Below, piece after piece: positions 1-56,270 of a DNA stretch of 56,270 nucleotides (the first letter of the stretch is position 1; each line of letters opens with the position of its first letter). A program made the translations under genes and the position numbers. Under the pieces are notes generated by a model that was given only the letters and a program-made list of their open reading frames with translations, had not been told where the DNA came from and searched no databases. The DNA is taken from positions 1 to 56,270 of the IMG/VR virus record IMGVR_UViG_3300035698_010116. One strand, given 5' to 3'. The stretch is from a virus.

Positions 1-82
1 ATGTGAAAAATCAAATAACCAATCAGCCACACCAAACCAAAGATAATAAATTCAAGAATTGTCACACGTTTCCGAGGGTTCT

Positions 83-451
83 TCATCCCAACAAGTCCCT
101 TTTTATCCGTCCGGCGATATCCTCACCAATGGTGATACCAACGGGCGTCTTCATCCCCAACCGGGCATTCGTTGCAACTTTTTCACAAGCCGCTTCAACA
201 CCCAGCTTGAACCCCTCTTCAGTCTGCGCCAGCGTCGGCTTGGGTGTCGTGCGGGGCTTCGAAGAGACGATTTCAGAATCGATGGTCCGCCGCAACCCTG
301 CCGTCACGTACCCCCGAACAATCGTTGCCGGAGAAACCTTGGTCTTGTCCGCAAGGGTCTTCACGGCGTCCAACACGACAACCGGAAAGATCAGGTTGTA
401 GGTTTGGGTCTCGCCTTCAAGCCTACGAGGCCGGTGTTTCGACGGGGGCAT
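83..451 (-). CDS. hypothetical protein, possible ribbon-helix-helix-like N-terminus
   Basis: Not assigned to a family. The 122-residue product begins with a basic stretch. It is followed by a strand-like segment (TYNLIFPVVVLDAV) and two predicted helices, an arrangement reminiscent of a ribbon-helix-helix DNA-binding fold; that is inference. The middle is Pro/Thr/Lys-rich and the C-terminal half (EGFKLGVEAACEKV onward) is a separate mixed segment. It is the promoter-distal gene of the leftward early cluster and overlaps the upstream gene by about 29 nt, as expected for translational coupling. Confidence 0.65.
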   Translation of the reverse strand: MPPSKHRPRRLEGETQTYNLIFPVVVLDAVKTLADKTKVSPATIVRGYVTAGLRRTIDSEIVSSKPRTTPKPTLAQTEEGFKLGVEAACEKVATNARLGMKTPVGITIGEDIAGRIKRDLLG

Positions 452-632
452 TCGCCTGTATCCCTTCCTGACGCCGCAGATGATACGCCATCTCGGTCAA
501 GATGCCGTAAGCCAACCCCCGGTTGATCTCAAAAGTGATGAACGCGCCATCGGGCACAAGCAGTTTGGCGTAACACGTGACATCCGGGTCTTTCGAATCC
601 TGAATGATCGAAGCGGGTTTGAGATCAGGCAT
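423..632 (-). CDS. hypothetical small early protein
   Basis: A 69-residue unknown protein in the leftward early cluster, overlapping its neighbours on both sides (ATG inside the end of the upstream gene). The sequence suggests a small alpha/beta protein: a strand pair around AKLLVPDGAFITFEINRG followed by an amphipathic helix. No catalytic motif is seen. Its reality rests on coupling, codon use like its neighbours and the lack of a better frame. Confidence 0.65.
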   Translation of the reverse strand: MPDLKPASIIQDSKDPDVTCYAKLLVPDGAFITFEINRGLAYGILTEMAYHLRRQEGIQANAPVETPAS

Positions 633-936
633 CCGGTACCCTCGCTTTCATGCGCGCGGTGAACGGCTCCGTGAAGCCTTGGTATGGAATATTGTCGGGC
701 AATGGTCGTCCCTTCTTGTCGACGGTGCCCGCCTTGTCCCGGCACAAGGCATTGTAAATCTCGACCAGCGCAAGCGCCCGGTCGGAGATCTCACCGTTCT
801 CCGGTAGAAAAAGCTGGAGGTTCCCGGCTTCGGTGAGCACGAGCGCCGTGTCGTTAGCGTCGAGGACCGTGGTCTGGTCCTTGAGAATGGTGTAGGCGTC
901 AAGGAACCCGCCGAACAGTGCATGGACGTATTTCAT
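625..936 (-). CDS. hypothetical early protein
   Basis: A 103-residue protein of unknown function. The N-terminal 50 residues alternate hydrophobic and polar positions (VLDANDTALVLTEAG), giving a likely beta-rich start. A long helix (ISDRALALVEIYNALCRDK) and a charged tail follow. It starts 4 nt inside the end of the upstream gene (ATGA-type junction), so it is co-translated with the cluster. No domain is recognised. Confidence 0.7.
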   Translation of the reverse strand: MKYVHALFGGFLDAYTILKDQTTVLDANDTALVLTEAGNLQLFLPENGEISDRALALVEIYNALCRDKAGTVDKKGRPLPDNIPYQGFTEPFTARMKARVPDA

Positions 937-1235
937 CGCTTGTTCTCATCCAGCTTGTGGTCGCCGCACCAATCGTTACCGAACACGGCGGGGTAGCCCT
1001 GCATCGTCGGCGCGTGGCGGCGGCAGCGCCCGAACACCGCACCAGTGTCCCGGATAGCGAGATCAACTTTCCCGACCGCATCAGCACTGATGTCCGCGAT
1101 CTCACCGGGTTCAGAAGCGCCAAGTCTGGCCCCCCTTGCGACAAAAACATGCGACTCCACCACCTTCTCCACGAAAAACATGCCCGTGGAGCAAAGCATA
1201 CCGGCGCTTCTATGTTTCCAAGGGTCTGACATCAA
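933..1235 (-). CDS. small Cys/His-rich phage protein (possible metal binder)
   Basis: A 100-residue protein of a kind often seen in phage early regions. The C-terminus carries CRRHAP...GNDWCGDHK, a Cys/His pattern consistent with a small zinc or Fe-S site. A further Cys lies near the N-terminus (MLCSTGMFF), where relatives usually have CxxC; here only one Cys remains, so one ligand may be lost. The middle, about residues 25-60, looks like an insertion relative to the short forms of the family. The metal-binding role is inference. Confidence 0.7.
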   Translation of the reverse strand: MMSDPWKHRSAGMLCSTGMFFVEKVVESHVFVARGARLGASEPGEIADISADAVGKVDLAIRDTGAVFGRCRRHAPTMQGYPAVFGNDWCGDHKLDENKR

Positions 1236-1453
1236 GTTATCCTTTCTCCGTTACGCGGCTGCGCCGCAAACATGATCGTCTCTTTGATAGACCGCACATC
1301 GTCGGCCATGGCATCCTGCCAACCCCAGACCCAGTACCAGAGCGGCCCGGCATTCGGATTTTCGAGGTGCGGGTTACTGGTCAGCGCCTGCCCCCGATGG
1401 TACGCGGCCTGTCCGTCGTGGTACTCGGCGGTGACGAATTTTTCAGTATTCAT
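1232..1453 (-). CDS. small protein resembling phage RMF-like GxxAY/W proteins
   Basis: A 73-residue unknown protein. Its layout is G..AYHRG ... NP ... WYWVWGWQDA, that is, a short helix with Gly/Ala/Tyr, an Asn-Pro turn and a Trp-rich helix. This resembles small phage proteins sometimes annotated as ribosome modulation factor-like. That likeness is only at pattern level. It overlaps both neighbours by 4 nt. Confidence 0.65.
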   Translation of the reverse strand: MNTEKFVTAEYHDGQAAYHRGQALTSNPHLENPNAGPLWYWVWGWQDAMADDVRSIKETIMFAAQPRNGERIT

Positions 1454-1791
1454 CGCTCAATCTTCACGACCTTGGAGGTCGAGCCTTCGAGATTGAGCAA
1501 CACCCGCAAATCCTTCAGGTGCGCCTGTTCCTTGTCGAAGTCAGGATTGGCCCGAGGCCGCAGGCCGTGCGCCCACGCCGCGTCGAGCATCGCCTGAAGG
1601 AAGTCATAACCTTCCTCAAGGGCTTCGGCGGTCTCGATCAGGGCTATCGGCTTGACGCCGCTCTCCGGGACCTCTATGCGGTTGAGAAGCTGAACATAAC
1701 TAGAAACACCACCGGGGATGAAACGCCGGCGGATGTATATTTTCCGGTCAAGACAGAACGCACTCTGATCGACGTAGACAGACCAACCCAT
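1450..1791 (-). CDS. hypothetical early protein
   Basis: A 113-residue unknown protein. A beta-rich N-terminal half (VYVDQSAFCLDRKIYIRR) precedes two helices, of which ETAEALEEGYDFLQAMLDAAW is amphipathic. It starts at the last base of the preceding stop codon and overlaps the next gene by 4 nt, so it sits within one polycistronic early message. No family is recognised. Confidence 0.7.
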   Translation of the reverse strand: MGWSVYVDQSAFCLDRKIYIRRRFIPGGVSSYVQLLNRIEVPESGVKPIALIETAEALEEGYDFLQAMLDAAWAHGLRPRANPDFDKEQAHLKDLRVLLNLEGSTSKVVKIER

Positions 1792-2072
1792 TACTTTTCT
1801 TCCTCCGCTTGCCGATCAAGAATCATGGCTATTGTCCGGGCATATCCCGCGATGTCGATGACACTGTCCATGTGATCCGGGGTCTGGGCCAGCCGCGCCA
1901 TCTTGACGCCGATCATTTCCAGCGCGTGACGCACCGGCACGTTCTCGCAGATCGACACGGCGTCCTTGATCTGCTGCGCCCGGATGAAGTCGTCGACAGG
2001 GTGGCCATAGAACTTGCCCCGGTCACCGGTGACAGTCTGGAGCGCCTTGTCAAAAGTCGCGGTCGAGTTCAT
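1791..2072 (-). CDS. DUF6378-like protein
   Basis: A 93-residue protein with the recurrent phage pattern YGHPVDDF ... HALEMIGVKMARL ... TPDHMDSVIDIAGYA, which I recognise as the DUF6378 type of small helical phage protein. The function of that family is not known to me. The His, Asp and Gly-Tyr positions that characterise it are intact and the length is normal for the family. It lies second from the promoter in the leftward early operon. Confidence 0.8.
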   Translation of the reverse strand: MNSTATFDKALQTVTGDRGKFYGHPVDDFIRAQQIKDAVSICENVPVRHALEMIGVKMARLAQTPDHMDSVIDIAGYARTIAMILDRQAEEEK

Positions 2073-2254
2073 ATTGCCACCACTACCCGACGAATATCCA
2101 CCGCACCGTTATTGAAATTATCAAATCCGGCACCGACGGCCATCTTGTCCTGTTCAGCCATTGCCGCATCTATATCCATCGCCGTACTTAAGGCTTCACC
2201 AGATACGACTGAGTAGACCTCAAAATCCCCTTGTATCATGTCTCTGAATTTCAT
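2069..2254 (-). CDS. hypothetical protein, first gene of the leftward early operon
   Basis: A 61-residue unknown protein and the first gene downstream of the leftward promoter. It is acidic in the middle and Ala/Met-rich, with no recognisable motif. The ATG lies about 40 nt from the predicted leftward start point, and the leader contains an AGGAAAAG stretch that may serve as ribosome binding site, though at long spacing. It overlaps the next gene by 4 nt. Confidence 0.65.
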   Translation of the reverse strand: MKFRDMIQGDFEVYSVVSGEALSTAMDIDAAMAEQDKMAVGAGFDNFNNGAVDIRRVVVAI

Positions 2255-2272
2255 TTGAGCACGCTTTTCCTG

Positions 2273-2324
2273 TTGATCTATCGAATTTCAATCTGTATGG
2301 TACATCAAACAAAACGAAAGTCAA
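2273..2324. promoter_or_regulatory. overlapping divergent promoters with a symmetric element
   Basis: Rightward: TTGATC at 2273-2278, a 17-nt spacer and TATGGT at 2296-2301. Leftward (reverse complement): TTGACT at 2324-2319, a 16-nt spacer and TACCAT at 2302-2297. The two -10 elements occupy nearly the same bases. They sit in a short inverted repeat, TGTA-n3-TACA (2294-2304), so only one polymerase could use the site at a time. This would drive the early leftward and the replication rightward operons; the operator role is inference. Confidence 0.55.
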
Positions 2325-2330
2325 TTGTTT

Positions 2331-2573
2331 ATGGGCATTAAAGATATTGCCATCGCGGAACTGGACGCGCTGATGAGAGATTTCTCCATCAAGCCGAGCC
2401 GTCTGGGCCGTGATCTCTTTAACAACCCTGCCTTCTATGCCAAGCTGATCAAGGACGATACACGGGTCACCGACGTCACTCTTGACAAGATTTTCCGCTA
2501 TGCTGTAACCTTACGGGGTCAGCAGCAACTGCTGTTGTCCGTAGGAAAGAATGAAAGTAGGAAGGTAGAATGA
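2331..2573 (+). CDS. small helical protein, possible DNA-binding
   Basis: An 80-residue protein opening the replication operon. The ATG is preferred over an upstream in-frame TTG because it lies at a normal distance from the promoter; the leader is short with only a weak GAAAG as ribosome binding site. The sequence is nearly all helical (FSIKPSRLGRDLFNNPAFYAKLIKDD), with an arrangement like small phage repressor or helix-turn-helix proteins that contain 'S.LGR....P.F...L'. It ends in an ATGA overlap with the nuclease gene. A regulatory role is inference. Confidence 0.7.
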   Translation: MGIKDIAIAELDALMRDFSIKPSRLGRDLFNNPAFYAKLIKDDTRVTDVTLDKIFRYAVTLRGQQQLLLSVGKNESRKVE

Positions 2574-3736
2574 AGCACCTGCCAATTGGCGGCTCTTCAG
2601 CCGCCCGCACCCTCGCCTGCCCTGGATGGATTAACGCCTGTTCAACCCTGAAACCGCGCCCGCCATCGCCCGCCGCCATCGCCGGTTCCATGCACCACGA
2701 GGTGCAGGAGAACTGTCAGAAGGAAGAAAAAGAACCACAGGACTACGTGGGCCTCGTTTACGAGGAAGGCGCTGCCACAAAAACCTTCACCAAGGGTGAT
2801 CTCGACCTCTCCTATATTGCCTTTAATGCCACCAATGAATTGCTGGACGAACTCGATATCGAAGAGATGGAAGTCGAGGCGTTCGTTCAGATCGTCGAAG
2901 ATGAAGCAGGGGGCACCGGCGATCTGGTAGGTCTGTCCGCTGACCATGAAACCCTTCTCGTCTTGGATTACAAATTCGGTCAAGGCGTGGTCGACGCCAA
3001 GAAAAACGCCCAGATGATGTTCATCGCCGTCGCCGTGCGCACTGACCCGTCAACAAAAGATATGTTCGACAAGGTCAAGACCATCGAGATGGCCATCATC
3101 CAACCTAAACGCAAAGGTGTCGTCTTTCGAGACAGTTGCACACTGGAGGAACTGGACGCCTTCACCGGTAAATTAATGAAGGCTATCGACCTCGTCGGCT
3201 CCAAAGCGCCACCCCTCAATCCTGGACCCGAGTGTAAATGGTGCCCCGCTGCGGCGTACTGCAAGGTTCGCAAGGCCGACATCGTCGGTGCCAAGACACT
3301 GGGTACTAAGGAAAAATCCGAGCTACAAGCCGCTGCCGACATCGTCGAAGAAGTCGAGGACTGGGTCAACGCCGTCAAGAGCGAGCTGTTTACCCAGATG
3401 CAACGCGGTATCGCCTTCGGTGGTTGGAAACTCGTGGACAAGCGCGCCACCAACAAGTGGATCGACGCCGAAGCCGCAAAGGCCGCGCTCATCAAGCACG
3501 CGTTCGATCCCGAACTGTTCGAAATCACCATGATGATGACGGCTCCGCAGGTCCTCGCCACCTTCAAATCGGCCAAGGTCGAAAAGGTGAAAGGGACCGG
3601 CAAAAACAAATTTGATCTCGATGCCCTCATCGAGAAAAAGAGTTCCGGCGTCACCCTGGCTCCGGATCACGACGACCGTGAGGTCGTCACACCCGATGCT
3701 CCTGATAACTTGAAAAAGTTGGTAGGAAAATCTTAA
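2570..3736 (+). CDS. DUF2800 / Cas4-AddB-like PD-(D/E)XK nuclease with Fe-S cysteines
   Basis: A RecB-family nuclease of the DUF2800 type, expected to trim DNA ends in phage recombination or replication. The catalytic pattern is visible: the motif I His pair after GS (42-43), D118 in GTGDLVG and D133-Y-K135 (the D...DxK core). Four cysteines at the positions used for a 4Fe-4S cluster in AddB/Cas4 are present: C17 near the N-terminus and C222, C225 and C231 (CxxCx5C) near the end of the nuclease domain. The product is 388 residues, normal for the family. It is coupled to the upstream gene by ATGA and followed by the putative ssDNA-binding gene, a usual pairing. Confidence 0.9.
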   Translation: MKHLPIGGSSAARTLACPGWINACSTLKPRPPSPAAIAGSMHHEVQENCQKEEKEPQDYVGLVYEEGAATKTFTKGDLDLSYIAFNATNELLDELDIEEMEVEAFVQIVEDEAGGTGDLVGLSADHETLLVLDYKFGQGVVDAKKNAQMMFIAVAVRTDPSTKDMFDKVKTIEMAIIQPKRKGVVFRDSCTLEELDAFTGKLMKAIDLVGSKAPPLNPGPECKWCPAAAYCKVRKADIVGAKTLGTKEKSELQAAADIVEEVEDWVNAVKSELFTQMQRGIAFGGWKLVDKRATNKWIDAEAAKAALIKHAFDPELFEITMMMTAPQVLATFKSAKVEKVKGTGKNKFDLDALIEKKSSGVTLAPDHDDREVVTPDAPDNLKKLVGKS

Positions 3737-3761
3737 ACCCGAACGAAGGAACGTAGAAACG

Positions 3762-4565
3762 ATGTCTAATTTTCCTGTAGTTAAAGGTGTGGGCGGAAAT
3801 CTTCAAGAAGCCCTCACCACCAAGGTCAAAGTCCAGACGACGACCAGTGGCAACATGCAGCACATGCGGTATGACAGCTACACCGGCGAATGGTCTTTCG
3901 GCAAAGACAACGAAGACCTGTCCAACGCGGAAGTAACGATCATCACGGGCTCCATCGTGCATGGTTGGCACCGTTGGGCCGACCGCGAAGTCTTCAAACG
4001 CATAGCCTCTTTCTTGGACGAATTGCCGGAGAAGCCCGAAGCCGTCGAAGACCGTAAAGGTAAAACCCAAGCGGCCTCCGAAGCCCGTGGTTTCCAATGC
4101 GTCCTCGAATACGAAGGCGACGAGGAAAGCATCCAGATGTCGTGGGAACATTCCACCGACGGGTGCCGCCGCGCCATCGACTCAGTCCTTGAAACCGTCA
4201 TGGCCCGTGCCCAGACCGAGGCGGAATTCCTGTACCCGGTTGTCGAGCTGAAGCACGATACCCCGTATGAAAATTCCTACAAAGACGGTGAAATGATCTA
4301 CCCGCCGAAACTCGAAATCATCGGCTGGCGTAACGAACAGGGCGAAGATGCCCCGGACGAAACCGCCAAGATCGAAGCACCCAAGAAGACGCGGGCGAAG
4401 CCCAAAACCGGGGAAACCAAAAAGCAGGACCCGGAACCGGAAAACAAGCCGGAAGCCAGCACCGAAGAGACCTCTGAACCGGATGCCCAGGAAACGCCTG
4501 CCGAAGAAACGACAGAAGCGCCCAAACGGCAACGCCGCCGCAAACGGTCGACTAGCGCAGCCTGA
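3762..4565 (+). CDS. putative ssDNA-binding protein with acidic/basic tail
   Basis: A 267-residue protein directly after the DUF2800 nuclease, a slot usually filled by a single-strand binding or DUF2815-type protein. Residues 1-190 form a compact alpha/beta domain. The remaining ~75 residues are low-complexity Lys/Pro/Glu/Thr, first basic, then strongly acidic, ending in an Arg/Lys-rich tip. Such tails are common in phage ssDNA-binding proteins that recruit partners, but the basic tip is unusual. I do not recognise the fold with certainty, so the function rests mainly on position. Confidence 0.65.
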   Translation: MSNFPVVKGVGGNLQEALTTKVKVQTTTSGNMQHMRYDSYTGEWSFGKDNEDLSNAEVTIITGSIVHGWHRWADREVFKRIASFLDELPEKPEAVEDRKGKTQAASEARGFQCVLEYEGDEESIQMSWEHSTDGCRRAIDSVLETVMARAQTEAEFLYPVVELKHDTPYENSYKDGEMIYPPKLEIIGWRNEQGEDAPDETAKIEAPKKTRAKPKTGETKKQDPEPENKPEASTEETSEPDAQETPAEETTEAPKRQRRRKRSTSAA

Positions 4566-4591
4566 TCAACAGCAGGTGCTATGCCCGACAC

Positions 4592-4632
4592 GCCGGGGGC
4601 GGGTGCGTGAAACCCCCGGCACCTTTCCTTTT
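4592..4632 (+). terminator. GC-rich hairpin, probable terminator or attenuator
   Basis: GCCGGGGG (4592-4599) pairs perfectly with CCCCCGGC (4613-4620), followed by ACCTTTCCTTTTA. The T-run is interrupted, so termination may be partial. It sits in the only sizeable gap of the early replication operon and could lower expression of the polymerase relative to the upstream ssDNA-binding candidate. Confidence 0.5.
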
Positions 4633-4647
4633 AGCGGGAGAAATCAG

Positions 4648-4953
4648 ATGTCACAGTTAAAAAGTCAAACGGGCTGGATTAACCGGCTCCGGGTCTTCAA
4701 TTTCATGAAGTCACACATGCTGGCAAATCACGACTGCCCCTTATCTTCAGAAGTTCACGCCGCGCTACCCGATCTGGCCATTTCCACGATCCGGTACCAC
4801 ATGAGGGCCCTAAACAAAGCAACCGGGCTCCCTTGTCCGGTTCCGTTTCGCAGACCGGAACCGAGCCGCACACTCAAAAATCGCCCACCTATCGACCGGC
4901 TAATGCAAGATGACAGCTATTGGTTTCGGGCACTAGAACATGCTGTTTCTTGA
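4648..4953 (+). CDS. small basic protein with possible helix-turn-helix
   Basis: A 101-residue basic protein. The ATG follows GGGAGAAA at a good distance. The middle (SSEVHAALPDLAISTIRYHMRAL) looks like a helix-turn-helix whose recognition helix is ISTIRYHMRAL. This would suit a small DNA-binding regulator, but it is inference. The gene overlaps the start of the polymerase gene by 14 nt, so the two are probably translated together. Confidence 0.7.
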   Translation: MSQLKSQTGWINRLRVFNFMKSHMLANHDCPLSSEVHAALPDLAISTIRYHMRALNKATGLPCPVPFRRPEPSRTLKNRPPIDRLMQDDSYWFRALEHAVS

Positions 4954-6934
4954 TCTCGAAACACGATCCCAAGAAGACCTCCTGAAGCACGGGTTGATGC
5001 GCTACGCGCAGCACCCGACGACCAACGTCATCAGCAAGGCTTACGCCTTCGATGAAGACCCCGTCAAGTTCTGGTGGGCGTGGGATTGGAAAACCGGCAA
5101 GCGCAACCCCTTCCCGCAGGAAGTCATCGACTATATCAACTCTGGCGGGCCAATCTTCGCCCACAACGCCGACTTCGAGCGGCACCTGTTCGACTATGTG
5201 ATTTCTGCGGACTACGATCTCGATGCTCCTGCCATGACCCAGTGGCGGTGCAGCATGGCAGTGGCCCTGACCAACGGCTACGCCGGAGGTCTCGACGCCG
5301 CTGCGCAGGGCATCGGCGTGCCCTTTAAGAAGCACACGGCGGGCACCCGTCTCATTCATGAATACTGCGCAACGGGACACAAGGACATCTTCGCCCCCGA
5401 AAACGCCGACGACCGCGCCCTGATGGTCGAATACAACGTCCTCGACGTCGAGGTTATGCGCGCCATCGTCCTGAGCTGCCGCGAACTGACCGACGCCGAG
5501 TGGGCCGAGTATCACCTGACCTGCCGCATCAACGAGCGCGGCATTCCCATCGACACCGCGTTCGCGGATCAGGCGCTGGGTTACGCCAACGAGATCGCGG
5601 AAGACGCCAACGCACATATTTTTCGCCTGACCGGTGGCACGATGACCAAGCACACGCAGCGCAAGTCGCGCGATGCTTGGTTGTTCCCAAAGTTGACCGA
5701 GCAACAGTTAAAGTTGTTGGAAGTTTACAAGAAGGGCGTCAAGAAGATTTCACTGGACAGCGACCATCGGCAGTACCTGTTGAACTGCGAAGACTTGAAC
5801 GCCGATGCGCGGGAGCTGCTTGAATATATTAACGACGCCGGATCGGCGGTGCTCAAGAAGTATTCGGTTGCGCACCACCAAAACGTTGACGGTCTTGTCC
5901 ATAACGCTTTCCTCTGGAACGGCGCAGGCCGTACAGGCCGCTTTTCCGGCAAAGGTTTGCAGCCTCACAACATGCGCCGTGACGCCTACGACGCCGAGAA
6001 AACACAGACCCTGATCGATCTCATTCTGCAACAGTACGAGATCGACAGTCCCGCCGAGACCATGGCCCGCCTGTCGCGTGGCATGATCTATTCCAAGGAC
6101 GGCCTGTACTGGGTCGACTGGTCCGCCATCGAAGGGCGCGTGGCCCCGTGGTTATCCAAGTGCCGCCCCGGCGAGGCCAAGCTCGGCCTGTACCGGGCGG
6201 GTAAGGATGTCTACATCGTCACCGCCGCCGACATGTACAAGGTGCCGGAGTCCGACATCGACAAGGCGCACCCCTACCGGCAGTCGGGCAAGATCGCGGA
6301 ATTGTCCCTGCAATACGGTGGCGGCATTCACGCCCTCATTGGTATGGCCAAGAAGTACGGCGTGACGTTCACCGAGGACGAGGCCGCGACCATCGTGCGC
6401 CTGTGGCGTCGGGCCAATCCTTGGGCCACGGGTATCTGGGCCCGTTACCAACATGCCATAGACAAGGCCGTTCTGGTGCCGGGTGAACCCTCTCCCGTAG
6501 GCCGGGTCGTTTACCAGTCGGATGGCGAGAATTACCTGTGGTGCAAGCTGCCCAGCGGTCGCCTGCTCTCCTATCCAAAACCCCGCTGGGAGGAATACGT
6601 CACGCCATGGGGCGAGCAACGCATCGGCCCGACGTTCCAAACGCACTTCAAGCCCGCCGCAGGCGAGCCGCCGCTGCGGAATTTCGCACGCGGGGCGCTG
6701 CTGTTCCAGAACACGGTGCAGGGTGTCGCCGCCTGTCTGCTGCGTGAGGCTCTGGTCGAGGCCGAGTTCGAGGGTCTGGACATCCGGGGCCACGTACACG
6801 ATGAGGCCTTCGGTGTCGGCCCGCGCGCCGACGGCGATCTGCTCAACGAGATCATGCTGGAAAATCCATGGTGGTCCGAAGGCCTGCCGTTAGCCACGGG
6901 CGGTGTCGCCCATAATGAGAGGTACGGGAAATGA
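4940..6934 (+). CDS. family A DNA polymerase with 3'-5' exonuclease
   Basis: The replicative polymerase. The DnaQ-like exonuclease begins at once with D5-L-E7; motif II is HNADFE (N76-E80, where Glu replaces the usual Asp) and motif III is Y165-N-V-L-D169. The polymerase motifs are present: A with D393 (VDWSAIEGRV), B with R447...K451...Y459-G and C with H620-D621-E622. At the position of E. coli F762, motif B has Leu (L455). There is no 5'-3' exonuclease domain, and 664 residues is normal for T7/PolA-type phage enzymes lacking it. I see no DnaJ-like insert. It is followed without gap by a small broken gene and the nuclease/helicase pair. Confidence 0.95.
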   Translation: MLFLDLETRSQEDLLKHGLMRYAQHPTTNVISKAYAFDEDPVKFWWAWDWKTGKRNPFPQEVIDYINSGGPIFAHNADFERHLFDYVISADYDLDAPAMTQWRCSMAVALTNGYAGGLDAAAQGIGVPFKKHTAGTRLIHEYCATGHKDIFAPENADDRALMVEYNVLDVEVMRAIVLSCRELTDAEWAEYHLTCRINERGIPIDTAFADQALGYANEIAEDANAHIFRLTGGTMTKHTQRKSRDAWLFPKLTEQQLKLLEVYKKGVKKISLDSDHRQYLLNCEDLNADARELLEYINDAGSAVLKKYSVAHHQNVDGLVHNAFLWNGAGRTGRFSGKGLQPHNMRRDAYDAEKTQTLIDLILQQYEIDSPAETMARLSRGMIYSKDGLYWVDWSAIEGRVAPWLSKCRPGEAKLGLYRAGKDVYIVTAADMYKVPESDIDKAHPYRQSGKIAELSLQYGGGIHALIGMAKKYGVTFTEDEAATIVRLWRRANPWATGIWARYQHAIDKAVLVPGEPSPVGRVVYQSDGENYLWCKLPSGRLLSYPKPRWEEYVTPWGEQRIGPTFQTHFKPAAGEPPLRNFARGALLFQNTVQGVAACLLREALVEAEFEGLDIRGHVHDEAFGVGPRADGDLLNEIMLENPWWSEGLPLATGGVAHNERYGK

Positions 6935-7131
6935 CCAAATTAACTAGCGGCTTTGCCGAGATCGACATTCTCAATGGTCGTAAAACGATTGAGCGAAGGT
7001 TATGAAAGGGTGAAAAAATTACCCTTAATGTCACCGTCACACTTGATAACGATCCGATGTCATGGAATGACGATGGAACAAGCATCTATTTCGCTGGGCG
7101 CGTCAAGGAAATCGAAGAGGTACTGGAATAA
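6931..7131 (+). pseudogene. small replication-region gene interrupted by an in-frame TGA
   Basis: The ATG overlaps the polymerase stop (ATGA). Translation stops at TGA (7003-7005) after 24 codons. The same frame stays open through KGEKITLNVTVTLDNDP... to TAA at 7129-7131, which overlaps the next start, so gene context demands a 66-codon gene. Reading TGA as Trp (one base from TGG) would give a continuous, plausible small beta-rich protein. TGA is used as a normal stop by many neighbouring genes, so this is either a point mutation, a sequencing error or readthrough. Confidence 0.6.
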
Positions 7132-7418
7132 TGGCCGGTGAAGGTTCCTTACAAAACTATTTCAAGGCCCAGTGCGCCCGGCGCGATATCCTGTGGCGCA
7201 AGATCAAGTTCGAGGGTCGCCGGGGCGGACCCGACACCCTGATCGCCAAACATGGCCGGGCAGTATTCATCGAACTTAAAAACCCCAATAAGAAGGGCAG
7301 GCTTTCTTCATTGCAGGATCGACAGATCACGCACATGACCGACGCCGGGCTGGATGTCCGGGTGATCGACAGCAGGGAAGGAATTGACGAGGCTATTAGA
7401 GAGTTTTTGAAATGCTGA
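7131..7418 (+). CDS. VRR-NUC domain nuclease
   Basis: A 95-residue stand-alone VRR-NUC protein, a PD-(D/E)XK-like nuclease found in phages beside SNF2 helicases and thought to cut branched or flapped DNA. The signature is intact: G-G-P-D (32-35), the E48-L-K50 pair in VFIELKNP and a downstream Q (LQDRQ, 62-65). The start is fixed by its overlap with the TAA of the preceding gene, and its stop overlaps the helicase ATG by 7 nt. This is the classical coupled VRR-NUC/helicase pair. Confidence 0.93.
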   Translation: MAGEGSLQNYFKAQCARRDILWRKIKFEGRRGGPDTLIAKHGRAVFIELKNPNKKGRLSSLQDRQITHMTDAGLDVRVIDSREGIDEAIREFLKC

Positions 7419-8749
7419 CTGAAGCCGATCTCAAGCCCAAACAACAGCTCGCCGCCGACTTCCTCTACGAACATGACGCCTCGCTGCTCGTGGCGGCGAC
7501 GGGCGACGGCAAGACGATCATCTGCCTGACCACCGTCAAAGAACTGATCGATGACGGTCACCTCAAGCGGGTCATCGTCGCCTGCCCGGCCACGATCGTC
7601 AGTACCAAGGTCTGGTCAAACGAAGCCGACAAGTGGGAACACCTGCAAGGTCTCATTGTCAAGGAGATCGAAGGAGCACCCAATAAACGAAAACTCTTAG
7701 TGGACACGCCCGACGCCCAAGTGCTTGTCATCAGTCTTAACAATCTTGATCACATGCTCCAACTGGATCATCGAGCCGACGGCGTCATCGTGGATGAACT
7801 GTCCAAGGCCGCTGGCAAGCAGGCGCGGGGTTTGCGGACGAAAAAGAAGGGTGACTGCTTCACGTGGCGCGTCGGCATGACGGCGACACCGGTCAGCCAA
7901 GACTTCGAGAAGCTACAGCCCATGGCACGCATCCTCGACGGTGGTAAGGCGCTGGGCCGCAACAAGGACCATTACCTGAAGCAGTACGGCTACTTCGATT
8001 ACGGTGGGCACCAATGGACGATCTTCGACTGGGCCGTACCGGCGATCTTGGATCGCGTGAAGGACCTCGTGCATCTGGTCGAGGACAACAAGGATCAAGA
8101 ACTGCCGCCATTGTTCGAGCATATTTCACGCTTCTCCATACCCCACACAACGGGAGCCATCTACGACCAGATGAAAAAGGAAATGGTTGTCGAGACCGTC
8201 GAGGCGGCGAACGAAGCCGTCAAGTCCGGCAAGCTGCGGCAAATCGCGTCGGGTTTCCTGTACGAGGTCGTCGGCCACACACGCACCGGCAAAGTGATTA
8301 ACAGAGCACGGACACTGGACAGGGCACGAATATCGGCCATGGACAAGTGGCATTATGCACTATGTGGACGTTCCGGTGTCATCTACTATGAATACACCGA
8401 ACAGCTCAATGCCATTACCGTACACTTCCTCAACACCCAGACTATTACCGAAGACATCGAAACGTTCAAGCGCGGCGAGCGCCAACTTCTCGTCGCCCAG
8501 TTCAATTCAATGAGCCATGGCATCGACGGCTTGCAGCATGGCTGCCACGATGCCCTGATCTACCATCCCCTGTGGAGCCGCGATGCAACGGAGCAGGCCA
8601 TGGGCCGTCTCTGGCGCACCGGGCAAACGCACGAGGTGGATATTACGACGCTGGTCTGCGAGGGGTCCTTGGACGATCTGGTGCTTGCACGGGTAGAAGA
8701 CCGGGGGGAATGGATGAAATTGTTCCGAGCACATTTGAAAGGAGATTGA
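7412..8749 (+). CDS. SNF2-type DEAD/DEAH helicase
   Basis: A superfamily 2 helicase/translocase of 445 residues. Motif I is ATGDGKT (K34), motif II is VDEL (D128-E129), motif III is GMTATP and motif VI is QAMGRLWRTGQ. The two RecA-like lobes are complete but compact, without the accessory insertions of chromatin remodellers. With the coupled VRR-NUC gene it probably forms a branch-processing unit in replication or recombination. It is followed after one base by a frameshifted conserved gene. Confidence 0.92.
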   Translation: MLTEADLKPKQQLAADFLYEHDASLLVAATGDGKTIICLTTVKELIDDGHLKRVIVACPATIVSTKVWSNEADKWEHLQGLIVKEIEGAPNKRKLLVDTPDAQVLVISLNNLDHMLQLDHRADGVIVDELSKAAGKQARGLRTKKKGDCFTWRVGMTATPVSQDFEKLQPMARILDGGKALGRNKDHYLKQYGYFDYGGHQWTIFDWAVPAILDRVKDLVHLVEDNKDQELPPLFEHISRFSIPHTTGAIYDQMKKEMVVETVEAANEAVKSGKLRQIASGFLYEVVGHTRTGKVINRARTLDRARISAMDKWHYALCGRSGVIYYEYTEQLNAITVHFLNTQTITEDIETFKRGERQLLVAQFNSMSHGIDGLQHGCHDALIYHPLWSRDATEQAMGRLWRTGQTHEVDITTLVCEGSLDDLVLARVEDRGEWMKLFRAHLKGD

Positions 8750-8750
8750 C

Positions 8751-9281
8751 ATGCCTAGAGTTATCCACGTCAAAAAAGCACGCAAGGCCCGGCCCGAATA
8801 CGGCATTGCCGTGGGCGATAGCTATTACTGGTGGCGGACGCAGCAGCGTCAAGCGCTACTCGAAGGTCTACCCGCGCGCCTCACAGCTCACGATGTCGGA
8901 ATACCTGGGCGCTGCGTACGGGCTACAAGAGCGTATTGAAGACTTGACCGCCGACAATGGTCTCCAAGATGAACGCGATACCCTCGTAGCCGAAATCGAA
9001 GAACTGGCCGAGGAACAACGCAGCAAATTCGAGAACATGCCCGATGGTTTGCAACAAGGCGACACCGGCCAGCTCCTCGAAGAACGCGCTGAAGCGATGA
9101 CAACCTGGGCATCGGACCTGGAGAGCATCGACATCTCGGAACCGGACATGCCCGCATTGACGGAAGAGTTGGGCGACGACGCCAAGTCTGATGAAATCGA
9201 GGAATTGGTTGAGGAAAAGTCCAAGAACATTGGTCGGGCATCCTTGACGAACTGCAAAACCACGAACCGGACATCACATAG
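8751..9281 (+). pseudogene. conserved phage protein (YYWW...KRYS...SQLT type) with two compensating frame changes
   Basis: The ATG follows GGAGATTGAC. The first ~29 codons read HVKKARKARP...DSYYWW in frame 0. The family continuation KRYSKVYPRASQLT... is found in frame +1 after about 8838. The natural ending VQEHWSGILDELQNHEPDIT is back in frame 0 from 9219, after a GAGGAAAAG run. If unshifted, frame +1 runs to 9294 with an implausible tail. The whole protein would be about 176 residues, basic at the start and acidic, coiled-coil-like later. Two single-base indels (+1, then -1) explain everything. Function unknown; the protein type recurs in phage replication regions. Confidence 0.65.
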
Positions 9282-9317
9282 CGTGGTGAGTTAAGAAACT
9301 TTTTAGGAATCTAAAAT

Positions 9318-11621
9318 ATGGCCGACAAATCTTCGGTGGGGCCGGGGCTGTTCCTCGACACCTTGTTCGCCGACGCGGACCCGGACAGCGAGGTCGTGTG
9401 CGTCTCCAAGGGTTTTGCCACGGACGACGGCATGGGCTTCTGGAACGTGGCCGACGACGACAACGTCTTCACGCGGTGGAAACCGGAAAAGCAGCGCGTG
9501 GCGTGGTACTTCTGCGTCTCGACAGTGACCGGCGAGAAGAACGCCAAGGGCACCGCCGTCCTTCGTAAAACCTCAACCTTGGTGAACTATCATGTTCTTG
9601 TTCTCGATGACATCGGTACGAAAGCAACCCCGCCGCCGCTGCGGCCAACCTACAAGATCGAAACCTCGAAGGATAACTTCCAGTGGGGTTACGCACTCGT
9701 ACCGGGGGAAGAATTTAAAAGGTTCGAAGCGCTTGTTCAGTTTTGCCACGACCAGGGATGGGGTGATAAAGGTGCAGGCGGCTGCTATCGCATTATGCGG
9801 GTGCCCGGATCCTGCAACATCAAACAGGGATGTGGCAACTTCAAATCCTGCGTTACCGAGTGGAACCCGGACGAAGTGTGGGAACTCAACGATCTTGCCA
9901 CCGCGTTGGGTTGCACCGATCTCGACACACGAGCCAAAGCCGCGAAGGGGGCCAAACGGACGCTGAAGGGCGTCCAGACAGCGCTGCCTGCGTTGTCCGG
10001 GTCCATCGACCCTCTGTGGGACTGGTTCGCCGCCCAGGGCCGTGTTGTGATCGACAACGGCGGCGATTTCATCGATATCGAATGTCCGTGGAAGGACGAG
10101 CACACGTCAGGGGGAGAAACCGCAGGATATTCCCCGCTGGGGCGCGGCGAAGGCGATTGGGTACAGAGCCGGGGTTTCCGTTGCCTGCATGAACATTGCC
10201 GGGGGCGGCATTTCAAGGACATGATGAAGAAGGTGGCCGAGGACGGCGCGCCGCGCGTGTCGGGGATCGACCCGTTGCCGTGGCTACAACACCGTTACAC
10301 GTACATCGGCTTCGGTTCGCTGATCGCCGATCTGCATCAACGCCGCATCGGGGGTCAGTGGCTCTGGGATTTCGAGGACTGGGGCAAGATGCACAAGGGC
10401 CGGATACTCGTGCCGGGGCGGGAGCAGCCCATCGAAATGAAGACGGCCTTTCTGGAGCACAAGAAAACACGCAAGGTCATCGGTACCAAATATTGGCCGG
10501 TCAAGGCTGAAGAGGATATCGACGTCGTCGTTTGCAACGAGCAGGAATTCGTTAACAAATACACCCCACCGAATCATCCTTACACAACGGTCGATCCCGA
10601 CGTGTTCCTCGATCACGTGGACTTCCTATTGCCGGTCGATACCGAGCGCGATCTTTTTCTCGACTGGCTGGCGCATAAAATCCAGAACCCCGATGTCCGA
10701 TCCTACGCGGTGATCATGATCGCGGAAGACGGATACGGCGTGGGCCGGTCCTGGCTGCGGGCCATGCTGGAGCGGGTGACGCCCAAGATGGTACAGACGG
10801 CAACCCTGCCGCAGCTCATCGGCAAGGGCACGGCAGCGGAAAACAACTACAACGACTGGGCAGCGGAGTGCCAATTCCTCGTGGTCGAGGAGGCCAAGGA
10901 CAACATGTCCAAGGATGATTTTTACCACGGCTACGAGACCTTCAAGAAGAACGTGGACACGCGCGTGACCACGGTTCGGGTGAACCCCAAATATGGCCGG
11001 ACACGGGACGACTTCATGTTCTTCAACGCCCTGATCTTTTCCAACCACTCGGATGCACTGGCGATCCCCGGCAACGACCGGCGCTGCTGCGTGCTGACCA
11101 ACCCCGCCGTGATGGCGGGCGTCGAATACTACGACAGGCTTGAGGGTAGCCTGAGCAGCGACGAGGCGGCGCGGGTCTACTGGTATCTGATGGAGCGAGA
11201 CATTACAAACTTCGATCACGTGTACCCGCCCACCACGTCGGGCAAGCTGCTGATGACCGAGCAAAACGTGCTGCCCTCCGTCGAGATAAAAAACCACATA
11301 GTGGAGCATTGCGCGGGACAGATTTTCACTAAGAAAATGCTCAAGTCGAAGGTCATTTCGGCGGCGCACGCGCTCGATTATGAATCGATTGCGGCTACTC
11401 CGGGGGGTATTATACGCACGTTATGGGGGAAAATGGGTTCGCTGCGCGGCGATCCGAGGGGTGCCAGATACTACATAAACGGTGCGCAAATCGAGGTAAG
11501 GGCAATTTTGGAAAAACCTAAGTGGGTGCAACACGACTTTGACCGGAACAAGATAATTTTTGAAGAGGAGCTGCTAAAAAACGATATTACGGGTGGAAAA
11601 GGGTTGACTTTGGTGAAATAA
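9318..11621 (+). CDS. primase-helicase (RepB-like primase domain plus SF3/DUF5906-like ATPase)
   Basis: A 767-residue replication protein. The N-terminal third resembles the RepB-like/archaeo-eukaryotic primase of phages (NYHVLVLDDIGTK, followed by a Cys/Asn-rich CYRIMRVPGSCNIK segment). Residues ~240-310 contain a CHC2-like region (ECPWKDEH ... CLHEHCRGRH). The C-terminal half is a DUF5906/P4-type helicase. Its P-loop position reads AEDGYGVGRS, so the usual Lys is Arg, and the downstream acidic motif is FLVVEEAKD. It would prime and unwind at the origin together with the family A polymerase. It closes the rightward replication operon. Confidence 0.88.
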   Translation: MADKSSVGPGLFLDTLFADADPDSEVVCVSKGFATDDGMGFWNVADDDNVFTRWKPEKQRVAWYFCVSTVTGEKNAKGTAVLRKTSTLVNYHVLVLDDIGTKATPPPLRPTYKIETSKDNFQWGYALVPGEEFKRFEALVQFCHDQGWGDKGAGGCYRIMRVPGSCNIKQGCGNFKSCVTEWNPDEVWELNDLATALGCTDLDTRAKAAKGAKRTLKGVQTALPALSGSIDPLWDWFAAQGRVVIDNGGDFIDIECPWKDEHTSGGETAGYSPLGRGEGDWVQSRGFRCLHEHCRGRHFKDMMKKVAEDGAPRVSGIDPLPWLQHRYTYIGFGSLIADLHQRRIGGQWLWDFEDWGKMHKGRILVPGREQPIEMKTAFLEHKKTRKVIGTKYWPVKAEEDIDVVVCNEQEFVNKYTPPNHPYTTVDPDVFLDHVDFLLPVDTERDLFLDWLAHKIQNPDVRSYAVIMIAEDGYGVGRSWLRAMLERVTPKMVQTATLPQLIGKGTAAENNYNDWAAECQFLVVEEAKDNMSKDDFYHGYETFKKNVDTRVTTVRVNPKYGRTRDDFMFFNALIFSNHSDALAIPGNDRRCCVLTNPAVMAGVEYYDRLEGSLSSDEAARVYWYLMERDITNFDHVYPPTTSGKLLMTEQNVLPSVEIKNHIVEHCAGQIFTKKMLKSKVISAAHALDYESIAATPGGIIRTLWGKMGSLRGDPRGARYYINGAQIEVRAILEKPKWVQHDFDRNKIIFEEELLKNDITGGKGLTLVK

Positions 11622-11821
11622 CCTAACGTCTACCTAATTTCGGCCTAATTGATTTTCGTTTGTTTCTAATGTGTTACGACCCCTATAGGTCTATTAGGTA
11701 TTTAGGTTATAATAATAATAATAATATTAAATATACTCTATATAGTGGGTATATTAGAGGGGTATCATATTGGGTTTTCAGCACTCCATAGAATTTCTGC
11801 CTAATTCCTAGTCCTACCTAA
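11622..11821. repeat. AT-rich segment with phased CCTAA/TTAGG motifs; possible origin or control site
   Basis: CCTAA occurs at 11622, 11633 and 11644 (exactly 11 bp apart, overlapping the primase stop), TTAGG at 11694 and 11702, and CCTAA again at 11800 and 11817 with CCTAG/CCTAC variants between. Between the clusters lie an (AAT)n run and a strongly AT-rich stretch. No ORF is credible here. Iterated, helically phased motifs beside an easily melted region and a primase gene suggest an origin or a protein-loading site. Confidence 0.5.
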
Positions 11822-11862
11822 CGGCGGCGCGCGCGCGCAATACATCAAAAAGGGGTGTAGAC

Positions 11863-11899
11863 AAAAAAAGCCGCCGCCCTGCGTGAGCAGGACGGCGGC
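11863..11899 (-). terminator. rho-independent terminator of the leftward middle operon
   Basis: On the minus strand, a 13-bp stem (GCCGCCGTCCTGC with one G-U pair to GCAGGGCGGCGGC, loop TCAC) is followed directly by seven T residues. It lies just beyond the stop of the last leftward gene, so it ends that operon and shields the AT-rich segment and the converging primase gene. Confidence 0.85.
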
Positions 11900-11907
11900 G
11901 GGGTGGC

Positions 11908-12195
11908 TTAGTTTTCGATCATGTCGAAGATTTCAGGTGTGGGGCCTTCAACAAGGGTTGGTTTTAGTTCCCTTATTCTGTTCACCATGCCGGTTTGGTT
12001 ACTTGCCAGGATGAAGCGGGTGAACTGTTCGAATGAGCACCGGATGCGTTTTTCCCGGTAGGGGCCATCGGTGAAGCATTTGGTGAGGCGACGCATTGTG
12101 GGCTGGTCCCCGTATGGGAAGGCCGTCCATAAGGCCGCGCTTTGTTGGGCGTGTGTTTTTGCATGTACAATGTAGGTGAATTCAACGTAGGCCAT
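11908..12195 (-). CDS. hypothetical protein
   Basis: A 95-residue unknown protein and the last gene of the leftward middle operon. The ATG was chosen for the GAGGAAGGAAGA upstream; a longer frame exists but runs through the neighbour. It is a mixed alpha/beta protein with a basic central part (MRRLTKCF...YREKRIRCSF), no metal or catalytic signature, and an acidic C-terminus. Confidence 0.7.
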   Translation of the reverse strand: MAYVEFTYIVHAKTHAQQSAALWTAFPYGDQPTMRRLTKCFTDGPYREKRIRCSFEQFTRFILASNQTGMVNRIRELKPTLVEGPTPEIFDMIEN

Positions 12196-12211
12196 TCTAG
12201 TCTTCCTTCCT

Positions 12212-12460
12212 CTAGAGGTTTTTGTCAGCCCATTCACGATGGGTGAACGGGAGATCGATGAGAGCCTGCTGGCCAGCGGCATCGGCCACACGGCCCAGCT
12301 CGTCGAGCACGCGCAGGCGTACGCGCTTGTTCGAGGCGATGAAGGCGCGGGAGACCCAGGTGCCACCGGAGCGGAGCTGGACGATCCACTGGTTACGGTC
12401 GCCGGTGATGCGGGTCTTCGCGTTGACCATCAGCACCTCGATTTCATTTTGCTTCGGCAT
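12212..12460 (-). CDS. hypothetical small protein
   Basis: An 82-residue unknown protein. The first half is beta-like (EVLMVNAKTRITGDRNQWIVQLRSGGTW) and the second half is a basic helix region. It overlaps the upstream ribbon-helix-helix gene by 17 nt, which suggests coupled translation of a DNA-binding pair, but nothing in its own sequence proves DNA binding. Confidence 0.65.
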   Translation of the reverse strand: MPKQNEIEVLMVNAKTRITGDRNQWIVQLRSGGTWVSRAFIASNKRVRLRVLDELGRVADAAGQQALIDLPFTHREWADKNL

Positions 12461-12599
12461 CGGCGTGTTCCTTCATCCATTCGGTGATCATGAACAGGGC
12501 TTGGTTGGCGGGTGAGCGGCAGGCTTCGACGGCCATTACCTTGATGCGGTCCAGCGTTTCGTCGGGCAGGCGAACCGACAGGCGGGTGGTGTTAGTCAT
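12444..12599 (-). CDS. Arc/CopG-like ribbon-helix-helix protein
   Basis: A 51-residue protein with the ribbon-helix-helix pattern: strand TRLSVRLPDETLDRI, helix, turn, second helix ANQALFMITEWM and an acidic tail. Proteins of this size form dimers that bind operators through the strand pair; here the contact residues would be Arg/Ser/Arg of the strand. The start is chosen at MTNTTRL, overlapping the end of the upstream gene by 8 nt. It may regulate this operon (inference). Confidence 0.75.
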   Translation of the reverse strand: MTNTTRLSVRLPDETLDRIKVMAVEACRSPANQALFMITEWMKEHADAEAK

Positions 12600-12942
12600 T
12601 GGCGGGGGCTTCCGGTAAGAGGGATTTAAGGAAGGCCAGTTCGGCCTTGGCGAGATCGCGTGAGGTGTCGTCGTACACCACGGCGGGTTCCAGGCTACCG
12701 AGTTTACTGAAGTAGTCGGACCATGGATCGTAGGGGGTGTCCGTGCAGCCGGCGTCCTTGGCGGCAATTGTGACCGGGCAGGTTTCAAGAATGCTGTTGT
12801 CGGCTCTTGTCCGTGTGCAGTTATCATGGAACCTTTTACACAGGGCGCAGTTGCGGCCTCCTAGATCCGGACCTTTTCTGGCGACGATTTTTTCCCATTT
12901 GCGAATGGATTTCTTCAGCGCGATTTTTGTTCCTTTAAGCAT
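12592..12942 (-). CDS. Cys-rich small phage protein (possible metal-binding)
   Basis: A 116-residue protein with a basic, helical N-terminus and a cysteine group CALCKRFHDNC ... CPV ... GC, a pattern common in small phage 'CxxCx6C' proteins that probably bind zinc or an Fe-S cluster. The end is an amphipathic helix. The ATG overlaps the end of the upstream reading frame (ATGCTTAA). Function unknown. Confidence 0.7.
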   Translation of the reverse strand: MLKGTKIALKKSIRKWEKIVARKGPDLGGRNCALCKRFHDNCTRTRADNSILETCPVTIAAKDAGCTDTPYDPWSDYFSKLGSLEPAVVYDDTSRDLAKAELAFLKSLLPEAPAND

Positions 12943-13084
12943 TGGCGGGGTCCTTTCGGTTGGCGTTGCGGAGGGCCGCACGCCAGTGGGCGTGCCACAG
13001 GCGTTTCATGTTGCTGTCGCGGGCCCTGAACATGGCGCGCAGGAAGAGATGGGCCCTGCGGAGGTGTTCAGTTTGTGTGGTTAT
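12935..13084 (-). CDS. small basic protein with an apparent ATA start codon
   Basis: The frame codes for 49 residues rich in Arg, His and Trp (HLRRAHLFLRAMFRARDS...). It ends in an 8-nt overlap with the next gene. No ATG, GTG or TTG lies at the expected start. Instead ATA overlaps the upstream stop as ATAA, 5 nt after GAGG. An ATGA junction with G changed to A would keep the stop and lose the start. Internal ATGs (giving 32 or 24 residues) lack a ribosome binding site. Either ATA is used, or the base is wrong or mutated. Confidence 0.55.
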   Translation of the reverse strand: MTTQTEHLRRAHLFLRAMFRARDSNMKRLWHAHWRAALRNANRKDPANA

Positions 13085-13299
13085 CGGTACCTCGTTTTCG
13101 ACGGGCGGGATTTGACGGTGACGACATCGAATTCTTCGGGGCCGAGGGGTTTCGTGAAGTCAATCTCTGTCCGCGAGGAGTAGTCGTATTCGGTGTAGGG
13201 GTAGACGGTGCCGTGCACGGTGTCGCGCACGGCTTGGGCTTTCGTGCACTTGGTATCCATGCGGACGACCAGTGTTACTTCGTGGCGTTTCTGTTTCAC
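13081..13299 (-). CDS. hypothetical small protein (KRHEVTLVV type)
   Basis: A 72-residue protein starting with GTG inside a GTGA junction with the upstream gene. The start MKQKRHEVTLVVRMD...CTKAQAVRD resembles small phage proteins of two strands, a helix and a strand, often encoded near small Cys-rich genes. No function is known. The tail is basic (VKSRPSKTRYR). The TAA at its end creates the ATAA junction discussed for the following gene. Confidence 0.7.
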   Translation of the reverse strand: MKQKRHEVTLVVRMDTKCTKAQAVRDTVHGTVYPYTEYDYSSRTEIDFTKPLGPEEFDVVTVKSRPSKTRYR

Positions 13300-13475
13300 G
13301 TTGCGATCCTTTCAATTTCCTTCGTGGAGATTTCGAAGGGCATGCTGACGGCCATCCGGTCATGGAGGAAGGCCTGCCATTCGGCAGGTGTCATGGAGAG
13401 GGAATTGCCGTCGGCATCACATAATAAGACGGGCTTGTTCCGGGTGTTGGCGAACACGATGTTCGTGACGATCAT
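13296..13475 (-). CDS. hypothetical small protein
   Basis: A 59-residue frame: ATG overlaps the upstream stop (AAATGATC) and the product reads MIVTNIVFANTRNKPVLLCDADGNSL... followed by a helix containing EWQAFLHD, ending in GTGA with the next gene. The two short strands followed by an amphipathic helix look like a genuine small domain. No family is recognised. Support comes from coupling at both ends. Confidence 0.6.
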   Translation of the reverse strand: MIVTNIVFANTRNKPVLLCDADGNSLSMTPAEWQAFLHDRMAVSMPFEISTKEIERIAT

Positions 13476-13660
13476 TTGGTCATGCCCCCTTCAGGGTTTT
13501 CGATTTGACGAAGCAGACCGTCGGCCAGTTCGAGCCGGTGATCGACTTCCTTGTCCATGATGGGGATGACGTAGAAGTTACCGCCATCGTCGGCACCTTC
13601 GGCTCTCTCCACCATGCTCATGAGCAGGCGGATGATCGTGGAGGGATCGTAGTTTGGCAC
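13472..13660 (-). CDS. hypothetical small protein
   Basis: A 62-residue protein. I chose the GTG start (VPNYDPSTI) because it is preceded by AAAGGTTTATTGCC, the same leader that precedes the ATG of the gene two hairpins upstream at 16044. The longer ATG form has no ribosome binding site and begins within the hairpin. The sequence has a helix rich in Met/Leu, a strand pair (NFYVIPIMD) and a C-terminal helix. Function unknown. Confidence 0.65.
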   Translation of the reverse strand: MPNYDPSTIIRLLMSMVERAEGADDGGNFYVIPIMDKEVDHRLELADGLLRQIENPEGGMTK

Positions 13661-13676
13661 GGCAATAAACCTTTCA

Positions 13677-13698
13677 GGGGGTAGCTGCAACTACCCCC
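13677..13698 (-). promoter_or_regulatory. stem-loop upstream of the 62-residue gene
   Basis: GGGGGTAG pairs perfectly with CTACCCCC around a 6-nt loop, between the stop of the VWA gene and the AAAGG ribosome binding site of the next gene. There is no T-run after it in the direction of transcription, so processing, RNA stabilisation or translational control is more likely than termination. Confidence 0.6.
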
Positions 13699-13706
13699 GC
13701 TGAGTG

Positions 13707-15011
13707 TCAGAGTTTGATCTTGATGACTTTACCGAACGGCGGCGGGTCACCGAAGAATTCACCCGTCGAGGCCCAGATCACGGGGCAGTCAGGTTCGGAC
13801 GGGTACTGGTTGTCGCCACCATCGGTGAAGACGACGATCAGGTCGAAGTCATCGAGGATACCCAAGGCGTCGGCTTTGGTGAAGGGGGCCCGGAACTTAG
13901 TGCCGCCGGTGCGGCGGCGGATCCTCTCCGGTTCTTCACCGTCTTCGATTTCTTCAGGCTCGCAGGCGACCGTGTCGAACTGGATCAAGGTAATTTTCTC
14001 GAAGCCCATCTCGCGGGCGATGTAGAGGCTATCGCCCATGAACTGCGAGAATTCTTTCGGGGTTACGGAACCGGAAGCGTCTGTGAAAATGGCCAGATGA
14101 CCCCGCTGTTCGCCATCAAGGGCTGGGATGACCAGGCTTCCCCCCAGATAACGGCGGTTCTGCTTGGCGAAGGAGAAGTCGTCAGGGCAGAAGTCCACGA
14201 TGGTCTCGCGCATTTCTTCCCGCCAATCGATGCTGGGTTTATCGGTGGCGATGATGGCGGAAGCCAGGGCTTCCGGCATTTGTCCCCGGTTGCGGGCGAT
14301 ACCTGCGGCGACGGCGATGGTCTGGGCAATTTCCTTTTCGGCTTCGGTGGTTTCTTCGGGGGTTAGGGCTTCGCCGGTTTCTTCGTTCTTGGCGTCTTTG
14401 ACATGACCCCAAGGGCAGTCGTCTTCGGCTTCGTCATTGTCCGGTGAAGGTTCACCATCGGAACCTGAACCCGAACTTCCACCTTCGCCCGGTTTGTTTT
14501 CGGGCTCGGGCTTGGATTTCTTTTCGGCGTTGAGGATGTCATAGACGTCTTCGGTGCTCATCCCCACGAAGCGGGGGTCGAGTAGACCGTCTTCGGGCAT
14601 CCGGTAGGCTTCGTCCTTGACTTCGTGGCCCATGAGCCAGTCGCGGGTCGAGTTGCGGATGACATCGTCGGAGTAGGCGCGGGTCAGGCCAATGAGGACA
14701 AGGATCAGATTAATCACATAGTCAGCGGCTGCGTTCCACAGCTTGGGGTCGCGGTTGCCCCGGCGCAGGTGATGCTTGAACACCTTGTGCAGGATTTCGT
14801 GCAGCAGCACGAAGGTGACCTTGGCCATGGTGCAGGTGTTGACGAAGACCCAGCTCCACCAGAGACGGGCACCGTCGGTTACCATGGTGCCCTTTTCCGT
14901 CATTTCGTAGACGAAGCTGAACATGATGGTTGCGAAGAAACATTCGTTCTTGGTCACGAACATGCGACCGATACTCATTTTCTTTTCGGCGCGCTTGATT
15001 TCTTCGGACAT
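13707..15011 (-). CDS. VWA-like metallopeptidase-domain protein (DUF2201 type)
   Basis: A 434-residue protein of the putative metallopeptidase plus von Willebrand A type. The N-terminal domain has HEILH (71-75), a zincin-like HExxH. A long acidic Gly/Ser/Glu/Asp linker follows, and the C-terminal VWA domain carries a DASGS metal-ion (MIDAS) motif and FTDGGDN. Such proteins pair with MoxR AAA ATPases, as here with the gene two upstream. The host target is unknown. The ATG follows GAAAGGCAACCCC. The gene lies between two intergenic stem-loops. Confidence 0.88.
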   Translation of the reverse strand: MSEEIKRAEKKMSIGRMFVTKNECFFATIMFSFVYEMTEKGTMVTDGARLWWSWVFVNTCTMAKVTFVLLHEILHKVFKHHLRRGNRDPKLWNAAADYVINLILVLIGLTRAYSDDVIRNSTRDWLMGHEVKDEAYRMPEDGLLDPRFVGMSTEDVYDILNAEKKSKPEPENKPGEGGSSGSGSDGEPSPDNDEAEDDCPWGHVKDAKNEETGEALTPEETTEAEKEIAQTIAVAAGIARNRGQMPEALASAIIATDKPSIDWREEMRETIVDFCPDDFSFAKQNRRYLGGSLVIPALDGEQRGHLAIFTDASGSVTPKEFSQFMGDSLYIAREMGFEKITLIQFDTVACEPEEIEDGEEPERIRRRTGGTKFRAPFTKADALGILDDFDLIVVFTDGGDNQYPSEPDCPVIWASTGEFFGDPPPFGKVIKIKL

Positions 15012-15059
15012 GGGGTTGCCTTTCAGGTCTGAGTATTAACGGGTAAATGGTTAAAGGAA

Positions 15060-15074
15060 CCGGGCACTGCCCGG
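15060..15074 (-). promoter_or_regulatory. stem-loop upstream of the VWA gene
   Basis: CCGGGCA-C-TGCCCGG, a 7-bp inverted repeat with a minimal loop. A second, weaker GGGC/GCCC repeat lies at 15085-15098 in the same gap. It sits between the stop of the middle gene of the AAA/VWA trio and the VWA leader, and no T-run follows. It is one of a series of hairpins in this operon. Confidence 0.5.
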
Positions 15075-15105
15075 CCCAATGGTGCGGGCACCGCCCGGCC
15101 TGATA

Positions 15106-16044
15106 TCAGCCAAAGATGGAGGTAACATCGTCCAGTAATTTGGACGCGGCTTTTTTGTTGGTCGCGCGCTTTTTCGAGGCGTCCGCTTCGCGGGCGGCTT
15201 CGGAGCGCTTGTCGCCGGTGACCTTGCCCCGGAGTTCTTCCGGGCTGAACTTGGTCAGGCGTTTCACGATGTCGTCGGACAGCTTGGCCAGACGGGGGTC
15301 CCCGGTCACGTTCAGGGCGCGGACGGTGTCGGCCATGCTGATCAGGTTCGCGGTGATTGAGTTGTCGAAGTTACGGGTTTTCTTCGAGCCGTCGATCTCG
15401 TCGCCGTATTCCTCCATATTCGTGACCATATGGGTCAGTTTTTCGGAGACCCTGTTGAACAGGTCTTCGTTGAGTTTTTGATGGGCGACGGCTTCGCGGG
15501 CCTCGACTTCGGCAATGATCTGGGCTTGGACCTTGTCGGTCAGGTTCAGGATGGTGTTGCCGGTGTCGGGGATGGGTTGGGTGACGAAGGCCCACGTAAA
15601 TTTAGCGCGGACATCTTCGGCACTTAGGACTTTATCTTCGTCAAACATGGGCCCTAACTGGTGGCGGGCTTCGGTGTAGGCGTCATCGAGATGCTTGATC
15701 AGTTCATCAATCAGGTCGATGCGGCGGGCTTCAAGATCGTCCATGACGGATTTAACCCGGCTGTATTCGGCGCAGGTCACGATACGGAAGCCGCTATCCG
15801 CCCAGGGCCCGCTCATGGCGCGGACGGTGTTCGAGGCGAAACCATCCAGGGTTACGATGGCCTTGAAGGGTGTGAACTTGGGGTTGATGATCGAGGACAA
15901 CGACTGAAACATGGCTTCGTCGGCTTCGTAGCGGTCGGCCATGTCGGCCTTGACCTTCTTATTCTGGCGGACGAGGCCCCAGCGGGTTTTCTCGAACTTG
16001 ATCAGCAACGCGGTTTCGGAAAGGGAGAACCGGCGTATATTCAT
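15106..16044 (-). CDS. conserved protein between MoxR ATPase and VWA genes
   Basis: A 312-residue protein of unknown fold, constantly charged and predominantly helical, with a Lys/Arg/Ala-rich C-terminus (KKRATNKKAASKLL). The start was placed at the ATG (NIRRFSLS) preceded by AAAGGTTTATTGCC; the longer frame would use the hairpin as coding sequence. Its position between the AAA ATPase and VWA genes suggests it is an adaptor or substrate-binding partner of that pair (inference). I recognise no catalytic motif. Confidence 0.8.
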   Translation of the reverse strand: MNIRRFSLSETALLIKFEKTRWGLVRQNKKVKADMADRYEADEAMFQSLSSIINPKFTPFKAIVTLDGFASNTVRAMSGPWADSGFRIVTCAEYSRVKSVMDDLEARRIDLIDELIKHLDDAYTEARHQLGPMFDEDKVLSAEDVRAKFTWAFVTQPIPDTGNTILNLTDKVQAQIIAEVEAREAVAHQKLNEDLFNRVSEKLTHMVTNMEEYGDEIDGSKKTRNFDNSITANLISMADTVRALNVTGDPRLAKLSDDIVKRLTKFSPEELRGKVTGDKRSEAAREADASKKRATNKKAASKLLDDVTSIFG

Positions 16045-16066
16045 GGCAATAAACCTTTTAACCAGG

Positions 16067-16102
16067 GCCCGGTCAAAAACCACATAGTGTTATTGACCGG
16101 GC
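16067..16102 (-). promoter_or_regulatory. perfect 10-bp stem-loop in the AAA/VWA operon
   Basis: GCCCGGTCAA pairs perfectly with TTGACCGGGC across a 16-nt loop, filling most of the gap between the AAA ATPase stop and the leader of the next gene. There is no T-run. A role in RNase III-type processing or in setting unequal protein amounts is plausible. Confidence 0.65.
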
Positions 16103-16107
16103 AGATT

Positions 16108-17220
16108 TCAGATGGCCGTCGGATGGCTGGCCCGCCATTCGGTGACGGCACGGCAGTCGAACAGGCCCTCGTCGTGGGCCTTGATGTCGAGCATGACCGT
16201 GGTTTGCATCTCGTCGGGAAGACGGGAGATGTATTTCATGACGCTGGGCATGTCGCCCACGGTTTTGACGTTGCGGGTAATCAGTCCCATGGCGGCGTAC
16301 ATGATGGATACGGCGTGCTGGGCACCGTGAACCGGAAAGGGTGCATTTTCCGGGTCGTTGCGGATGGCGTCCCAGGTCGGCATTTGGCCAGCGGCGAGCA
16401 GGGTCAGGAAACCCTCCAGTTCGTTGGCGGGACCGGTCCCGATGAAACCAGCAACAAGGCTTTCACGGAATTCGCGGTCATCGGTTACGAGTTCGAGAAC
16501 GTCGGAGGCGTTGACCAGAGAGCGGGGCGTGGCGAAGGCAATGCTATCCTTGTTCAACCACGTGTTGATCATCTCGGGGTTGCCTTGGATCCAAGCGGCA
16601 AGCCGGGGGTCACCGTCGATGCTGCGGAGATGGTCGGCCCATACTTTTTCACAAGGCTCAATACGGCAATGGCCCATCCGGTTGTTGATCTGGGACGGCA
16701 GGCGCTTGGCGCTGGCTCCTTGGCCTTGTTCATTACCTGCGGCGATAATCAGCCAGTCCTCAGGCAGATGGTAGTTGTCGCCCAGCCTGCGGTTGAGGAT
16801 GAGCGGCGAGGCGCTGACTAAGGTTGAGGGGCTGGCCTCCGGCAGTTCATCAAGGATGAGAATGCCGCATTTGCCGTGGCGTTTGGCGTCGGGCAGCATG
16901 GATGCGCGGAGGAAGCGGGTAATCATGTCGTCGGTGTCGAGGTAAATGCCGCCTTTCAGGTCGAGCGGGTCGCAGGAGGATAGGCGCAGGTCGATGTAAC
17001 CGAACGTTTTTTCCCAGTCGGTGACGACACTGCGCGGGCTGACAAAATTGAAGTGCAGGCTCAGATCGTCGGCCAGTTCCTTGCCGGTCTGTTCGCTGAC
17101 GTCGGACTTGCCGGTGCCGGGTGCGGACCAGATCATGAGGGCGGGTTTTTTGGGGTTGTTGAAATGGAACTTGATGCGGCGGGGTAGGGCGTCGATGGTG
17201 ATCGTCGGGACTTGGGTCAT
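16108..17220 (-). CDS. MoxR/CobS-like AAA ATPase
   Basis: A 370-residue AAA ATPase. The Walker A is APGTGKS (33-39), the Walker B is GILILDELPEA, and the later IAAGNEQGQ corresponds to sensor 1. This pattern belongs to the MoxR/CobS (AAA_5-like) group, which works with VWA partners to remodel or load metal into target proteins. I chose the ATG nine nt after AAAGG; an earlier TTG frame start has no spacing. The ribosome binding site lies inside a small palindrome (CAACC-n4-GGTTG, 17227-17240), which could hide it. Confidence 0.9.
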   Translation of the reverse strand: MTQVPTITIDALPRRIKFHFNNPKKPALMIWSAPGTGKSDVSEQTGKELADDLSLHFNFVSPRSVVTDWEKTFGYIDLRLSSCDPLDLKGGIYLDTDDMITRFLRASMLPDAKRHGKCGILILDELPEASPSTLVSASPLILNRRLGDNYHLPEDWLIIAAGNEQGQGASAKRLPSQINNRMGHCRIEPCEKVWADHLRSIDGDPRLAAWIQGNPEMINTWLNKDSIAFATPRSLVNASDVLELVTDDREFRESLVAGFIGTGPANELEGFLTLLAAGQMPTWDAIRNDPENAPFPVHGAQHAVSIMYAAMGLITRNVKTVGDMPSVMKYISRLPDEMQTTVMLDIKAHDEGLFDCRAVTEWRASHPTAI

Positions 17221-17262
17221 GACGGGCAACCTTTTGGTTGGAGAAAAGTATACCGTGTTTTG

Positions 17263-17314
17263 ATTGATTTAATCCTGCTCCGGTTTCTCAAAGCCGAAGC
17301 AGTGTTAAATCAAT
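17263..17314 (-). promoter_or_regulatory. long (about 22 bp) imperfect stem-loop upstream of the AAA ATPase
   Basis: An outer perfect arm pair ATTGATTTAA / TTAAATCAAT (17263-17272 with 17305-17314) encloses an inner, nearly perfect stem (CTGCT.CGG.TT with AA.CCG.AGCAG) closed by a 4-nt loop. It fills the gap immediately after the preceding gene's stop. Length and quality exceed an ordinary terminator stem, and no T-run follows on the transcribed side. It is a candidate RNase III site. Confidence 0.7.
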
Positions 17315-17509
17315 CTAAAGCAGGGGGTTAATGCGTTCGCGGCCCGTCTCGTCGGCAGCGGCGATGACGGTCATTTCGATGCTTTCCGGCCATTCACCTT
17401 GCGGGTGCAGGGGGACCAAACCCAGGTTTTCGCAGATGTTCTCCCAAAGGGCCGGGTGCAGCGGGTTGTTGCAATCCTCGCGGCAGATCATGAGGGTCCG
17501 GGTTTTCAT
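17315..17509 (-). CDS. hypothetical small protein
   Basis: A 64-residue unknown protein with two Cys (ICREDCNN) near the N-terminus and a predicted alpha/beta layout. The ATG follows GAAAGGCAATCCC, the same leader style as other genes of the operon. It is flanked by the broken Cys-rich gene and the longest hairpin. No family is recognised. Confidence 0.65.
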   Translation of the reverse strand: MKTRTLMICREDCNNPLHPALWENICENLGLVPLHPQGEWPESIEMTVIAAADETGRERINPLL

Positions 17510-17556
17510 GGGATTGCCTTTCGGTTTGGAGATTGACGGGGAAATAGTTAGATGGG

Positions 17557-17823
17557 CTAGTGCTGTTTCAAGTGAACGTCAACGCGGCCTTTACCAAAGC
17601 AGCCTTTCAGGCATTTGGCACAATGGCCGGTGGCGTGGTGATGGGTCTTCGGGCAGGCATAGCGATTGCTCATTGCTTCGGGTGTGTCGTCGCCGAAGAA
17701 CATGGTGGACCATTTGCCGGAGATGTCAGCTATTTCTTCGGGGGTGTTGCTCGGGTCAAGGCTGGCCAGAACACGGGCATTGGGCACGGTCATCACGAAT
17801 TTTTCAATGGCGTATCGCGCCAA
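17557..17823 (-). CDS. C-terminal fragment of a frameshifted conserved Cys-containing phage protein
   Basis: This 88-codon frame carries NARVLASLDPSNTPEE..., STMFFGDD and a cysteine-rich end (CPKT...GHCAKCLKGCFGKG) finishing in RVDVHLKQH. These are the expected second half of the protein encoded just upstream in another frame. The start shown has no ribosome binding site. A single-base change in or near AAGGGG (17823-17835) separates the two frames. If joined, the protein would have about 205 residues, normal for this phage family (gp88-like by resemblance). Confidence 0.65.
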   Translation of the reverse strand: MARYAIEKFVMTVPNARVLASLDPSNTPEEIADISGKWSTMFFGDDTPEAMSNRYACPKTHHHATGHCAKCLKGCFGKGRVDVHLKQH

Positions 17824-18176
17824 CCCCTTGTCGGTATCCAGAACAAGGTGTCGGGGTTCGTTTTGAGGATGTCGCGGACTTTCATGACATCGGCCAGCGT
17901 TGCGAATGCTTCGCCACGGGTCATAAAACGAACCCGTTTTGTCTGCTTATGTTTGCGGGCAAGGTCACTTTTCACCGTTGCGCCGTCAAGGGTAGCCCAA
18001 TAGGCGTCGTTGCGGATATCCTTGGGCCGGATACCGTGGCCAAAGGCTTTTTCCAACTTGATATTGAAACATTCTTCGTCGCAGAAAATGGTCTTGTGAA
18101 CACAAGAAATTTCACGGCTACGGTTATAAGCAAACATGCCAATGTCTTTGCAGAAGCGGATGGGTGAGGTGGTCAT
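17793..18176 (-). CDS. N-terminal fragment of the same frameshifted Cys-containing phage protein
   Basis: It starts at ATG after CCGGAGGG and is the first gene of the leftward middle operon. It contains FCKDIGMFAY, a C...CDEECFN cysteine group, VRFMTRGEAF and the conserved FWIPTRGWR. After this it leaves the family pattern and stops (DTPLKNS), while the continuation ARYAIEKF... lies in the overlapping frame. The cysteines of both halves suggest a metal or Fe-S site. Function unknown; the break may be an assembly error or a real mutation. Confidence 0.65.
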   Translation of the reverse strand: MTTSPIRFCKDIGMFAYNRSREISCVHKTIFCDEECFNIKLEKAFGHGIRPKDIRNDAYWATLDGATVKSDLARKHKQTKRVRFMTRGEAFATLADVMKVRDILKTNPDTLFWIPTRGWRDTPLKNS

Positions 18177-18192
18177 AATTATTACCCTCCGG

Positions 18193-18238
18193 TTTAATTG
18201 GATATGCCGGGCATTGCTGACCGGCATCGCAAATTAAA
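18193..18238 (-). promoter_or_regulatory. nested stem-loop in the leader of the leftward middle operon
   Basis: ATGCCGG (18204-18210) pairs with CCGGCAT (18221-18227), and an outer pair TTTAATT / AATTAAA (18193-18199 with 18232-18238) closes around it. It ends just before the CCGGAGGG ribosome binding site of the first gene. It continues the pattern of a hairpin ahead of most genes in this operon. Confidence 0.6.
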
Positions 18239-18677
18239 TCGTTGGCGGGGGTTGTTTTTGATCCCGACACTTGCCGCTTGTCGGGTCCGGTCTGACCGAC
18301 GCACCGTCTAGGCATCATACCGGGATAAGGTGGCCACCGAGCTTGCCGGGGCAAGAGGGCCTGGACCAGAGTAACGTGGGTTACCCAGTGCGTTTAAGCA
18401 CCGTGGTCAATATGCGCCCGACAATATTGATTGTCAAGCAAATAATTTGTCATTTGTTGTCAATGTTCTCCGGTTGCGCGGGGGTGGTGCGTGGGTTGTG
18501 CGGGTTTCGTTCGGTGCCGGTCTCGCGCGCGTTCTTATATACTACGGTCTTTTGTGGCAGAGTATGGTCCCTACTACGTCGCGTTTGTTTCCCCATTGTT
18601 CCAGAAAATAGTGTCAAGGTTTATTTTTGGGGGCAATTGTAGTAGTCTTGGATATTGGCTGATCAATGGAGGTAGAG
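18239..18677. other. divergent intergenic region, structured, no credible gene
   Basis: About 440 nt between the leftward middle operon and the rightward late region. The left half has several hairpins (CCCGACA...TGTCGGG, CTTGCC..GGCAAG, GTAAC..GGTTAC). The centre holds three direct TTGTCA copies at 18431, 18447 and 18457, which could be -35-like elements or regulator sites. A TATATACT element follows at about 18536. A 123-codon frame across it looks random. The region probably carries the promoters of both operons. Confidence 0.5.
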
Positions 18678-19271
18678 ATGGTTAAGCGGATCAAGCGGCG
18701 CAGGCGGGCAACTCCTCAGGCGCTGACCGTGATCGAGGGCGGCAAGGGTCAGGCTGAAGCCGGGGGTGCGCAGGCCGTCAGTGCGGGCCCTGGTGCTGCT
18801 GTTGATGCGCCTTTGCCGGATGGCCAGAAGGGCAAGGGTAAGCTGACCAATAAGCAACGGGCCTTTGTTCGGGCCATGCTAAGGGGTGCCGGTTCACAAA
18901 GTGCGGCGTATCGCGAGGCCTATGACGCAGAGAATATGAGTGCCAAGGCTATAGGTGTCGAAGCTAGTAGGTTAATGCAGAACCCTAGCGTGTCCCTTAA
19001 ACTGACCCAAGGTTTTGCGGCGCAAGAGGAGCAGGCAGTGCATTCCGGGGCCTCTCTCCGAGTTACCCTTGAGCAATTCTTTCTTGGTGTCGTGAAGGAC
19101 GAGGATGAGAAGTCGTCTGATCGACTACGTGCCGCCGAGCTGGTTGGCAAGAGTGAGAAGGTAGGCTACTTCCTTGAGCGCACCTCGACGACCGAGGAGG
19201 AGCTGACCCCTGCCGAGGTAGAACAAGAGCTGAACAGAATACTGAAGAATGCTTTCAAATCAACAGGTTAA
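18678..19271 (+). CDS. terS: terminase small subunit
   Basis: A 197-residue protein that should recognise phage DNA for packaging. The ATG follows GGAGGTAG; an earlier in-frame ATG overlaps that site. Residues 1-60 are basic, then Ala/Gly-rich and low in complexity. The Terminase_2-like part is LTNKQRAFVRAML...SAAYREAY, with a helix-turn-helix (SAKAIGVEASRLMQNPSV). The C-terminus is acidic and helical, as expected for oligomerisation and contact with the large subunit. It lies unusually far (4.2 kb) upstream of the large subunit gene. Confidence 0.85.
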   Translation: MVKRIKRRRRATPQALTVIEGGKGQAEAGGAQAVSAGPGAAVDAPLPDGQKGKGKLTNKQRAFVRAMLRGAGSQSAAYREAYDAENMSAKAIGVEASRLMQNPSVSLKLTQGFAAQEEQAVHSGASLRVTLEQFFLGVVKDEDEKSSDRLRAAELVGKSEKVGYFLERTSTTEEELTPAEVEQELNRILKNAFKSTG

Positions 19272-19613
19272 CTACTTTCTTTTCATAATAAAGGTTATGC
19301 GTTTCCGCCTGATTAATTCAATGATATCAATGGCTTACGAGATGGGTCTTGCCCTGGCCAAGGCCAGCGCTGGGTTGTGTGCCTCGTGAAGAGAGTAATA
19401 GACGGTCCCCGAAATCGTCTGGCGTTGGCGCGCAGCAAGGGCGCGCAGCAAGGGCGGAGAACGGGGCCGGGTCCTACCCCCGCCCGCCACCCCTCCCGAC
19501 CCCCGGCCCCCCGGTACGGGCGCTACCACCCTTGAGCGATACTACATTGGGTTCTGAAGAGCCTCAGACCAAAAAATTATAAAAAAAAAATTCTGAGCGG
19601 GTTTTGTTCGTTA

Positions 19614-19642
19614 TTGACAGGCCCCGTTCTGACGGTCATACT
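19614..19642 (+). promoter_or_regulatory. sigma70-like promoter
   Basis: TTGACA (19614-19619), a 17-nt spacer and CATACT (19637-19642). The consensus -35 and correct spacing make this one of the best promoters in the window. It would start transcription about 110 nt ahead of the exported-protein gene, with a structured leader in between. Confidence 0.65.
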
Positions 19643-19684
19643 TCCCCTTGCACGTTTACAGAGGGCCAAGCAAACACCCTAGCA

Positions 19685-19701
19685 AGGAGGGGGTCATGTA
19701 A
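19685..19701 (+). promoter_or_regulatory. strong ribosome binding site followed by ATG-TAA (start-stop)
   Basis: AAGGAGGGGGTC is followed by ATG and immediately TAA. A near-perfect ribosome binding site driving a one-codon ORF, then a hairpin, then a second strong AAAGGAGG before the real gene suggests ribosome stalling or re-initiation as leader control. It could also be the remnant of a lost gene start. Confidence 0.4.
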
Positions 19702-19761
19702 CGGTCCGGTTAATCCCGGACAACCAACCCACCACCTCACTCACTAGAAAAGGAGGCCATT

Positions 19762-20058
19762 TTGAGATTTCTTCTCTCATTTTTCAGTATCCTGGCCGTT
19801 GTTGTAACCTTGTCATTGGCCGCGCCGCCTGTCATTGCCGCAAGCGGCGGCATCGCGAACGTTCTTGATGAGGGTTACACTTTCGATCTGCAAATCAACT
19901 CCGACGATATCGTCGCCACGTTCCGGTCTGTCGAGGCCGGCAGCCTAACCGGCGCCGAGGGCGCGAAGGCGAGCGCACCAGCGGTGACAATCCCGCTTTC
20001 GAAAGGAGGTTGGACCCCCACCGGGTCCGGCATCAGAACGAGCCGCTCAACAATATAA
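19762..20058 (+). CDS. small exported protein with signal peptide
   Basis: A 98-residue protein with TTG start, chosen for AAAGGAGG at 5-6 nt. Residues 1-27 form a clear Sec signal peptide: Arg after Met, a long hydrophobic core (LLSFFSILAVVVTLSLA) and a likely cleavage after VIAA. The mature part (~70 residues) is polar with a short beta-like stretch and no cysteines. It has its own promoter and a terminator, so it forms a separate transcription unit, like moron genes that alter the host envelope. The function is unknown. Confidence 0.65.
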   Translation: MRFLLSFFSILAVVVTLSLAAPPVIAASGGIANVLDEGYTFDLQINSDDIVATFRSVEAGSLTGAEGAKASAPAVTIPLSKGGWTPTGSGIRTSRSTI

Positions 20059-20086
20059 AGCAAGTCGGTTAGGCCGATAGTTCAGG

Positions 20087-20124
20087 ACCGCCGCAGGATT
20101 GAACCCCTGCGGCGGTTCTTTTTG
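20087..20124 (+). terminator. rho-independent terminator
   Basis: ACCGCCGCAGG (20087-20097) pairs perfectly with CCTGCGGCGGT (20106-20116) and is followed by TCTTTTTG. It ends the single-gene unit of the exported protein. Confidence 0.9.
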
Positions 20125-20341
20125 TGCGTTCTTTGTTCACTTTTTCCTTGACGGCCTCTTCCCCCGCCCCCATAATCCCCGCGTGGCGTAGTTAAAGAGC
20201 CAGCCCGGTTTCTAGGATCGCGAGTTGGACATTTAACGTCGGACTTCTGACTAGGGTCGCCCCCTATGTTGCCGTGCCGGAGATTGCAGGTGAAAATCCC
20301 GCCGCCACTATCTTAATTAGGCAACTGAGTAAAGGGGCCCC
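20125..20341 (+). other. intergenic segment with possible structured RNA
   Basis: No gene is seen. The 3' part (about 20270-20315) contains AGGTGAAAATCCCGCCGCCAC, which resembles the conserved core of cobalamin-type riboswitches, though the B12-box sequence is not evident. I looked for a tRNA because of the GGTGAAAATCC stretch, but no cloverleaf fits. An alternative is an unstructured leader for the small genes that follow. Confidence 0.3.
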
Positions 20342-20452
20342 ATGAGTGCTCACGATTTTAAATGGGCGGTCATCCTTACCGGGGTTGCGATAATCGCGGT
20401 ATCCTGCGGCGTTCCGCCGTATTGGCAAAGTTCTTACTGGCCGGGAGGTTGA
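20342..20452 (+). CDS. 36-residue membrane/lipoprotein-like peptide
   Basis: The frame codes for a short N-terminus, a hydrophobic segment (WAVILTGVAIIAV) and then S-C-G at residues 21-23, followed by a polar Tyr/Trp/Pro-rich tail. IAVSC is a possible lipobox-like site, so this could be a tiny lipoprotein or single-pass membrane peptide. AAAGGGG lies ahead of the ATG and the next gene begins one base after its stop. Confidence 0.5.
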   Translation: MSAHDFKWAVILTGVAIIAVSCGVPPYWQSSYWPGG

Positions 20453-20453
20453 C

Positions 20454-20705
20454 ATGAGTGCGAATTTGTATTGGAAACCGGCGGTGCAACGGGACACGGT
20501 TCTCGTCAGCATGGCTCCCAGTTCTTTTATCGGCATGATGGAAAGCGTCTTTGGGGGCTGCCCCCTACAACTTGGGCCGGATGAGATTGGTAGGCTCCGG
20601 GCGATGGAGGTCGCGGCGGGGGATTCAGGGCACGCTAAGACTTTTGCCGCGTTGATTAAGGCGCTCAAGCAGCACACTCGGATCCAGGTCTACGTCGTTT
20701 ACTAG
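20454..20705 (+). CDS. hypothetical protein
   Basis: An 83-residue unknown protein; the ATG follows GGGAGGTTGAC. It reads as a strand, a loop with Met/Phe, then two helices (PDEIGRLRAMEVAAG and AKTFAALIKALKQH) and a C-terminal strand (IQVYVVY). It is a compact alpha/beta domain without recognisable active residues, co-transcribed with the tiny membrane peptide. Confidence 0.7.
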   Translation: MSANLYWKPAVQRDTVLVSMAPSSFIGMMESVFGGCPLQLGPDEIGRLRAMEVAAGDSGHAKTFAALIKALKQHTRIQVYVVY

Positions 20706-20862
20706 CGGTTGCCCCGCCGGTGGGTCGCCCTCGGGCGGAGACCGGTCACGGATTAGACGGTGAGTGCCGTGCATAGAAAAACCCCGTCAGCCGGTGGGTG
20801 GCGTTTTCTTGAGAAGCCTTTCGCCGCCGCGACCGGCAACGCATTATCGAAGGAAGCGGGAT

Positions 20863-21060
20863 ATGCCTGACATCGCCATGTGCCCCGGTAAAGATTGCCC
20901 GGCCAGGATCGAGTGTTTCCGCTACATGGCGACACCGCGTATTGGGCGGCAGCGCTGGAGCAATTACGATGAGCGCCGCGAGGATGACGGTTGTTACGCG
21001 TTTTTGAAAATCTGGAACCGGCCTCCTCGGGGCGGAGAGATTGTGGTGGTGCCGATATGA
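20863..21060 (+). CDS. Cys-rich small phage protein
   Basis: A 65-residue protein with C...C...C (MCPGKDCPARIECFRY) and a fourth Cys further on (DDGCYAF), a pattern of small phage proteins that may hold zinc or an Fe-S cluster. The ATG was set at MPDIAM, after GAAGGAAGCGGG; the longer frame overlaps non-coding sequence. It is linked to the next gene by ATGA. Confidence 0.7.
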   Translation: MPDIAMCPGKDCPARIECFRYMATPRIGRQRWSNYDERREDDGCYAFLKIWNRPPRGGEIVVVPI

Positions 21061-21338
21061 ATGATCCAATTGACGAGATGGTGAAGGCCGCGTTGGATAA
21101 CTGCGGCGTTCCGTACCGCCGCGATGATCCCCTCGATTTCGAATGTGAAGGTTTTGCTATTGAGGTGACCCAGTTCTATACCCCACGCAAGATCAAACAG
21201 CTCGAAGGCCGTGATGACGTGATCTTTGTTCAAGGCAGATCGGCGGCGAAGGCTTTTGTCAAGTTATTGCAGAAGGAGAGACCGAATGAAGATGATCTGT
21301 TTTACAGAGGTCGGCAACAAGGCACCGGTTTATATTAA
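21057..21338 (+). CDS. hypothetical protein, possible nuclease-like fold
   Basis: A 93-residue protein starting in an ATGA overlap. The layout DDPLDFECEGFAIEVTQFYTPRKIKQL...DDVIFVQGRSAAKAFVKLL has a D...E-x-T strand pair and a following helix, vaguely reminiscent of small PD-(D/E)XK-like domains, but there is no Lys after the acidic pair, so this stays inference. The last ~17 codons overlap the next gene by 53 nt, more than usual here; a frameshift near 21284 would give a tidier end. Confidence 0.6.
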   Translation: MNDPIDEMVKAALDNCGVPYRRDDPLDFECEGFAIEVTQFYTPRKIKQLEGRDDVIFVQGRSAAKAFVKLLQKERPNEDDLFYRGRQQGTGLY

Positions 21339-21486
21339 CCGGGATATGGTTTTGTCGGTATCCGATGACCGCCAAGGCCGCGCCTACATTGTCTTATCCG
21401 GAGGCCCCGGTGTCCTTGTTACTTCTTCTTCTTTGCTCGTCATTGACCGGCTAACAAGGAGGGACCCAAGTGAGCCACAAGGATAA
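21286..21486 (+). CDS. hypothetical small beta-rich protein
   Basis: A 66-residue protein with ATG after AGAAGGAGAG, the strongest ribosome binding site in this stretch. It is beta-rich (ICFTEVGNKAPVYINRDMVLSVSDD...AYIVLSGG), with a pattern typical of small phage and bacterial proteins containing 'I N . . . V . . V . ' strands. Function unknown. Its last codons overlap the next gene, which starts with GTG. Confidence 0.65.
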   Translation: MKMICFTEVGNKAPVYINRDMVLSVSDDRQGRAYIVLSGGPGVLVTSSSLLVIDRLTRRDPSEPQG

Positions 21487-21751
21487 ACTCAGGACCAACC
21501 CGGTCACCCAAGCGTACCGGGACAACCACGACGCCATCTTCGGCCCGCGAAAACCCCTGACCCCCGAAGAGCGCGAAGCCGCCGCCAAGTCGCGCGCCGA
21601 GCGCCACGGCATGGAGGCGGCGTCGGGCCGCAAGGACGCGCAGTGGTACGTCGACAACGAGCAGAGGGTGTCGGCGGATCCGGACTACGCCAAGAAGATG
21701 ATGCCGTCGCGGGTCTACGATAGGCAGTTCAAGGAGATATTTGGGAAATGA
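21470..21751 (+). CDS. hypothetical charged helical protein
   Basis: A 93-residue, strongly charged protein with a GTG start after AAGGAGGGACCC. It is rich in Arg, Lys, Glu, Asp and Ala, and is predicted largely helical or disordered. Such proteins sometimes serve as early phage proteins binding host factors, but nothing specific is visible. It ends with an ATGA overlap. Confidence 0.65.
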   Translation: MSHKDKLRTNPVTQAYRDNHDAIFGPRKPLTPEEREAAAKSRAERHGMEAASGRKDAQWYVDNEQRVSADPDYAKKMMPSRVYDRQFKEIFGK

Positions 21752-22143
21752 GTGACATCATCGAGCTGCACCCGAAAGAGGAAGAACTGATCTGGATCTG
21801 CCGGTGTGGATGCCAATCCCACTTTGTTTACAAGGATGGCCGCATTTGCTGTGTAAGCTGTGGCGAGGGCCCGTCGGATGGGGTCTACGCCGAGATGGCC
21901 GAGGTTATTGGGCCGATGGGGACGGCCCCCGATGTATGGCACGTCGCCTTCACGACTGCCGCTGAAACGGAGTTTTCTTTTCGCCGGTTTTCGCAACGGG
22001 TGCTTGAGCCGGAGGTCGTGGTCGCGGCGATGTTTTGGGAAGACGGGACGGTATCGTTCGTTGGGGAAATTCCAACGAACAAGCCACGCAAGGCGTGGTT
22101 CCGCAGGTGCATGACGGATCTCAGAAAGATGCTTGAGTTATGA
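21748..22143 (+). CDS. hypothetical protein with zinc-ribbon-like N-terminus
   Basis: A 131-residue protein. Residues 17-38 contain CRCGCQSHFVYKDG...CCVSCGE, a zinc-ribbon-like arrangement of five to six cysteines. The rest is beta-rich (VWHVAFTTAAETEFSF) followed by a basic helix at the end. Zinc ribbons of this type bind nucleic acid or act as structural knuckles. It is coupled on both sides by ATGA overlaps. Confidence 0.7.
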   Translation: MSDIIELHPKEEELIWICRCGCQSHFVYKDGRICCVSCGEGPSDGVYAEMAEVIGPMGTAPDVWHVAFTTAAETEFSFRRFSQRVLEPEVVVAAMFWEDGTVSFVGEIPTNKPRKAWFRRCMTDLRKMLEL

Positions 22144-22154
22144 AGGAAGTTAAA

Positions 22155-22520
22155 ATGAAAATAACCCGCCGTACCTTCTTCACCGGCCTCGCTGCCACTG
22201 TCACGTTCTTCGGTGCGCGAGGGTGCCCTCCACAAGCTGACGAACTTACGCCGGGGAACTGCTCACTCAACATGGGTGCGCGCATCCCCTTCGATGACTT
22301 GACGGCGAAACGGGTCCGCGATACCCGGTCGGCCCTGATCAAGGGTATGCATTGGCAACTATCACCTTACATGAAGCGGGTGTTCGTTTGGCGCAAGAAG
22401 CTGCACCTTGAAGAAGAGCGGGATGTCTTCCGGGGTGAGCTGGTTATCTACGCCAGCGCTCGTCTCTACGTGCTCAAACCGGGTGAAAATCCCCAAACCC
22501 TGCGGGCGGGTTGGGGTTGA
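22155..22520 (+). CDS. small exported protein with Tat-like signal
   Basis: A 121-residue protein. I chose the ATG after AAGGAAG; an in-frame ATG five codons earlier overlaps the previous stop. The N-terminus has twin arginines, T-R5-R6-T-F-F, followed by a hydrophobic stretch (FTGLAATVTFFG) and a Cys (ARGC), compatible with a Tat signal and perhaps a lipoprotein site. The mature part is basic and helical. A phage-encoded Tat substrate is unusual. The function is not known. Confidence 0.65.
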   Translation: MKITRRTFFTGLAATVTFFGARGCPPQADELTPGNCSLNMGARIPFDDLTAKRVRDTRSALIKGMHWQLSPYMKRVFVWRKKLHLEEERDVFRGELVIYASARLYVLKPGENPQTLRAGWG

Positions 22521-22551
22521 TTTTTGATCTCCCTTTGTATAGGGTACGTTC

Positions 22552-23223
22552 ATGGTAAACATCTTAAAAGAACTTTTCCGTGGCACGGATTGTAAGGTTG
22601 AGAAAAACTTTGACACCGATAGCTTTCGTGTGTCGGCCGATATAAGTTGTGAGGGTCTTACGGACAATCCGGAACTTTTTACAACGGCGCTGGCGAATCA
22701 GGCGGCGCACAGCCCACACCTCGCGGGGGTGCAGCAAGCGATGCAGGACCCTATGGTCACGGCGATGATGCAAGCGCAGCAAACAACCTTGGATAGCGCG
22801 TTAGCGCAGACGTTGTTAGGAGTAGGACTTCAGGGTATGGGAGCAGGAAAGGGCGGCGGGAATCCCGCACCGGCTTCGCAGGGGTTGTTTGCGCAACAGC
22901 AGATGGCAGGTCTTTCACCGTTGTCCGGTGGTACGTTTGCATCCGCTGGTGCTCCGTTGACGACGCCGCTGCCGCCGTCGAGTGAACCCCCGGCCACAAA
23001 AACGTCCATTATTCAGGCCATCAAGCAGGACCTCGATAAGCAAACGCAGGCCCACGGCCATTTCGGTGACAAGACTGAGATCGACACCACGCGCCTCGCA
23101 AGGGTCGCCCTGCGCGCCGTGCGGAGTATTGACGGGGCCGTATTCGAGGCAGCGGGGGTCAACCCGAAACACCGCCGCGAGGATTTCCTCAAGGTGGTTG
23201 ACCAGATCATGCGGAGTTTATAA
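22552..23223 (+). CDS. hypothetical protein, Gln/Ala/Gly/Pro-rich centre
   Basis: A 223-residue protein of unknown function. The first ~50 residues contain two Cys and beta-like segments. The central ~90 residues are low-complexity Ala/Gln/Gly/Met/Pro. The last ~60 form a helical domain (TARVALRAVRS ... FLKVVDQIMRSL). This looks like a linker-joined two-domain protein. It directly precedes the LexA-type regulator by one base. Confidence 0.7.
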   Translation: MVNILKELFRGTDCKVEKNFDTDSFRVSADISCEGLTDNPELFTTALANQAAHSPHLAGVQQAMQDPMVTAMMQAQQTTLDSALAQTLLGVGLQGMGAGKGGGNPAPASQGLFAQQQMAGLSPLSGGTFASAGAPLTTPLPPSSEPPATKTSIIQAIKQDLDKQTQAHGHFGDKTEIDTTRLARVALRAVRSIDGAVFEAAGVNPKHRREDFLKVVDQIMRSL

Positions 23224-23224
23224 C

Positions 23225-23455
23225 GTGACACCACGCCATAAGGAATGTTTGGATTTCATCAGGGAGTTCTGGGATGTCTATGGCTACGCGCCCTCCTATG
23301 ATGAAATCCGCGAAGCTCTTGGAGCCAAAAGCAAAGCCTCCGTTTCCGGCTTGCTCTCCAAGTTGGAAGAACGCGGGTACATCAAGCGGATACCTAACCT
23401 TGCCCGGTCTGTCCGTGTTGTGACTCCCGAGGGGGGTCTCCCCTCCTCGGGATAA
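23225..23455 (+). CDS. stand-alone LexA-type winged-helix DNA-binding protein
   Basis: A 76-residue protein with GTG start. It matches the N-terminal domain of LexA in order: TPRHKECLDFIREF, YGYAPSYDEIREALG, then KASVSGLLSKLEERGYIKR and a wing strand (ARSVRVV). The C-terminal Ser/Lys protease domain is absent, so it cannot self-cleave on DNA damage. It may repress phage genes or compete for host SOS boxes (inference). Its last codons lie in a CCCGAGG...CCTCGGG repeat, and it sits directly before the terminase large subunit gene. Confidence 0.85.
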   Translation: MTPRHKECLDFIREFWDVYGYAPSYDEIREALGAKSKASVSGLLSKLEERGYIKRIPNLARSVRVVTPEGGLPSSG

Positions 23456-23484
23456 ACGGTGACCCCGCGTTCTTTAAAGGCTTG

Positions 23485-23514
23485 CCCCGGAACGGTGTTC
23501 CGGGGTAAGTTTTT
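23485..23514 (+). terminator. hairpin with T-run just upstream of the large terminase gene
   Basis: CCCCGGAAC-GGT-GTTCCGGGG, nine perfect pairs with a 3-nt loop, then TAAGTTTTT. It is a good intrinsic terminator but ends three nt before the terminase ATG, which otherwise has no clear ribosome binding site. It could therefore also control terminase translation. Confidence 0.7.
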
Positions 23515-23517
23515 AAA

Positions 23518-26001
23518 ATGCCACTGGACAATGTTCAGATTGAGTATCTTGACAGGCTCCACGAGCTTCCGCTTGAAAAACAGCGGGAGATATTGGCTGT
23601 TTGTAATAAACTCGAAGCCGCTCATCAACGGTGCGATGCCAAAGATAGTTTTATTGCTTTTGTCAAGCAGGTCTGGCCCGGCTTTATCGAGGGTTATCAT
23701 CACAAGATCATGGCCGAGGCCTTCGAAAGGGTCATGCGCGGCGAGCTGAAACGGCTCATCATCAACATGGCCCCGCGCCATACGAAATCCGAATTCGCGT
23801 CCCATCTCTTCCCCGCTTGGTTCATGGGGCACCATCCTAAGAAATACATCGTTCAGGCGTCCAACACCTCTGATCTGGCGGTGGACTTCGGACGCAAGGT
23901 GCGCGATACCATCGGCGATGAGGCCTATCGCAAGGTCTTCCCCAATGTCGCCGTACATGCTGACGCTGCCGCAGCAGGTAAGTGGAAGACGACGGCCAAG
24001 GGCGAGTACTTCGCCATCGGCGTCGGCGGCACGCTGACGGGCCGTGGCGGCGATCTGATCATCATCGATGATCCTCATGCTCTCGCCGTTGATACGCCGA
24101 TAGCCACGACAAGGGGTTGGAAAACAATTGAGACTGTGGCCGTCGGTGACTACGTTTTTGGGCGTAGTGGCAAACCGACACGGGTCACTGCCAAGTCCGA
24201 GGTGCAGCATGGCCGGACGCTGTACGAAGTTCAGACAAATGATGGTGCGGTCATCGAGTGCGATGGTGGGCATCTCTGGAACCACCGGGTAGGAACCAAC
24301 TTGAAACTTGGTTTCACGAACACGACCGCGCGGGAGTTGGCCCATTGGAATAAATCCAGTAAACCTTGCATGCCCCGCCATCATCCGGTCCAGTACCCGG
24401 CGCAGGATTTGTTGATCCATCCTTGGGTCTTAGGTGCTTGGCTTGGTGACGGCACCGCGAGCAACGCCAAGATGACCGCGCATCCGGTTGACGCGATCTA
24501 CATGCGCAAGCAGTTTAAGCGGTGGGGTTATGCGACGACAGATCAAGCGGATAGATTTAATTTCGGTGTCTTGGGTCTGTGGACGCAGCTTCGTGCGTCA
24601 GGGCTTTTAGATAACAAGCACATCCCCGTTGAGTACATGTTGGGTAGCCTTGATCAGCGGTTGTCTTTGTTGCAGGGGCTTATGGACACAGATGGCGAAG
24701 TTTCCAAAGCCGGGCAGTGTGTGTTCCACAATAAGGATGAGGCCCTTGTGCGTCAGGTCGTGGAACTTCTGTGGTCTTTGGGAAAGAAGGTTCAGTTACG
24801 ATCTTATTGGTGCGATGGATACAAAGGAGCCTGTTGGATGCACCGGGTTTGTTTTAAAATGAAACAAGCCGCGAAGATGCCCCGAAAAAGAGAGCGCGCG
24901 TATACACCTACAGATAAGATGAGCCGCAGCTTCACGGTTACAAAAACAGGTCGTAGAGGTAGCGTGCAATGCATCACGGTTGCGCGAAAGGATGGCCTAT
25001 TTCTTGTTGGTCGTGAATACGTGGTGACTCATAATTCTGAGCAGGAGGCCAAGCAGGCCGAAACCAAGCCCGAGATTTATGACAACGTGTTTGAGTGGTA
25101 CACCTCCGGCCCGCGCCAGCGCGTGCAGCCCGGCGCGGCCATCGTGATTGTCATGACGCGCTGGTCGAAGCGGGACCTGACCGGGCGCGTGCTCAAGGAG
25201 GCGAAACTCAGGGAGCTGGGCGAGGACTGGGAGGTCATCGAGCTTCCCGCTATCTTGCCGTCGGACAAGCCGATCTGGCCTGAGTTCTGGCCCGAGGATG
25301 AAATCCGGGCCATTAAGGCAGAGTTGCCGGTGGCCAAGTGGATGGCGCAGTACCAGCAACAGCCGACGGCTGAAGAGGGCGCGCTGGTCAAGCGTGAGTG
25401 GTGGAAGCGCTGGGAACACAAAGAACCGCCGGCGGTGGAGTTTGTCATTCAGAGCTGGGACACGGCCTTCGAGAAGACGCAGCGTGCGGATTATTCGGCG
25501 TGCACGACCTGGGGTGTGTTTTACCGGGAGCACGAGGACACCGGTAAACTGTTGCCGAACATCATTTTGTTGGATGCTTTTCGCAAGCGCATGGAGTTTC
25601 CGGAACTGAAGAAGAAGGCTTACGAATTGTGGGCAGATTGGGAGCCGGAGGCCTTCATTGTTGAGAAGCGGGCCAGTGGTGCACCCCTTATTCAGGAGAT
25701 TAGGGCGACAGGCATCCCGGTGAGTGAATTTACACCTTCGCGCGGAAATGATAAGATCGCGCGCGTCAATGCCGTGTCCGACTTGTTTTCTTCCGGGGTT
25801 GTATGGGCTCCGGAACACAAGTGGGCCGATGAGGTGATTGAGGAATTTGCGGAATTTCCTGCTGGTGAGCACGACGATTACGTCGATAGCTCGACACTGG
25901 CACTGCGACGGTATCGTGAGGGCGGTTTCATTAAGACGCCGCAGGACGAAGAGGAAGATGATCGTGAAGTCCTTCCGGCGAAATCCTACGAGTATTATTA
26001 G
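23518..26001 (+). CDS. terL: terminase large subunit with in-frame intein
   Basis: The ATP-driven packaging motor and headful nuclease. The precursor is 827 residues. The spliced product would be 508 residues, typical for Terminase_6-type proteins. The ATPase has a Walker-A-like MAPRHTKSE (84-92) and the Walker B LIIIDD ending at D184-D185. The intein interrupts right after DDPH187, and the extein resumes with SEQEAK, restoring the common DDPHSEQEAK. The nuclease domain shows SWDTAF, FIVEKRASG and GEHDDYVDS with the expected acidic residues. Without splicing the motor would be dead, so splicing gates DNA packaging. Confidence 0.95.
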   Translation: MPLDNVQIEYLDRLHELPLEKQREILAVCNKLEAAHQRCDAKDSFIAFVKQVWPGFIEGYHHKIMAEAFERVMRGELKRLIINMAPRHTKSEFASHLFPAWFMGHHPKKYIVQASNTSDLAVDFGRKVRDTIGDEAYRKVFPNVAVHADAAAAGKWKTTAKGEYFAIGVGGTLTGRGGDLIIIDDPHALAVDTPIATTRGWKTIETVAVGDYVFGRSGKPTRVTAKSEVQHGRTLYEVQTNDGAVIECDGGHLWNHRVGTNLKLGFTNTTARELAHWNKSSKPCMPRHHPVQYPAQDLLIHPWVLGAWLGDGTASNAKMTAHPVDAIYMRKQFKRWGYATTDQADRFNFGVLGLWTQLRASGLLDNKHIPVEYMLGSLDQRLSLLQGLMDTDGEVSKAGQCVFHNKDEALVRQVVELLWSLGKKVQLRSYWCDGYKGACWMHRVCFKMKQAAKMPRKRERAYTPTDKMSRSFTVTKTGRRGSVQCITVARKDGLFLVGREYVVTHNSEQEAKQAETKPEIYDNVFEWYTSGPRQRVQPGAAIVIVMTRWSKRDLTGRVLKEAKLRELGEDWEVIELPAILPSDKPIWPEFWPEDEIRAIKAELPVAKWMAQYQQQPTAEEGALVKREWWKRWEHKEPPAVEFVIQSWDTAFEKTQRADYSACTTWGVFYREHEDTGKLLPNIILLDAFRKRMEFPELKKKAYELWADWEPEAFIVEKRASGAPLIQEIRATGIPVSEFTPSRGNDKIARVNAVSDLFSSGVVWAPEHKWADEVIEEFAEFPAGEHDDYVDSSTLALRRYREGGFIKTPQDEEEDDREVLPAKSYEYY
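24079..25035 (+). other. class 3 intein with LAGLIDADG homing endonuclease in terL
   Basis: 319 residues from Ala1 to Asn319, with Ser as the +1 extein residue. Block A is ALAVDTPIATTRGW, with Ala instead of Cys/Ser at position 1. Block B has H65-L-W67, block F has C298 (VQCITV) and block G ends T317-H318-N319. W (B:12), C (F:4) and T (G:5) are the signature of class 3 inteins, in which the block F Cys starts the reaction. The endonuclease has both dodecapeptides: LGAWLGDG (D124) and LQGLMDTDG (D205). All key residues are present, so splicing and homing both look functional. Confidence 0.93.
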
Positions 26002-26010
26002 GGGGCGGGT

Positions 26011-28683
26011 ATGGCGGTGAACGTGGACAAGCGGCTGGAGCCGTCGGACATCTTGGTTGAAGAGGGGGAATCGGTTGATGTGGAAATCCCCGGTGAGGAC
26101 CTTGATTTTGAGTTGATGAGCGAAGAGGAACAGGAAGACGGCAGTGTCGTTGTCGACTTTGATCCACAGGAGGATGTGGACGCCGACGCCGAGGAGCACG
26201 ACGCTAATCTGGCGCTGGCCCTTGACGATGCTGAGTTGATAAAGTTGGCCACGGACTTGATCGAGGATTTCGACAACGACAAGAAAACCCGCGAGCCGTG
26301 GGAGAAAGCGTATACGCAAGGGTTGGCCCTGTTGGGGCTTAACATCGAGAAAAGAACGCAGCCGTGGGCGGGTGCTTCCGGTGTCTTTCATCCGATCCTG
26401 ACGGAGGCCGTGGTCAAGTATCAGGCCGACGCCATGATGGAGACTTTTCCGGCGGCGGGGCCGGTACTGACCAAGATCGTCGGTAAGGAGACCCCCGAGA
26501 TCGAGAAGCAGTCCAAGCGGGTGCGTCACGATATGAATTATCAGTGCACCGAGGTCATGCCCGAATACCGCAACGAGCATGAACAGGCACTGCTTCACCA
26601 GGGGATCGCCGGGTCCGTCTTCAAGAAGGTTTATTTCAGCCCGGCGCTTAATCGGTATACCTCCCAGTTCATCATGGCCGACGATCTTGTGGTGGCGTAT
26701 GGCACGACCAACCTGACGGCGTGCAATCGCGTGACCCACATGATGAAGGAATTTCCCAACGACCTCCGTAAGGCACAGTTATCCGGACAATACAGGGACA
26801 TTGACGTTCCCAAGCCCGTGATCATGTACACCAAAGTCGATAAGGCCGAGGACAAGGCGGCGGGCGACGCGCCGATGGCGGAGTTCGATGACCGGCACCT
26901 GTTGCTCGAAGTGCACGTGGTGCTGGATTTACCCGGTTTTGAGGATGTCGACGAGGAGGGCGAAAAAACAGGGTTGTCGCTGCCGTATATCGTCACTATC
27001 GAGAAATCAAGTCGGCTCGTGTTGGCAGTCTACAGGAATTGGGACGAGGACGATTCCGGCAAGACGAAAAACGAGTACTTTGTTCACTATCCCTTCATGC
27101 CGGGTCTTGGTTTTTACGGTATCGGGCTGGTTCATCTTCTTGGAGGCATTGCCAAGTCTTCGACCTCCATTCTGCGGCAGTTGATCGATGCCGGAACGCT
27201 GGCTAACCTGCCTGCCGGGTTGAAGTCGCGGGGTCTGCGTATAAAAGGCGATAATTCGCCCCTCCGGCCTGGAGAATTCCGGGATGTCGACGTTCCGGGT
27301 GGCGCGATCAAGGACAATATCTCGTTTGTGCCGTACAAGGAGCCTTCTTCGGTGCTCTATCAGCTCTTGGGGAGCATCACCGAGGAAGGGCGCAATGTCG
27401 CCAGCATTGCGGGTCTCAAAATCTCCGATATGAATGCTCAAGCACCCGTGGGCACGACCTTGGCGTTGCTGGAACGCGGCATGAAGGTGATGTCGGGGGT
27501 CAACGCCCGCACGCACGCGGCCATGAAGGTTGAATTTAAGTTGTTGGCGGTGCTGGTGCGTGATCACGCCCCACCGGATTATGAATACGAGGTGGCCGAG
27601 GGAGCCACGCGCGCCAAGGATTATGATGATCGCGTAGACGTGGTGCCCGTGTCGAACCCGAATGCTTCGACAATGGCGCATCGCATCATGCGTTTTCAGG
27701 CGATTCATCAGTTAGCACAGACGGCACCGCACATTTATGATCAAAAGCTCCTGCACAGGGGTATGATCTCAGCAATGGGCGAAGATAACGCCGAAAAGCT
27801 CATCCCGATGGATGAGGACATGAAACCGATGGACCCCGTGGCCGAAAACATGGCCCTTTTGACCGGGAAGCCGGTCAAGGCACACCTGTATCAGGATCAC
27901 AAGAGCCACATTCAGGTCCACTTGGCGGCGGCGCAGGACCCTAAAATACTCGAAATCATGGGTCAAACGCCCGCCGCCAAGGCGATTGCCGCAGCAGCGG
28001 CGGCACATGTGCAGGAGCACGTGGCCTTCGAATATCGCCGGGAGATAGAGAAGCAGCTTGGGGTTCCGATGCCCGAATTCGACGCTAATCTTCCCGCCGA
28101 GACCGAGGTCACCCTGTCGAAATTGATAGCCGACGCCGCCGACAAGCTCCTCAAGAAGGATCAGGCCGAGATGCAGGCGCAGAAGAACGCCGAGGCCCAG
28201 AACGATCCGGTAATTCAGTTGCAGAAGGCAGATGCCCAGACCAAGGCGGCGGAAGTCAAGCGCAAGGGTGTGGCCGACAGGCTCCGTGCGGCGCTGGGTA
28301 AGGAACAGATCGCCTCCAAGGAGAAGCTGGAGGGCAACAAGGCCGGGCGTGAAGTTCAGCAGGATCTGTTGGACAAGCAGATTGAGTTGAAGCGGCTTGA
28401 AGTTGAGCTGGCGCGCATTCGGTCTCAGGAGAAGATCGCGGGGGCGCAATTGGGCGTCAATGTGTCGCAAGGGGTGGTCGACGACCAGATCGAACGTGAA
28501 CGCATTGCAGCCCAGAGCGAGCAGGCGGAGCTGCGTGAAGGGGTCAACCTGAAGCGTAACGACGAAGCGGCGGAAGCCGAGAAAGAGCGTCTGAAGAACG
28601 AGCGCATCCGTGATCAGCAGAACACGACCCAACGGTTTATGGGCATGTTCAAGTCGAAGTCAAAAAAGGAAGATGGCGATTAA
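26011..28683 (+). CDS. portal protein
   Basis: An 890-residue portal forming the packaging vertex. It follows the terminase by 9 nt. The N-terminal ~100 residues are very acidic. The core reads WEKAYTQGLALLGL...TQPWAGASGVFHPILTEAVVKYQADAM, typical for large podoviral (P22-like/HMO-like) portals, with the wing and stem region through IAGLKISDMNAQAPVGTTLALLERG. The last ~220 residues are a long charged, Gln/Ala-rich coiled coil, matching the barrel found in P22-type portals. Confidence 0.87.
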   Translation: MAVNVDKRLEPSDILVEEGESVDVEIPGEDLDFELMSEEEQEDGSVVVDFDPQEDVDADAEEHDANLALALDDAELIKLATDLIEDFDNDKKTREPWEKAYTQGLALLGLNIEKRTQPWAGASGVFHPILTEAVVKYQADAMMETFPAAGPVLTKIVGKETPEIEKQSKRVRHDMNYQCTEVMPEYRNEHEQALLHQGIAGSVFKKVYFSPALNRYTSQFIMADDLVVAYGTTNLTACNRVTHMMKEFPNDLRKAQLSGQYRDIDVPKPVIMYTKVDKAEDKAAGDAPMAEFDDRHLLLEVHVVLDLPGFEDVDEEGEKTGLSLPYIVTIEKSSRLVLAVYRNWDEDDSGKTKNEYFVHYPFMPGLGFYGIGLVHLLGGIAKSSTSILRQLIDAGTLANLPAGLKSRGLRIKGDNSPLRPGEFRDVDVPGGAIKDNISFVPYKEPSSVLYQLLGSITEEGRNVASIAGLKISDMNAQAPVGTTLALLERGMKVMSGVNARTHAAMKVEFKLLAVLVRDHAPPDYEYEVAEGATRAKDYDDRVDVVPVSNPNASTMAHRIMRFQAIHQLAQTAPHIYDQKLLHRGMISAMGEDNAEKLIPMDEDMKPMDPVAENMALLTGKPVKAHLYQDHKSHIQVHLAAAQDPKILEIMGQTPAAKAIAAAAAAHVQEHVAFEYRREIEKQLGVPMPEFDANLPAETEVTLSKLIADAADKLLKKDQAEMQAQKNAEAQNDPVIQLQKADAQTKAAEVKRKGVADRLRAALGKEQIASKEKLEGNKAGREVQQDLLDKQIELKRLEVELARIRSQEKIAGAQLGVNVSQGVVDDQIERERIAAQSEQAELREGVNLKRNDEAAEAEKERLKNERIRDQQNTTQRFMGMFKSKSKKEDGD

Positions 28684-28702
28684 ACACTTGCGGAGGTGAA
28701 CA

Positions 28703-28915
28703 TTGGCCGATAATATTTTAGCCCTGTCTCAGGAACGCATTCGCAACCGGATGAATGGGATTGCAGACGCCTTGATCGGCGGTAATTGCTTATCAGCGGA
28801 AACGGCAGGTATGGTTGGTATACAGTATGCCAAACAAGCGGGGGTTATCGAAGGCTTGGCGTTGGCGGAGAGAGATATACTCGACGTCATTGAGGAAGCC
28901 GAGAAGCGGGAGTAA
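28703..28915 (+). CDS. hypothetical small helical protein
   Basis: A 70-residue protein with TTG start two bases after GGAGGTGAACA. It is nearly all helix (LSQERIRNRMNGIADALIGG, then EGLALAERDILDVIEEAEKRE). It lies between portal and GroES-like genes and is probably a minor assembly or connector-associated protein. Family not known to me. Confidence 0.7.
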   Translation: MADNILALSQERIRNRMNGIADALIGGNCLSAETAGMVGIQYAKQAGVIEGLALAERDILDVIEEAEKRE

Positions 28916-28923
28916 TCCAATAA

Positions 28924-29346
28924 ATGCGTACTTTGAAATCGGTTAAGAAGCCCGGGCTGGTGGAAACACCGGAGCTGGTGGGTTTTGAAGACCCGGCTAA
29001 AAAGGCGCTCAGGCACGAATCGGTGCCGGTGCCGAAAGGCTGGCGCATATTGATCGGTATCCCCGAAATCGAGGAGAAGACTTCCGGGGGTATCATCAAG
29101 GCGGAAATCACTAAGCAGACTGAGCAGTCTTCGACGGTTCTCGGCTTGGTGTTGGACATGGGGCCGCTGTGTTATACCGACACGGCGCGCTTTGGTGAAG
29201 CGCCCTGGTGCAAGATCGGCGATTTCGTCCTGATCGGGGCTTACAAGGGGGTTCGATTTCACGTTTTCGGCAAGGAATTCCGCATCATCAACGATGACAC
29301 CGTTCAGGCGGTTGTAAACGATCCGAGGGGGTACACGAGGGCGTAA
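28924..29346 (+). CDS. GroES-like co-chaperonin
   Basis: A 140-residue protein with the chaperonin-10 layout: VPKGWRILIGIPEIEEKTSGGIIKAE (strand and mobile-loop region), VLGLVLDMG, KIGDFVLIGAYKGVRFHVFGKEFRIINDDTVQAV. GroES proper starts with the same R-I-L...E-E-K-T-S-G-G-I pattern. It would cap host or phage chaperonin to fold capsid proteins, as T4 gp31 does; the position just upstream of the scaffold and capsid genes supports this. The N-terminus has ~25 extra residues. Confidence 0.82.
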   Translation: MRTLKSVKKPGLVETPELVGFEDPAKKALRHESVPVPKGWRILIGIPEIEEKTSGGIIKAEITKQTEQSSTVLGLVLDMGPLCYTDTARFGEAPWCKIGDFVLIGAYKGVRFHVFGKEFRIINDDTVQAVVNDPRGYTRA

Positions 29347-30323
29347 TGGCAATTAACCCGTCACCCAATCCTGAATTTGAAAAACCCGGCGGCTTTCCCG
29401 AACCGGACGCCGACGATGACGACGATCTTCAAATCGAAGTGCTTGATGACACTCCCGTCGAAGATGCGCGCCCGGCACGACCTGCCGCCGAACGCATCGA
29501 TCTCGACAGCGAGGCTTTCGAGCAGGAAATCCAAGACTACTCCGAAAACGCCCAGCAGCGCATCCAGGCGGTCAAGTTCGAGTTCCACGAGGAGCGCCGG
29601 GCCAAGGAAGCCGCCGAGCGTCGAGCCGCCGAGGCCACGCGATACGCCGAGGCCACGGCGCGCGATAACCACGCGCTCAAGCAGAGCCTTGAAAGCAGCA
29701 ACACCGTATTGGTCGAACAATACGGAGCGCGCAGTGACGCCGAGCTTGAAAAAGCCCGCGCTGACTACAGGGATGCTTACGAGGGTGGTGACACCGATGC
29801 GCTGTTGAAGGCGCAGGAAGAGATGTCGCGGCTCCACGCCGAGCGCGTGGGCCCGCTGGCCCGGTTACCGGCGGCGGTGGCTGCACCGGCGGCTGCGGCC
29901 CCGGCTCCGGCAGCGCCTGCACCGGACACCCGTGCCATGAAGTGGATACGGGAGAACCCGTGGTTCCATGCCACGGGTTTCGAGGATATGACCGGCTACG
30001 CGGTGGGCCTCCATGAGAAGCTCATCAAGGGTGGCTTCAACCCGCAAATTCACGAAGAATACTACACTCAAATCGACGAGGGACTCCGAGCGGTGTTCCC
30101 CGACAAGTTCTCCAACCCGGACTTAGGTGGAAAGGAGGTCGATTTGCCTCCTGCTGTGACGGGTGGGAAGAAGAAACCGCCGGTTGGCGGGCCGACACGG
30201 GGCGGTAACCCCCCGCGCAAAGTGCAGCTCACCACCACTCAGGTCGCCCTCGCAAAGCGCCTTGGGTTAACCAACAAGCAGTATGCTGCTCAAGTTGTAA
30301 AGGAGCAAATGGCAGATGGCTAG
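29346..30323 (+). CDS. capsid scaffolding protein (putative)
   Basis: A 325-residue protein upstream of the capsid genes. It has a very acidic N-terminus (DADDDDDLQIE), a long charged coiled coil (residues ~60-160, rich in Glu/Ala/Arg), a Pro/Ala linker (PAAVAAPAAAAPAPA) and a basic C-terminus after a KKKPPVGG run. Such acidic-coil-basic designs are typical of internal scaffolds that bind the capsid by a basic C-terminal hook. It starts in an ATG overlapping the GroES-like stop. Confidence 0.75.
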   Translation: MAINPSPNPEFEKPGGFPEPDADDDDDLQIEVLDDTPVEDARPARPAAERIDLDSEAFEQEIQDYSENAQQRIQAVKFEFHEERRAKEAAERRAAEATRYAEATARDNHALKQSLESSNTVLVEQYGARSDAELEKARADYRDAYEGGDTDALLKAQEEMSRLHAERVGPLARLPAAVAAPAAAAPAPAAPAPDTRAMKWIRENPWFHATGFEDMTGYAVGLHEKLIKGGFNPQIHEEYYTQIDEGLRAVFPDKFSNPDLGGKEVDLPPAVTGGKKKPPVGGPTRGGNPPRKVQLTTTQVALAKRLGLTNKQYAAQVVKEQMADG

Positions 30324-30789
30324 GATCACGCGCACCGCGCCGAAAGCGCGAGACAGTGAAACACGCGAAGCCGAGGAACGGTTCACGGAATTTACGCCTC
30401 CGTCGAACCTACCCGACCCTATTCCGCAAGACGGCTACGTTTTCCGTTGGGTTCGCACTGATGCCTTGGGCGAGTCCGACAACCGAAACGTTTCCATGCG
30501 GTACCGTGAAGGTTGGGAACCGTGCTTGGCCGCTGATCATCCCGAGTTGATGATCATGTCCGATGAAAACACCAAATTCGTGGACAATATTGTCATTGGC
30601 GGTCTCATGTTGTGTAAATGCACGACGGAGATCATGAAACGCCGTGAGGATTATTACATGAAGATGGCGCAGGATCAGGCAGAGAGCGTGGATCACAACT
30701 TTATGCGTGAGAACGATCCACGGATGCCGCTCCTTGATACCGAGCGGAAATCTTCTGTGACGTTCGGCGCAGGGCGCAAACGCGGCTGA
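30316..30789 (+). CDS. conserved virion-region protein of unknown function
   Basis: A 157-residue protein of a type commonly encoded between scaffold and capsid genes in marine podoviruses. The pattern is PQDGYVFRWVRTDALGESDNRNVSMR...GWEP, then a helical, Met-rich segment and a final KSSVTFGAGRKRG. I do not know its function; a capsid-assembly role is inferred from position. It overlaps the scaffold gene by 8 nt. Confidence 0.8.
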   Translation: MARITRTAPKARDSETREAEERFTEFTPPSNLPDPIPQDGYVFRWVRTDALGESDNRNVSMRYREGWEPCLAADHPELMIMSDENTKFVDNIVIGGLMLCKCTTEIMKRREDYYMKMAQDQAESVDHNFMRENDPRMPLLDTERKSSVTFGAGRKRG

Positions 30790-30823
30790 TCGCGTTTGCT
30801 AACTTTGCACAAGGAACAGTAAG

Positions 30824-31402
30824 ATGGCAGCGACAGCAGCCCCTTATGGTCTCGTTCCGGTGAACCGTATTGGTGGATACGAGAACGGCTCGTTTCGCCA
30901 GTTCAAGCTGACGAATTCCTACGGCACCTCCATCTTCTTCGGGGATGTCGCGGAACTCGACGCCAACGGTCTCATCATCGCGGACCAAAATACGACCTCG
31001 ACGCGCCCCATTGGGGTGTTTCAGGGTTGCAGTTACACCGACCCGACGCTGAAATACAAGTTGTTCAACCAAATGTGGTTGGCCAGTGTTTCGGCGACGG
31101 ACATCTTGGCGCACGTTGCCGATGATCCCAACCAGCTTTTCCAAGTACAATCTGACGCCACCATGGCCCAGACGACCTTGGGCAACAACGTTGAGTTTAT
31201 CACCTACGCAGCGGGCAATGTGAACATCGGCAAGTCGATTCTTGCGATTGACGGGGCCAACGCGGCCACGACCAATACGTTCCCGGTTCGGGTAATCGAC
31301 TTTGTCGACGGGCCTCTCAGCGAAGTCGGTGATGCCTATACCGACGTTATCGTTCGCTGGGCCTTCGGCATTCACCAGTATGAACTCGCTCTAGGCACTT
31401 AA
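30824..31402 (+). CDS. capsid decoration or accessory head protein (putative)
   Basis: A 192-residue beta-rich protein immediately before the major capsid gene. The beginning, AATAAPYGLVPVNRIGG, and the alternating strand pattern through SYGTSIFFGDVAELDANG and RPIGVFQGCSYTD recall head decoration proteins of podoviruses. The length and its separate ribosome binding site (AAGGAAC) fit a highly expressed virion protein. Confidence 0.78.
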   Translation: MAATAAPYGLVPVNRIGGYENGSFRQFKLTNSYGTSIFFGDVAELDANGLIIADQNTTSTRPIGVFQGCSYTDPTLKYKLFNQMWLASVSATDILAHVADDPNQLFQVQSDATMAQTTLGNNVEFITYAAGNVNIGKSILAIDGANAATTNTFPVRVIDFVDGPLSEVGDAYTDVIVRWAFGIHQYELALGT

Positions 31403-31415
31403 GGAGTACTGAGCA

Positions 31416-32336
31416 ATGGCATCGATCACACGCGCACAACTGCTCAAGGAACTCCTGCCGGGTTTGAACGCCCTGTTTGGCCTTGAGTACAAGAAGTATC
31501 AAGACGAGCACACCGAAATCTACGAAATGGATTCTTCGGAGCGTTCGTTCGAGGAAGAAACGAAACTGTCCGGCTTCGGAGCGGCCCCGATCAAGAAAGA
31601 AGGTATGGGGATCGCCTACGACACCGCGCAGGAAAGTTTCACTCAGCGGTACGATCACGAGACGATTGCGATGGGTTTCTCCATCACCGAAGAGGCGATG
31701 GAAGATAACCTGTACGACGCATTGTCTTCCCGTTACACCAAGGCCCTGGCCCGTGCCATGAATTACACCAAGCAGGTTAAAGCTGTGGTGCCGTTCAATA
31801 CCGGGTTTACGGCCACAACCGGTTACCTGTCGGGCGACGGCGCTTCGTTGTTCGCGACCTCGCACGCCATTGTGCAGGGCGCGAACCTTTCGAATCGTCC
31901 GGTGACCGCCACCGATCTGAATGAAACGTCCATCGAGGACGCCACCATTCAGATTTCGAACTGGACCGACGAACGCGGCCTCAAGGTTGCCGCCCAGCCG
32001 GTCAAGCTGGTCATTCCGACCAACTTGCAGTTCGTTGCCACCCGTATTCTTAACTCGCAGTACCGGGTCGAGACGGCCAACAACGACATCAGCGCCATCT
32101 ACCACAATAACACGGTGCGTGATGGCTACTGCATCAACCACTACCTGACCGACACCAACGCTTGGTTCTTGCTGACCGACATTCCGAACGGTTTCAAGCA
32201 CTTCAACCGTGTCGCGATGGCTACAAGCATGGATGGTGACTTCGATAGCGGGAACGTGCGGTACAAGGCGCGTGAACGTTACAGTTTTGGCATTTCCGAC
32301 TACCTCGCTGGTTTCGGAAGCCCCGGCTCCTCGTAG
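31416..32336 (+). CDS. major capsid protein
   Basis: A 306-residue protein with HK97-like coat protein features: an N-terminal helical arm (RAQLLKELLPGLNALFGLEY), an extended loop (DTAQESFTQRYDHETIAMGFSITEEAMEDN), a spine helix region and a P-domain end with ARERYSFGISDY. The pattern resembles Mu-type/marine podoviral coat proteins. It follows an excellent ribosome binding site (AAGGAG) and is directly followed by a strong terminator, as expected for the most abundant product. Confidence 0.88.
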   Translation: MASITRAQLLKELLPGLNALFGLEYKKYQDEHTEIYEMDSSERSFEEETKLSGFGAAPIKKEGMGIAYDTAQESFTQRYDHETIAMGFSITEEAMEDNLYDALSSRYTKALARAMNYTKQVKAVVPFNTGFTATTGYLSGDGASLFATSHAIVQGANLSNRPVTATDLNETSIEDATIQISNWTDERGLKVAAQPVKLVIPTNLQFVATRILNSQYRVETANNDISAIYHNNTVRDGYCINHYLTDTNAWFLLTDIPNGFKHFNRVAMATSMDGDFDSGNVRYKARERYSFGISDYLAGFGSPGSS

Positions 32337-32358
32337 AACCGTCTGCTGATCCAGAAGG

Positions 32359-32387
32359 AGAGGGGCCTTTACGGCCCCTCTTTTTTT
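32359..32387 (+). terminator. rho-independent terminator after the major capsid gene
   Basis: GAGGGGCC (32360-32367) pairs perfectly with GGCCCCTC (32373-32380) around TTTAC, followed by seven T residues. It closes the head gene operon. Confidence 0.95.
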
Positions 32388-32434
32388 GTGTAAGATATTG
32401 CGTTTCCTCAGAAAAAACCTCCCTGTTCTATCCT

Positions 32435-32460
32435 GCCGGACCTTCGGGTCCGGCTTTTTT
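32435..32460 (+). terminator. second rho-independent terminator with UUCG tetraloop
   Basis: GCCGGACC-TTCG-GGTCCGGC followed by six T residues. The UUCG loop and perfect stem make it very stable. With the terminator about 50 nt upstream it forms a tandem stop between head and tail gene blocks. Confidence 0.95.
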
Positions 32461-32547
32461 ATGTACGAGGCTAGTACAAACATTGTCCAGAGAATATTCA
32501 TACTGGTTTTCCGGTTTTTTTGTCTGTAGACTTCCTTTTGGGTAAGC

Positions 32548-32571
32548 GGAGGTTCAATTCCTCCGGGCAGC
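32548..32571 (+). other. tRNA 3'-end-like fragment (T-arm plus acceptor strand); candidate attachment site
   Basis: GGAGG-TTCAATT-CCTCC is a perfect T-stem with a TTCRANY-type loop, followed by the seven-nt acceptor-like strand GGGCAGC. No matching GCTGCCC 5' strand, D-arm or anticodon arm is found upstream, so it is not a whole tRNA. Phage attP cores often match the 3' end of a host tRNA gene, but no integrase is present here. Alternatively it is a captured tRNA remnant in the intergenic gap. Confidence 0.45.
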
Positions 32572-32613
32572 TTTGCCGATGCAGGGGTGTTCCTGATAGC
32601 AAGGATCATGATC

Positions 32614-33654
32614 ATGCCTCTTACGAATTTCCCTAATGGAATTACAAGTTTTGGAATGCCTGTCATGGGCAGCGGCCACAACACCACGACGGGGAACCTC
32701 TTCTTCGTCGACAGTGGTGGAGCCGGTGCCAGTGACGGCAACACCGGCAAAGACCCCGGTCACCCGCTTGCAACGCTTAACGGTGCAGTTGCCAAGGCGA
32801 CGGCTAATAACGGTGACATTGTCTTCCTGATGCCCGGCCACGCCGAGAACGTTAGCGCCGTGACCACGCAGGTCATCGGCACAGCGGGGCTCACCTTTGT
32901 CGGTTTGGGGTCGGGCAGCGATGCTCCGACTTTCACCTACACGGCGGCGGCGGGGTCCGTGGTCATCACCGGCGCAAACACCAAGTTTGAGAATGTGCGG
33001 TTCGTGGCGGCGGTTGAGCAGGTTGCCAATGCCTTTGCCGTTTACGCCGATGGCGCGACCTTCTTGGGTTGCGATATCGACTGGAGCGGTGCCGGGTCGA
33101 TGTTCTTCCGGGTGTTTGATGCGGTCAACGTCAATAAGGTGTCGGTCCAACAGTGTTCGATCAAGTCGAGCCAGTACAACCCCTCGTCCACTTCCGGATT
33201 CGGACGCGAGGTTGTTCGTATGGCCGGTGCCGATCAGTTCACGTTTGAAGACAACGTGGTCTATGGCTACTGGACGAATGCCGCCATTTACGGTACGTCC
33301 GAGACTTCGACGGATACGGTAGGTGCCGGGCCGTGGCTTGTTGCTCAAGTCGCCGCAGTCGGCGTTCCGGGGTCCACGGGTCTCAACGTGGACATGAACC
33401 TCGCGCGCAACACCATCCATAACTATGCCACCACGACCAGCATGGCAAACGGGGTCGCGCAGTGTGTCGATATCAATACCGCTTCGGTGGGTACGATTTC
33501 GCGAAATGCGTTGTCCTTGTCGGCGGCGGGCGTGGGTGTCGCCTTGGCGCTTGATCCTGGTAGTTGCCGGTGCATTGAGAACTACGCCATCGATAACATT
33601 GATGAGCACGCGGTTGTTGTGCCGCCGCTTGCTGCTGATACGACTACCGCGTAG
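32614..33654 (+). CDS. right-handed beta-helix virion protein
   Basis: A 346-residue protein with pectate-lyase-like repeats: short coils with N/G/T turns (ITGANTKFENVRFVAA, ATFLGCDIDWSG, FTFEDNVVYGYWTNAAI) characteristic of parallel beta-helices in phage tailspikes and head fibres. The ATG at 7 nt after AAGGAT was preferred over one only 1 nt away. There is no obvious catalytic set. It is probably a surface-exposed fibre or decoration protein; it lies downstream of the capsid terminators rather than with the tail genes. Confidence 0.8.
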   Translation: MPLTNFPNGITSFGMPVMGSGHNTTTGNLFFVDSGGAGASDGNTGKDPGHPLATLNGAVAKATANNGDIVFLMPGHAENVSAVTTQVIGTAGLTFVGLGSGSDAPTFTYTAAAGSVVITGANTKFENVRFVAAVEQVANAFAVYADGATFLGCDIDWSGAGSMFFRVFDAVNVNKVSVQQCSIKSSQYNPSSTSGFGREVVRMAGADQFTFEDNVVYGYWTNAAIYGTSETSTDTVGAGPWLVAQVAAVGVPGSTGLNVDMNLARNTIHNYATTTSMANGVAQCVDINTASVGTISRNALSLSAAGVGVALALDPGSCRCIENYAIDNIDEHAVVVPPLAADTTTA

Positions 33655-33665
33655 GAGGCTGCGCG

Positions 33666-34568
33666 ATGACGATTTGGCCTCGCATAAGGCGCGGGCTGGC
33701 CCGGTTTGGGTTAGCCCGCCGCAAGGCGGTAGTTCTTACCGGCATGTTTGCCCCGCTGAATGAGATCATTCGCGGCGCAGAGGTGTGGGGGTGTAACCGT
33801 AGTTACATCTGGAATACCGACGACCCCGAGGTGTGGGGTGTTGATGATCCTGCGCGGGTTGCCGGTGATGAGCATCGTCAGAAAATTGATCGTCAGTTCT
33901 TTTTTGATGATGTTGAGCAGACGCTTGAGGCGACCCACCCCAAGCATATCCAGTATCTCGCGGCGCTGGATATCCCTGTCACAACCAAGGTTCACTACCC
34001 TGATATCCCCAAGTCGGAGGCATTCCGTCTTCGGGAGATCATGACCGAATTCAAGATGTTACCCCAGCAGTTGGTGGACAAGAAACGCGCTTTGACAATC
34101 AATGAAATGGCGAAATATGGTGCGGCATATTTCACCAGTACTGTGGCCTACATGATGGCCGAAGCCATCTATCGGGGTTACGACGACATCGTGATCCACC
34201 GGTTGATGGTGCTTCCCCACTCTCTGGAATATTTTGAGCAGCGTTCGTGTCTGAATTATTGGGCGGGGATTGCGGTTGGCCGGGGGATCAGGTTGGTCAT
34301 TAGCGATGACAGCCACATCGCCAAGCCCAGTCCTTGGGAGCCGATGCTTTACGGTTACATCAAGACCGAGGTGGTGAACGTCACCGAATGGTTGTTTGCG
34401 GATGCTACCGCTGCGGCATTGAAGTACCCCCATCGGTTCCATTTTTGCGATGACGTACCTAAAGAGGTGCTGATTGCCGAGGATGAAGACTCGGTCCTTG
34501 ATGACATGTATATCGAGCCGCAGACATTTCATGAAATCAAGAAAGAGGATGTGGCTTCCGTGCACTGA
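33666..34568 (+). CDS. conserved protein of unknown function, Rossmann-like
   Basis: A 300-residue protein with alternating strands and helices. It starts with KAVVLTGMFAPLNEIIRGAEVWGCNRSYIW, a pattern of proteins in phage and polysaccharide loci that handle nucleotide sugars or tetrahydropterin-like substrates. The match is weak, so I do not assign an enzyme. A later segment has GYDDIVIHRL and IAVGRGIRLVISDDSHI. A cytoplasmic enzyme within a virion operon may modify a virion or cell-surface component (inference). Confidence 0.75.
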   Translation: MTIWPRIRRGLARFGLARRKAVVLTGMFAPLNEIIRGAEVWGCNRSYIWNTDDPEVWGVDDPARVAGDEHRQKIDRQFFFDDVEQTLEATHPKHIQYLAALDIPVTTKVHYPDIPKSEAFRLREIMTEFKMLPQQLVDKKRALTINEMAKYGAAYFTSTVAYMMAEAIYRGYDDIVIHRLMVLPHSLEYFEQRSCLNYWAGIAVGRGIRLVISDDSHIAKPSPWEPMLYGYIKTEVVNVTEWLFADATAAALKYPHRFHFCDDVPKEVLIAEDEDSVLDDMYIEPQTFHEIKKEDVASVH

Positions 34569-34595
34569 CGCTTTCACACAAGAGAGGATATAAAG

Positions 34596-35552
34596 ATGTC
34601 CAGACCGAAGGTCATCACTCTTACTCCCGACGCCCTCGACAGGAACGGCACCTCCACCACGGAGACCCTTTTGGCTGCGCGGTTGGATTTTTTGATCAAC
34701 GGCGCACTTTCCACCGGCTATGATCGCAATGGTATCTGTGCCGCGCAGACGCCCGTGGCGGATACGGCGCTGACCTTGAACGGCGTTCTCGGTGTCGATT
34801 TCCGTGACCGGCGCGGGGTCTACGTCTTGATCTACGGCGCGGGCGACGAAACGGGTGCGACGTTCACGGTTATCGGTGAAGATGCGCTGCACAACCCGCT
34901 TACCGAGGCCATAACCGGGCCCGGTGCGGGGCTGATTGTTCTTGGGTCGACCAAGATGCACCACATTACGTCGGTTACGTCGGACACCGCCGGGGCAGGG
35001 GATGTCGAAGTCGGTGTCAACGGCTACGTCTCCTTTGCCACACCGCAGCATGTGGCCATCTATTCGGTGGGCGACGACCAGCTTGTCACCTTCACGGCGC
35101 GCGGTGAGGACCGCTACGGCAACGCAATGACCGACGCCATCACCGGGGTCAACGCGGGCACCAGCACCACGCAGTCCAAGAACCTCGCATGGCTGGACCG
35201 GATCACGGCGAGTGCAGCTTCGGCGAACGCCGTGGAAGGCGGTGTGACGGGGGTGTGTGAAAGCGGCTGGTTTCTACTTAACTACCGAGGCCCTGATTTT
35301 AATGTGGCAATCGGATGTGCGCTTAACGCCACGGGGAACCTGACCTACGCTATGCAACACACGTTCGACAACATCTTGGCCACGGGTTTTGTCGAGGACG
35401 ACGCAACGGTCTACACCCACGCAACATTGACCGGTGAAACGACGAACCAGGACGGCAACTACACCAATCCGCCAACAGCCACCCGGCTGGCCATTACGGC
35501 GCACACGGCGGGTGGGGTCGCGGCCACGGTCATTCATGCGGGAAGGAGCTAA
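34596..35552 (+). CDS. virion protein with two internal beta repeats
   Basis: A 318-residue beta-rich protein. Two tandem domains of ~70 residues align: VYVLIYGAGDETGATFTVIGED..NPLTEAITG and HVAIYSVGDDQLVTFTARGED..NAMTDAITG, each ending in a GxVEVGVNG or AVEGGVTG turn. Such duplicated Ig-like/jelly-roll units are common in head fibres and decoration proteins. The first 40 and last 90 residues are outside the repeat. Confidence 0.75.
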   Translation: MSRPKVITLTPDALDRNGTSTTETLLAARLDFLINGALSTGYDRNGICAAQTPVADTALTLNGVLGVDFRDRRGVYVLIYGAGDETGATFTVIGEDALHNPLTEAITGPGAGLIVLGSTKMHHITSVTSDTAGAGDVEVGVNGYVSFATPQHVAIYSVGDDQLVTFTARGEDRYGNAMTDAITGVNAGTSTTQSKNLAWLDRITASAASANAVEGGVTGVCESGWFLLNYRGPDFNVAIGCALNATGNLTYAMQHTFDNILATGFVEDDATVYTHATLTGETTNQDGNYTNPPTATRLAITAHTAGGVAATVIHAGRS

Positions 35553-35555
35553 TCG

Positions 35556-36125
35556 ATGGCTATTTCCAGTAATATCACTGTCACGGCGGACGTCGACGGT
35601 GAATACACCCTAGCCGATCTCCTTGAGATGCTGGGGTCGCCGGATGCGCTCAAGAAAGCCCTAAAAGATCTTGAGCGCGCCGCCCGTAAGGCCAATGCGG
35701 CGATGAAAGAGCAGAAGGTGGCCAAGGATGCCTTCGACGCTGAAGTTCGTCAGCATGAAGCCGCATGGGACAAAGACCTCGCGATCATCCAGAAAGACAA
35801 GAAGGCGCTTGCGGCAGCATGGGAAACACTTGATCAAGATAAAGAGACACACAGCGAAAATGTCAAGGTGGCGCGGGCGCAGCTCCGTGATGACAAGCGC
35901 GAGCTGAGTGCGTATGCAGCCCGGATCGATGTTGAAAACAATGAAGTTGCTCAGGCGCGCACGGCGCTGACCCGAGAGCGGACGGAGATGCTTGCGGAGA
36001 TCGAAGGTATTAAGGAGGGGGCGGCGAAGGACCGGGTCGACGGTGAGAAGGCGTTGAACGCGGCCAAGAAGCTTGCGGCGGATGCCGAGGTGAGCAGGGC
36101 CAAGATGCGGGAGGTGCTTGGGTAA
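35556..36125 (+). CDS. coiled-coil virion-associated protein
   Basis: A 189-residue protein. The first ~25 residues are beta-like (SNITVTADVDGEYTLADLLEML). The rest is one long charged coiled coil rich in Ala, Lys, Glu and Asp (residues ~35-185) with few aromatics. It may form a bundle in a fibre or attach the repeat protein upstream. It ends at a TAATGA overlap with the following gene. Confidence 0.75.
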   Translation: MAISSNITVTADVDGEYTLADLLEMLGSPDALKKALKDLERAARKANAAMKEQKVAKDAFDAEVRQHEAAWDKDLAIIQKDKKALAAAWETLDQDKETHSENVKVARAQLRDDKRELSAYAARIDVENNEVAQARTALTRERTEMLAEIEGIKEGAAKDRVDGEKALNAAKKLAADAEVSRAKMREVLG

Positions 36126-36366
36126 TGAGTGTCGTCGGCGGCGTTGTCCGCACAGACCTTGAACCGGTATTGGCCACGGGGGAGCCCGTGCCGGGGGATT
36201 TGGGTCCAAGACGTTTTCGGGAAGTGCGGCGGGGCTCTTGTCGTCAAGATACCCGTTGCACCTTGATATTGACGGAGCTAACCCGACGCATATGACGCTG
36301 TGCTTCACATCCATGAATGCCACATGTGATGCGGTCGGTCATGTCGGGTGGAAGGAAATCCGGTAA
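36125..36366 (+). pseudogene. small conserved protein broken by a single-base shift
   Basis: The ATG overlaps the preceding TAA. The first ~27 codons (VVGGVVRTDLEPVLATGEPVPGD) run into nonsense, while the neighbouring frame gives FGSKTFSGSAAGLLSSRYPLHLDIDG...HVGWKEIR, clearly coding. One extra T in GGATTTGGG would join them as PGDFGSK. The product would be about 80 residues, beta-rich, of unknown function, in the middle of the virion operon. Confidence 0.65.
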
Positions 36367-36368
36367 TC

Positions 36369-36602
36369 ATGAAAAGACAACGCAACTACCGGAGAGAGTA
36401 TCAGACGTACCACAAGAATCACCTGAAGGATAACAACGCGCGTCATCGTGCCCGGTACGCGGCTGAGAAAGAGGGAAAAGTCCGGGTGGGGGATGGCAAG
36501 GAAGTCCATCATAAGGATAATAACCCGCGCAATAACGCGCCAAGTAATCGACAGGTAACGACGGCCAAGGTGAACAAGTCCAAACCGAGAAGGAAAATCT
36601 GA
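36369..36602 (+). CDS. small HNH-type protein
   Basis: A 77-residue, very basic protein with VHHKDNNPRNNAPSNRQV, a minimal HNH motif (His-His, Asn, Asn/His positions), as in small phage HNH nucleases often found near structural genes. There are no zinc-binding cysteines. It may nick DNA during packaging or be a free-standing homing-type enzyme. The ATG is placed at MKRQRNY after AAGGAAAT; a longer start exists upstream. Confidence 0.8.
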   Translation: MKRQRNYRREYQTYHKNHLKDNNARHRARYAAEKEGKVRVGDGKEVHHKDNNPRNNAPSNRQVTTAKVNKSKPRRKI

Positions 36603-36643
36603 TGCCGATCCGTAAACCAAAACAACCGCCTCCGCACAAGTAG
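36602..36643 (+). CDS. possible 13-residue basic peptide
   Basis: The ATG overlaps the HNH gene stop (TGATG), giving MPIRKPKQPPPHK and TAG. Coupled position and basic Lys/Pro content resemble other tiny basic genes in this block, but length gives little evidence and the ribosome binding site is not distinct. It may simply be spacer sequence. Confidence 0.25.
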   Translation: MPIRKPKQPPPHK

Positions 36644-36652
36644 GAAAGACCG

Positions 36653-37363
36653 ATGGCCGCACCGACAACCAGTGGCACGGCAGATTTTAAGCTTGATATC
36701 CTCCAGCTTTGTGAGGAGGCTTACGAACGTGCCGGTACAGAAATGCGAACGGGTTACGATCTTCGTACGGCCCGGCGCAGTCTTCAGATCATGATGCTGG
36801 AGTGGGTCAATCGTGGATTGAACCTGTGGACGGTGAAGGAAGCCACCATTGATCTGGTGGCGGGCACCAAGACGTACAGTTTGGCCGATGACTGTATCGA
36901 CGTGCTGGATGCCGTGGTGCGAACCGATGTCGGGGCCGCGAACCAGACGGATTATAATCTGACCCGGTTGTCGGTTTCGACTTACGTCCAGACTTCGAAC
37001 AAGAATACCGAGAGCCGCCCGACTTCCATGTACGTGGACCGGCAGAACCGGGCGACGGTGACCCTGTATCCCGAGCCGAATGACGGCGATCAGGACTTCG
37101 TTTACTGGTACGTGCGGCGTATCGAGGACTTGGGTGCGGCGAATACCAATAATCCGGATATGCCGGAACGGTTTGTTCCAGCGTTGATCGCCGGGTTGGC
37201 CTTCAATCTTGCATTGAAGCGTCCGGAACTGGAGACGCGTATTCCGGTGTTGAAGGCGCTCTATGAAGAAGCTTATGAGTTGGCGGCGTCCGAGGACCGC
37301 ACCAAGGCGTCCTTGGTGTTTACGCCGCTGCAAGAGTTCATTGATGTGGACTTAGGGCCATGA
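36653..37363 (+). CDS. P22 gp4-like head-completion / tail-adaptor protein
   Basis: A 236-residue protein with QLCEEAYERAG...YDLRTARRSLQIMMLEWVNRGLNLWTV, the typical start of gp4-like accessory factors. A strand-rich middle (YSLADDCIDVLDAVVRT ... ATVTLYPEPNDG) and the helical end (FVPALIAGLAFNLALKRPE) follow. Such proteins sit below the portal and join head and tail. It supports podovirus morphology together with the tail gene at 44359. Confidence 0.85.
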   Translation: MAAPTTSGTADFKLDILQLCEEAYERAGTEMRTGYDLRTARRSLQIMMLEWVNRGLNLWTVKEATIDLVAGTKTYSLADDCIDVLDAVVRTDVGAANQTDYNLTRLSVSTYVQTSNKNTESRPTSMYVDRQNRATVTLYPEPNDGDQDFVYWYVRRIEDLGAANTNNPDMPERFVPALIAGLAFNLALKRPELETRIPVLKALYEEAYELAASEDRTKASLVFTPLQEFIDVDLGP

Positions 37364-37686
37364 GCGGTACGGAGTTTGCATCTGGTCGGTATGCCTTCGG
37401 TTTTTGTGACCGTTGTGGATTTCGTTATGATCTGGGGGAGTTGAAGTGGGAGTTCACGGATAAGAAGCAGAATGGTTTGCGGGTGTGTCCTGAATGTTTG
37501 GATCCGGATCATCCGCAGCTTCAGTTGGGGCGGTTCAGGATTTATGATCCGCAGACGCTGGAAAATCCGCGCCCCGATCAGAGCCAGCTTTCGAGCACGA
37601 GCACATTTGGCTGGAATCCGGTAGGTAATCCCGTTGCGACGGAGATGACAGCGAGTATTGGTTCAGTAACGGTTACAACGTCATAG
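37360..37686 (+). CDS. zinc-ribbon-like small virion-region protein
   Basis: A 108-residue protein with two Cys pairs, FCDRCGF and VCPECLDPDH, the layout of a treble-clef or zinc ribbon. The Ser/Thr-rich tail (STSTFGWNPVGNPVATEM) is beta-like. Small proteins of this kind are common next to gp4-like genes in marine podoviruses. Their role is not known to me. It starts in the ATGA overlap of the gp4-like gene. Confidence 0.78.
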   Translation: MSGTEFASGRYAFGFCDRCGFRYDLGELKWEFTDKKQNGLRVCPECLDPDHPQLQLGRFRIYDPQTLENPRPDQSQLSSTSTFGWNPVGNPVATEMTASIGSVTVTTS

Positions 37687-37696
37687 GAGCAGGAAG

Positions 37697-37882
37697 ATGA
37701 AGAAGCCGATGAAAGGTTACAAGGGCGGCGGTAAGGTGAAAGGCCCCCCGGCCAAGGTCCGCAAAGGTAAAGCTTACAGGAAGGGTGGCTTGGTTACCTC
37801 CAGCTTGAGGCCGACGAACCAGTCTACAGGGACGGCCCGAGGCGGGGGCGCGGCGACACGGGGCACGAGTTTCAGGATGTAG
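37697..37882 (+). CDS. very basic Lys/Gly-rich small protein
   Basis: A 61-residue protein with about a third Lys/Arg, including MKKPMKGYKGGGKVKG and repeated KGK. Such proteins may pack DNA or bind the inner capsid surface. A strong ribosome binding site (AGGAGCAGGAAG) precedes it and the next gene begins 4 nt after its stop. The composition differs from neighbours; function inferred only from charge. Confidence 0.65.
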   Translation: MKKPMKGYKGGGKVKGPPAKVRKGKAYRKGGLVTSSLRPTNQSTGTARGGGAATRGTSFRM

Positions 37883-37885
37883 GCC

Positions 37886-38521
37886 ATGAACTATACTGAA
37901 TTGACCGCTGCCATTCAGGAGTACACGCAGAATTCGGAAGCGACGTTTGTTGCCGACATTCCCGTGTTCGTTAAGCAGGCCGAGGATCGTATCTATCATA
38001 TGGTGCAGCTCCCGGCACTGCGGCGGTCTCAGTTCGGTAGCCTGACCGCGTCGAACCGGTTCCTGAATACGCCGGATGATTTCATTTCGGTGTTCTCCCT
38101 GTCGGTGACAGATGCCGCAGGTGATTACTATTTCCTGATCAATAAAGACGTAAATTTTATCCGGGAAGCTTTCCGGGCCGTCGGCACGGAGGATCAGCCG
38201 AGATACTATGCGCTTTGGGATGAGAACACCTTCGTGTTGGCTCCCACACCTGCGGCTTCGTTGACGACGGAGCTGCACTACTTTTACAAACCGGAGAGCA
38301 TCGTCACGGCGACCAATACATGGTTGGGCGATGAGAACGAGGCGGTCATGCTCTATGCTTGTCTTGTCGAGGCTTACACCTTCATGAAAGGGGAGCCGGA
38401 TTTGATCCAGCTTTACGACACGAAATTCAAGGAAGCGTTGATCAAGCTCAAGGAGCTGGGCGATGGCAAGAATCGTCAGGATGCCTACCGCTCCGGCCAG
38501 ACGCGAATGGCGGTGACTTGA
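37886..38521 (+). CDS. head-completion / tail adaptor protein
   Basis: A 211-residue protein with QEYTQNSEATFVADIPVFVKQAEDRIYHMVQLP, a motif of a widespread phage adaptor family near gp4-like genes. A beta-rich centre (DFISVFSLSVTDAAGDYYFLINKD) and helices (VMLYACLVEAYTFMKG) follow. It probably occupies the head-tail interface. The gene ends in an ATGA-type overlap. Confidence 0.83.
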   Translation: MNYTELTAAIQEYTQNSEATFVADIPVFVKQAEDRIYHMVQLPALRRSQFGSLTASNRFLNTPDDFISVFSLSVTDAAGDYYFLINKDVNFIREAFRAVGTEDQPRYYALWDENTFVLAPTPAASLTTELHYFYKPESIVTATNTWLGDENEAVMLYACLVEAYTFMKGEPDLIQLYDTKFKEALIKLKELGDGKNRQDAYRSGQTRMAVT

Positions 38522-38787
38522 TGTTTAATCCATTGGGTACGGACGTCGGCAATGTCATGGTGCACACTACGCAAAATCGCGGGCACAGTGCCGAGGAGCT
38601 GACTGAGATGGCTTTGGACAAGATCATCTTTGTCGGCAAGGAAGCCCCGGAACCGCTTCGGGAGCAGGCCTTGGCTTACCGGGACAACATCCGCAGTGTC
38701 TTGCTTTTCTATATGCGTCAGGCAATGTTGAGTGAGCGCACGACCATGGCAGCCGAAATGGCGGTGGCACACAAGGAGATGAATTGA
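38521..38787 (+). CDS. small helical virion-region protein
   Basis: An 88-residue protein with a flexible start (MFNPLGTDVGNVMVHTTQ), then two long helices (EELTEMALDKIIFVGKEAP and REQALAYRDNIRSVLLFYMRQAML). It recurs between adaptor and tail genes of similar phages; function unknown. The longer overlapping frame upstream is a shadow, because the ATG directly overlaps the preceding stop. Confidence 0.78.
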   Translation: MFNPLGTDVGNVMVHTTQNRGHSAEELTEMALDKIIFVGKEAPEPLREQALAYRDNIRSVLLFYMRQAMLSERTTMAAEMAVAHKEMN

Positions 38788-38788
38788 A

Positions 38789-39217
38789 ATGGCGATAACG
38801 CAAGCCCTCTGCACGAGCTTTAAGCAGGAACTTCTTGTCGCGGAGCATGACTTCACGAACGGGAGTCATTCGTTCAAGACCGCCTTGTACACCAGTTCCG
38901 CCACACTCGGTGCGACGACCACGGTGTACACGGCGACCAATGAGATCGCGGGTACCGGGTATTCAGGTACGGGCGCTGCGTTGACCAATGTCACACCGAC
39001 GACCTCCGGAACGACAGCCTTTTGTGATTTTGCGGATTTGACTTGGTCGACGGCCACGTTTACGGCGCGCGGGGCTTTAATCTATAATGATACGCACGCC
39101 AGTGATGCGGCGGTGCTGGTCTTGGATTTTGGGTCTGATAAGACGGCCACGGCGGGGGATTTTACGATCATGTTCCCGGCAGCGGACGCGAGTAACGCCA
39201 TCATCAGGATCGCCTGA
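38789..39217 (+). CDS. beta-rich virion protein
   Basis: A 142-residue protein, Thr/Ala/Ser-rich with regular strands (SFKTALYTSSATLGATTTVYTA, ARGALIYNDTH, AVLVLDFGSDK). It resembles small phage tail or head proteins of the 'FKTALYTSSA' type widely found in podo- and siphoviruses. A structural role is likely; the exact location is unknown. Only two nt separate it from the preceding stop. Confidence 0.82.
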   Translation: MAITQALCTSFKQELLVAEHDFTNGSHSFKTALYTSSATLGATTTVYTATNEIAGTGYSGTGAALTNVTPTTSGTTAFCDFADLTWSTATFTARGALIYNDTHASDAAVLVLDFGSDKTATAGDFTIMFPAADASNAIIRIA

Positions 39218-39219
39218 TT

Positions 39220-39522
39220 ATGGCGTGGGGCGGTGGCGGTTGGGGTATAAGGCCCTTTGGGTTCGGAGACGTTTCGACTGCGGTTACGTCGGATGGAATG
39301 ACGGCATCGGATGGTGCCGAGAGTGTGACAGGAGACGCCAACACCGACGTGACGTCGGATTTGATGACGATGTCCATGAATTATATTGGTATTGACACAT
39401 GGACGGATTTTGATACGAGCCAGACACCGGGGTGGAGTGACAGACCGATAACCCAGACCCCGGTTTGGGGGGACACCCCGGCAACCCAGACGCCCGGTTG
39501 GGCCGACGTAGACACACGATAG
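39220..39522 (+). CDS. small virion protein with QTPxW repeats
   Basis: A 100-residue protein starting with WGGGGWG. The C-terminus has three near-repeats of about 12 residues: SQTPGWSDRPI, TQTPVWGDTPA, TQTPGWADVDT. The centre is Asp/Thr/Met-rich with 'S.GM..SD' pattern. Such Trp-Gly start and repeat tail suggest a structural or adhesion peptide. Two bases separate it from the preceding gene. Confidence 0.75.
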   Translation: MAWGGGGWGIRPFGFGDVSTAVTSDGMTASDGAESVTGDANTDVTSDLMTMSMNYIGIDTWTDFDTSQTPGWSDRPITQTPVWGDTPATQTPGWADVDTR

Positions 39523-39531
39523 AGGTTCAAA

Positions 39532-40770
39532 ATGGCAAGCACATATACCTCCGGGCTTCGGATTGAGAAGATCGCCACCGGCGAGCAGAGTGGCACGTGG
39601 GGCGCGACCACGAATACCCAGTACGATCTTTGGGAAGCTGCGGTCTCCGGCACCTCGACGGTGGCGTGGGCATCCGATGCCGATGATACGCTAACCACGG
39701 CCAACGGGTCGGCGGATGAAGCGCGCAATATGTTCTTGAATTTTACAGGGGGTGCGACGTTAACGACGACCCGGAACATGGTGGTGCCGACGGTCTCGAA
39801 GCTTTACTTTGTCAGGAACAACACCACGGGTGGCCAGTCAATAGTTGTGAAGACGTCTGCTGGGACGGGGATCACGGTGCCAACGACCCGGTATATGGCG
39901 CTATACTGTGACGGCACGAACGTGGTTGATGCGGTAACCTATTTTACGGCCCTGGCGACGGCCAGTGCGATCATTACGGGGGGCACGATCACCGGGATTA
40001 CGGATTTGGTCGTTGCGGACGGCGGTACGGGGGCGTCGACATTGACCGATGGTGGTATTTTGTTGGGTTCTGGTACGGACCCCGTCACGGCGTTGGCGGC
40101 AATGGCAGATGGTGAAATGGTTGTAGGCGATGGCACCACGGACCCGGTCCTTGAGAGTGGTGCAACGCTTCGCACCTCGATTGGTGTGGCGATTGGATCG
40201 GATGTCCAAGCCTATGATGCGGGTATCTCCACCACCCCGTTGACGCAGGGCGTTCATACCATCTGGATCCCGGCCCCTGCTGAAACGCCGCGCGAAACTG
40301 CGGGGTCTGCCGCCACAGCGGTTGTCGAAACGTCCACCAACAAGGTCAACTTAAACACGTTGGATTTCGACGCATCAACCATTGAATACGCTCAAACGTG
40401 GATATACATGCCAAAGTCCTATGATGGCGGCACCATAACGGCAATTCCTGTTTGGAAACACGCGGCGACAACTACAAATTTCAAGGTTTCGTGGGGGATT
40501 CAAGCGGTGGCATTTGCAGACGGGGACGCCGCGGACACCGCGTTTGGAACGGCCATCTATTCCGACGACACGGGCGGCACAACCAACGATATTTATTATG
40601 GTCCAGAAACGGCAGCAGTAACCATCGGCGGGTCGCCTGCCGGGGAGAGGTTGACTTGTTTCCAGATGTCCCGCAAGGCAGATGACGGGACCAACGACAC
40701 ACTAGCAATTGATGCCGGGTTGCTTGGTTGGACTGTGCTTTACACGATAAACGCGGGGAATGACGCATGA
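39532..40770 (+). CDS. tail fibre-like protein
   Basis: A 412-residue protein. The N-terminus STYTSGLRIEKIATGEQSGTWGATTNTQYDLWEAAVSG is the hallmark of marine phage tail-fibre or virion attachment proteins. A Gly/Thr-rich shaft (VADGGTGASTLTDGGILLG) and a C-terminal globular part (residues ~245-410) follow. From ~40.3 kb on, base composition is lower in GC, which may mark exchange of host-range parts. It is coupled by ATGA to the next gene. Confidence 0.8.
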   Translation: MASTYTSGLRIEKIATGEQSGTWGATTNTQYDLWEAAVSGTSTVAWASDADDTLTTANGSADEARNMFLNFTGGATLTTTRNMVVPTVSKLYFVRNNTTGGQSIVVKTSAGTGITVPTTRYMALYCDGTNVVDAVTYFTALATASAIITGGTITGITDLVVADGGTGASTLTDGGILLGSGTDPVTALAAMADGEMVVGDGTTDPVLESGATLRTSIGVAIGSDVQAYDAGISTTPLTQGVHTIWIPAPAETPRETAGSAATAVVETSTNKVNLNTLDFDASTIEYAQTWIYMPKSYDGGTITAIPVWKHAATTTNFKVSWGIQAVAFADGDAADTAFGTAIYSDDTGGTTNDIYYGPETAAVTIGGSPAGERLTCFQMSRKADDGTNDTLAIDAGLLGWTVLYTINAGNDA

Positions 40771-41627
40771 CGTACAGAATTAAAATAGTTGACAGCGTGG
40801 CGGTAGGCCATGACGAGGTTTCAAGCGACGCGGTTTTTCTGACCACGCCGGTCGGCACAAAGCCCTATTATGCCGTTGCAACGTTATTGAGTAGCCCGGC
40901 TGGATACCGCGCCGCCACCGCAACGCTAACACTTGACCCGGCAACTATTGATTACGCATATCTTTCAGTTGCCCAAATTATTCAGTGGAAATACGGCCAA
41001 CTAAGTGAGGTTCTGAACACCAAAAAATCGCCGTTTGCATATAATGACGGCGATTCATCCGCAAACTACATTATTGCGGGCGATCTTTTGACGTGGCAGT
41101 TGCTAATTGCCGCAGTCTTTCGATTGAACGGCGGGTTCAGCCAAACAAAGCTGGACGGCACAGAGTTAAACCACGTCTTCGCCGGACTGTATCCGCGCGA
41201 TGATGGCGACATGGAAGTTTTCACGATCAACAACACAACGGCAGCAAGAACGAATCTAACCTATGCCGCGTCATCCCCCGGAGCCGGGGAATACACAATT
41301 GCGTCCAGAAGCGTTGACCGGCTTTTGATTACTTTGGGCGCGGCGGGCACGTCTGGTCATGTTCTTTGTTGCAAGGTTAGTCCTGCCGCGAACGATTGGA
41401 TTGACGAGGACGTGGCACTGAAATCGTGGACCGAGGCGCAATTCCAGGATTATTATTGGGGCGTCTACGGGCATTTGAAAGCCTGCGGCGACCGGTATTA
41501 TGCTTTGCACGGGTTAATCGCAGGCGTGACCGGAACCGACGCAGAGAAGATCGCCAAATTGACGGACCCGGGAGATCCGAATTACATTGATTTGACGGTC
41601 GGTTGGCCCGCAACATCTGTGAATTGA
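40767..41627 (+). CDS. hypothetical host-range-region protein
   Basis: A 286-residue unknown protein. The N-terminus (TYRIKIVDSVAVGHDEVSSDAVF) and the repeated short strands suggest an adhesin-like part, while the C-terminal ~100 residues are helical with Trp (WTEAQFQDYYWGVYGHLKACG). It sits between two fibre-type genes with composition more AT-rich than the surrounding operon. It may be a receptor-binding or accessory fibre protein. Confidence 0.7.
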   Translation: MTYRIKIVDSVAVGHDEVSSDAVFLTTPVGTKPYYAVATLLSSPAGYRAATATLTLDPATIDYAYLSVAQIIQWKYGQLSEVLNTKKSPFAYNDGDSSANYIIAGDLLTWQLLIAAVFRLNGGFSQTKLDGTELNHVFAGLYPRDDGDMEVFTINNTTAARTNLTYAASSPGAGEYTIASRSVDRLLITLGAAGTSGHVLCCKVSPAANDWIDEDVALKSWTEAQFQDYYWGVYGHLKACGDRYYALHGLIAGVTGTDAEKIAKLTDPGDPNYIDLTVGWPATSVN

Positions 41628-41640
41628 GGCGAGGTTTTTA

Positions 41641-42360
41641 ATGTTGGTTGTAAATCAACTCGTTGGGTTTGGCACCGTGGCCGGCGGTCTTCCGCCGCAG
41701 GGCGGCGTTGATTTTGATGGCATAGACGGTTACGCCGGGTTTACGGCTGCATCCGGGATTGACAGCGGAAACGGCCCGTTCTCGATGCTTGCTTGGATTA
41801 ACGCAGATTCCTACCCATCAAACGCTGGTATTGTTGAGGTTGGCAATTTAACAATGTCGCTTGATTCCAACGGTTTCCTACAATGTCAGATGCCGGGAAC
41901 GGCTCAAATGTTCGGCACGTCTGCTGTTGGAACGGGGGCTTGGGTAATGGTGGCCATCACTCACGCGGGCGGAGCCATGAGCGCGGCAAATTCAAAAATA
42001 TATGTTGATGGTTCGGATGATTCCGGCACGTTAGGGGGTTCTGGAACGCCCACCTTGTCTGCTACGGGCCACATTGGGCGGCAAACGACAACCCCCCGTT
42101 ACTTTGATGGAGAGATTGCCCAAGTGGCATTGTGGGACGTAGCCCTGAGTGCTGCGGCAGTCGGCGCGTTATACGGCGGTGCGGCAAAATCTGTTGATCC
42201 CCGAACCGACACGGGAGCTTACACAGTGTCGGCTAACTTGTTAAACTATTTTCCAATGAACGAAGGGACGGGTGCCGTCTTGGACGATCTGCAACAGGTA
42301 GCCAATGGCGCGCTCAATGGAACATATGTTTGGACGACTTCGGGGTTGAACCCGGCGTAA
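41641..42360 (+). CDS. LamG/concanavalin-like lectin domain protein
   Basis: A 239-residue protein consisting almost wholly of a LamG/concanavalin A-like jelly-roll: VDFDGIDGYAGF, FSMLAWINAD, AWVMVAITHAGG, SKIYVDGSDDSGTL, GHIGRQTT..YFDGEIAQVALWDVAL. Such domains bind glycans and are common on phage adhesins; it probably recognises host surface sugar. The start ATG follows GAGG at 5 nt. Confidence 0.85.
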   Translation: MLVVNQLVGFGTVAGGLPPQGGVDFDGIDGYAGFTAASGIDSGNGPFSMLAWINADSYPSNAGIVEVGNLTMSLDSNGFLQCQMPGTAQMFGTSAVGTGAWVMVAITHAGGAMSAANSKIYVDGSDDSGTLGGSGTPTLSATGHIGRQTTTPRYFDGEIAQVALWDVALSAAAVGALYGGAAKSVDPRTDTGAYTVSANLLNYFPMNEGTGAVLDDLQQVANGALNGTYVWTTSGLNPA

Positions 42361-42372
42361 AGGAGAAACGAC

Positions 42373-42429
42373 ATGGTACGCAGACCAAGTTCGAAGCGCA
42401 AAGGTAAGGGCGGAAAGAAAGGCAAATGA
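42373..42429 (+). CDS. 18-residue basic peptide
   Basis: ATG after AAAGGAGAAACGAC (an excellent ribosome binding site) codes for a peptide with nine Lys/Arg (MVRRPSSKRKGKGGKKGK), ending in an ATGA overlap with a membrane protein gene. Position, coupling and strong initiation signal argue for real translation. It could bind DNA or serve mainly to deliver ribosomes to the next gene. Confidence 0.5.
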   Translation: MVRRPSSKRKGKGGKKGK

Positions 42430-42752
42430 CGTTCTGGATTCCCATCGTCTTGTTTTTCGGGATTTGGGTTGCCTACGGGCTTCTGACCGATCCTCAACAG
42501 GTCGAATGGGAATCCGCCGCCAATCAATGGTCGATCGTTCTCATGGCGTGGGGTTGGTTTCTGAGCGTAAGCTACAAAAACACGACCCGGAAGGCCGTGG
42601 TCTTCATCCTCCTAATGTGGAGCCTCCTGGTGGCCGCTACGGACGGATTTATAAGCTGGTATCCGACATGGTTGATGATCGTCGAAGCCTTTTTCTTCGC
42701 TGGCCTAACTGTGATGGCCGTTTGGAAAATCTATGCTGCGGCGCGTGACTAA
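42426..42752 (+). CDS. integral membrane protein, holin candidate
   Basis: A 108-residue protein with three to four membrane segments (FWIPIVLFFGIWVAYGLL, WSIVLMAWGWFLSVSY, KAVVFILLMWSLLVAAT, WLMIVEAFFFAGLTVMAVW). It opens a group with one more membrane protein, a DUF5675 and a DUF1353 protein, a setting that suggests lysis. Size and topology fit a holin, but no holin family is recognised. Confidence 0.7.
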   Translation: MTFWIPIVLFFGIWVAYGLLTDPQQVEWESAANQWSIVLMAWGWFLSVSYKNTTRKAVVFILLMWSLLVAATDGFISWYPTWLMIVEAFFFAGLTVMAVWKIYAAARD

Positions 42753-43044
42753 GAAACCCGACGATATAATGGGGCTTTGCGCGGCCATCGTTACCGGCGA
42801 AGGAAGCGTGTCGGCGATTGTTGATGACCGATGGGGCCGGTTTAAAAGGACGGGTCGATTTTCCGGGAAATTTATTATCGGTCCCGCAAATGAAGCTATC
42901 GACCGTGAAGACCTGAGAATTTCTCTCGTTCGGCCAACGAAGCCGGGCAACGCCAAACTTATTAATCAGCTAAGGGGGACACGTTGGCGTCCTTGGCGTA
43001 ATTGCTTTTCAGTGTTGGGGCCGTTATGGAAGACGAAAAGTTAA
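42745..43044 (+). CDS. small basic protein in the lysis region
   Basis: A 99-residue basic unknown protein. The GTG start in GTGACTAA overlaps the end of the membrane protein gene. It reads VTKKPDDIMGLCAAIVTGEGSV..., with several Arg/Trp residues at the end (RWRPWRNCF), which overlap the start of the next gene by 19 nt. The last part may be translated in the wrong frame if an indel is present, but no clear alternative is seen. Confidence 0.55.
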   Translation: MTKKPDDIMGLCAAIVTGEGSVSAIVDDRWGRFKRTGRFSGKFIIGPANEAIDREDLRISLVRPTKPGNAKLINQLRGTRWRPWRNCFSVLGPLWKTKS

Positions 43045-43421
43045 TTGAGTTTATCAATAAGGCCGCTGATGCACAGGGCGACAAGTTAAGCAGCGCGCTG
43101 CTTGCCATAGCGGACAACGGCGCCCGCAACCGTCGATCCCGAGACAACAAGCCAATCCACAAATTTGTTGAGCATCCAGCGACCAAGTTTATTTATGCCT
43201 TTGTCATTCCGCTCGCGGTTACCATTGTCCTCGGTTTAGGTGCCTATGCGGGTAACGATATCATTTCAACTCAAGCGAAAACTGTGGAAGCGCTGGCAAC
43301 GGCAATCACAAATCAAGCCGTGGTCATCACGCGCTTGGATCATCTGAAGGAAGATGTCACCAATATCGATGGGCGGATTGGGCGGCTTGAGCGGAAACCA
43401 TTTTATGGAGTGGGTCCATGA
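43026..43421 (+). CDS. membrane-anchored coiled-coil protein
   Basis: A 131-residue protein with a polar N-terminal ~50 residues, one membrane segment (FIYAFVIPLAVTIVLGLGAYAG) and a C-terminal coiled coil (AKTVEALATAITNQAVVITRLDHLKEDVTNIDGRIGRLE). This layout is found in phage Rz/spanin-like or holin-associated proteins. The ATG was set at MEDEKLIEF. A lysis role is inferred from the cluster. Confidence 0.72.
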   Translation: MEDEKLIEFINKAADAQGDKLSSALLAIADNGARNRRSRDNKPIHKFVEHPATKFIYAFVIPLAVTIVLGLGAYAGNDIISTQAKTVEALATAITNQAVVITRLDHLKEDVTNIDGRIGRLERKPFYGVGP

Positions 43422-43864
43422 ATATTCAAGTAGGTCGTTTTATCTCTGATGCGGAAACTACCATCAGCATGGTTTACGTTGATGGGGTGTTCGTTTGTTT
43501 TGGACTTGAAGACGAATTCCGCAAGGTTAAGGTACCGGGGGAGACGCGCATCCCTGCGGGCAGCTATCAAATCAAGTTGCGAATGTCCGGTGGTTTTCAA
43601 GCGCGATATACCGAGAAGTTTCCTGAATTTCATGTCGGGATGCTTGAGATTGCCGATGTTCCAGGTTTCACCGATGTTTTGATCCATGTTGGGAACACGG
43701 AAAAGAATACGGCGGGATGTTTGCTTGTCGGTTTGGGTGCGTATACTCGTAGGGACGATATGTCCATCCAGTCTAGTGTGGCGGCGTATCGGCTCTTTTA
43801 TTCGAGGGTCATCGATGCCGCGCGTGCGGGTGCGCTTACCATAACTATTGTTGATGAAGATTAG
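43418..43864 (+). CDS. DUF5675 protein (lysis-associated)
   Basis: A 148-residue protein with FGLEDEFRKVKVPGETRIPAG, GGFQARYTEKFPEFHVGMLEI and FTDVLIHVGNTEKNTAGCLLVG, which match the DUF5675 layout. The single Cys in GCLLVG and nearby His (HVGN) recall L,D-transpeptidase-like active sites, and these proteins are usually found in phage lysis cassettes. The enzymatic action is not proven for the family. It starts in an ATGA overlap. Confidence 0.85.
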   Translation: MNIQVGRFISDAETTISMVYVDGVFVCFGLEDEFRKVKVPGETRIPAGSYQIKLRMSGGFQARYTEKFPEFHVGMLEIADVPGFTDVLIHVGNTEKNTAGCLLVGLGAYTRRDDMSIQSSVAAYRLFYSRVIDAARAGALTITIVDED

Positions 43865-43878
43865 GTGGAGAAAAGGTA

Positions 43879-44280
43879 ATGGAGTATCGGGCGGGATATA
43901 AATATCAGTTGGCCGAGGACGAAGTTTTTATTACCGGGTTGCCGGTTAACGAGGCGATTGAGACTACCTTCATAATCCTGGATGTCACGGGAAGGTTGAC
44001 CGTTAAGGCGGGGTATGCGTGGGATGGACCTTCTGGTCCGACCATCGACACCAAAAGTTCCATGCGCGGGTCGTTGGCCCATGATGCGCTTTACCAGTTG
44101 CTGCGAATGGGCTTGCTGGATGCGGCGTTGCGGAAACGGATCGATGATCTCTTTGGGGACATATGCGCCGAAGACGGTATGTGGACATGGCGCAAGAACT
44201 CATGGGTGCGTCAGCTTAAACGTTTTGGGTCTGCGGCGGCGGATCCCAAAAACCAGAAGAAGGTCTACAAGGCCCCTTGA
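43879..44280 (+). CDS. DUF1353 protein (lysis-associated)
   Basis: A 133-residue protein with GYAWDGPSGPTIDTKSSMRGSLAHDALYQLL and a downstream Cys/Glu/Asp segment (ICAEDGMWTWR), the DUF1353 pattern; the conserved H-D pair after MRGSL is intact. It is commonly found beside endolysin-type genes. No canonical endolysin is visible elsewhere in the window, so this and the DUF5675 gene are the best candidates for cell-wall attack. Confidence 0.83.
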   Translation: MEYRAGYKYQLAEDEVFITGLPVNEAIETTFIILDVTGRLTVKAGYAWDGPSGPTIDTKSSMRGSLAHDALYQLLRMGLLDAALRKRIDDLFGDICAEDGMWTWRKNSWVRQLKRFGSAAADPKNQKKVYKAP

Positions 44281-44358
44281 CGAGGTGGTCAGATACAGGA
44301 TGGTGTTAAATGTTCGTTGTCATCTGTCATCAACAGGAACGTGGAGAAGGAGTTGGCG

Positions 44359-46227
44359 ATGCCGTTAGTTAAGCTCCATTTTCAGCCCGGTGTCGACAAG
44401 GAAGGCACGGATTATGAGAACACCATCGGCTGGTTTGACAGTGATAAGGTGCGGTTTCGGCGGGGGTTCCCCGAAATCATTGGCGGTTGGGGCCCTTACA
44501 CGGCGAACGCCTTCATTGGGACCTGCCGGTCCCTGAAGGCGTGGACGTCTCTGGAGGGCACCAACAGGCTGGCCTTTGGCACCCACATCAAGCTCTACAC
44601 CGAGACCGGCGATACCTACTACGACGTCACGCCGATCCGGTCTTCGTCCACTATTAACACGAACCCCTTCTCGATCACTGCCGGGTCCGCCGTGGTCGTG
44701 GTGACCGATACCGCGCATGGGGCCATCATGGGAGACTATGTGACGTATTCGGGCGCGACCAGTGGCGACGCCACGTTGACCGCCGCTGTCATGAATTCCG
44801 AGTACTCCATCGACAATATTGTGAATGCGGACAGTTACACCGTCACCATGTCCGCCGTTGCAACAGGCACGGACGCCACCGAAGGCGGTGCGGATGTGGT
44901 CGCGGCCTACCAGATCAGTATCGGGCTGGACACAGCGGTGGCTGGTACGGGTTTCGGTGTCGGGCCTTACGGTTCGGAGGGGTGGGGTGAGGCATCGGCG
45001 GAAGCGACAAGCATCACCGATCAGCTCAGGCTCTGGTCGTTGGACAACTTCGGTGAAGATTTGGTGGCCAATGTTCGTAACGGGGGCATCTATACCTGGG
45101 ACACGTCTGGCGGAGTGAGTACCCGGGCCGTGAACCTGACTTCTTTGGCGGGGGCCTCGGGCACCCCCACGATTGCCCGGAAAATATTGGTGATCCCTGA
45201 AAGCCGCCATCTCATGGTCTTGGCCTGTGATCCGGTGGACAACATTGGCACGCAGGACACGATGCTTATTCGTTGGGCCGACGATGAAGGTCTGACCGAC
45301 TGGACGCCTGACACCGATAATTCAGCGGGGAGCCTGCGTTTGAACGTTGGTTCTGGTATTGTCACAGGCCTCGTCACCAAGCGCGATGTCCTGGTGTGGA
45401 CGGACACCGCGCTTAATGTCGTTTCATATACGGGGCTAGATCAGTTCTTCGGCACCAAGCTTGTCTCGGCCAATACCAGCATCATCTCACCTAATGCCGC
45501 CATTGAGGTGGACGAGATCACCTATTGGATGGGGTCGAGGAATTTCTACATCTACGACGGCACGGTAAAAACACTTCCCTGCTCTCTGCGCGAGAACATT
45601 TTCAAGAACCTGAATACGGATCAAAAGCAGAAGGTGTTCGTCGGCATCAATCGCGGCGAGAGCGAGGTCACATGGCACTACCCGACCACCACGGACGAAG
45701 TTACCCATTACGCGACCTACAATTTCGCCCAGAATATCTGGTACGGCGGCACCTTGACGCGCACGGCGTGGATCGACAGAAGCTTCAACAATTATCCGAT
45801 TGCCGCGTCTACGGATAACAAACTCTATAACCAAGAAAACGGGTTGGACGACGGTTCGACGGACCCCGTCACCGCGATCAGCGCCTATATCGAGAGTTCC
45901 ATCTTCGAACCCGTACCGGGCGACGGCTACCAGTACACCTTCGCCAGCCGCCTGATCCCCGATGTTACCTTCACCGGATCGACGGCGACCAATCCTTCCG
46001 TGGACATTACGATCTACCCGCGTGACTACCCTGGGGCCGATGTCGGCACCGGTGACGCGACCACGGTGACACGGTCCTCGACCACGCCGGTGGAGCAGTT
46101 TACCAAGCAGGCGGCAATCCGGGTTCGCGGGCGGGGTTTGATTTATCGCATCGCCAGCAGCACTACGGGGGTCTTTTGGCGCGAGGGGACACCGCGATTG
46201 CAAGTGGACATGGACGGACGCCAATGA
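44359..46227 (+). CDS. P22 gp10-like tail hub/stabilisation protein
   Basis: A 622-residue protein with LVKLHFQPGVDKEGTDYENTIGWFDSDKVRFRRGFPEIIGGW at the start, typical of the packaged-DNA stabilisation (gp10-type) proteins of podoviruses. WTDTALNVVSYTGLDQFFG and FYIYDGTVKTLPC mark the beta-rich body. It joins the adaptor ring to the tail needle or fibres. The ATG follows AAGGAG; the longer frame upstream lacks a good site. It is coupled to the next gene by ATGA. Confidence 0.85.
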   Translation: MPLVKLHFQPGVDKEGTDYENTIGWFDSDKVRFRRGFPEIIGGWGPYTANAFIGTCRSLKAWTSLEGTNRLAFGTHIKLYTETGDTYYDVTPIRSSSTINTNPFSITAGSAVVVVTDTAHGAIMGDYVTYSGATSGDATLTAAVMNSEYSIDNIVNADSYTVTMSAVATGTDATEGGADVVAAYQISIGLDTAVAGTGFGVGPYGSEGWGEASAEATSITDQLRLWSLDNFGEDLVANVRNGGIYTWDTSGGVSTRAVNLTSLAGASGTPTIARKILVIPESRHLMVLACDPVDNIGTQDTMLIRWADDEGLTDWTPDTDNSAGSLRLNVGSGIVTGLVTKRDVLVWTDTALNVVSYTGLDQFFGTKLVSANTSIISPNAAIEVDEITYWMGSRNFYIYDGTVKTLPCSLRENIFKNLNTDQKQKVFVGINRGESEVTWHYPTTTDEVTHYATYNFAQNIWYGGTLTRTAWIDRSFNNYPIAASTDNKLYNQENGLDDGSTDPVTAISAYIESSIFEPVPGDGYQYTFASRLIPDVTFTGSTATNPSVDITIYPRDYPGADVGTGDATTVTRSSTTPVEQFTKQAAIRVRGRGLIYRIASSTTGVFWREGTPRLQVDMDGRQ

Positions 46228-46532
46228 GTCGAAAAAGCAAACCAGTTGTTATCCCGCGTCTGCCGCGCCCACCGGGTCAGACGATCACACCACACTACGT
46301 CGATCAGCTCGTGGCCGCGTTAGAAGGGGCCCTTGACGCGCTTCAGGCGGTGCAGCGAAAGAGTTTCACGGCCATCAATCTGACGAACACACCTGAAAAC
46401 GGCGCTAATCTAAGAACTGGCGATGTGTTCTCGGATGATGGTATATTGAAGATTGTCCGGGCAAATGAGGCGTTCGCAGCTACTTTTGTCGGGACTACGG
46501 CAATTGGAACGGTTACGGTTTCCACGCCCTAA
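46224..46532 (+). CDS. hypothetical virion-region protein
   Basis: A 102-residue protein. Its first 30 residues are basic and Pro-rich (RKSKPVVIPRLPRPPG), followed by a helix (DQLVAALEGALDALQAVQRKS) and a beta-rich end with IGTVTVSTP. It probably attaches to the gp10-like tail protein, whose gene it overlaps. It ends 12 nt before the first internal virion protein gene. Confidence 0.7.
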   Translation: MSRKSKPVVIPRLPRPPGQTITPHYVDQLVAALEGALDALQAVQRKSFTAINLTNTPENGANLRTGDVFSDDGILKIVRANEAFAATFVGTTAIGTVTVSTP

Positions 46533-46544
46533 AGGGGATTTATC

Positions 46545-47957
46545 ATGTTCTGGCCACTGTTAGCAGGATTAGCGGGTGGATACTTTGCACCGGGCATTGG
46601 CATGTCTGCCGCGATGGGTGCGGGTCTGGGATCGTTCGCCGGAGGTATGGCGCAGGGTGAAGACTTCGAGGATGCCGCGTTGGGTGGCATGTTGTCGTAT
46701 GGCCTTGGTAGCTTGATGAACACGGCGAGCGGTGTGACGCCTACGGCGAAGACACCGGAAGCTATTGAAGCCTTTTACAACGATCCTACCGGTGCCGTAA
46801 ATATGACGGGAGGCGATCCCGGTATGTTTGATGGCATGTCAAATGCCGCCAAGATGTCCGGAGGTTGGCTCGATCTTGCAGGGAATACAATTGCCGCAGA
46901 CCCGATGGGTGCTGCCGCAGCCGGTATCGGGGCCTTCGGTGGAGGGTTTGACGCTCTCACGAGTGAAGGCCAACAATCCGAAATCCCGACAGACATCCTT
47001 CAAAAGTATCCGTCTCGACCCCCGAAAACGGCGATCACGCCGCGACCCATGACGCCGCCGCGACCGAACTACGCGCCGGGTGTCGACGACGAGTGGGATT
47101 ATTTCCGGGGTTACGCCGCAGGCGGCATCGTCCAGCCGCCACCGGGCTATCGTCCGGGGATCGATCCGCAGTGGGACTATGGCTTTGGTGCGGCACCGGC
47201 TGCTGCTGCCACGAGTACACCGGGTGCGGCTCCGGCGCTGACGCCTAAACTACCCCCAATGCTCCAAGAAGGGGGTGGAGGTGCCGAGGGTTACGACGCG
47301 GACCAACTCATCAGTGACGAGCACACCGCCAAGTATGGTGGTCACGGCACGGGAGCCGATGGTAAATTCGGTAAGTTAAGTGGCGCAGATTACGCAAATC
47401 GGCAACCCAACGCCTTTGACAAACTGGCTTCTTGGATAGGTAAAGGCGCGGTGCGATCAAATATCGGTGTCAACTTGCTGGAAGCTGGAGTGAACGCGGC
47501 AAAGCGAGTATCCGGCGCACCCGTCGAACAGAACATGGGTGGGTTTGGCAGTCTGGCCGAAGGTGGCCCTATCGTGACTACTCAGCAGCCCAACCCCATC
47601 GTTCTCAGAGCCGTGGCCGCGATCAAGGGTCAACACCCCGAGCCGCAGAAAGCCATCGGTGCGTTCGTCCAGACCTACGGTCAGGAAGCCTTCGTCGCCC
47701 TGCGCCAGCAGGTCATCGCCGCCGAGAGCGCCGATCAGCGTGGAGCCTCCGGCATCGGTGGCTTGATCAATGGTCCGGGCACCGGCGTTTCCGACAACAT
47801 CCCCGGCCAGATCGTGCAGAACGGTCAACCCGTCGAGGACATCAAGGTCTCGGACGGCGAGTACATCCTGCCCAAGGCCACCGTCGACGCCGTGGGGCCA
47901 CAGGCTCTCGATGAGCTGCGCCAAGCCACGGCAGGAGTGAAAGGGACGCCTTCATGA
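46545..47957 (+). CDS. internal virion protein, Gly-rich with membrane-like N-terminus
   Basis: A 470-residue protein. Residues 1-60 are Gly/Ala-rich and hydrophobic (LLAGLAGGYFAPGIGMSAAMGAGLGSF), with glycine-zipper spacing. The centre is Pro/Gly/Ala-rich (residues ~145-250), and the C-terminus has GGLINGPGTGVSDNIPGQI..VSDGEYILP, a phrase I have seen in ejection proteins of podoviruses. It likely forms part of the DNA-ejection conduit across the envelope. Confidence 0.78.
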   Translation: MFWPLLAGLAGGYFAPGIGMSAAMGAGLGSFAGGMAQGEDFEDAALGGMLSYGLGSLMNTASGVTPTAKTPEAIEAFYNDPTGAVNMTGGDPGMFDGMSNAAKMSGGWLDLAGNTIAADPMGAAAAGIGAFGGGFDALTSEGQQSEIPTDILQKYPSRPPKTAITPRPMTPPRPNYAPGVDDEWDYFRGYAAGGIVQPPPGYRPGIDPQWDYGFGAAPAAAATSTPGAAPALTPKLPPMLQEGGGGAEGYDADQLISDEHTAKYGGHGTGADGKFGKLSGADYANRQPNAFDKLASWIGKGAVRSNIGVNLLEAGVNAAKRVSGAPVEQNMGGFGSLAEGGPIVTTQQPNPIVLRAVAAIKGQHPEPQKAIGAFVQTYGQEAFVALRQQVIAAESADQRGASGIGGLINGPGTGVSDNIPGQIVQNGQPVEDIKVSDGEYILPKATVDAVGPQALDELRQATAGVKGTPS

Positions 47958-48403
47958 TGAACGTCTCCCTGATCCCGCCCGAAGCCTTCGTCATCGTGGC
48001 CAAGGACGCCGAGCGGTTGCTCGCGCCCGCCGTCGCGTTGTCGAGCGGACGCGAGGACCTGTCGACGGTCTGGACGCGACTGATCACGGAGCAGTATCAG
48101 CTCTGGATGTTCTTCGATGAGGAGAACGAACCGGAGGGCGCGCTGGTGACGCGCGTTGAGGAATACCCTCTGAAGAAGCTGCTCAACCTGCTCTTCATCG
48201 GCGGCGAGAACCTCGAAGGCTGGCACAGGGAACTCCTGTCGACGCTGGAGGACTATGCGAAAGATCATGACTGCGCCGGTATGGAGACCGTCGGACGAAT
48301 GGGCTGGAAGCGCTTCCTCAAGGATTTCGGCTGGGAGACCACCCATATCGTCTGTGAGAAGACCTTCGATGTGATCGAAGAGGAACAACAGGATGCTGCA
48401 TAG
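47954..48403 (+). CDS. GNAT-like protein in the internal-virion gene block
   Basis: A 149-residue protein. LWMFFDEENEPEGALVTRVEEYPLKKLLNLLFIGG and CAGMETVGRMGWKRFLKDFGWE are typical of phage-encoded acetyltransferase-like proteins between internal virion genes. Acetyl-CoA-binding residues are not evident, so catalysis is doubtful. It overlaps the upstream gene by 4 nt and may be a structural GNAT homologue. Confidence 0.8.
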   Translation: MMNVSLIPPEAFVIVAKDAERLLAPAVALSSGREDLSTVWTRLITEQYQLWMFFDEENEPEGALVTRVEEYPLKKLLNLLFIGGENLEGWHRELLSTLEDYAKDHDCAGMETVGRMGWKRFLKDFGWETTHIVCEKTFDVIEEEQQDAA

Positions 48404-48414
48404 GAGTAAGGATC

Positions 48415-49401
48415 ATGGGTAAGGGTAGTTCGAAAACCGCTCCCGCGCCGACGACCTCGACGGTCACGCAGACCAATTTGCCCGACTACGCCGAGCCGTT
48501 CTTCACCGGCTTGCTGAAACGGGCGGAAGACGCCAGCCTGACCGGGTACACCCCGTATGAAGGTCAGCGCATGGCCGGGTTCGGCGAGGACACCACGGCG
48601 GGCTTCGATGCCATCCGCAATCAGGCGCAGGCAGGAACGCCCGCCGCGTTCACCAATGCCGAGGGTGCGCTGACCGGCGTGGCCAATGCCGACCCGCTGG
48701 CCCAGCAGGGCCAGTTCGATCCGATGGCGTCCTACACGGACCCCGGCGTGGCCCAGCAATACATGAACCCGTACATCACCAACGTGCTGGACGCCCAGCG
48801 CGGCAGGTTCAACCAGAATTTCGATGAACAGCAGCAGGCGCGTGACGCCCGCTCAGTGCAGGCCGGGTCCTTCGGCGGCGACCGCCGCTTCGTCAACGAC
48901 CAGATCGCCAACCGCGAACGCAACATGCAGCTCAACGAGATGGACGCGCAGGGGATGGCGGCGGCGTACCAGTCGGGTGCCGATATCTTCGGCCAAGAGC
49001 AGGGCATGGAGATGCAGAACCGTGGCCTGAACTCGCAGGTCTTCGCCGGAAACCGCCAAGGTGTCCTCGATCAGCAGCAGAACCGCATGGGGGCATCGGA
49101 GCGCCTGCTGTCGCAAGGGATCGCAAGCGACGACATGGCCTTCAATCGTGGCAAGACGCTGGCCGGTATCGGCGGCGCATACGACGAACAAACTCAAACC
49201 GGGCTGGATGTTGGGTATAGCGACTTCATGAACCAAAGGGACTTCGACAGGAACCAGTTGAACTTCTATAGCGGTATCCTGCGCGGCGTCCCGATCTCTC
49301 CGCAGCAGGAGACCACGCAGGTCAATGCACCGCCGAGCCAGATGAGCCAGTTGCTGGGTCTGGGCGTCGGTGGATTGGGTCTGGCAAAAGCACTGGGGTA
49401 A
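48415..49401 (+). CDS. internal virion protein, Gln/Asn/Met-rich
   Basis: A 328-residue protein with the recurrent sequence type of podoviral ejection proteins: YAEPFFTGLLKRAEDAS, YMNPYITNVLDAQRG, ARSVQAGSFGGDRRFVN, then repeated helices rich in Gln, Asn and Met, and a hydrophobic end (LLGLGVGGLGLAKALG). It would leave the capsid with DNA and help form the channel. A good ribosome binding site (TAGGAGTAAGG) precedes it. Confidence 0.8.
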   Translation: MGKGSSKTAPAPTTSTVTQTNLPDYAEPFFTGLLKRAEDASLTGYTPYEGQRMAGFGEDTTAGFDAIRNQAQAGTPAAFTNAEGALTGVANADPLAQQGQFDPMASYTDPGVAQQYMNPYITNVLDAQRGRFNQNFDEQQQARDARSVQAGSFGGDRRFVNDQIANRERNMQLNEMDAQGMAAAYQSGADIFGQEQGMEMQNRGLNSQVFAGNRQGVLDQQQNRMGASERLLSQGIASDDMAFNRGKTLAGIGGAYDEQTQTGLDVGYSDFMNQRDFDRNQLNFYSGILRGVPISPQQETTQVNAPPSQMSQLLGLGVGGLGLAKALG

Positions 49402-49405
49402 GACC

Positions 49406-51502
49406 ATGAACATCATTCAGCAGCAGGAAGCTCTGAAGGACCTGAGTGATCAGCAGATCGCCAAGGAGATGCAGCAGCCCTCCGGGCAGATGCCGCTGTT
49501 TCTGGTCTCGTCCGAAGCCAAGCGCCGGTCTGATCTGCGCCAACGGTACAAGGCTGAACAGACCGAGCCGCCACAGACTACCGTGCAAGAAGACCTGCTC
49601 CGCAGTATCATGAACCAGCAGATGGCACCGACGGGCATCGGTGCAGCCGTAGGGCAGGCACCCTCGCCGCAGGCGCGTCCGCAGCCGCAGATGCCCGCCG
49701 TGCCGCAAACGCAACCTGCGCAGGGTATCATGGCGGGCAGCACTCCAGGTATGCCGGGCGCTTTGCAGCCACCACAGGCTTTTGCGGCAGGTGGCATCGT
49801 GCGAGGGTTTGCCGCAGGAGGGAGGCCGACGTTTCAAGACAGCGATTGGCGCAGGGACAGCCTTAATGAACTGCTCGGGCGCATGTTACGAGCGCGGGGC
49901 AGCGGTGTCGGTTATGACCCGACCACACATGTAGGCCCCAAAAGCGACTACAAGCTGTGGAATACCCAAAGGGCCCTTGGTAATGACCCCACAAGTGGTG
50001 GTCTCCGAAAAGATCCTTACGGTTCAGGAGAATTCAAGGGCCTACAAAGCCTCAACGCGGTCGAAGAGACGGTACCGGGTGATCCGCGCGCGCGCGCGCG
50101 CCCAATGTCGCAAATGTCCTTTGAAGAGTTTGACCAGGGCCCGCCGCCTGATTCGCTTATGGTAGGTTATGAAAACGCCTTAAAAAATGCCGAGGCACAC
50201 TTTGGCCAGGAGTTTCCCGAGACCGGGTACAACACGGCAGGCATTCCAACGATGGGTATTTTGTCTGGAGGTGTCCCCGGCCTACCCGCTGACGCCCTCG
50301 CAAATGTTCAGTATAAGTCTCCTGGAGCCTATGCACCGGGCGCACTACCCGCTGCGGCAAAAGTGGACTTCCAAACGGGCGCTGATGTAAATGCCTTGCG
50401 TGCGGCAGAAAAGACCCGTTTATTGGCGGCTGACGCGGGCCACTTCAGTCAGCGGGAAAAACGCTTGGCCGGGCGTGAAGCTGACCTCGCTAAAGACACC
50501 GAGCGCGATCCCTGGATGGCTTTGGCCGAAGCCGGTTTTGCCGCTGCTGGCGGGACCAGCCAAGACGCCATGACCAACATCGCGGGTGGTGCACAGCAAG
50601 GTATTGAGGCGTTAATCGCCAGCAAGGCAAGCCGCGAAGAGCGCGGTGACAAACTCTTCGACGCCCGGACGGCCTTGGAAGACGCACAAGAGGCCCGTAA
50701 TACAAAGCTGGACGCGCTGGCAGATCGCCACGCAAAAGGGGAACTCGATCAGCAGACGCTAGAGAACCAGAAGCGGCAGATCAATGCCGAGTACGCCATA
50801 AAGGTCTACGAAGTTCAAGAACGTGGCAAGGTGGCGGGACACGAAGCCTCTGTCCGGGACGCCCGAGGCTCCTTCGACGCCAGCATCCACAACGCGGGTA
50901 ACAAGTTGGTGCTGGCCAAGAGCGTACTCGACACCCAAATCCGGGACCGTCAAATGCAGCTCCAAGGCCTGCGTGACAAGTACACTAACGACAGGGACAA
51001 CTGGACGGCCATTGATGATCGCGAACGCGCCGACGCCGAACGCGAAATGAAGATCTTTGGTATGGAGCAGACGCGACTTGATAACGAGGCTACCCGCTTC
51101 CAAAAACTCATCTCCGAACGCACCAAGGAAACGGGAGCCACTGCGCGCGCCAACATCGCAGCCAATGCAGAACCCGCCGCCGTGAAGACCGCACGGGCGT
51201 ACATGGAAGACCCGGAAATCGCCGCCGCCCTGACCGCAATTGCCGGTGCGGGGAAAGTGCCGCAACTCAGTAAACAAATTGATAAGAAATGGGAGACAGC
51301 GTTAAAGGCCTACACCGAAGAGGGTATGCCGATAGCGCAGGAAGACCGCCAGAAAATCGTGGACAACTTCGTGGCGGGTATGTCGGGCACCCTTACCGAT
51401 CCTGCTATTATCCGGGCCATCGCAGATAAACTTGCCGTATCTGCTTGGGGGGCCGCACAAGGCCAAGGCAATATTGTAGACGGTAAATACGTTCCAAAAT
51501 AA
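49406..51502 (+). CDS. large internal virion protein, coiled coil
   Basis: A 698-residue protein starting 4 nt after the preceding stop; a longer in-frame start lies inside the upstream gene and was rejected. Residues 1-120 are Gln/Pro-rich; FAAGGIVRGFAAGGRPTFQDS resembles other ejection proteins. A long helical/coiled region covers ~350-600 (EAQEARNTKLDALADRHAKGELDQQTLENQKRQ in part). A (GC)n tract at about 50084-50101 codes for an Arg-Ala alternation. It probably works with the neighbouring internal proteins. Confidence 0.8.
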   Translation: MNIIQQQEALKDLSDQQIAKEMQQPSGQMPLFLVSSEAKRRSDLRQRYKAEQTEPPQTTVQEDLLRSIMNQQMAPTGIGAAVGQAPSPQARPQPQMPAVPQTQPAQGIMAGSTPGMPGALQPPQAFAAGGIVRGFAAGGRPTFQDSDWRRDSLNELLGRMLRARGSGVGYDPTTHVGPKSDYKLWNTQRALGNDPTSGGLRKDPYGSGEFKGLQSLNAVEETVPGDPRARARPMSQMSFEEFDQGPPPDSLMVGYENALKNAEAHFGQEFPETGYNTAGIPTMGILSGGVPGLPADALANVQYKSPGAYAPGALPAAAKVDFQTGADVNALRAAEKTRLLAADAGHFSQREKRLAGREADLAKDTERDPWMALAEAGFAAAGGTSQDAMTNIAGGAQQGIEALIASKASREERGDKLFDARTALEDAQEARNTKLDALADRHAKGELDQQTLENQKRQINAEYAIKVYEVQERGKVAGHEASVRDARGSFDASIHNAGNKLVLAKSVLDTQIRDRQMQLQGLRDKYTNDRDNWTAIDDRERADAEREMKIFGMEQTRLDNEATRFQKLISERTKETGATARANIAANAEPAAVKTARAYMEDPEIAAALTAIAGAGKVPQLSKQIDKKWETALKAYTEEGMPIAQEDRQKIVDNFVAGMSGTLTDPAIIRAIADKLAVSAWGAAQGQGNIVDGKYVPK

Positions 51503-51515
51503 CGGGGCCTGAACC

Positions 51516-54500
51516 ATGCCGAGGATGATCGATATCGTAGGCGTCGGGGCAATCGAGTTCCCTGACGCGATGTCAGACGACGATATCACTCTTGCCATTG
51601 AACAAGATCTTCTTCCAAACGCAGGAAATCCGGACCCTGCGCTGGTTGCCGCGCGCCCGGATTTATTTCCCGATATCGACCGGGGTTCTTTCTTTGGAGG
51701 TCTCGGCAGCGGTGCCGAACGGCTGGGTCGTGCTCCTGAAGCTGCCGGTGCGGCTATTGGCCGGTCACAGGAGGAACTAGACGATCTCAAGGCCCAGATG
51801 GCCGAGGACGAGGAGAAGCAGAAATACCGGGCGTCTCTGGATGATGTCACGGGCCAGTGGGGCCGGGGCGACTATCTCGGTGCCGCCGGGACGCTTCTCG
51901 GTGATGTCCTGCCGCAGACCTTGGGGGAGAGCCTTCCGGATATGGGCATCATTGGTACTGGTGCCGTCGCCGGTGCCATAGCCGCAGCGCCGATCCCCGT
52001 TCCTGGTGCGCGTGTTGCTGGTGCCATTATTGGCGGAGCAATAACAGGCTTGTCAACGTTCTTCGGCATGAATGTCGAACGACAGATCCAAGAAAATGAC
52101 ATCACGGACCCGGAAGAGATCGAGACCGTGAAAGCTGCTGCCGCCGCCGCCATGCAAGGTGGTCTCGAAGGCCTGATCTATCCAGTCTTGGGTCTCCTCC
52201 CTGGTGTCAAGGGGATGGCCAGCAAAGGCATTTCCGATCTGGTCAAGAGCGGTGTCAAAACACTCACTCGCCCGGACAAGCTGGCCATGGTTGCCAAAGC
52301 CGCCGCAGCCGGTGGCGCGACGGAAGCTGTCACAGAAGTGGGTCAGCAAGCCCTTGAACGCCTGCAAGCCGGTCTCGAAGTCAGCCCTGCCAATCAGGAG
52401 GCCCTCAAGGAGTACATTGAATCGGCTGTTTTAGGCGGCTTGCTGGGCGTCGGCTTCGGTGCTGTCGGGGGTGGTGCCAAGACGTATGTGACTTCGAAAG
52501 ACCTAACGAAAACGTATGACTTGATCGAGCAGCGGGATTACGAGCAAAGCCTGCGTAAGGCTGGCCAAGAGCGTGATCTTGCTGAATACACCGGGGCAGT
52601 ACCCGACCCCGAGGCTCCGTCATTGCTTGGTGCTCGCCCCGAGATCAGACTGGACCCGGTCAACGGTGATGCCGACGCCAGTGGCACCCAGACCGTCGAG
52701 CGCAGGGTCAACGCCACCGAAGGGGAATTCCGGCACCGCAACGAGCAGCGCCTGATCGATGAGGCCATGGACCCCGAGCAGACGGGCTACACCAAGGCCC
52801 AGAAGAAGACCCTGCACGATGTGCGGATTGCCAAAGAGGCCCTTCAGGGTGAATTATACACACCTGAAGATTTAACGGCCAATGATGCGAACGGTGAAAT
52901 GGTGGCTCCGGCTATCGCGCAGGCGCTCACCGAGCGCCGGGCCGGGCAGGGCGACTACACCGTCGATCAGGACGCCTTCACCATCGAAGAGCTGGAGACG
53001 CTCGCTGCCGAGGGCGAAGTCACCGGCGCGGACCCGGAGATCGTCGCGGAAGAGCTTCAGAAGCTCCGCAAATCCCGCCGCCCGGCCACCGAGGAATACC
53101 GCAGCATCTCCGAACCGGAGATCATTGATCTGGCGGCACGCAAGAACATCCTGACCGGAACCAAGTCTTTTGACGCGCTGGTCAACTACGTCACGGGGGC
53201 CGAGAGCCTCGCCACGGCCACGCCGTTCCGCCGCACCCGCATGAAGGAGACGCTGAAAGCGATCCCGGACGGTGCGTTCAAGGGCGAACCCAAGGACCTG
53301 ATCAACAAGCGTGAGCAGGGCTTCAGCTACAAGGATTTCACGCAGGCCGTCCAGTTCGTGCTCAACAACCGGACGAAAGCAGGCAAGCCGGTCTTCCGCT
53401 ACGCCAAGCTGAAGGAGCAGATGGCCCACGTGCCGCCGGAAGGCTTGAAGGAAATCCGCGACGAGATGGAACGGATTGGTCTGATCCGCAAGCGCCAGAC
53501 CTCCGGCTACACCGTCGACAATGCACTTATCCGTGACGAATTCGTGCCGTCCGATACGCCGGTGCCCGACGCGGCACCCATTGCCGAACTGGGTAAGGAG
53601 AATAATTTCGACGTTGTCGAGACCGGTGACAAGTTTGTCGTGGTTGCCCGCGCGCCGCAGCCCGATCCCACCAAGAGCGGCGAGATGAAGCCCACGGGCA
53701 TCCCGTTCGAGGAAACCGTCAGCGTCCATGACAACCGGGCCGAGGCCGAGGAGAACGCCTCGCGCTATCGTAAAGCTCCCGCCGAGGTCGACGGGCGTCC
53801 GACGGTGGCCGCAGACCTGCGCGGCATGGCGGCTGATCCGAAGATGTACGCCGATACTGTCCGGTCAACAATCGCAGGAGGCCCGCGACAGGGACCAACC
53901 CTCGAACGCATTCAGGCCGCTCTGGACGATGTTAACGAGCGCAGGGGCCTTGAGGCGCTGGGGGTACCCCTTCGTATCGTGGATAGCATTAAGGACGCGC
54001 TGGGCAGCAAATCTGCCACGCCAGAGGGTGCTGAAGGGGCTTATCTGAACAAGTTGATCTATCTTGGCCTCGACGCAGCGCGCTACAAGATCATTCCGGG
54101 GTCTCCGGTATCGACCCACGAAGCGCAGGTCATCAAGTATTTGTCCGAGGTGCTATCGCACGAACAAATCCACGCGCTCATGGAAGCTGGGGTCATTAGC
54201 GAGGGGGACTATACGATCCTGACGCGGGTGGCAACGAAAAAAAATCGACCGGACACGTTCAGGATGGCCGGGCAGGGTGCGGCCAAATGGTCTTATCTGG
54301 ACGACGTCCGGGCCATGCAGCCAAAGTTGTCCGAGCAACAGTTACAGGAAGAAGCTGTGGCCGAGATGTTCCGGGACTGGGGCCGCGACCCGGCGTCGAT
54401 CACCGGCAAACCTGCCTCCCTGTTCCGCCGCATCGTCAAGTTCGTCACCACGCTGGGCGGCTTCTTCGAGAAGCAAGGCGTGCGGAGCGTCAACGACATC

Positions 54501-56270
54501 TTCGGTGAGATCGACAGTGGCCTGATGGCGCGTGAGCGAGTGGCGTCGGGCGAGGTAGTGGAAATTACAGATGGTAAAGCTGACTTCTCCATCAACAAGC
54601 CCATTATGAAGCGCTACGGTGTCCGGGTCCGGCGCGTCGGCAAGCCCTCGATCATCCGCTACTTCTTTGCCGAGAACGATTTGAAAGCCCGCGAACTGGC
54701 CGCACGCTCGCCCGCCATCAACCGCGCCGGGTTCGATGTGGGAATGCCCTACGTGGACGATCCCAATGCCGAGGCCGACAACAACGCGCCGAAGTTCTCC
54801 AGCCGCCGCTGGCGGCGTGTAATGGATGACTACGCGTATCAAGAAGCCACACGCTATATAGAAACGCCCGAGCACAAGCGGGGTGCGGACGAAGACCCAA
54901 ACCCCCGGGGTTTTGCATGGTTGGGGGGTGAACGCCTGCCAATAGTCTTGTTCCAAGGTATCGACCAGCATGGGGCCGGTTTCGGTTACCGGCATATGAA
55001 AGCCAAGGCCGAGCGTTTCGGTGGTGCCCGACAAATGTCGGACAAATTGAAAGAAATGTTGGCGCAGTCCCATAACCAAGACAGCCCGGATCATCGGGTA
55101 CGAACTTACACACCTAAAAATATCGACTATGCATCACCCAATGATTACCAGATGACTTGGAAAGACCCGACGGACGGGACCATCTACACGCTGGGTCTGG
55201 AGAAGCATCACAAGGACGGCACCGACTATGCGGCGATCACCACGTTCTATCCGCGTGCCCGTGAGGCCCAGAAGGATGTGGCGCGGCAGGCTTCCATGGA
55301 CGACATCACCAAGTACCGCACGCAGCGGGACGCGGGCCGAGCCGCATACTCTATCACGCCGCCCACCCGTAACGACGGACAACGCGGCGGGCCTCTATTC
55401 TCCGTAGGATTGGAACGTATGTTCAATCCGATGGCCCCGGTTGTAGCAAACATGAACCTTCCGGCGTGGAAAGCCGACGGAAAAGCTTCCGGCAAGGACA
55501 TCTTTGACAAGATCAACGCATCCAACTTCGGCGCAGGCACGAACAAGAAGGACGCCATCAAGTGGACGGCCATCGAAGAGTTCCTCGACCCGAAAGACAA
55601 GTTCAGCCGGGAAGAGGTGCTGGATTACATCGAGAACAACGGCCCGGTCATACAGGAAAACCGGACGGATGTGAACGATGACGGCGAAGCCGTTGACGAA
55701 TTTGACTGGGCAGAAAATATTTTGGACGAGGATTCCTACCAAGGTCGGGAAGAAATCCAGGCTCTGGCAAAACAGGAAATCGATTACTACCAGGAAAGTG
55801 AACAAAAAAACGCAATCATCGATGATATTTTAACGGCAAATATTGAAGAAGTCATAACAGAACTCGGCCCCCGCCCCACCAAGACTGATCAAGTGTTAGA
55901 TTTATTCCAAGAACCAGACGCCGCACTTACTCGAATGCACGCGGAATGGGCTACTTCTGCGCGCGCATGGATCGAAGAAAACTACGAATCAGAGGTCGAA
56001 GAAGAAATAGAAAAGCGCGCCCTTGAATTCGCCACAATGCAGTACCTGGAAGACCCGTACATTGAATATTCGGATGAAAACACGGGCTATGAGATCACAG
56101 GTAACGACACCAGCGGTTACAGCCTGAACGGTACCTTCACCGGAGCCTACAGCTTCAACGAAGCCGAAGTACAAGCTTACGAACAAGCCACAAGAGAAGG
56201 AGCGCTCCAAGACGAAGACAGCGAAAACCGCGCCCGGTGGAAAGAATATGTCACGGACGGGGATCACGAC
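51516..56270 (+). CDS. giant internal virion protein with HExxH motif (partial, runs off the right edge)
   Basis: It is open from ATG to the window end: at least 1585 codons without a stop, the largest gene here. Residues ~140-185 and ~300-325 are hydrophobic, Gly/Ala-rich (possible membrane-crossing segments). A zincin-like H882-E-Q-I-H886 lies in LSEVLSHEQIHALMEAG, followed by an acidic helix (EEAVAEMF). This combination recalls large polyvalent proteins and P22 gp16/T7 gp16-type ejection proteins that degrade cell-wall or other barriers. No lysozyme motif is seen. The region beyond ~1350 is very acidic with Asp/Glu/Asn. The end is missing. Confidence 0.88.
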   Translation, partial: MPRMIDIVGVGAIEFPDAMSDDDITLAIEQDLLPNAGNPDPALVAARPDLFPDIDRGSFFGGLGSGAERLGRAPEAAGAAIGRSQEELDDLKAQMAEDEEKQKYRASLDDVTGQWGRGDYLGAAGTLLGDVLPQTLGESLPDMGIIGTGAVAGAIAAAPIPVPGARVAGAIIGGAITGLSTFFGMNVERQIQENDITDPEEIETVKAAAAAAMQGGLEGLIYPVLGLLPGVKGMASKGISDLVKSGVKTLTRPDKLAMVAKAAAAGGATEAVTEVGQQALERLQAGLEVSPANQEALKEYIESAVLGGLLGVGFGAVGGGAKTYVTSKDLTKTYDLIEQRDYEQSLRKAGQERDLAEYTGAVPDPEAPSLLGARPEIRLDPVNGDADASGTQTVERRVNATEGEFRHRNEQRLIDEAMDPEQTGYTKAQKKTLHDVRIAKEALQGELYTPEDLTANDANGEMVAPAIAQALTERRAGQGDYTVDQDAFTIEELETLAAEGEVTGADPEIVAEELQKLRKSRRPATEEYRSISEPEIIDLAARKNILTGTKSFDALVNYVTGAESLATATPFRRTRMKETLKAIPDGAFKGEPKDLINKREQGFSYKDFTQAVQFVLNNRTKAGKPVFRYAKLKEQMAHVPPEGLKEIRDEMERIGLIRKRQTSGYTVDNALIRDEFVPSDTPVPDAAPIAELGKENNFDVVETGDKFVVVARAPQPDPTKSGEMKPTGIPFEETVSVHDNRAEAEENASRYRKAPAEVDGRPTVAADLRGMAADPKMYADTVRSTIAGGPRQGPTLERIQAALDDVNERRGLEALGVPLRIVDSIKDALGSKSATPEGAEGAYLNKLIYLGLDAARYKIIPGSPVSTHEAQVIKYLSEVLSHEQIHALMEAGVISEGDYTILTRVATKKNRPDTFRMAGQGAAKWSYLDDVRAMQPKLSEQQLQEEAVAEMFRDWGRDPASITGKPASLFRRIVKFVTTLGGFFEKQGVRSVNDIFGEIDSGLMARERVASGEVVEITDGKADFSINKPIMKRYGVRVRRVGKPSIIRYFFAENDLKARELAARSPAINRAGFDVGMPYVDDPNAEADNNAPKFSSRRWRRVMDDYAYQEATRYIETPEHKRGADEDPNPRGFAWLGGERLPIVLFQGIDQHGAGFGYRHMKAKAERFGGARQMSDKLKEMLAQSHNQDSPDHRVRTYTPKNIDYASPNDYQMTWKDPTDGTIYTLGLEKHHKDGTDYAAITTFYPRAREAQKDVARQASMDDITKYRTQRDAGRAAYSITPPTRNDGQRGGPLFSVGLERMFNPMAPVVANMNLPAWKADGKASGKDIFDKINASNFGAGTNKKDAIKWTAIEEFLDPKDKFSREEVLDYIENNGPVIQENRTDVNDDGEAVDEFDWAENILDEDSYQGREEIQALAKQEIDYYQESEQKNAIIDDILTANIEEVITELGPRPTKTDQVLDLFQEPDAALTRMHAEWATSARAWIEENYESEVEEEIEKRALEFATMQYLEDPYIEYSDENTGYEITGNDTSGYSLNGTFTGAYSFNEAEVQAYEQATREGALQDEDSENRARWKEYVTDGDHD

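Follow-up and report, generated by a model that had tools for sequence, protein, structure and literature searches.

A probable class 3 intein containing a LAGLIDADG homing endonuclease just past the Walker B motif of a tailed-phage large terminase

The stretch of DNA analysed here (the window, positions 1-56270 of IMG/VR record IMGVR_UViG_3300035698_010116) is a linear viral record in which no tRNA genes were found. Genes for an exonuclease, DNA polymerase, helicase and primase precede the large terminase gene (terL), and the portal and head genes follow it; some large ORFs, for example 49370-51502 (710 aa), have no PHROG or Pfam family match. The terL reading frame stays open across the whole of a large insert (Table 1), and the flanking exteins are large terminase by their matches to the TIGR01630 and PF17289 families. 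A long antisense ORF (24997-26739 on the minus strand, 580 aa) covers the terL end and the first part of the portal gene, and is probably a by-product of codon usage.

Table 1. Features of the terL gene and its insert (^ marks an insertion point)
Feature	Position	Strand	Remarks
Large terminase (TerL) precursor ORF	23518..26001	+	827 aa, intein in frame; PF17289 1.7e-9, TIGR01630 4.5e-17
N-extein, ATPase domain as far as Walker B IIIDDPH	23518..24078	+
Walker B motif LIIIDD	24055..24072	+	intein begins two residues past it (DDPH^S); from the sequence
Class 3 intein, 319 aa, A1 ... THN	24079..25035	+
Ala1 codon, without N-terminal nucleophile	24079..24081	+	A1 in 22/22 non-redundant DDPH-site members
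Block B, His65 (B:10) and Trp67 (B:12)	24271..24279	+
LAGLIDADG homing endonuclease domain, limits approximate	24400..24894	+	PF14528, structure model
LAGLIDADG motif 1, LGAWLGDGT	24430..24456	+
LAGLIDADG motif 2, LQGLMDTDG	24670..24696	+
Cys298 codon, block F:4, presumed first nucleophile	24970..24972	+
Block G, Thr317-His318-Asn319	25027..25035	+
Ser+1 codon, putative second branch-point nucleophile	25036..25038	+
C-extein, remaining ATPase and RNase H-like nuclease	25036..25998	+
P-loop site APRH^TKSEF, empty here	23781..23782	+	class 3 inteins there in relatives
C-motif site VM^TRW, empty here	25155..25156	+	class 1 inteins there in relatives

The ends of the insert are secure, as the preliminary description had held from the extein join, because the intein-free TerLs of two phages, 023Pt_psg01 (IIDDPH^SEQDA) and Pelagibacter phage HTVC027P (IIDDPH^TEQDA), align without a gap over the join. 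Translation of the insert also confirms the numbering given there for Ala1, His65, Trp67, Cys298, Thr317 and the Thr-His-Asn before Ser+1. With its P-loop and C-motif sites empty, the window terL has this as its sole intein.

Class 1 inteins begin with a nucleophilic Cys, Ser or Thr, and this one begins with Ala. Class 3 inteins do not require such a residue and usually lack it; they are recognized by Trp at B:12, Cys at F:4 and Thr at G:5, which here are W67, C298 and T317. In MchDnaB1 the Cys-His-Thr triad that makes up the class 3 active site consists of Cys124, His65 and Thr143, with Trp67 belonging to the WCT motif (PMC7664689), and His65 and Trp67 bear identical numbers in published class 3 inteins (PMC5222942). 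The triad alone is no proof of function, since a class 1 intein onto which it was grafted hardly spliced (PMC7664689).

Sequence and structure comparisons point to the same class. In a phmmer search of the PDB the intein matched 6bs8 (2e-17), 6rix (6e-17) and 6riy (3e-16), all class 3 DnaB inteins, and the best class 1 match stood at 0.0027 (gp41-1 entries at 0.0027 and 0.064; 6riz is a triad-grafted variant of the class 1 intein gp41-1). The nearest solved relatives are thus M. smegmatis DnaBi1 (6BS8) and M. chimaera DnaB1 (6RIX). An AlphaFold model built on 38 aligned sequences (mean pLDDT 94.4, pTM 0.92) is predicted to comprise a HINT domain and a LAGLIDADG endonuclease. Over its whole length this model matches PI-SceI and other intein endonucleases in the PDB, and for the splicing domain 6bs8 (TM 0.83) and 6riy (TM 0.81, on target) come ahead of every class 1 mini-intein.

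To see how specific these residues are we gathered loci resembling the window intein from phages, bacterial genomes and viral contigs, with class 1 helicase inteins added as comparators; chosen in this way they give biased frequencies rather than population frequencies, and the class 1 set is small (n=14). Cys at F:4 was seen in 166 non-redundant inteins, of which Trp at B:12 is found in 162 and Thr at G:5 also in 162. Of these 166 inteins, 127 begin with Ala and the others with P, R, C, G, M, E, S, K, L, D, V or Q; in one TerL clade the first residue is A, R, C or P while W and C stay unchanged, as would be the case for a position 1 without a catalytic role. Each of the 14 class 1 comparators starts with Cys and has Leu rather than Trp at B:12; Cys at F:4 occurs in none of them, yet 13 share Thr at G:5. 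In these sequences the discriminating residues are therefore W at B:12 and Cys at F:4. Of the triad first put forward as class 3 evidence, W67 and C298 carry the weight, whereas the Thr of T-H-N was ruled out as a diagnostic mark.

A tree of the splicing blocks had been proposed as a check on this reading, and we built trees from about 120 splicing-block columns after removing the diagnostic ones. In a short quick tree the window intein joins the class 3 references at 95 (SH-aLRT) and is split from the class 1 helicase inteins at 99. The class 3/class 1 split has support 95/97 with a single long class 1 row misplaced across it, and when four long rows are left out class 1 forms one clade at 96/95. 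At supports of 95-99 the intein thus falls on the class 3 side, separate from the class 1 inteins, although on these ~120 columns an AU test does not formally reject a tree joining it to class 1 (p 0.18-0.27). The triad is complete and position 1 is no nucleophile; taking this together with the nearest relatives, the structure match and the trees, we agree with the preliminary description and consider the insert to be a class 3 intein that contains a LAGLIDADG homing endonuclease and lies in the ATPase domain of a tailed-phage TerL, with a probability of about 0.9.

By analogy with the class 3 pathway (PMC5222942, PMC4031507), we infer that this intein splices in the following order. Cys298, positioned together with His65 and Thr317 and with Trp67 packed against it, would attack the His(-1)-Ala1 bond to form a branched thioester at block F, and the N-extein would then be transferred to Ser+1. 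Cyclisation of Asn319, aided by His318, would follow, and conversion of the ester to a peptide bond would restore DDPHSEQEAK in the Walker B region. Because the insert adjoins Walker B, we would not expect proper ATP hydrolysis from a TerL that has not spliced.

We think it very improbable that the insert is instead a class 1 intein without Cys1, a non-splicing remnant that leaves the phage terminase broken. Position 1 is indeed not a nucleophile, and one decayed class 3 relative, Arsp-FB24, is known (PMC3196547), but the residues of blocks A, B, F and G are all intact here, and the frame is open through an essential gene. Cys at F:4 and Trp at B:12 moreover occur together throughout the family, Ala1 and the full triad are present in 22 of 22 non-redundant members at DDPH^S, and the eight members tested are under purifying selection (below). 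Even less credible is a class 2-like route, in which Ser+1 would attack the N-terminal junction directly without Cys298. An Ala start is found in class 2 inteins as well, but the known ones are KlbA orthologues that combine it with Cys+1, Ser at G:6 and a required Asp at F:4 (PMC4031507), whereas the window intein differs at these last three places (Ser+1, His at G:6, Cys at F:4).

The endonuclease domain has the two dodecapeptide motifs with acidic residues that define LAGLIDADG homing inteins (LGAWLGDG and LQGLMDTDG), together with a PF14528 match (9.2e-7) and the PI-SceI fold. Both motifs are kept throughout the family, in agreement with the earlier claim, as far as sequence can tell, that the endonuclease is intact. 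The enzyme is expected to cut intein-free terL alleles at DDPH^S, after which the intein would be copied in. Among eight DDPH^S members, non-synonymous difference in the splicing and endonuclease domains is 0.11-0.41 per site, far under the synonymous 0.70-0.97, where saturation of synonymous sites rules out dN/dS as a figure. This purifying selection in the two domains is consistent with splicing domain and endonuclease both being functional.

It is unlikely, though less so than the two alternatives above, that the splicing part works while the endonuclease does not, leaving the intein to vertical inheritance alone. About equal identities of intein (58%) and extein (58-60%) between the window and its nearest first-set relative, L018, favour that view; the kept catalytic motifs and the purifying selection on the endonuclease region argue against it. 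So do the inteins of L019-L023, which are 67-77% identical while their exteins are mostly 44-69% identical (lower where the L019 ORF is cut short); inteins more alike than most of their exteins fit recent homing.

The DDPH^S site is occupied in 46 sequences, some from contigs that were fetched twice, and these reduce to 22 non-redundant sequences at 92%, the window included, all with A1-W-C-T and Ser+1; chance is excluded by so many sequences sharing both site and residues. In the viral, phage and bacterial collections searched, DDPH^S inteins were met solely in uncultivated viral contigs. The best match in the phage collection is that of mycobacteriophage Gaia (36.9% over the full length), and the best in the bacterial genomes reaches 40%, both at other sites. 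Full-length trees make the DDPH family one clade within the TerL class 3 inteins (99/96 and 100/99), and these did not bear out the short quick tree, in which the window intein was closer to the P-loop inteins of the R1 group than to its own site family. In the full-length trees the R1 P-loop inteins are the sister of the DDPH family (99/97 with 33 rows, 94/81 with 48 rows), so the family is probably sister to class 3 P-loop inteins of the same TerL family. Those inteins (PPRH^TKSEF; L024, L026, L027 and others) resemble the window intein in host protein and in their intact W and C, with ~40-50% identity, but lie ~100 residues upstream and vary at position 1 (A, R, C, P).

This relationship suggests, but does not prove, that an intein has shifted between sites within the terL gene. 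The tree favours P-loop inteins paraphyletic to DDPH (94/81), but P-loop monophyly survives an AU test (p 0.19); if the P-loop were the older site, the move would have covered ~100 codons within one gene. Tentatively, the DDPH^S family may have come from a class 3 intein moving from P-loop to Walker B, in a clade whose position 1 drifts freely (A, R, P), even to Cys beside an intact WCT, with natural inteins that could perhaps use either class 1 or class 3 entry; we regard this as possible rather than likely. DNA likeness of the two insertion sites was discarded as a trace of the move, since across 29 related TerLs it is 0.39 against a background of 0.26, is mostly unremarkable in single cases and can be explained by shared codons. 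Recent duplication within one gene was also discarded, the two class 3 inteins in L234 and in L241 being only 43% and 40% identical, respectively.

Relatives of this TerL hold inteins at four sites, so that within one host protein family class 3 inteins occupy two of these and class 1 inteins the other two. Those at the P-loop (PPRH^TKS) and DDPH^S are class 3; those at the C-motif (VM^TRW) are class 1, with Cys1 and Asp at F:4; and the one at GADL^C, just ahead of Walker B (L039), has Cys1 and is class 1 by that residue. Some TerLs have two inteins (L234, L241, L030, L032, L233, L235, L246, L252, L258 and L039), either two of class 3, as in L234 and L241 with P-loop and Walker B sites both filled, or one of class 3 and a Cys1 intein at VM^TRW or GADL^C. 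TerLs with two inteins were already known from cyanophage Mic1 (PMC7156551) and a crAss-like phage (PMC7886860).

Three P-loop TerL inteins (L003, L024 and L025) have the full W-C-T triad and yet Cys at position 1; the three group together, next to relatives at this site that begin with Pro or Ala, and L003 and L025 also lack the penultimate His (CTLN, CTMN). In Lactococcus-type phages, PhoH inteins at one site are 81% identical but start with Cys (L192/L199) or with Ala (L201), which by sequence is a natural switch at position 1; both kinds have Cys at F:4 and THN, but Ile at B:12. The TerL class 3 relatives with A, R, P or Cys as first residue are natural pairs for asking when position 1 matters. 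A 2020 survey left out Cys1 inteins by definition (PMC7891396), and Cys1 inteins of class 3 type would therefore be missed by it. We also note another viral class 3 intein family (L005-L011 and L086), at a terminase-like P-loop (SRQIGK^TT), in which L005-L011 are nearly identical across several contigs.

Two expectations of the preliminary description find no support in the literature. One is the rarity of class 3 inteins, of which 1701 were counted in 2020, 82.5% of them with LAGLIDADG motifs (PMC7891396). The other is that a terminase intein with full triad and endonuclease would be a clean new case: class 3 TerL1-c, -d and -e were reported in 2016, with splicing shown for Bethlehem TerL1-c and Gaia TerL1-e, DNA cleavage for TerL1-c, and TerL1-e assigned to Walker B (PMC5050341). 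The window intein was thus read correctly, though inteins of its kind were already known. What is new is modest and consists in full-length class 3 inteins forming a family at DDPH^S, a Walker B site for which we found no description in the literature consulted.

The founding class 3 inteins, Bethlehem DnaB and Catera Gp206, lie in other host genes and, according to the literature, share the class 3 signature; C1-cluster mycobacteriophage inteins of presumed Catera type are 33-35% identical to the window intein. M. smegmatis DnaBi1 and M. chimaera DnaB1 share with it A1, His65, Trp67, the block F Cys and THN, but are mini-inteins without endonuclease in DnaB helicase. Mycobacteriophage Gaia gp2 TerL1-e (L014) is, like the window intein, a class 3 intein of LAGLIDADG type with A1, WCT, THN and Ser+1 at Walker B of TerL, and it spliced in a reporter. 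The two differ in TerL type, are 36.9% identical, and the Gaia insertion (ILNE^S) directly follows the Walker B acid, which by motif position puts it two residues ahead of DDPH^S in the window.
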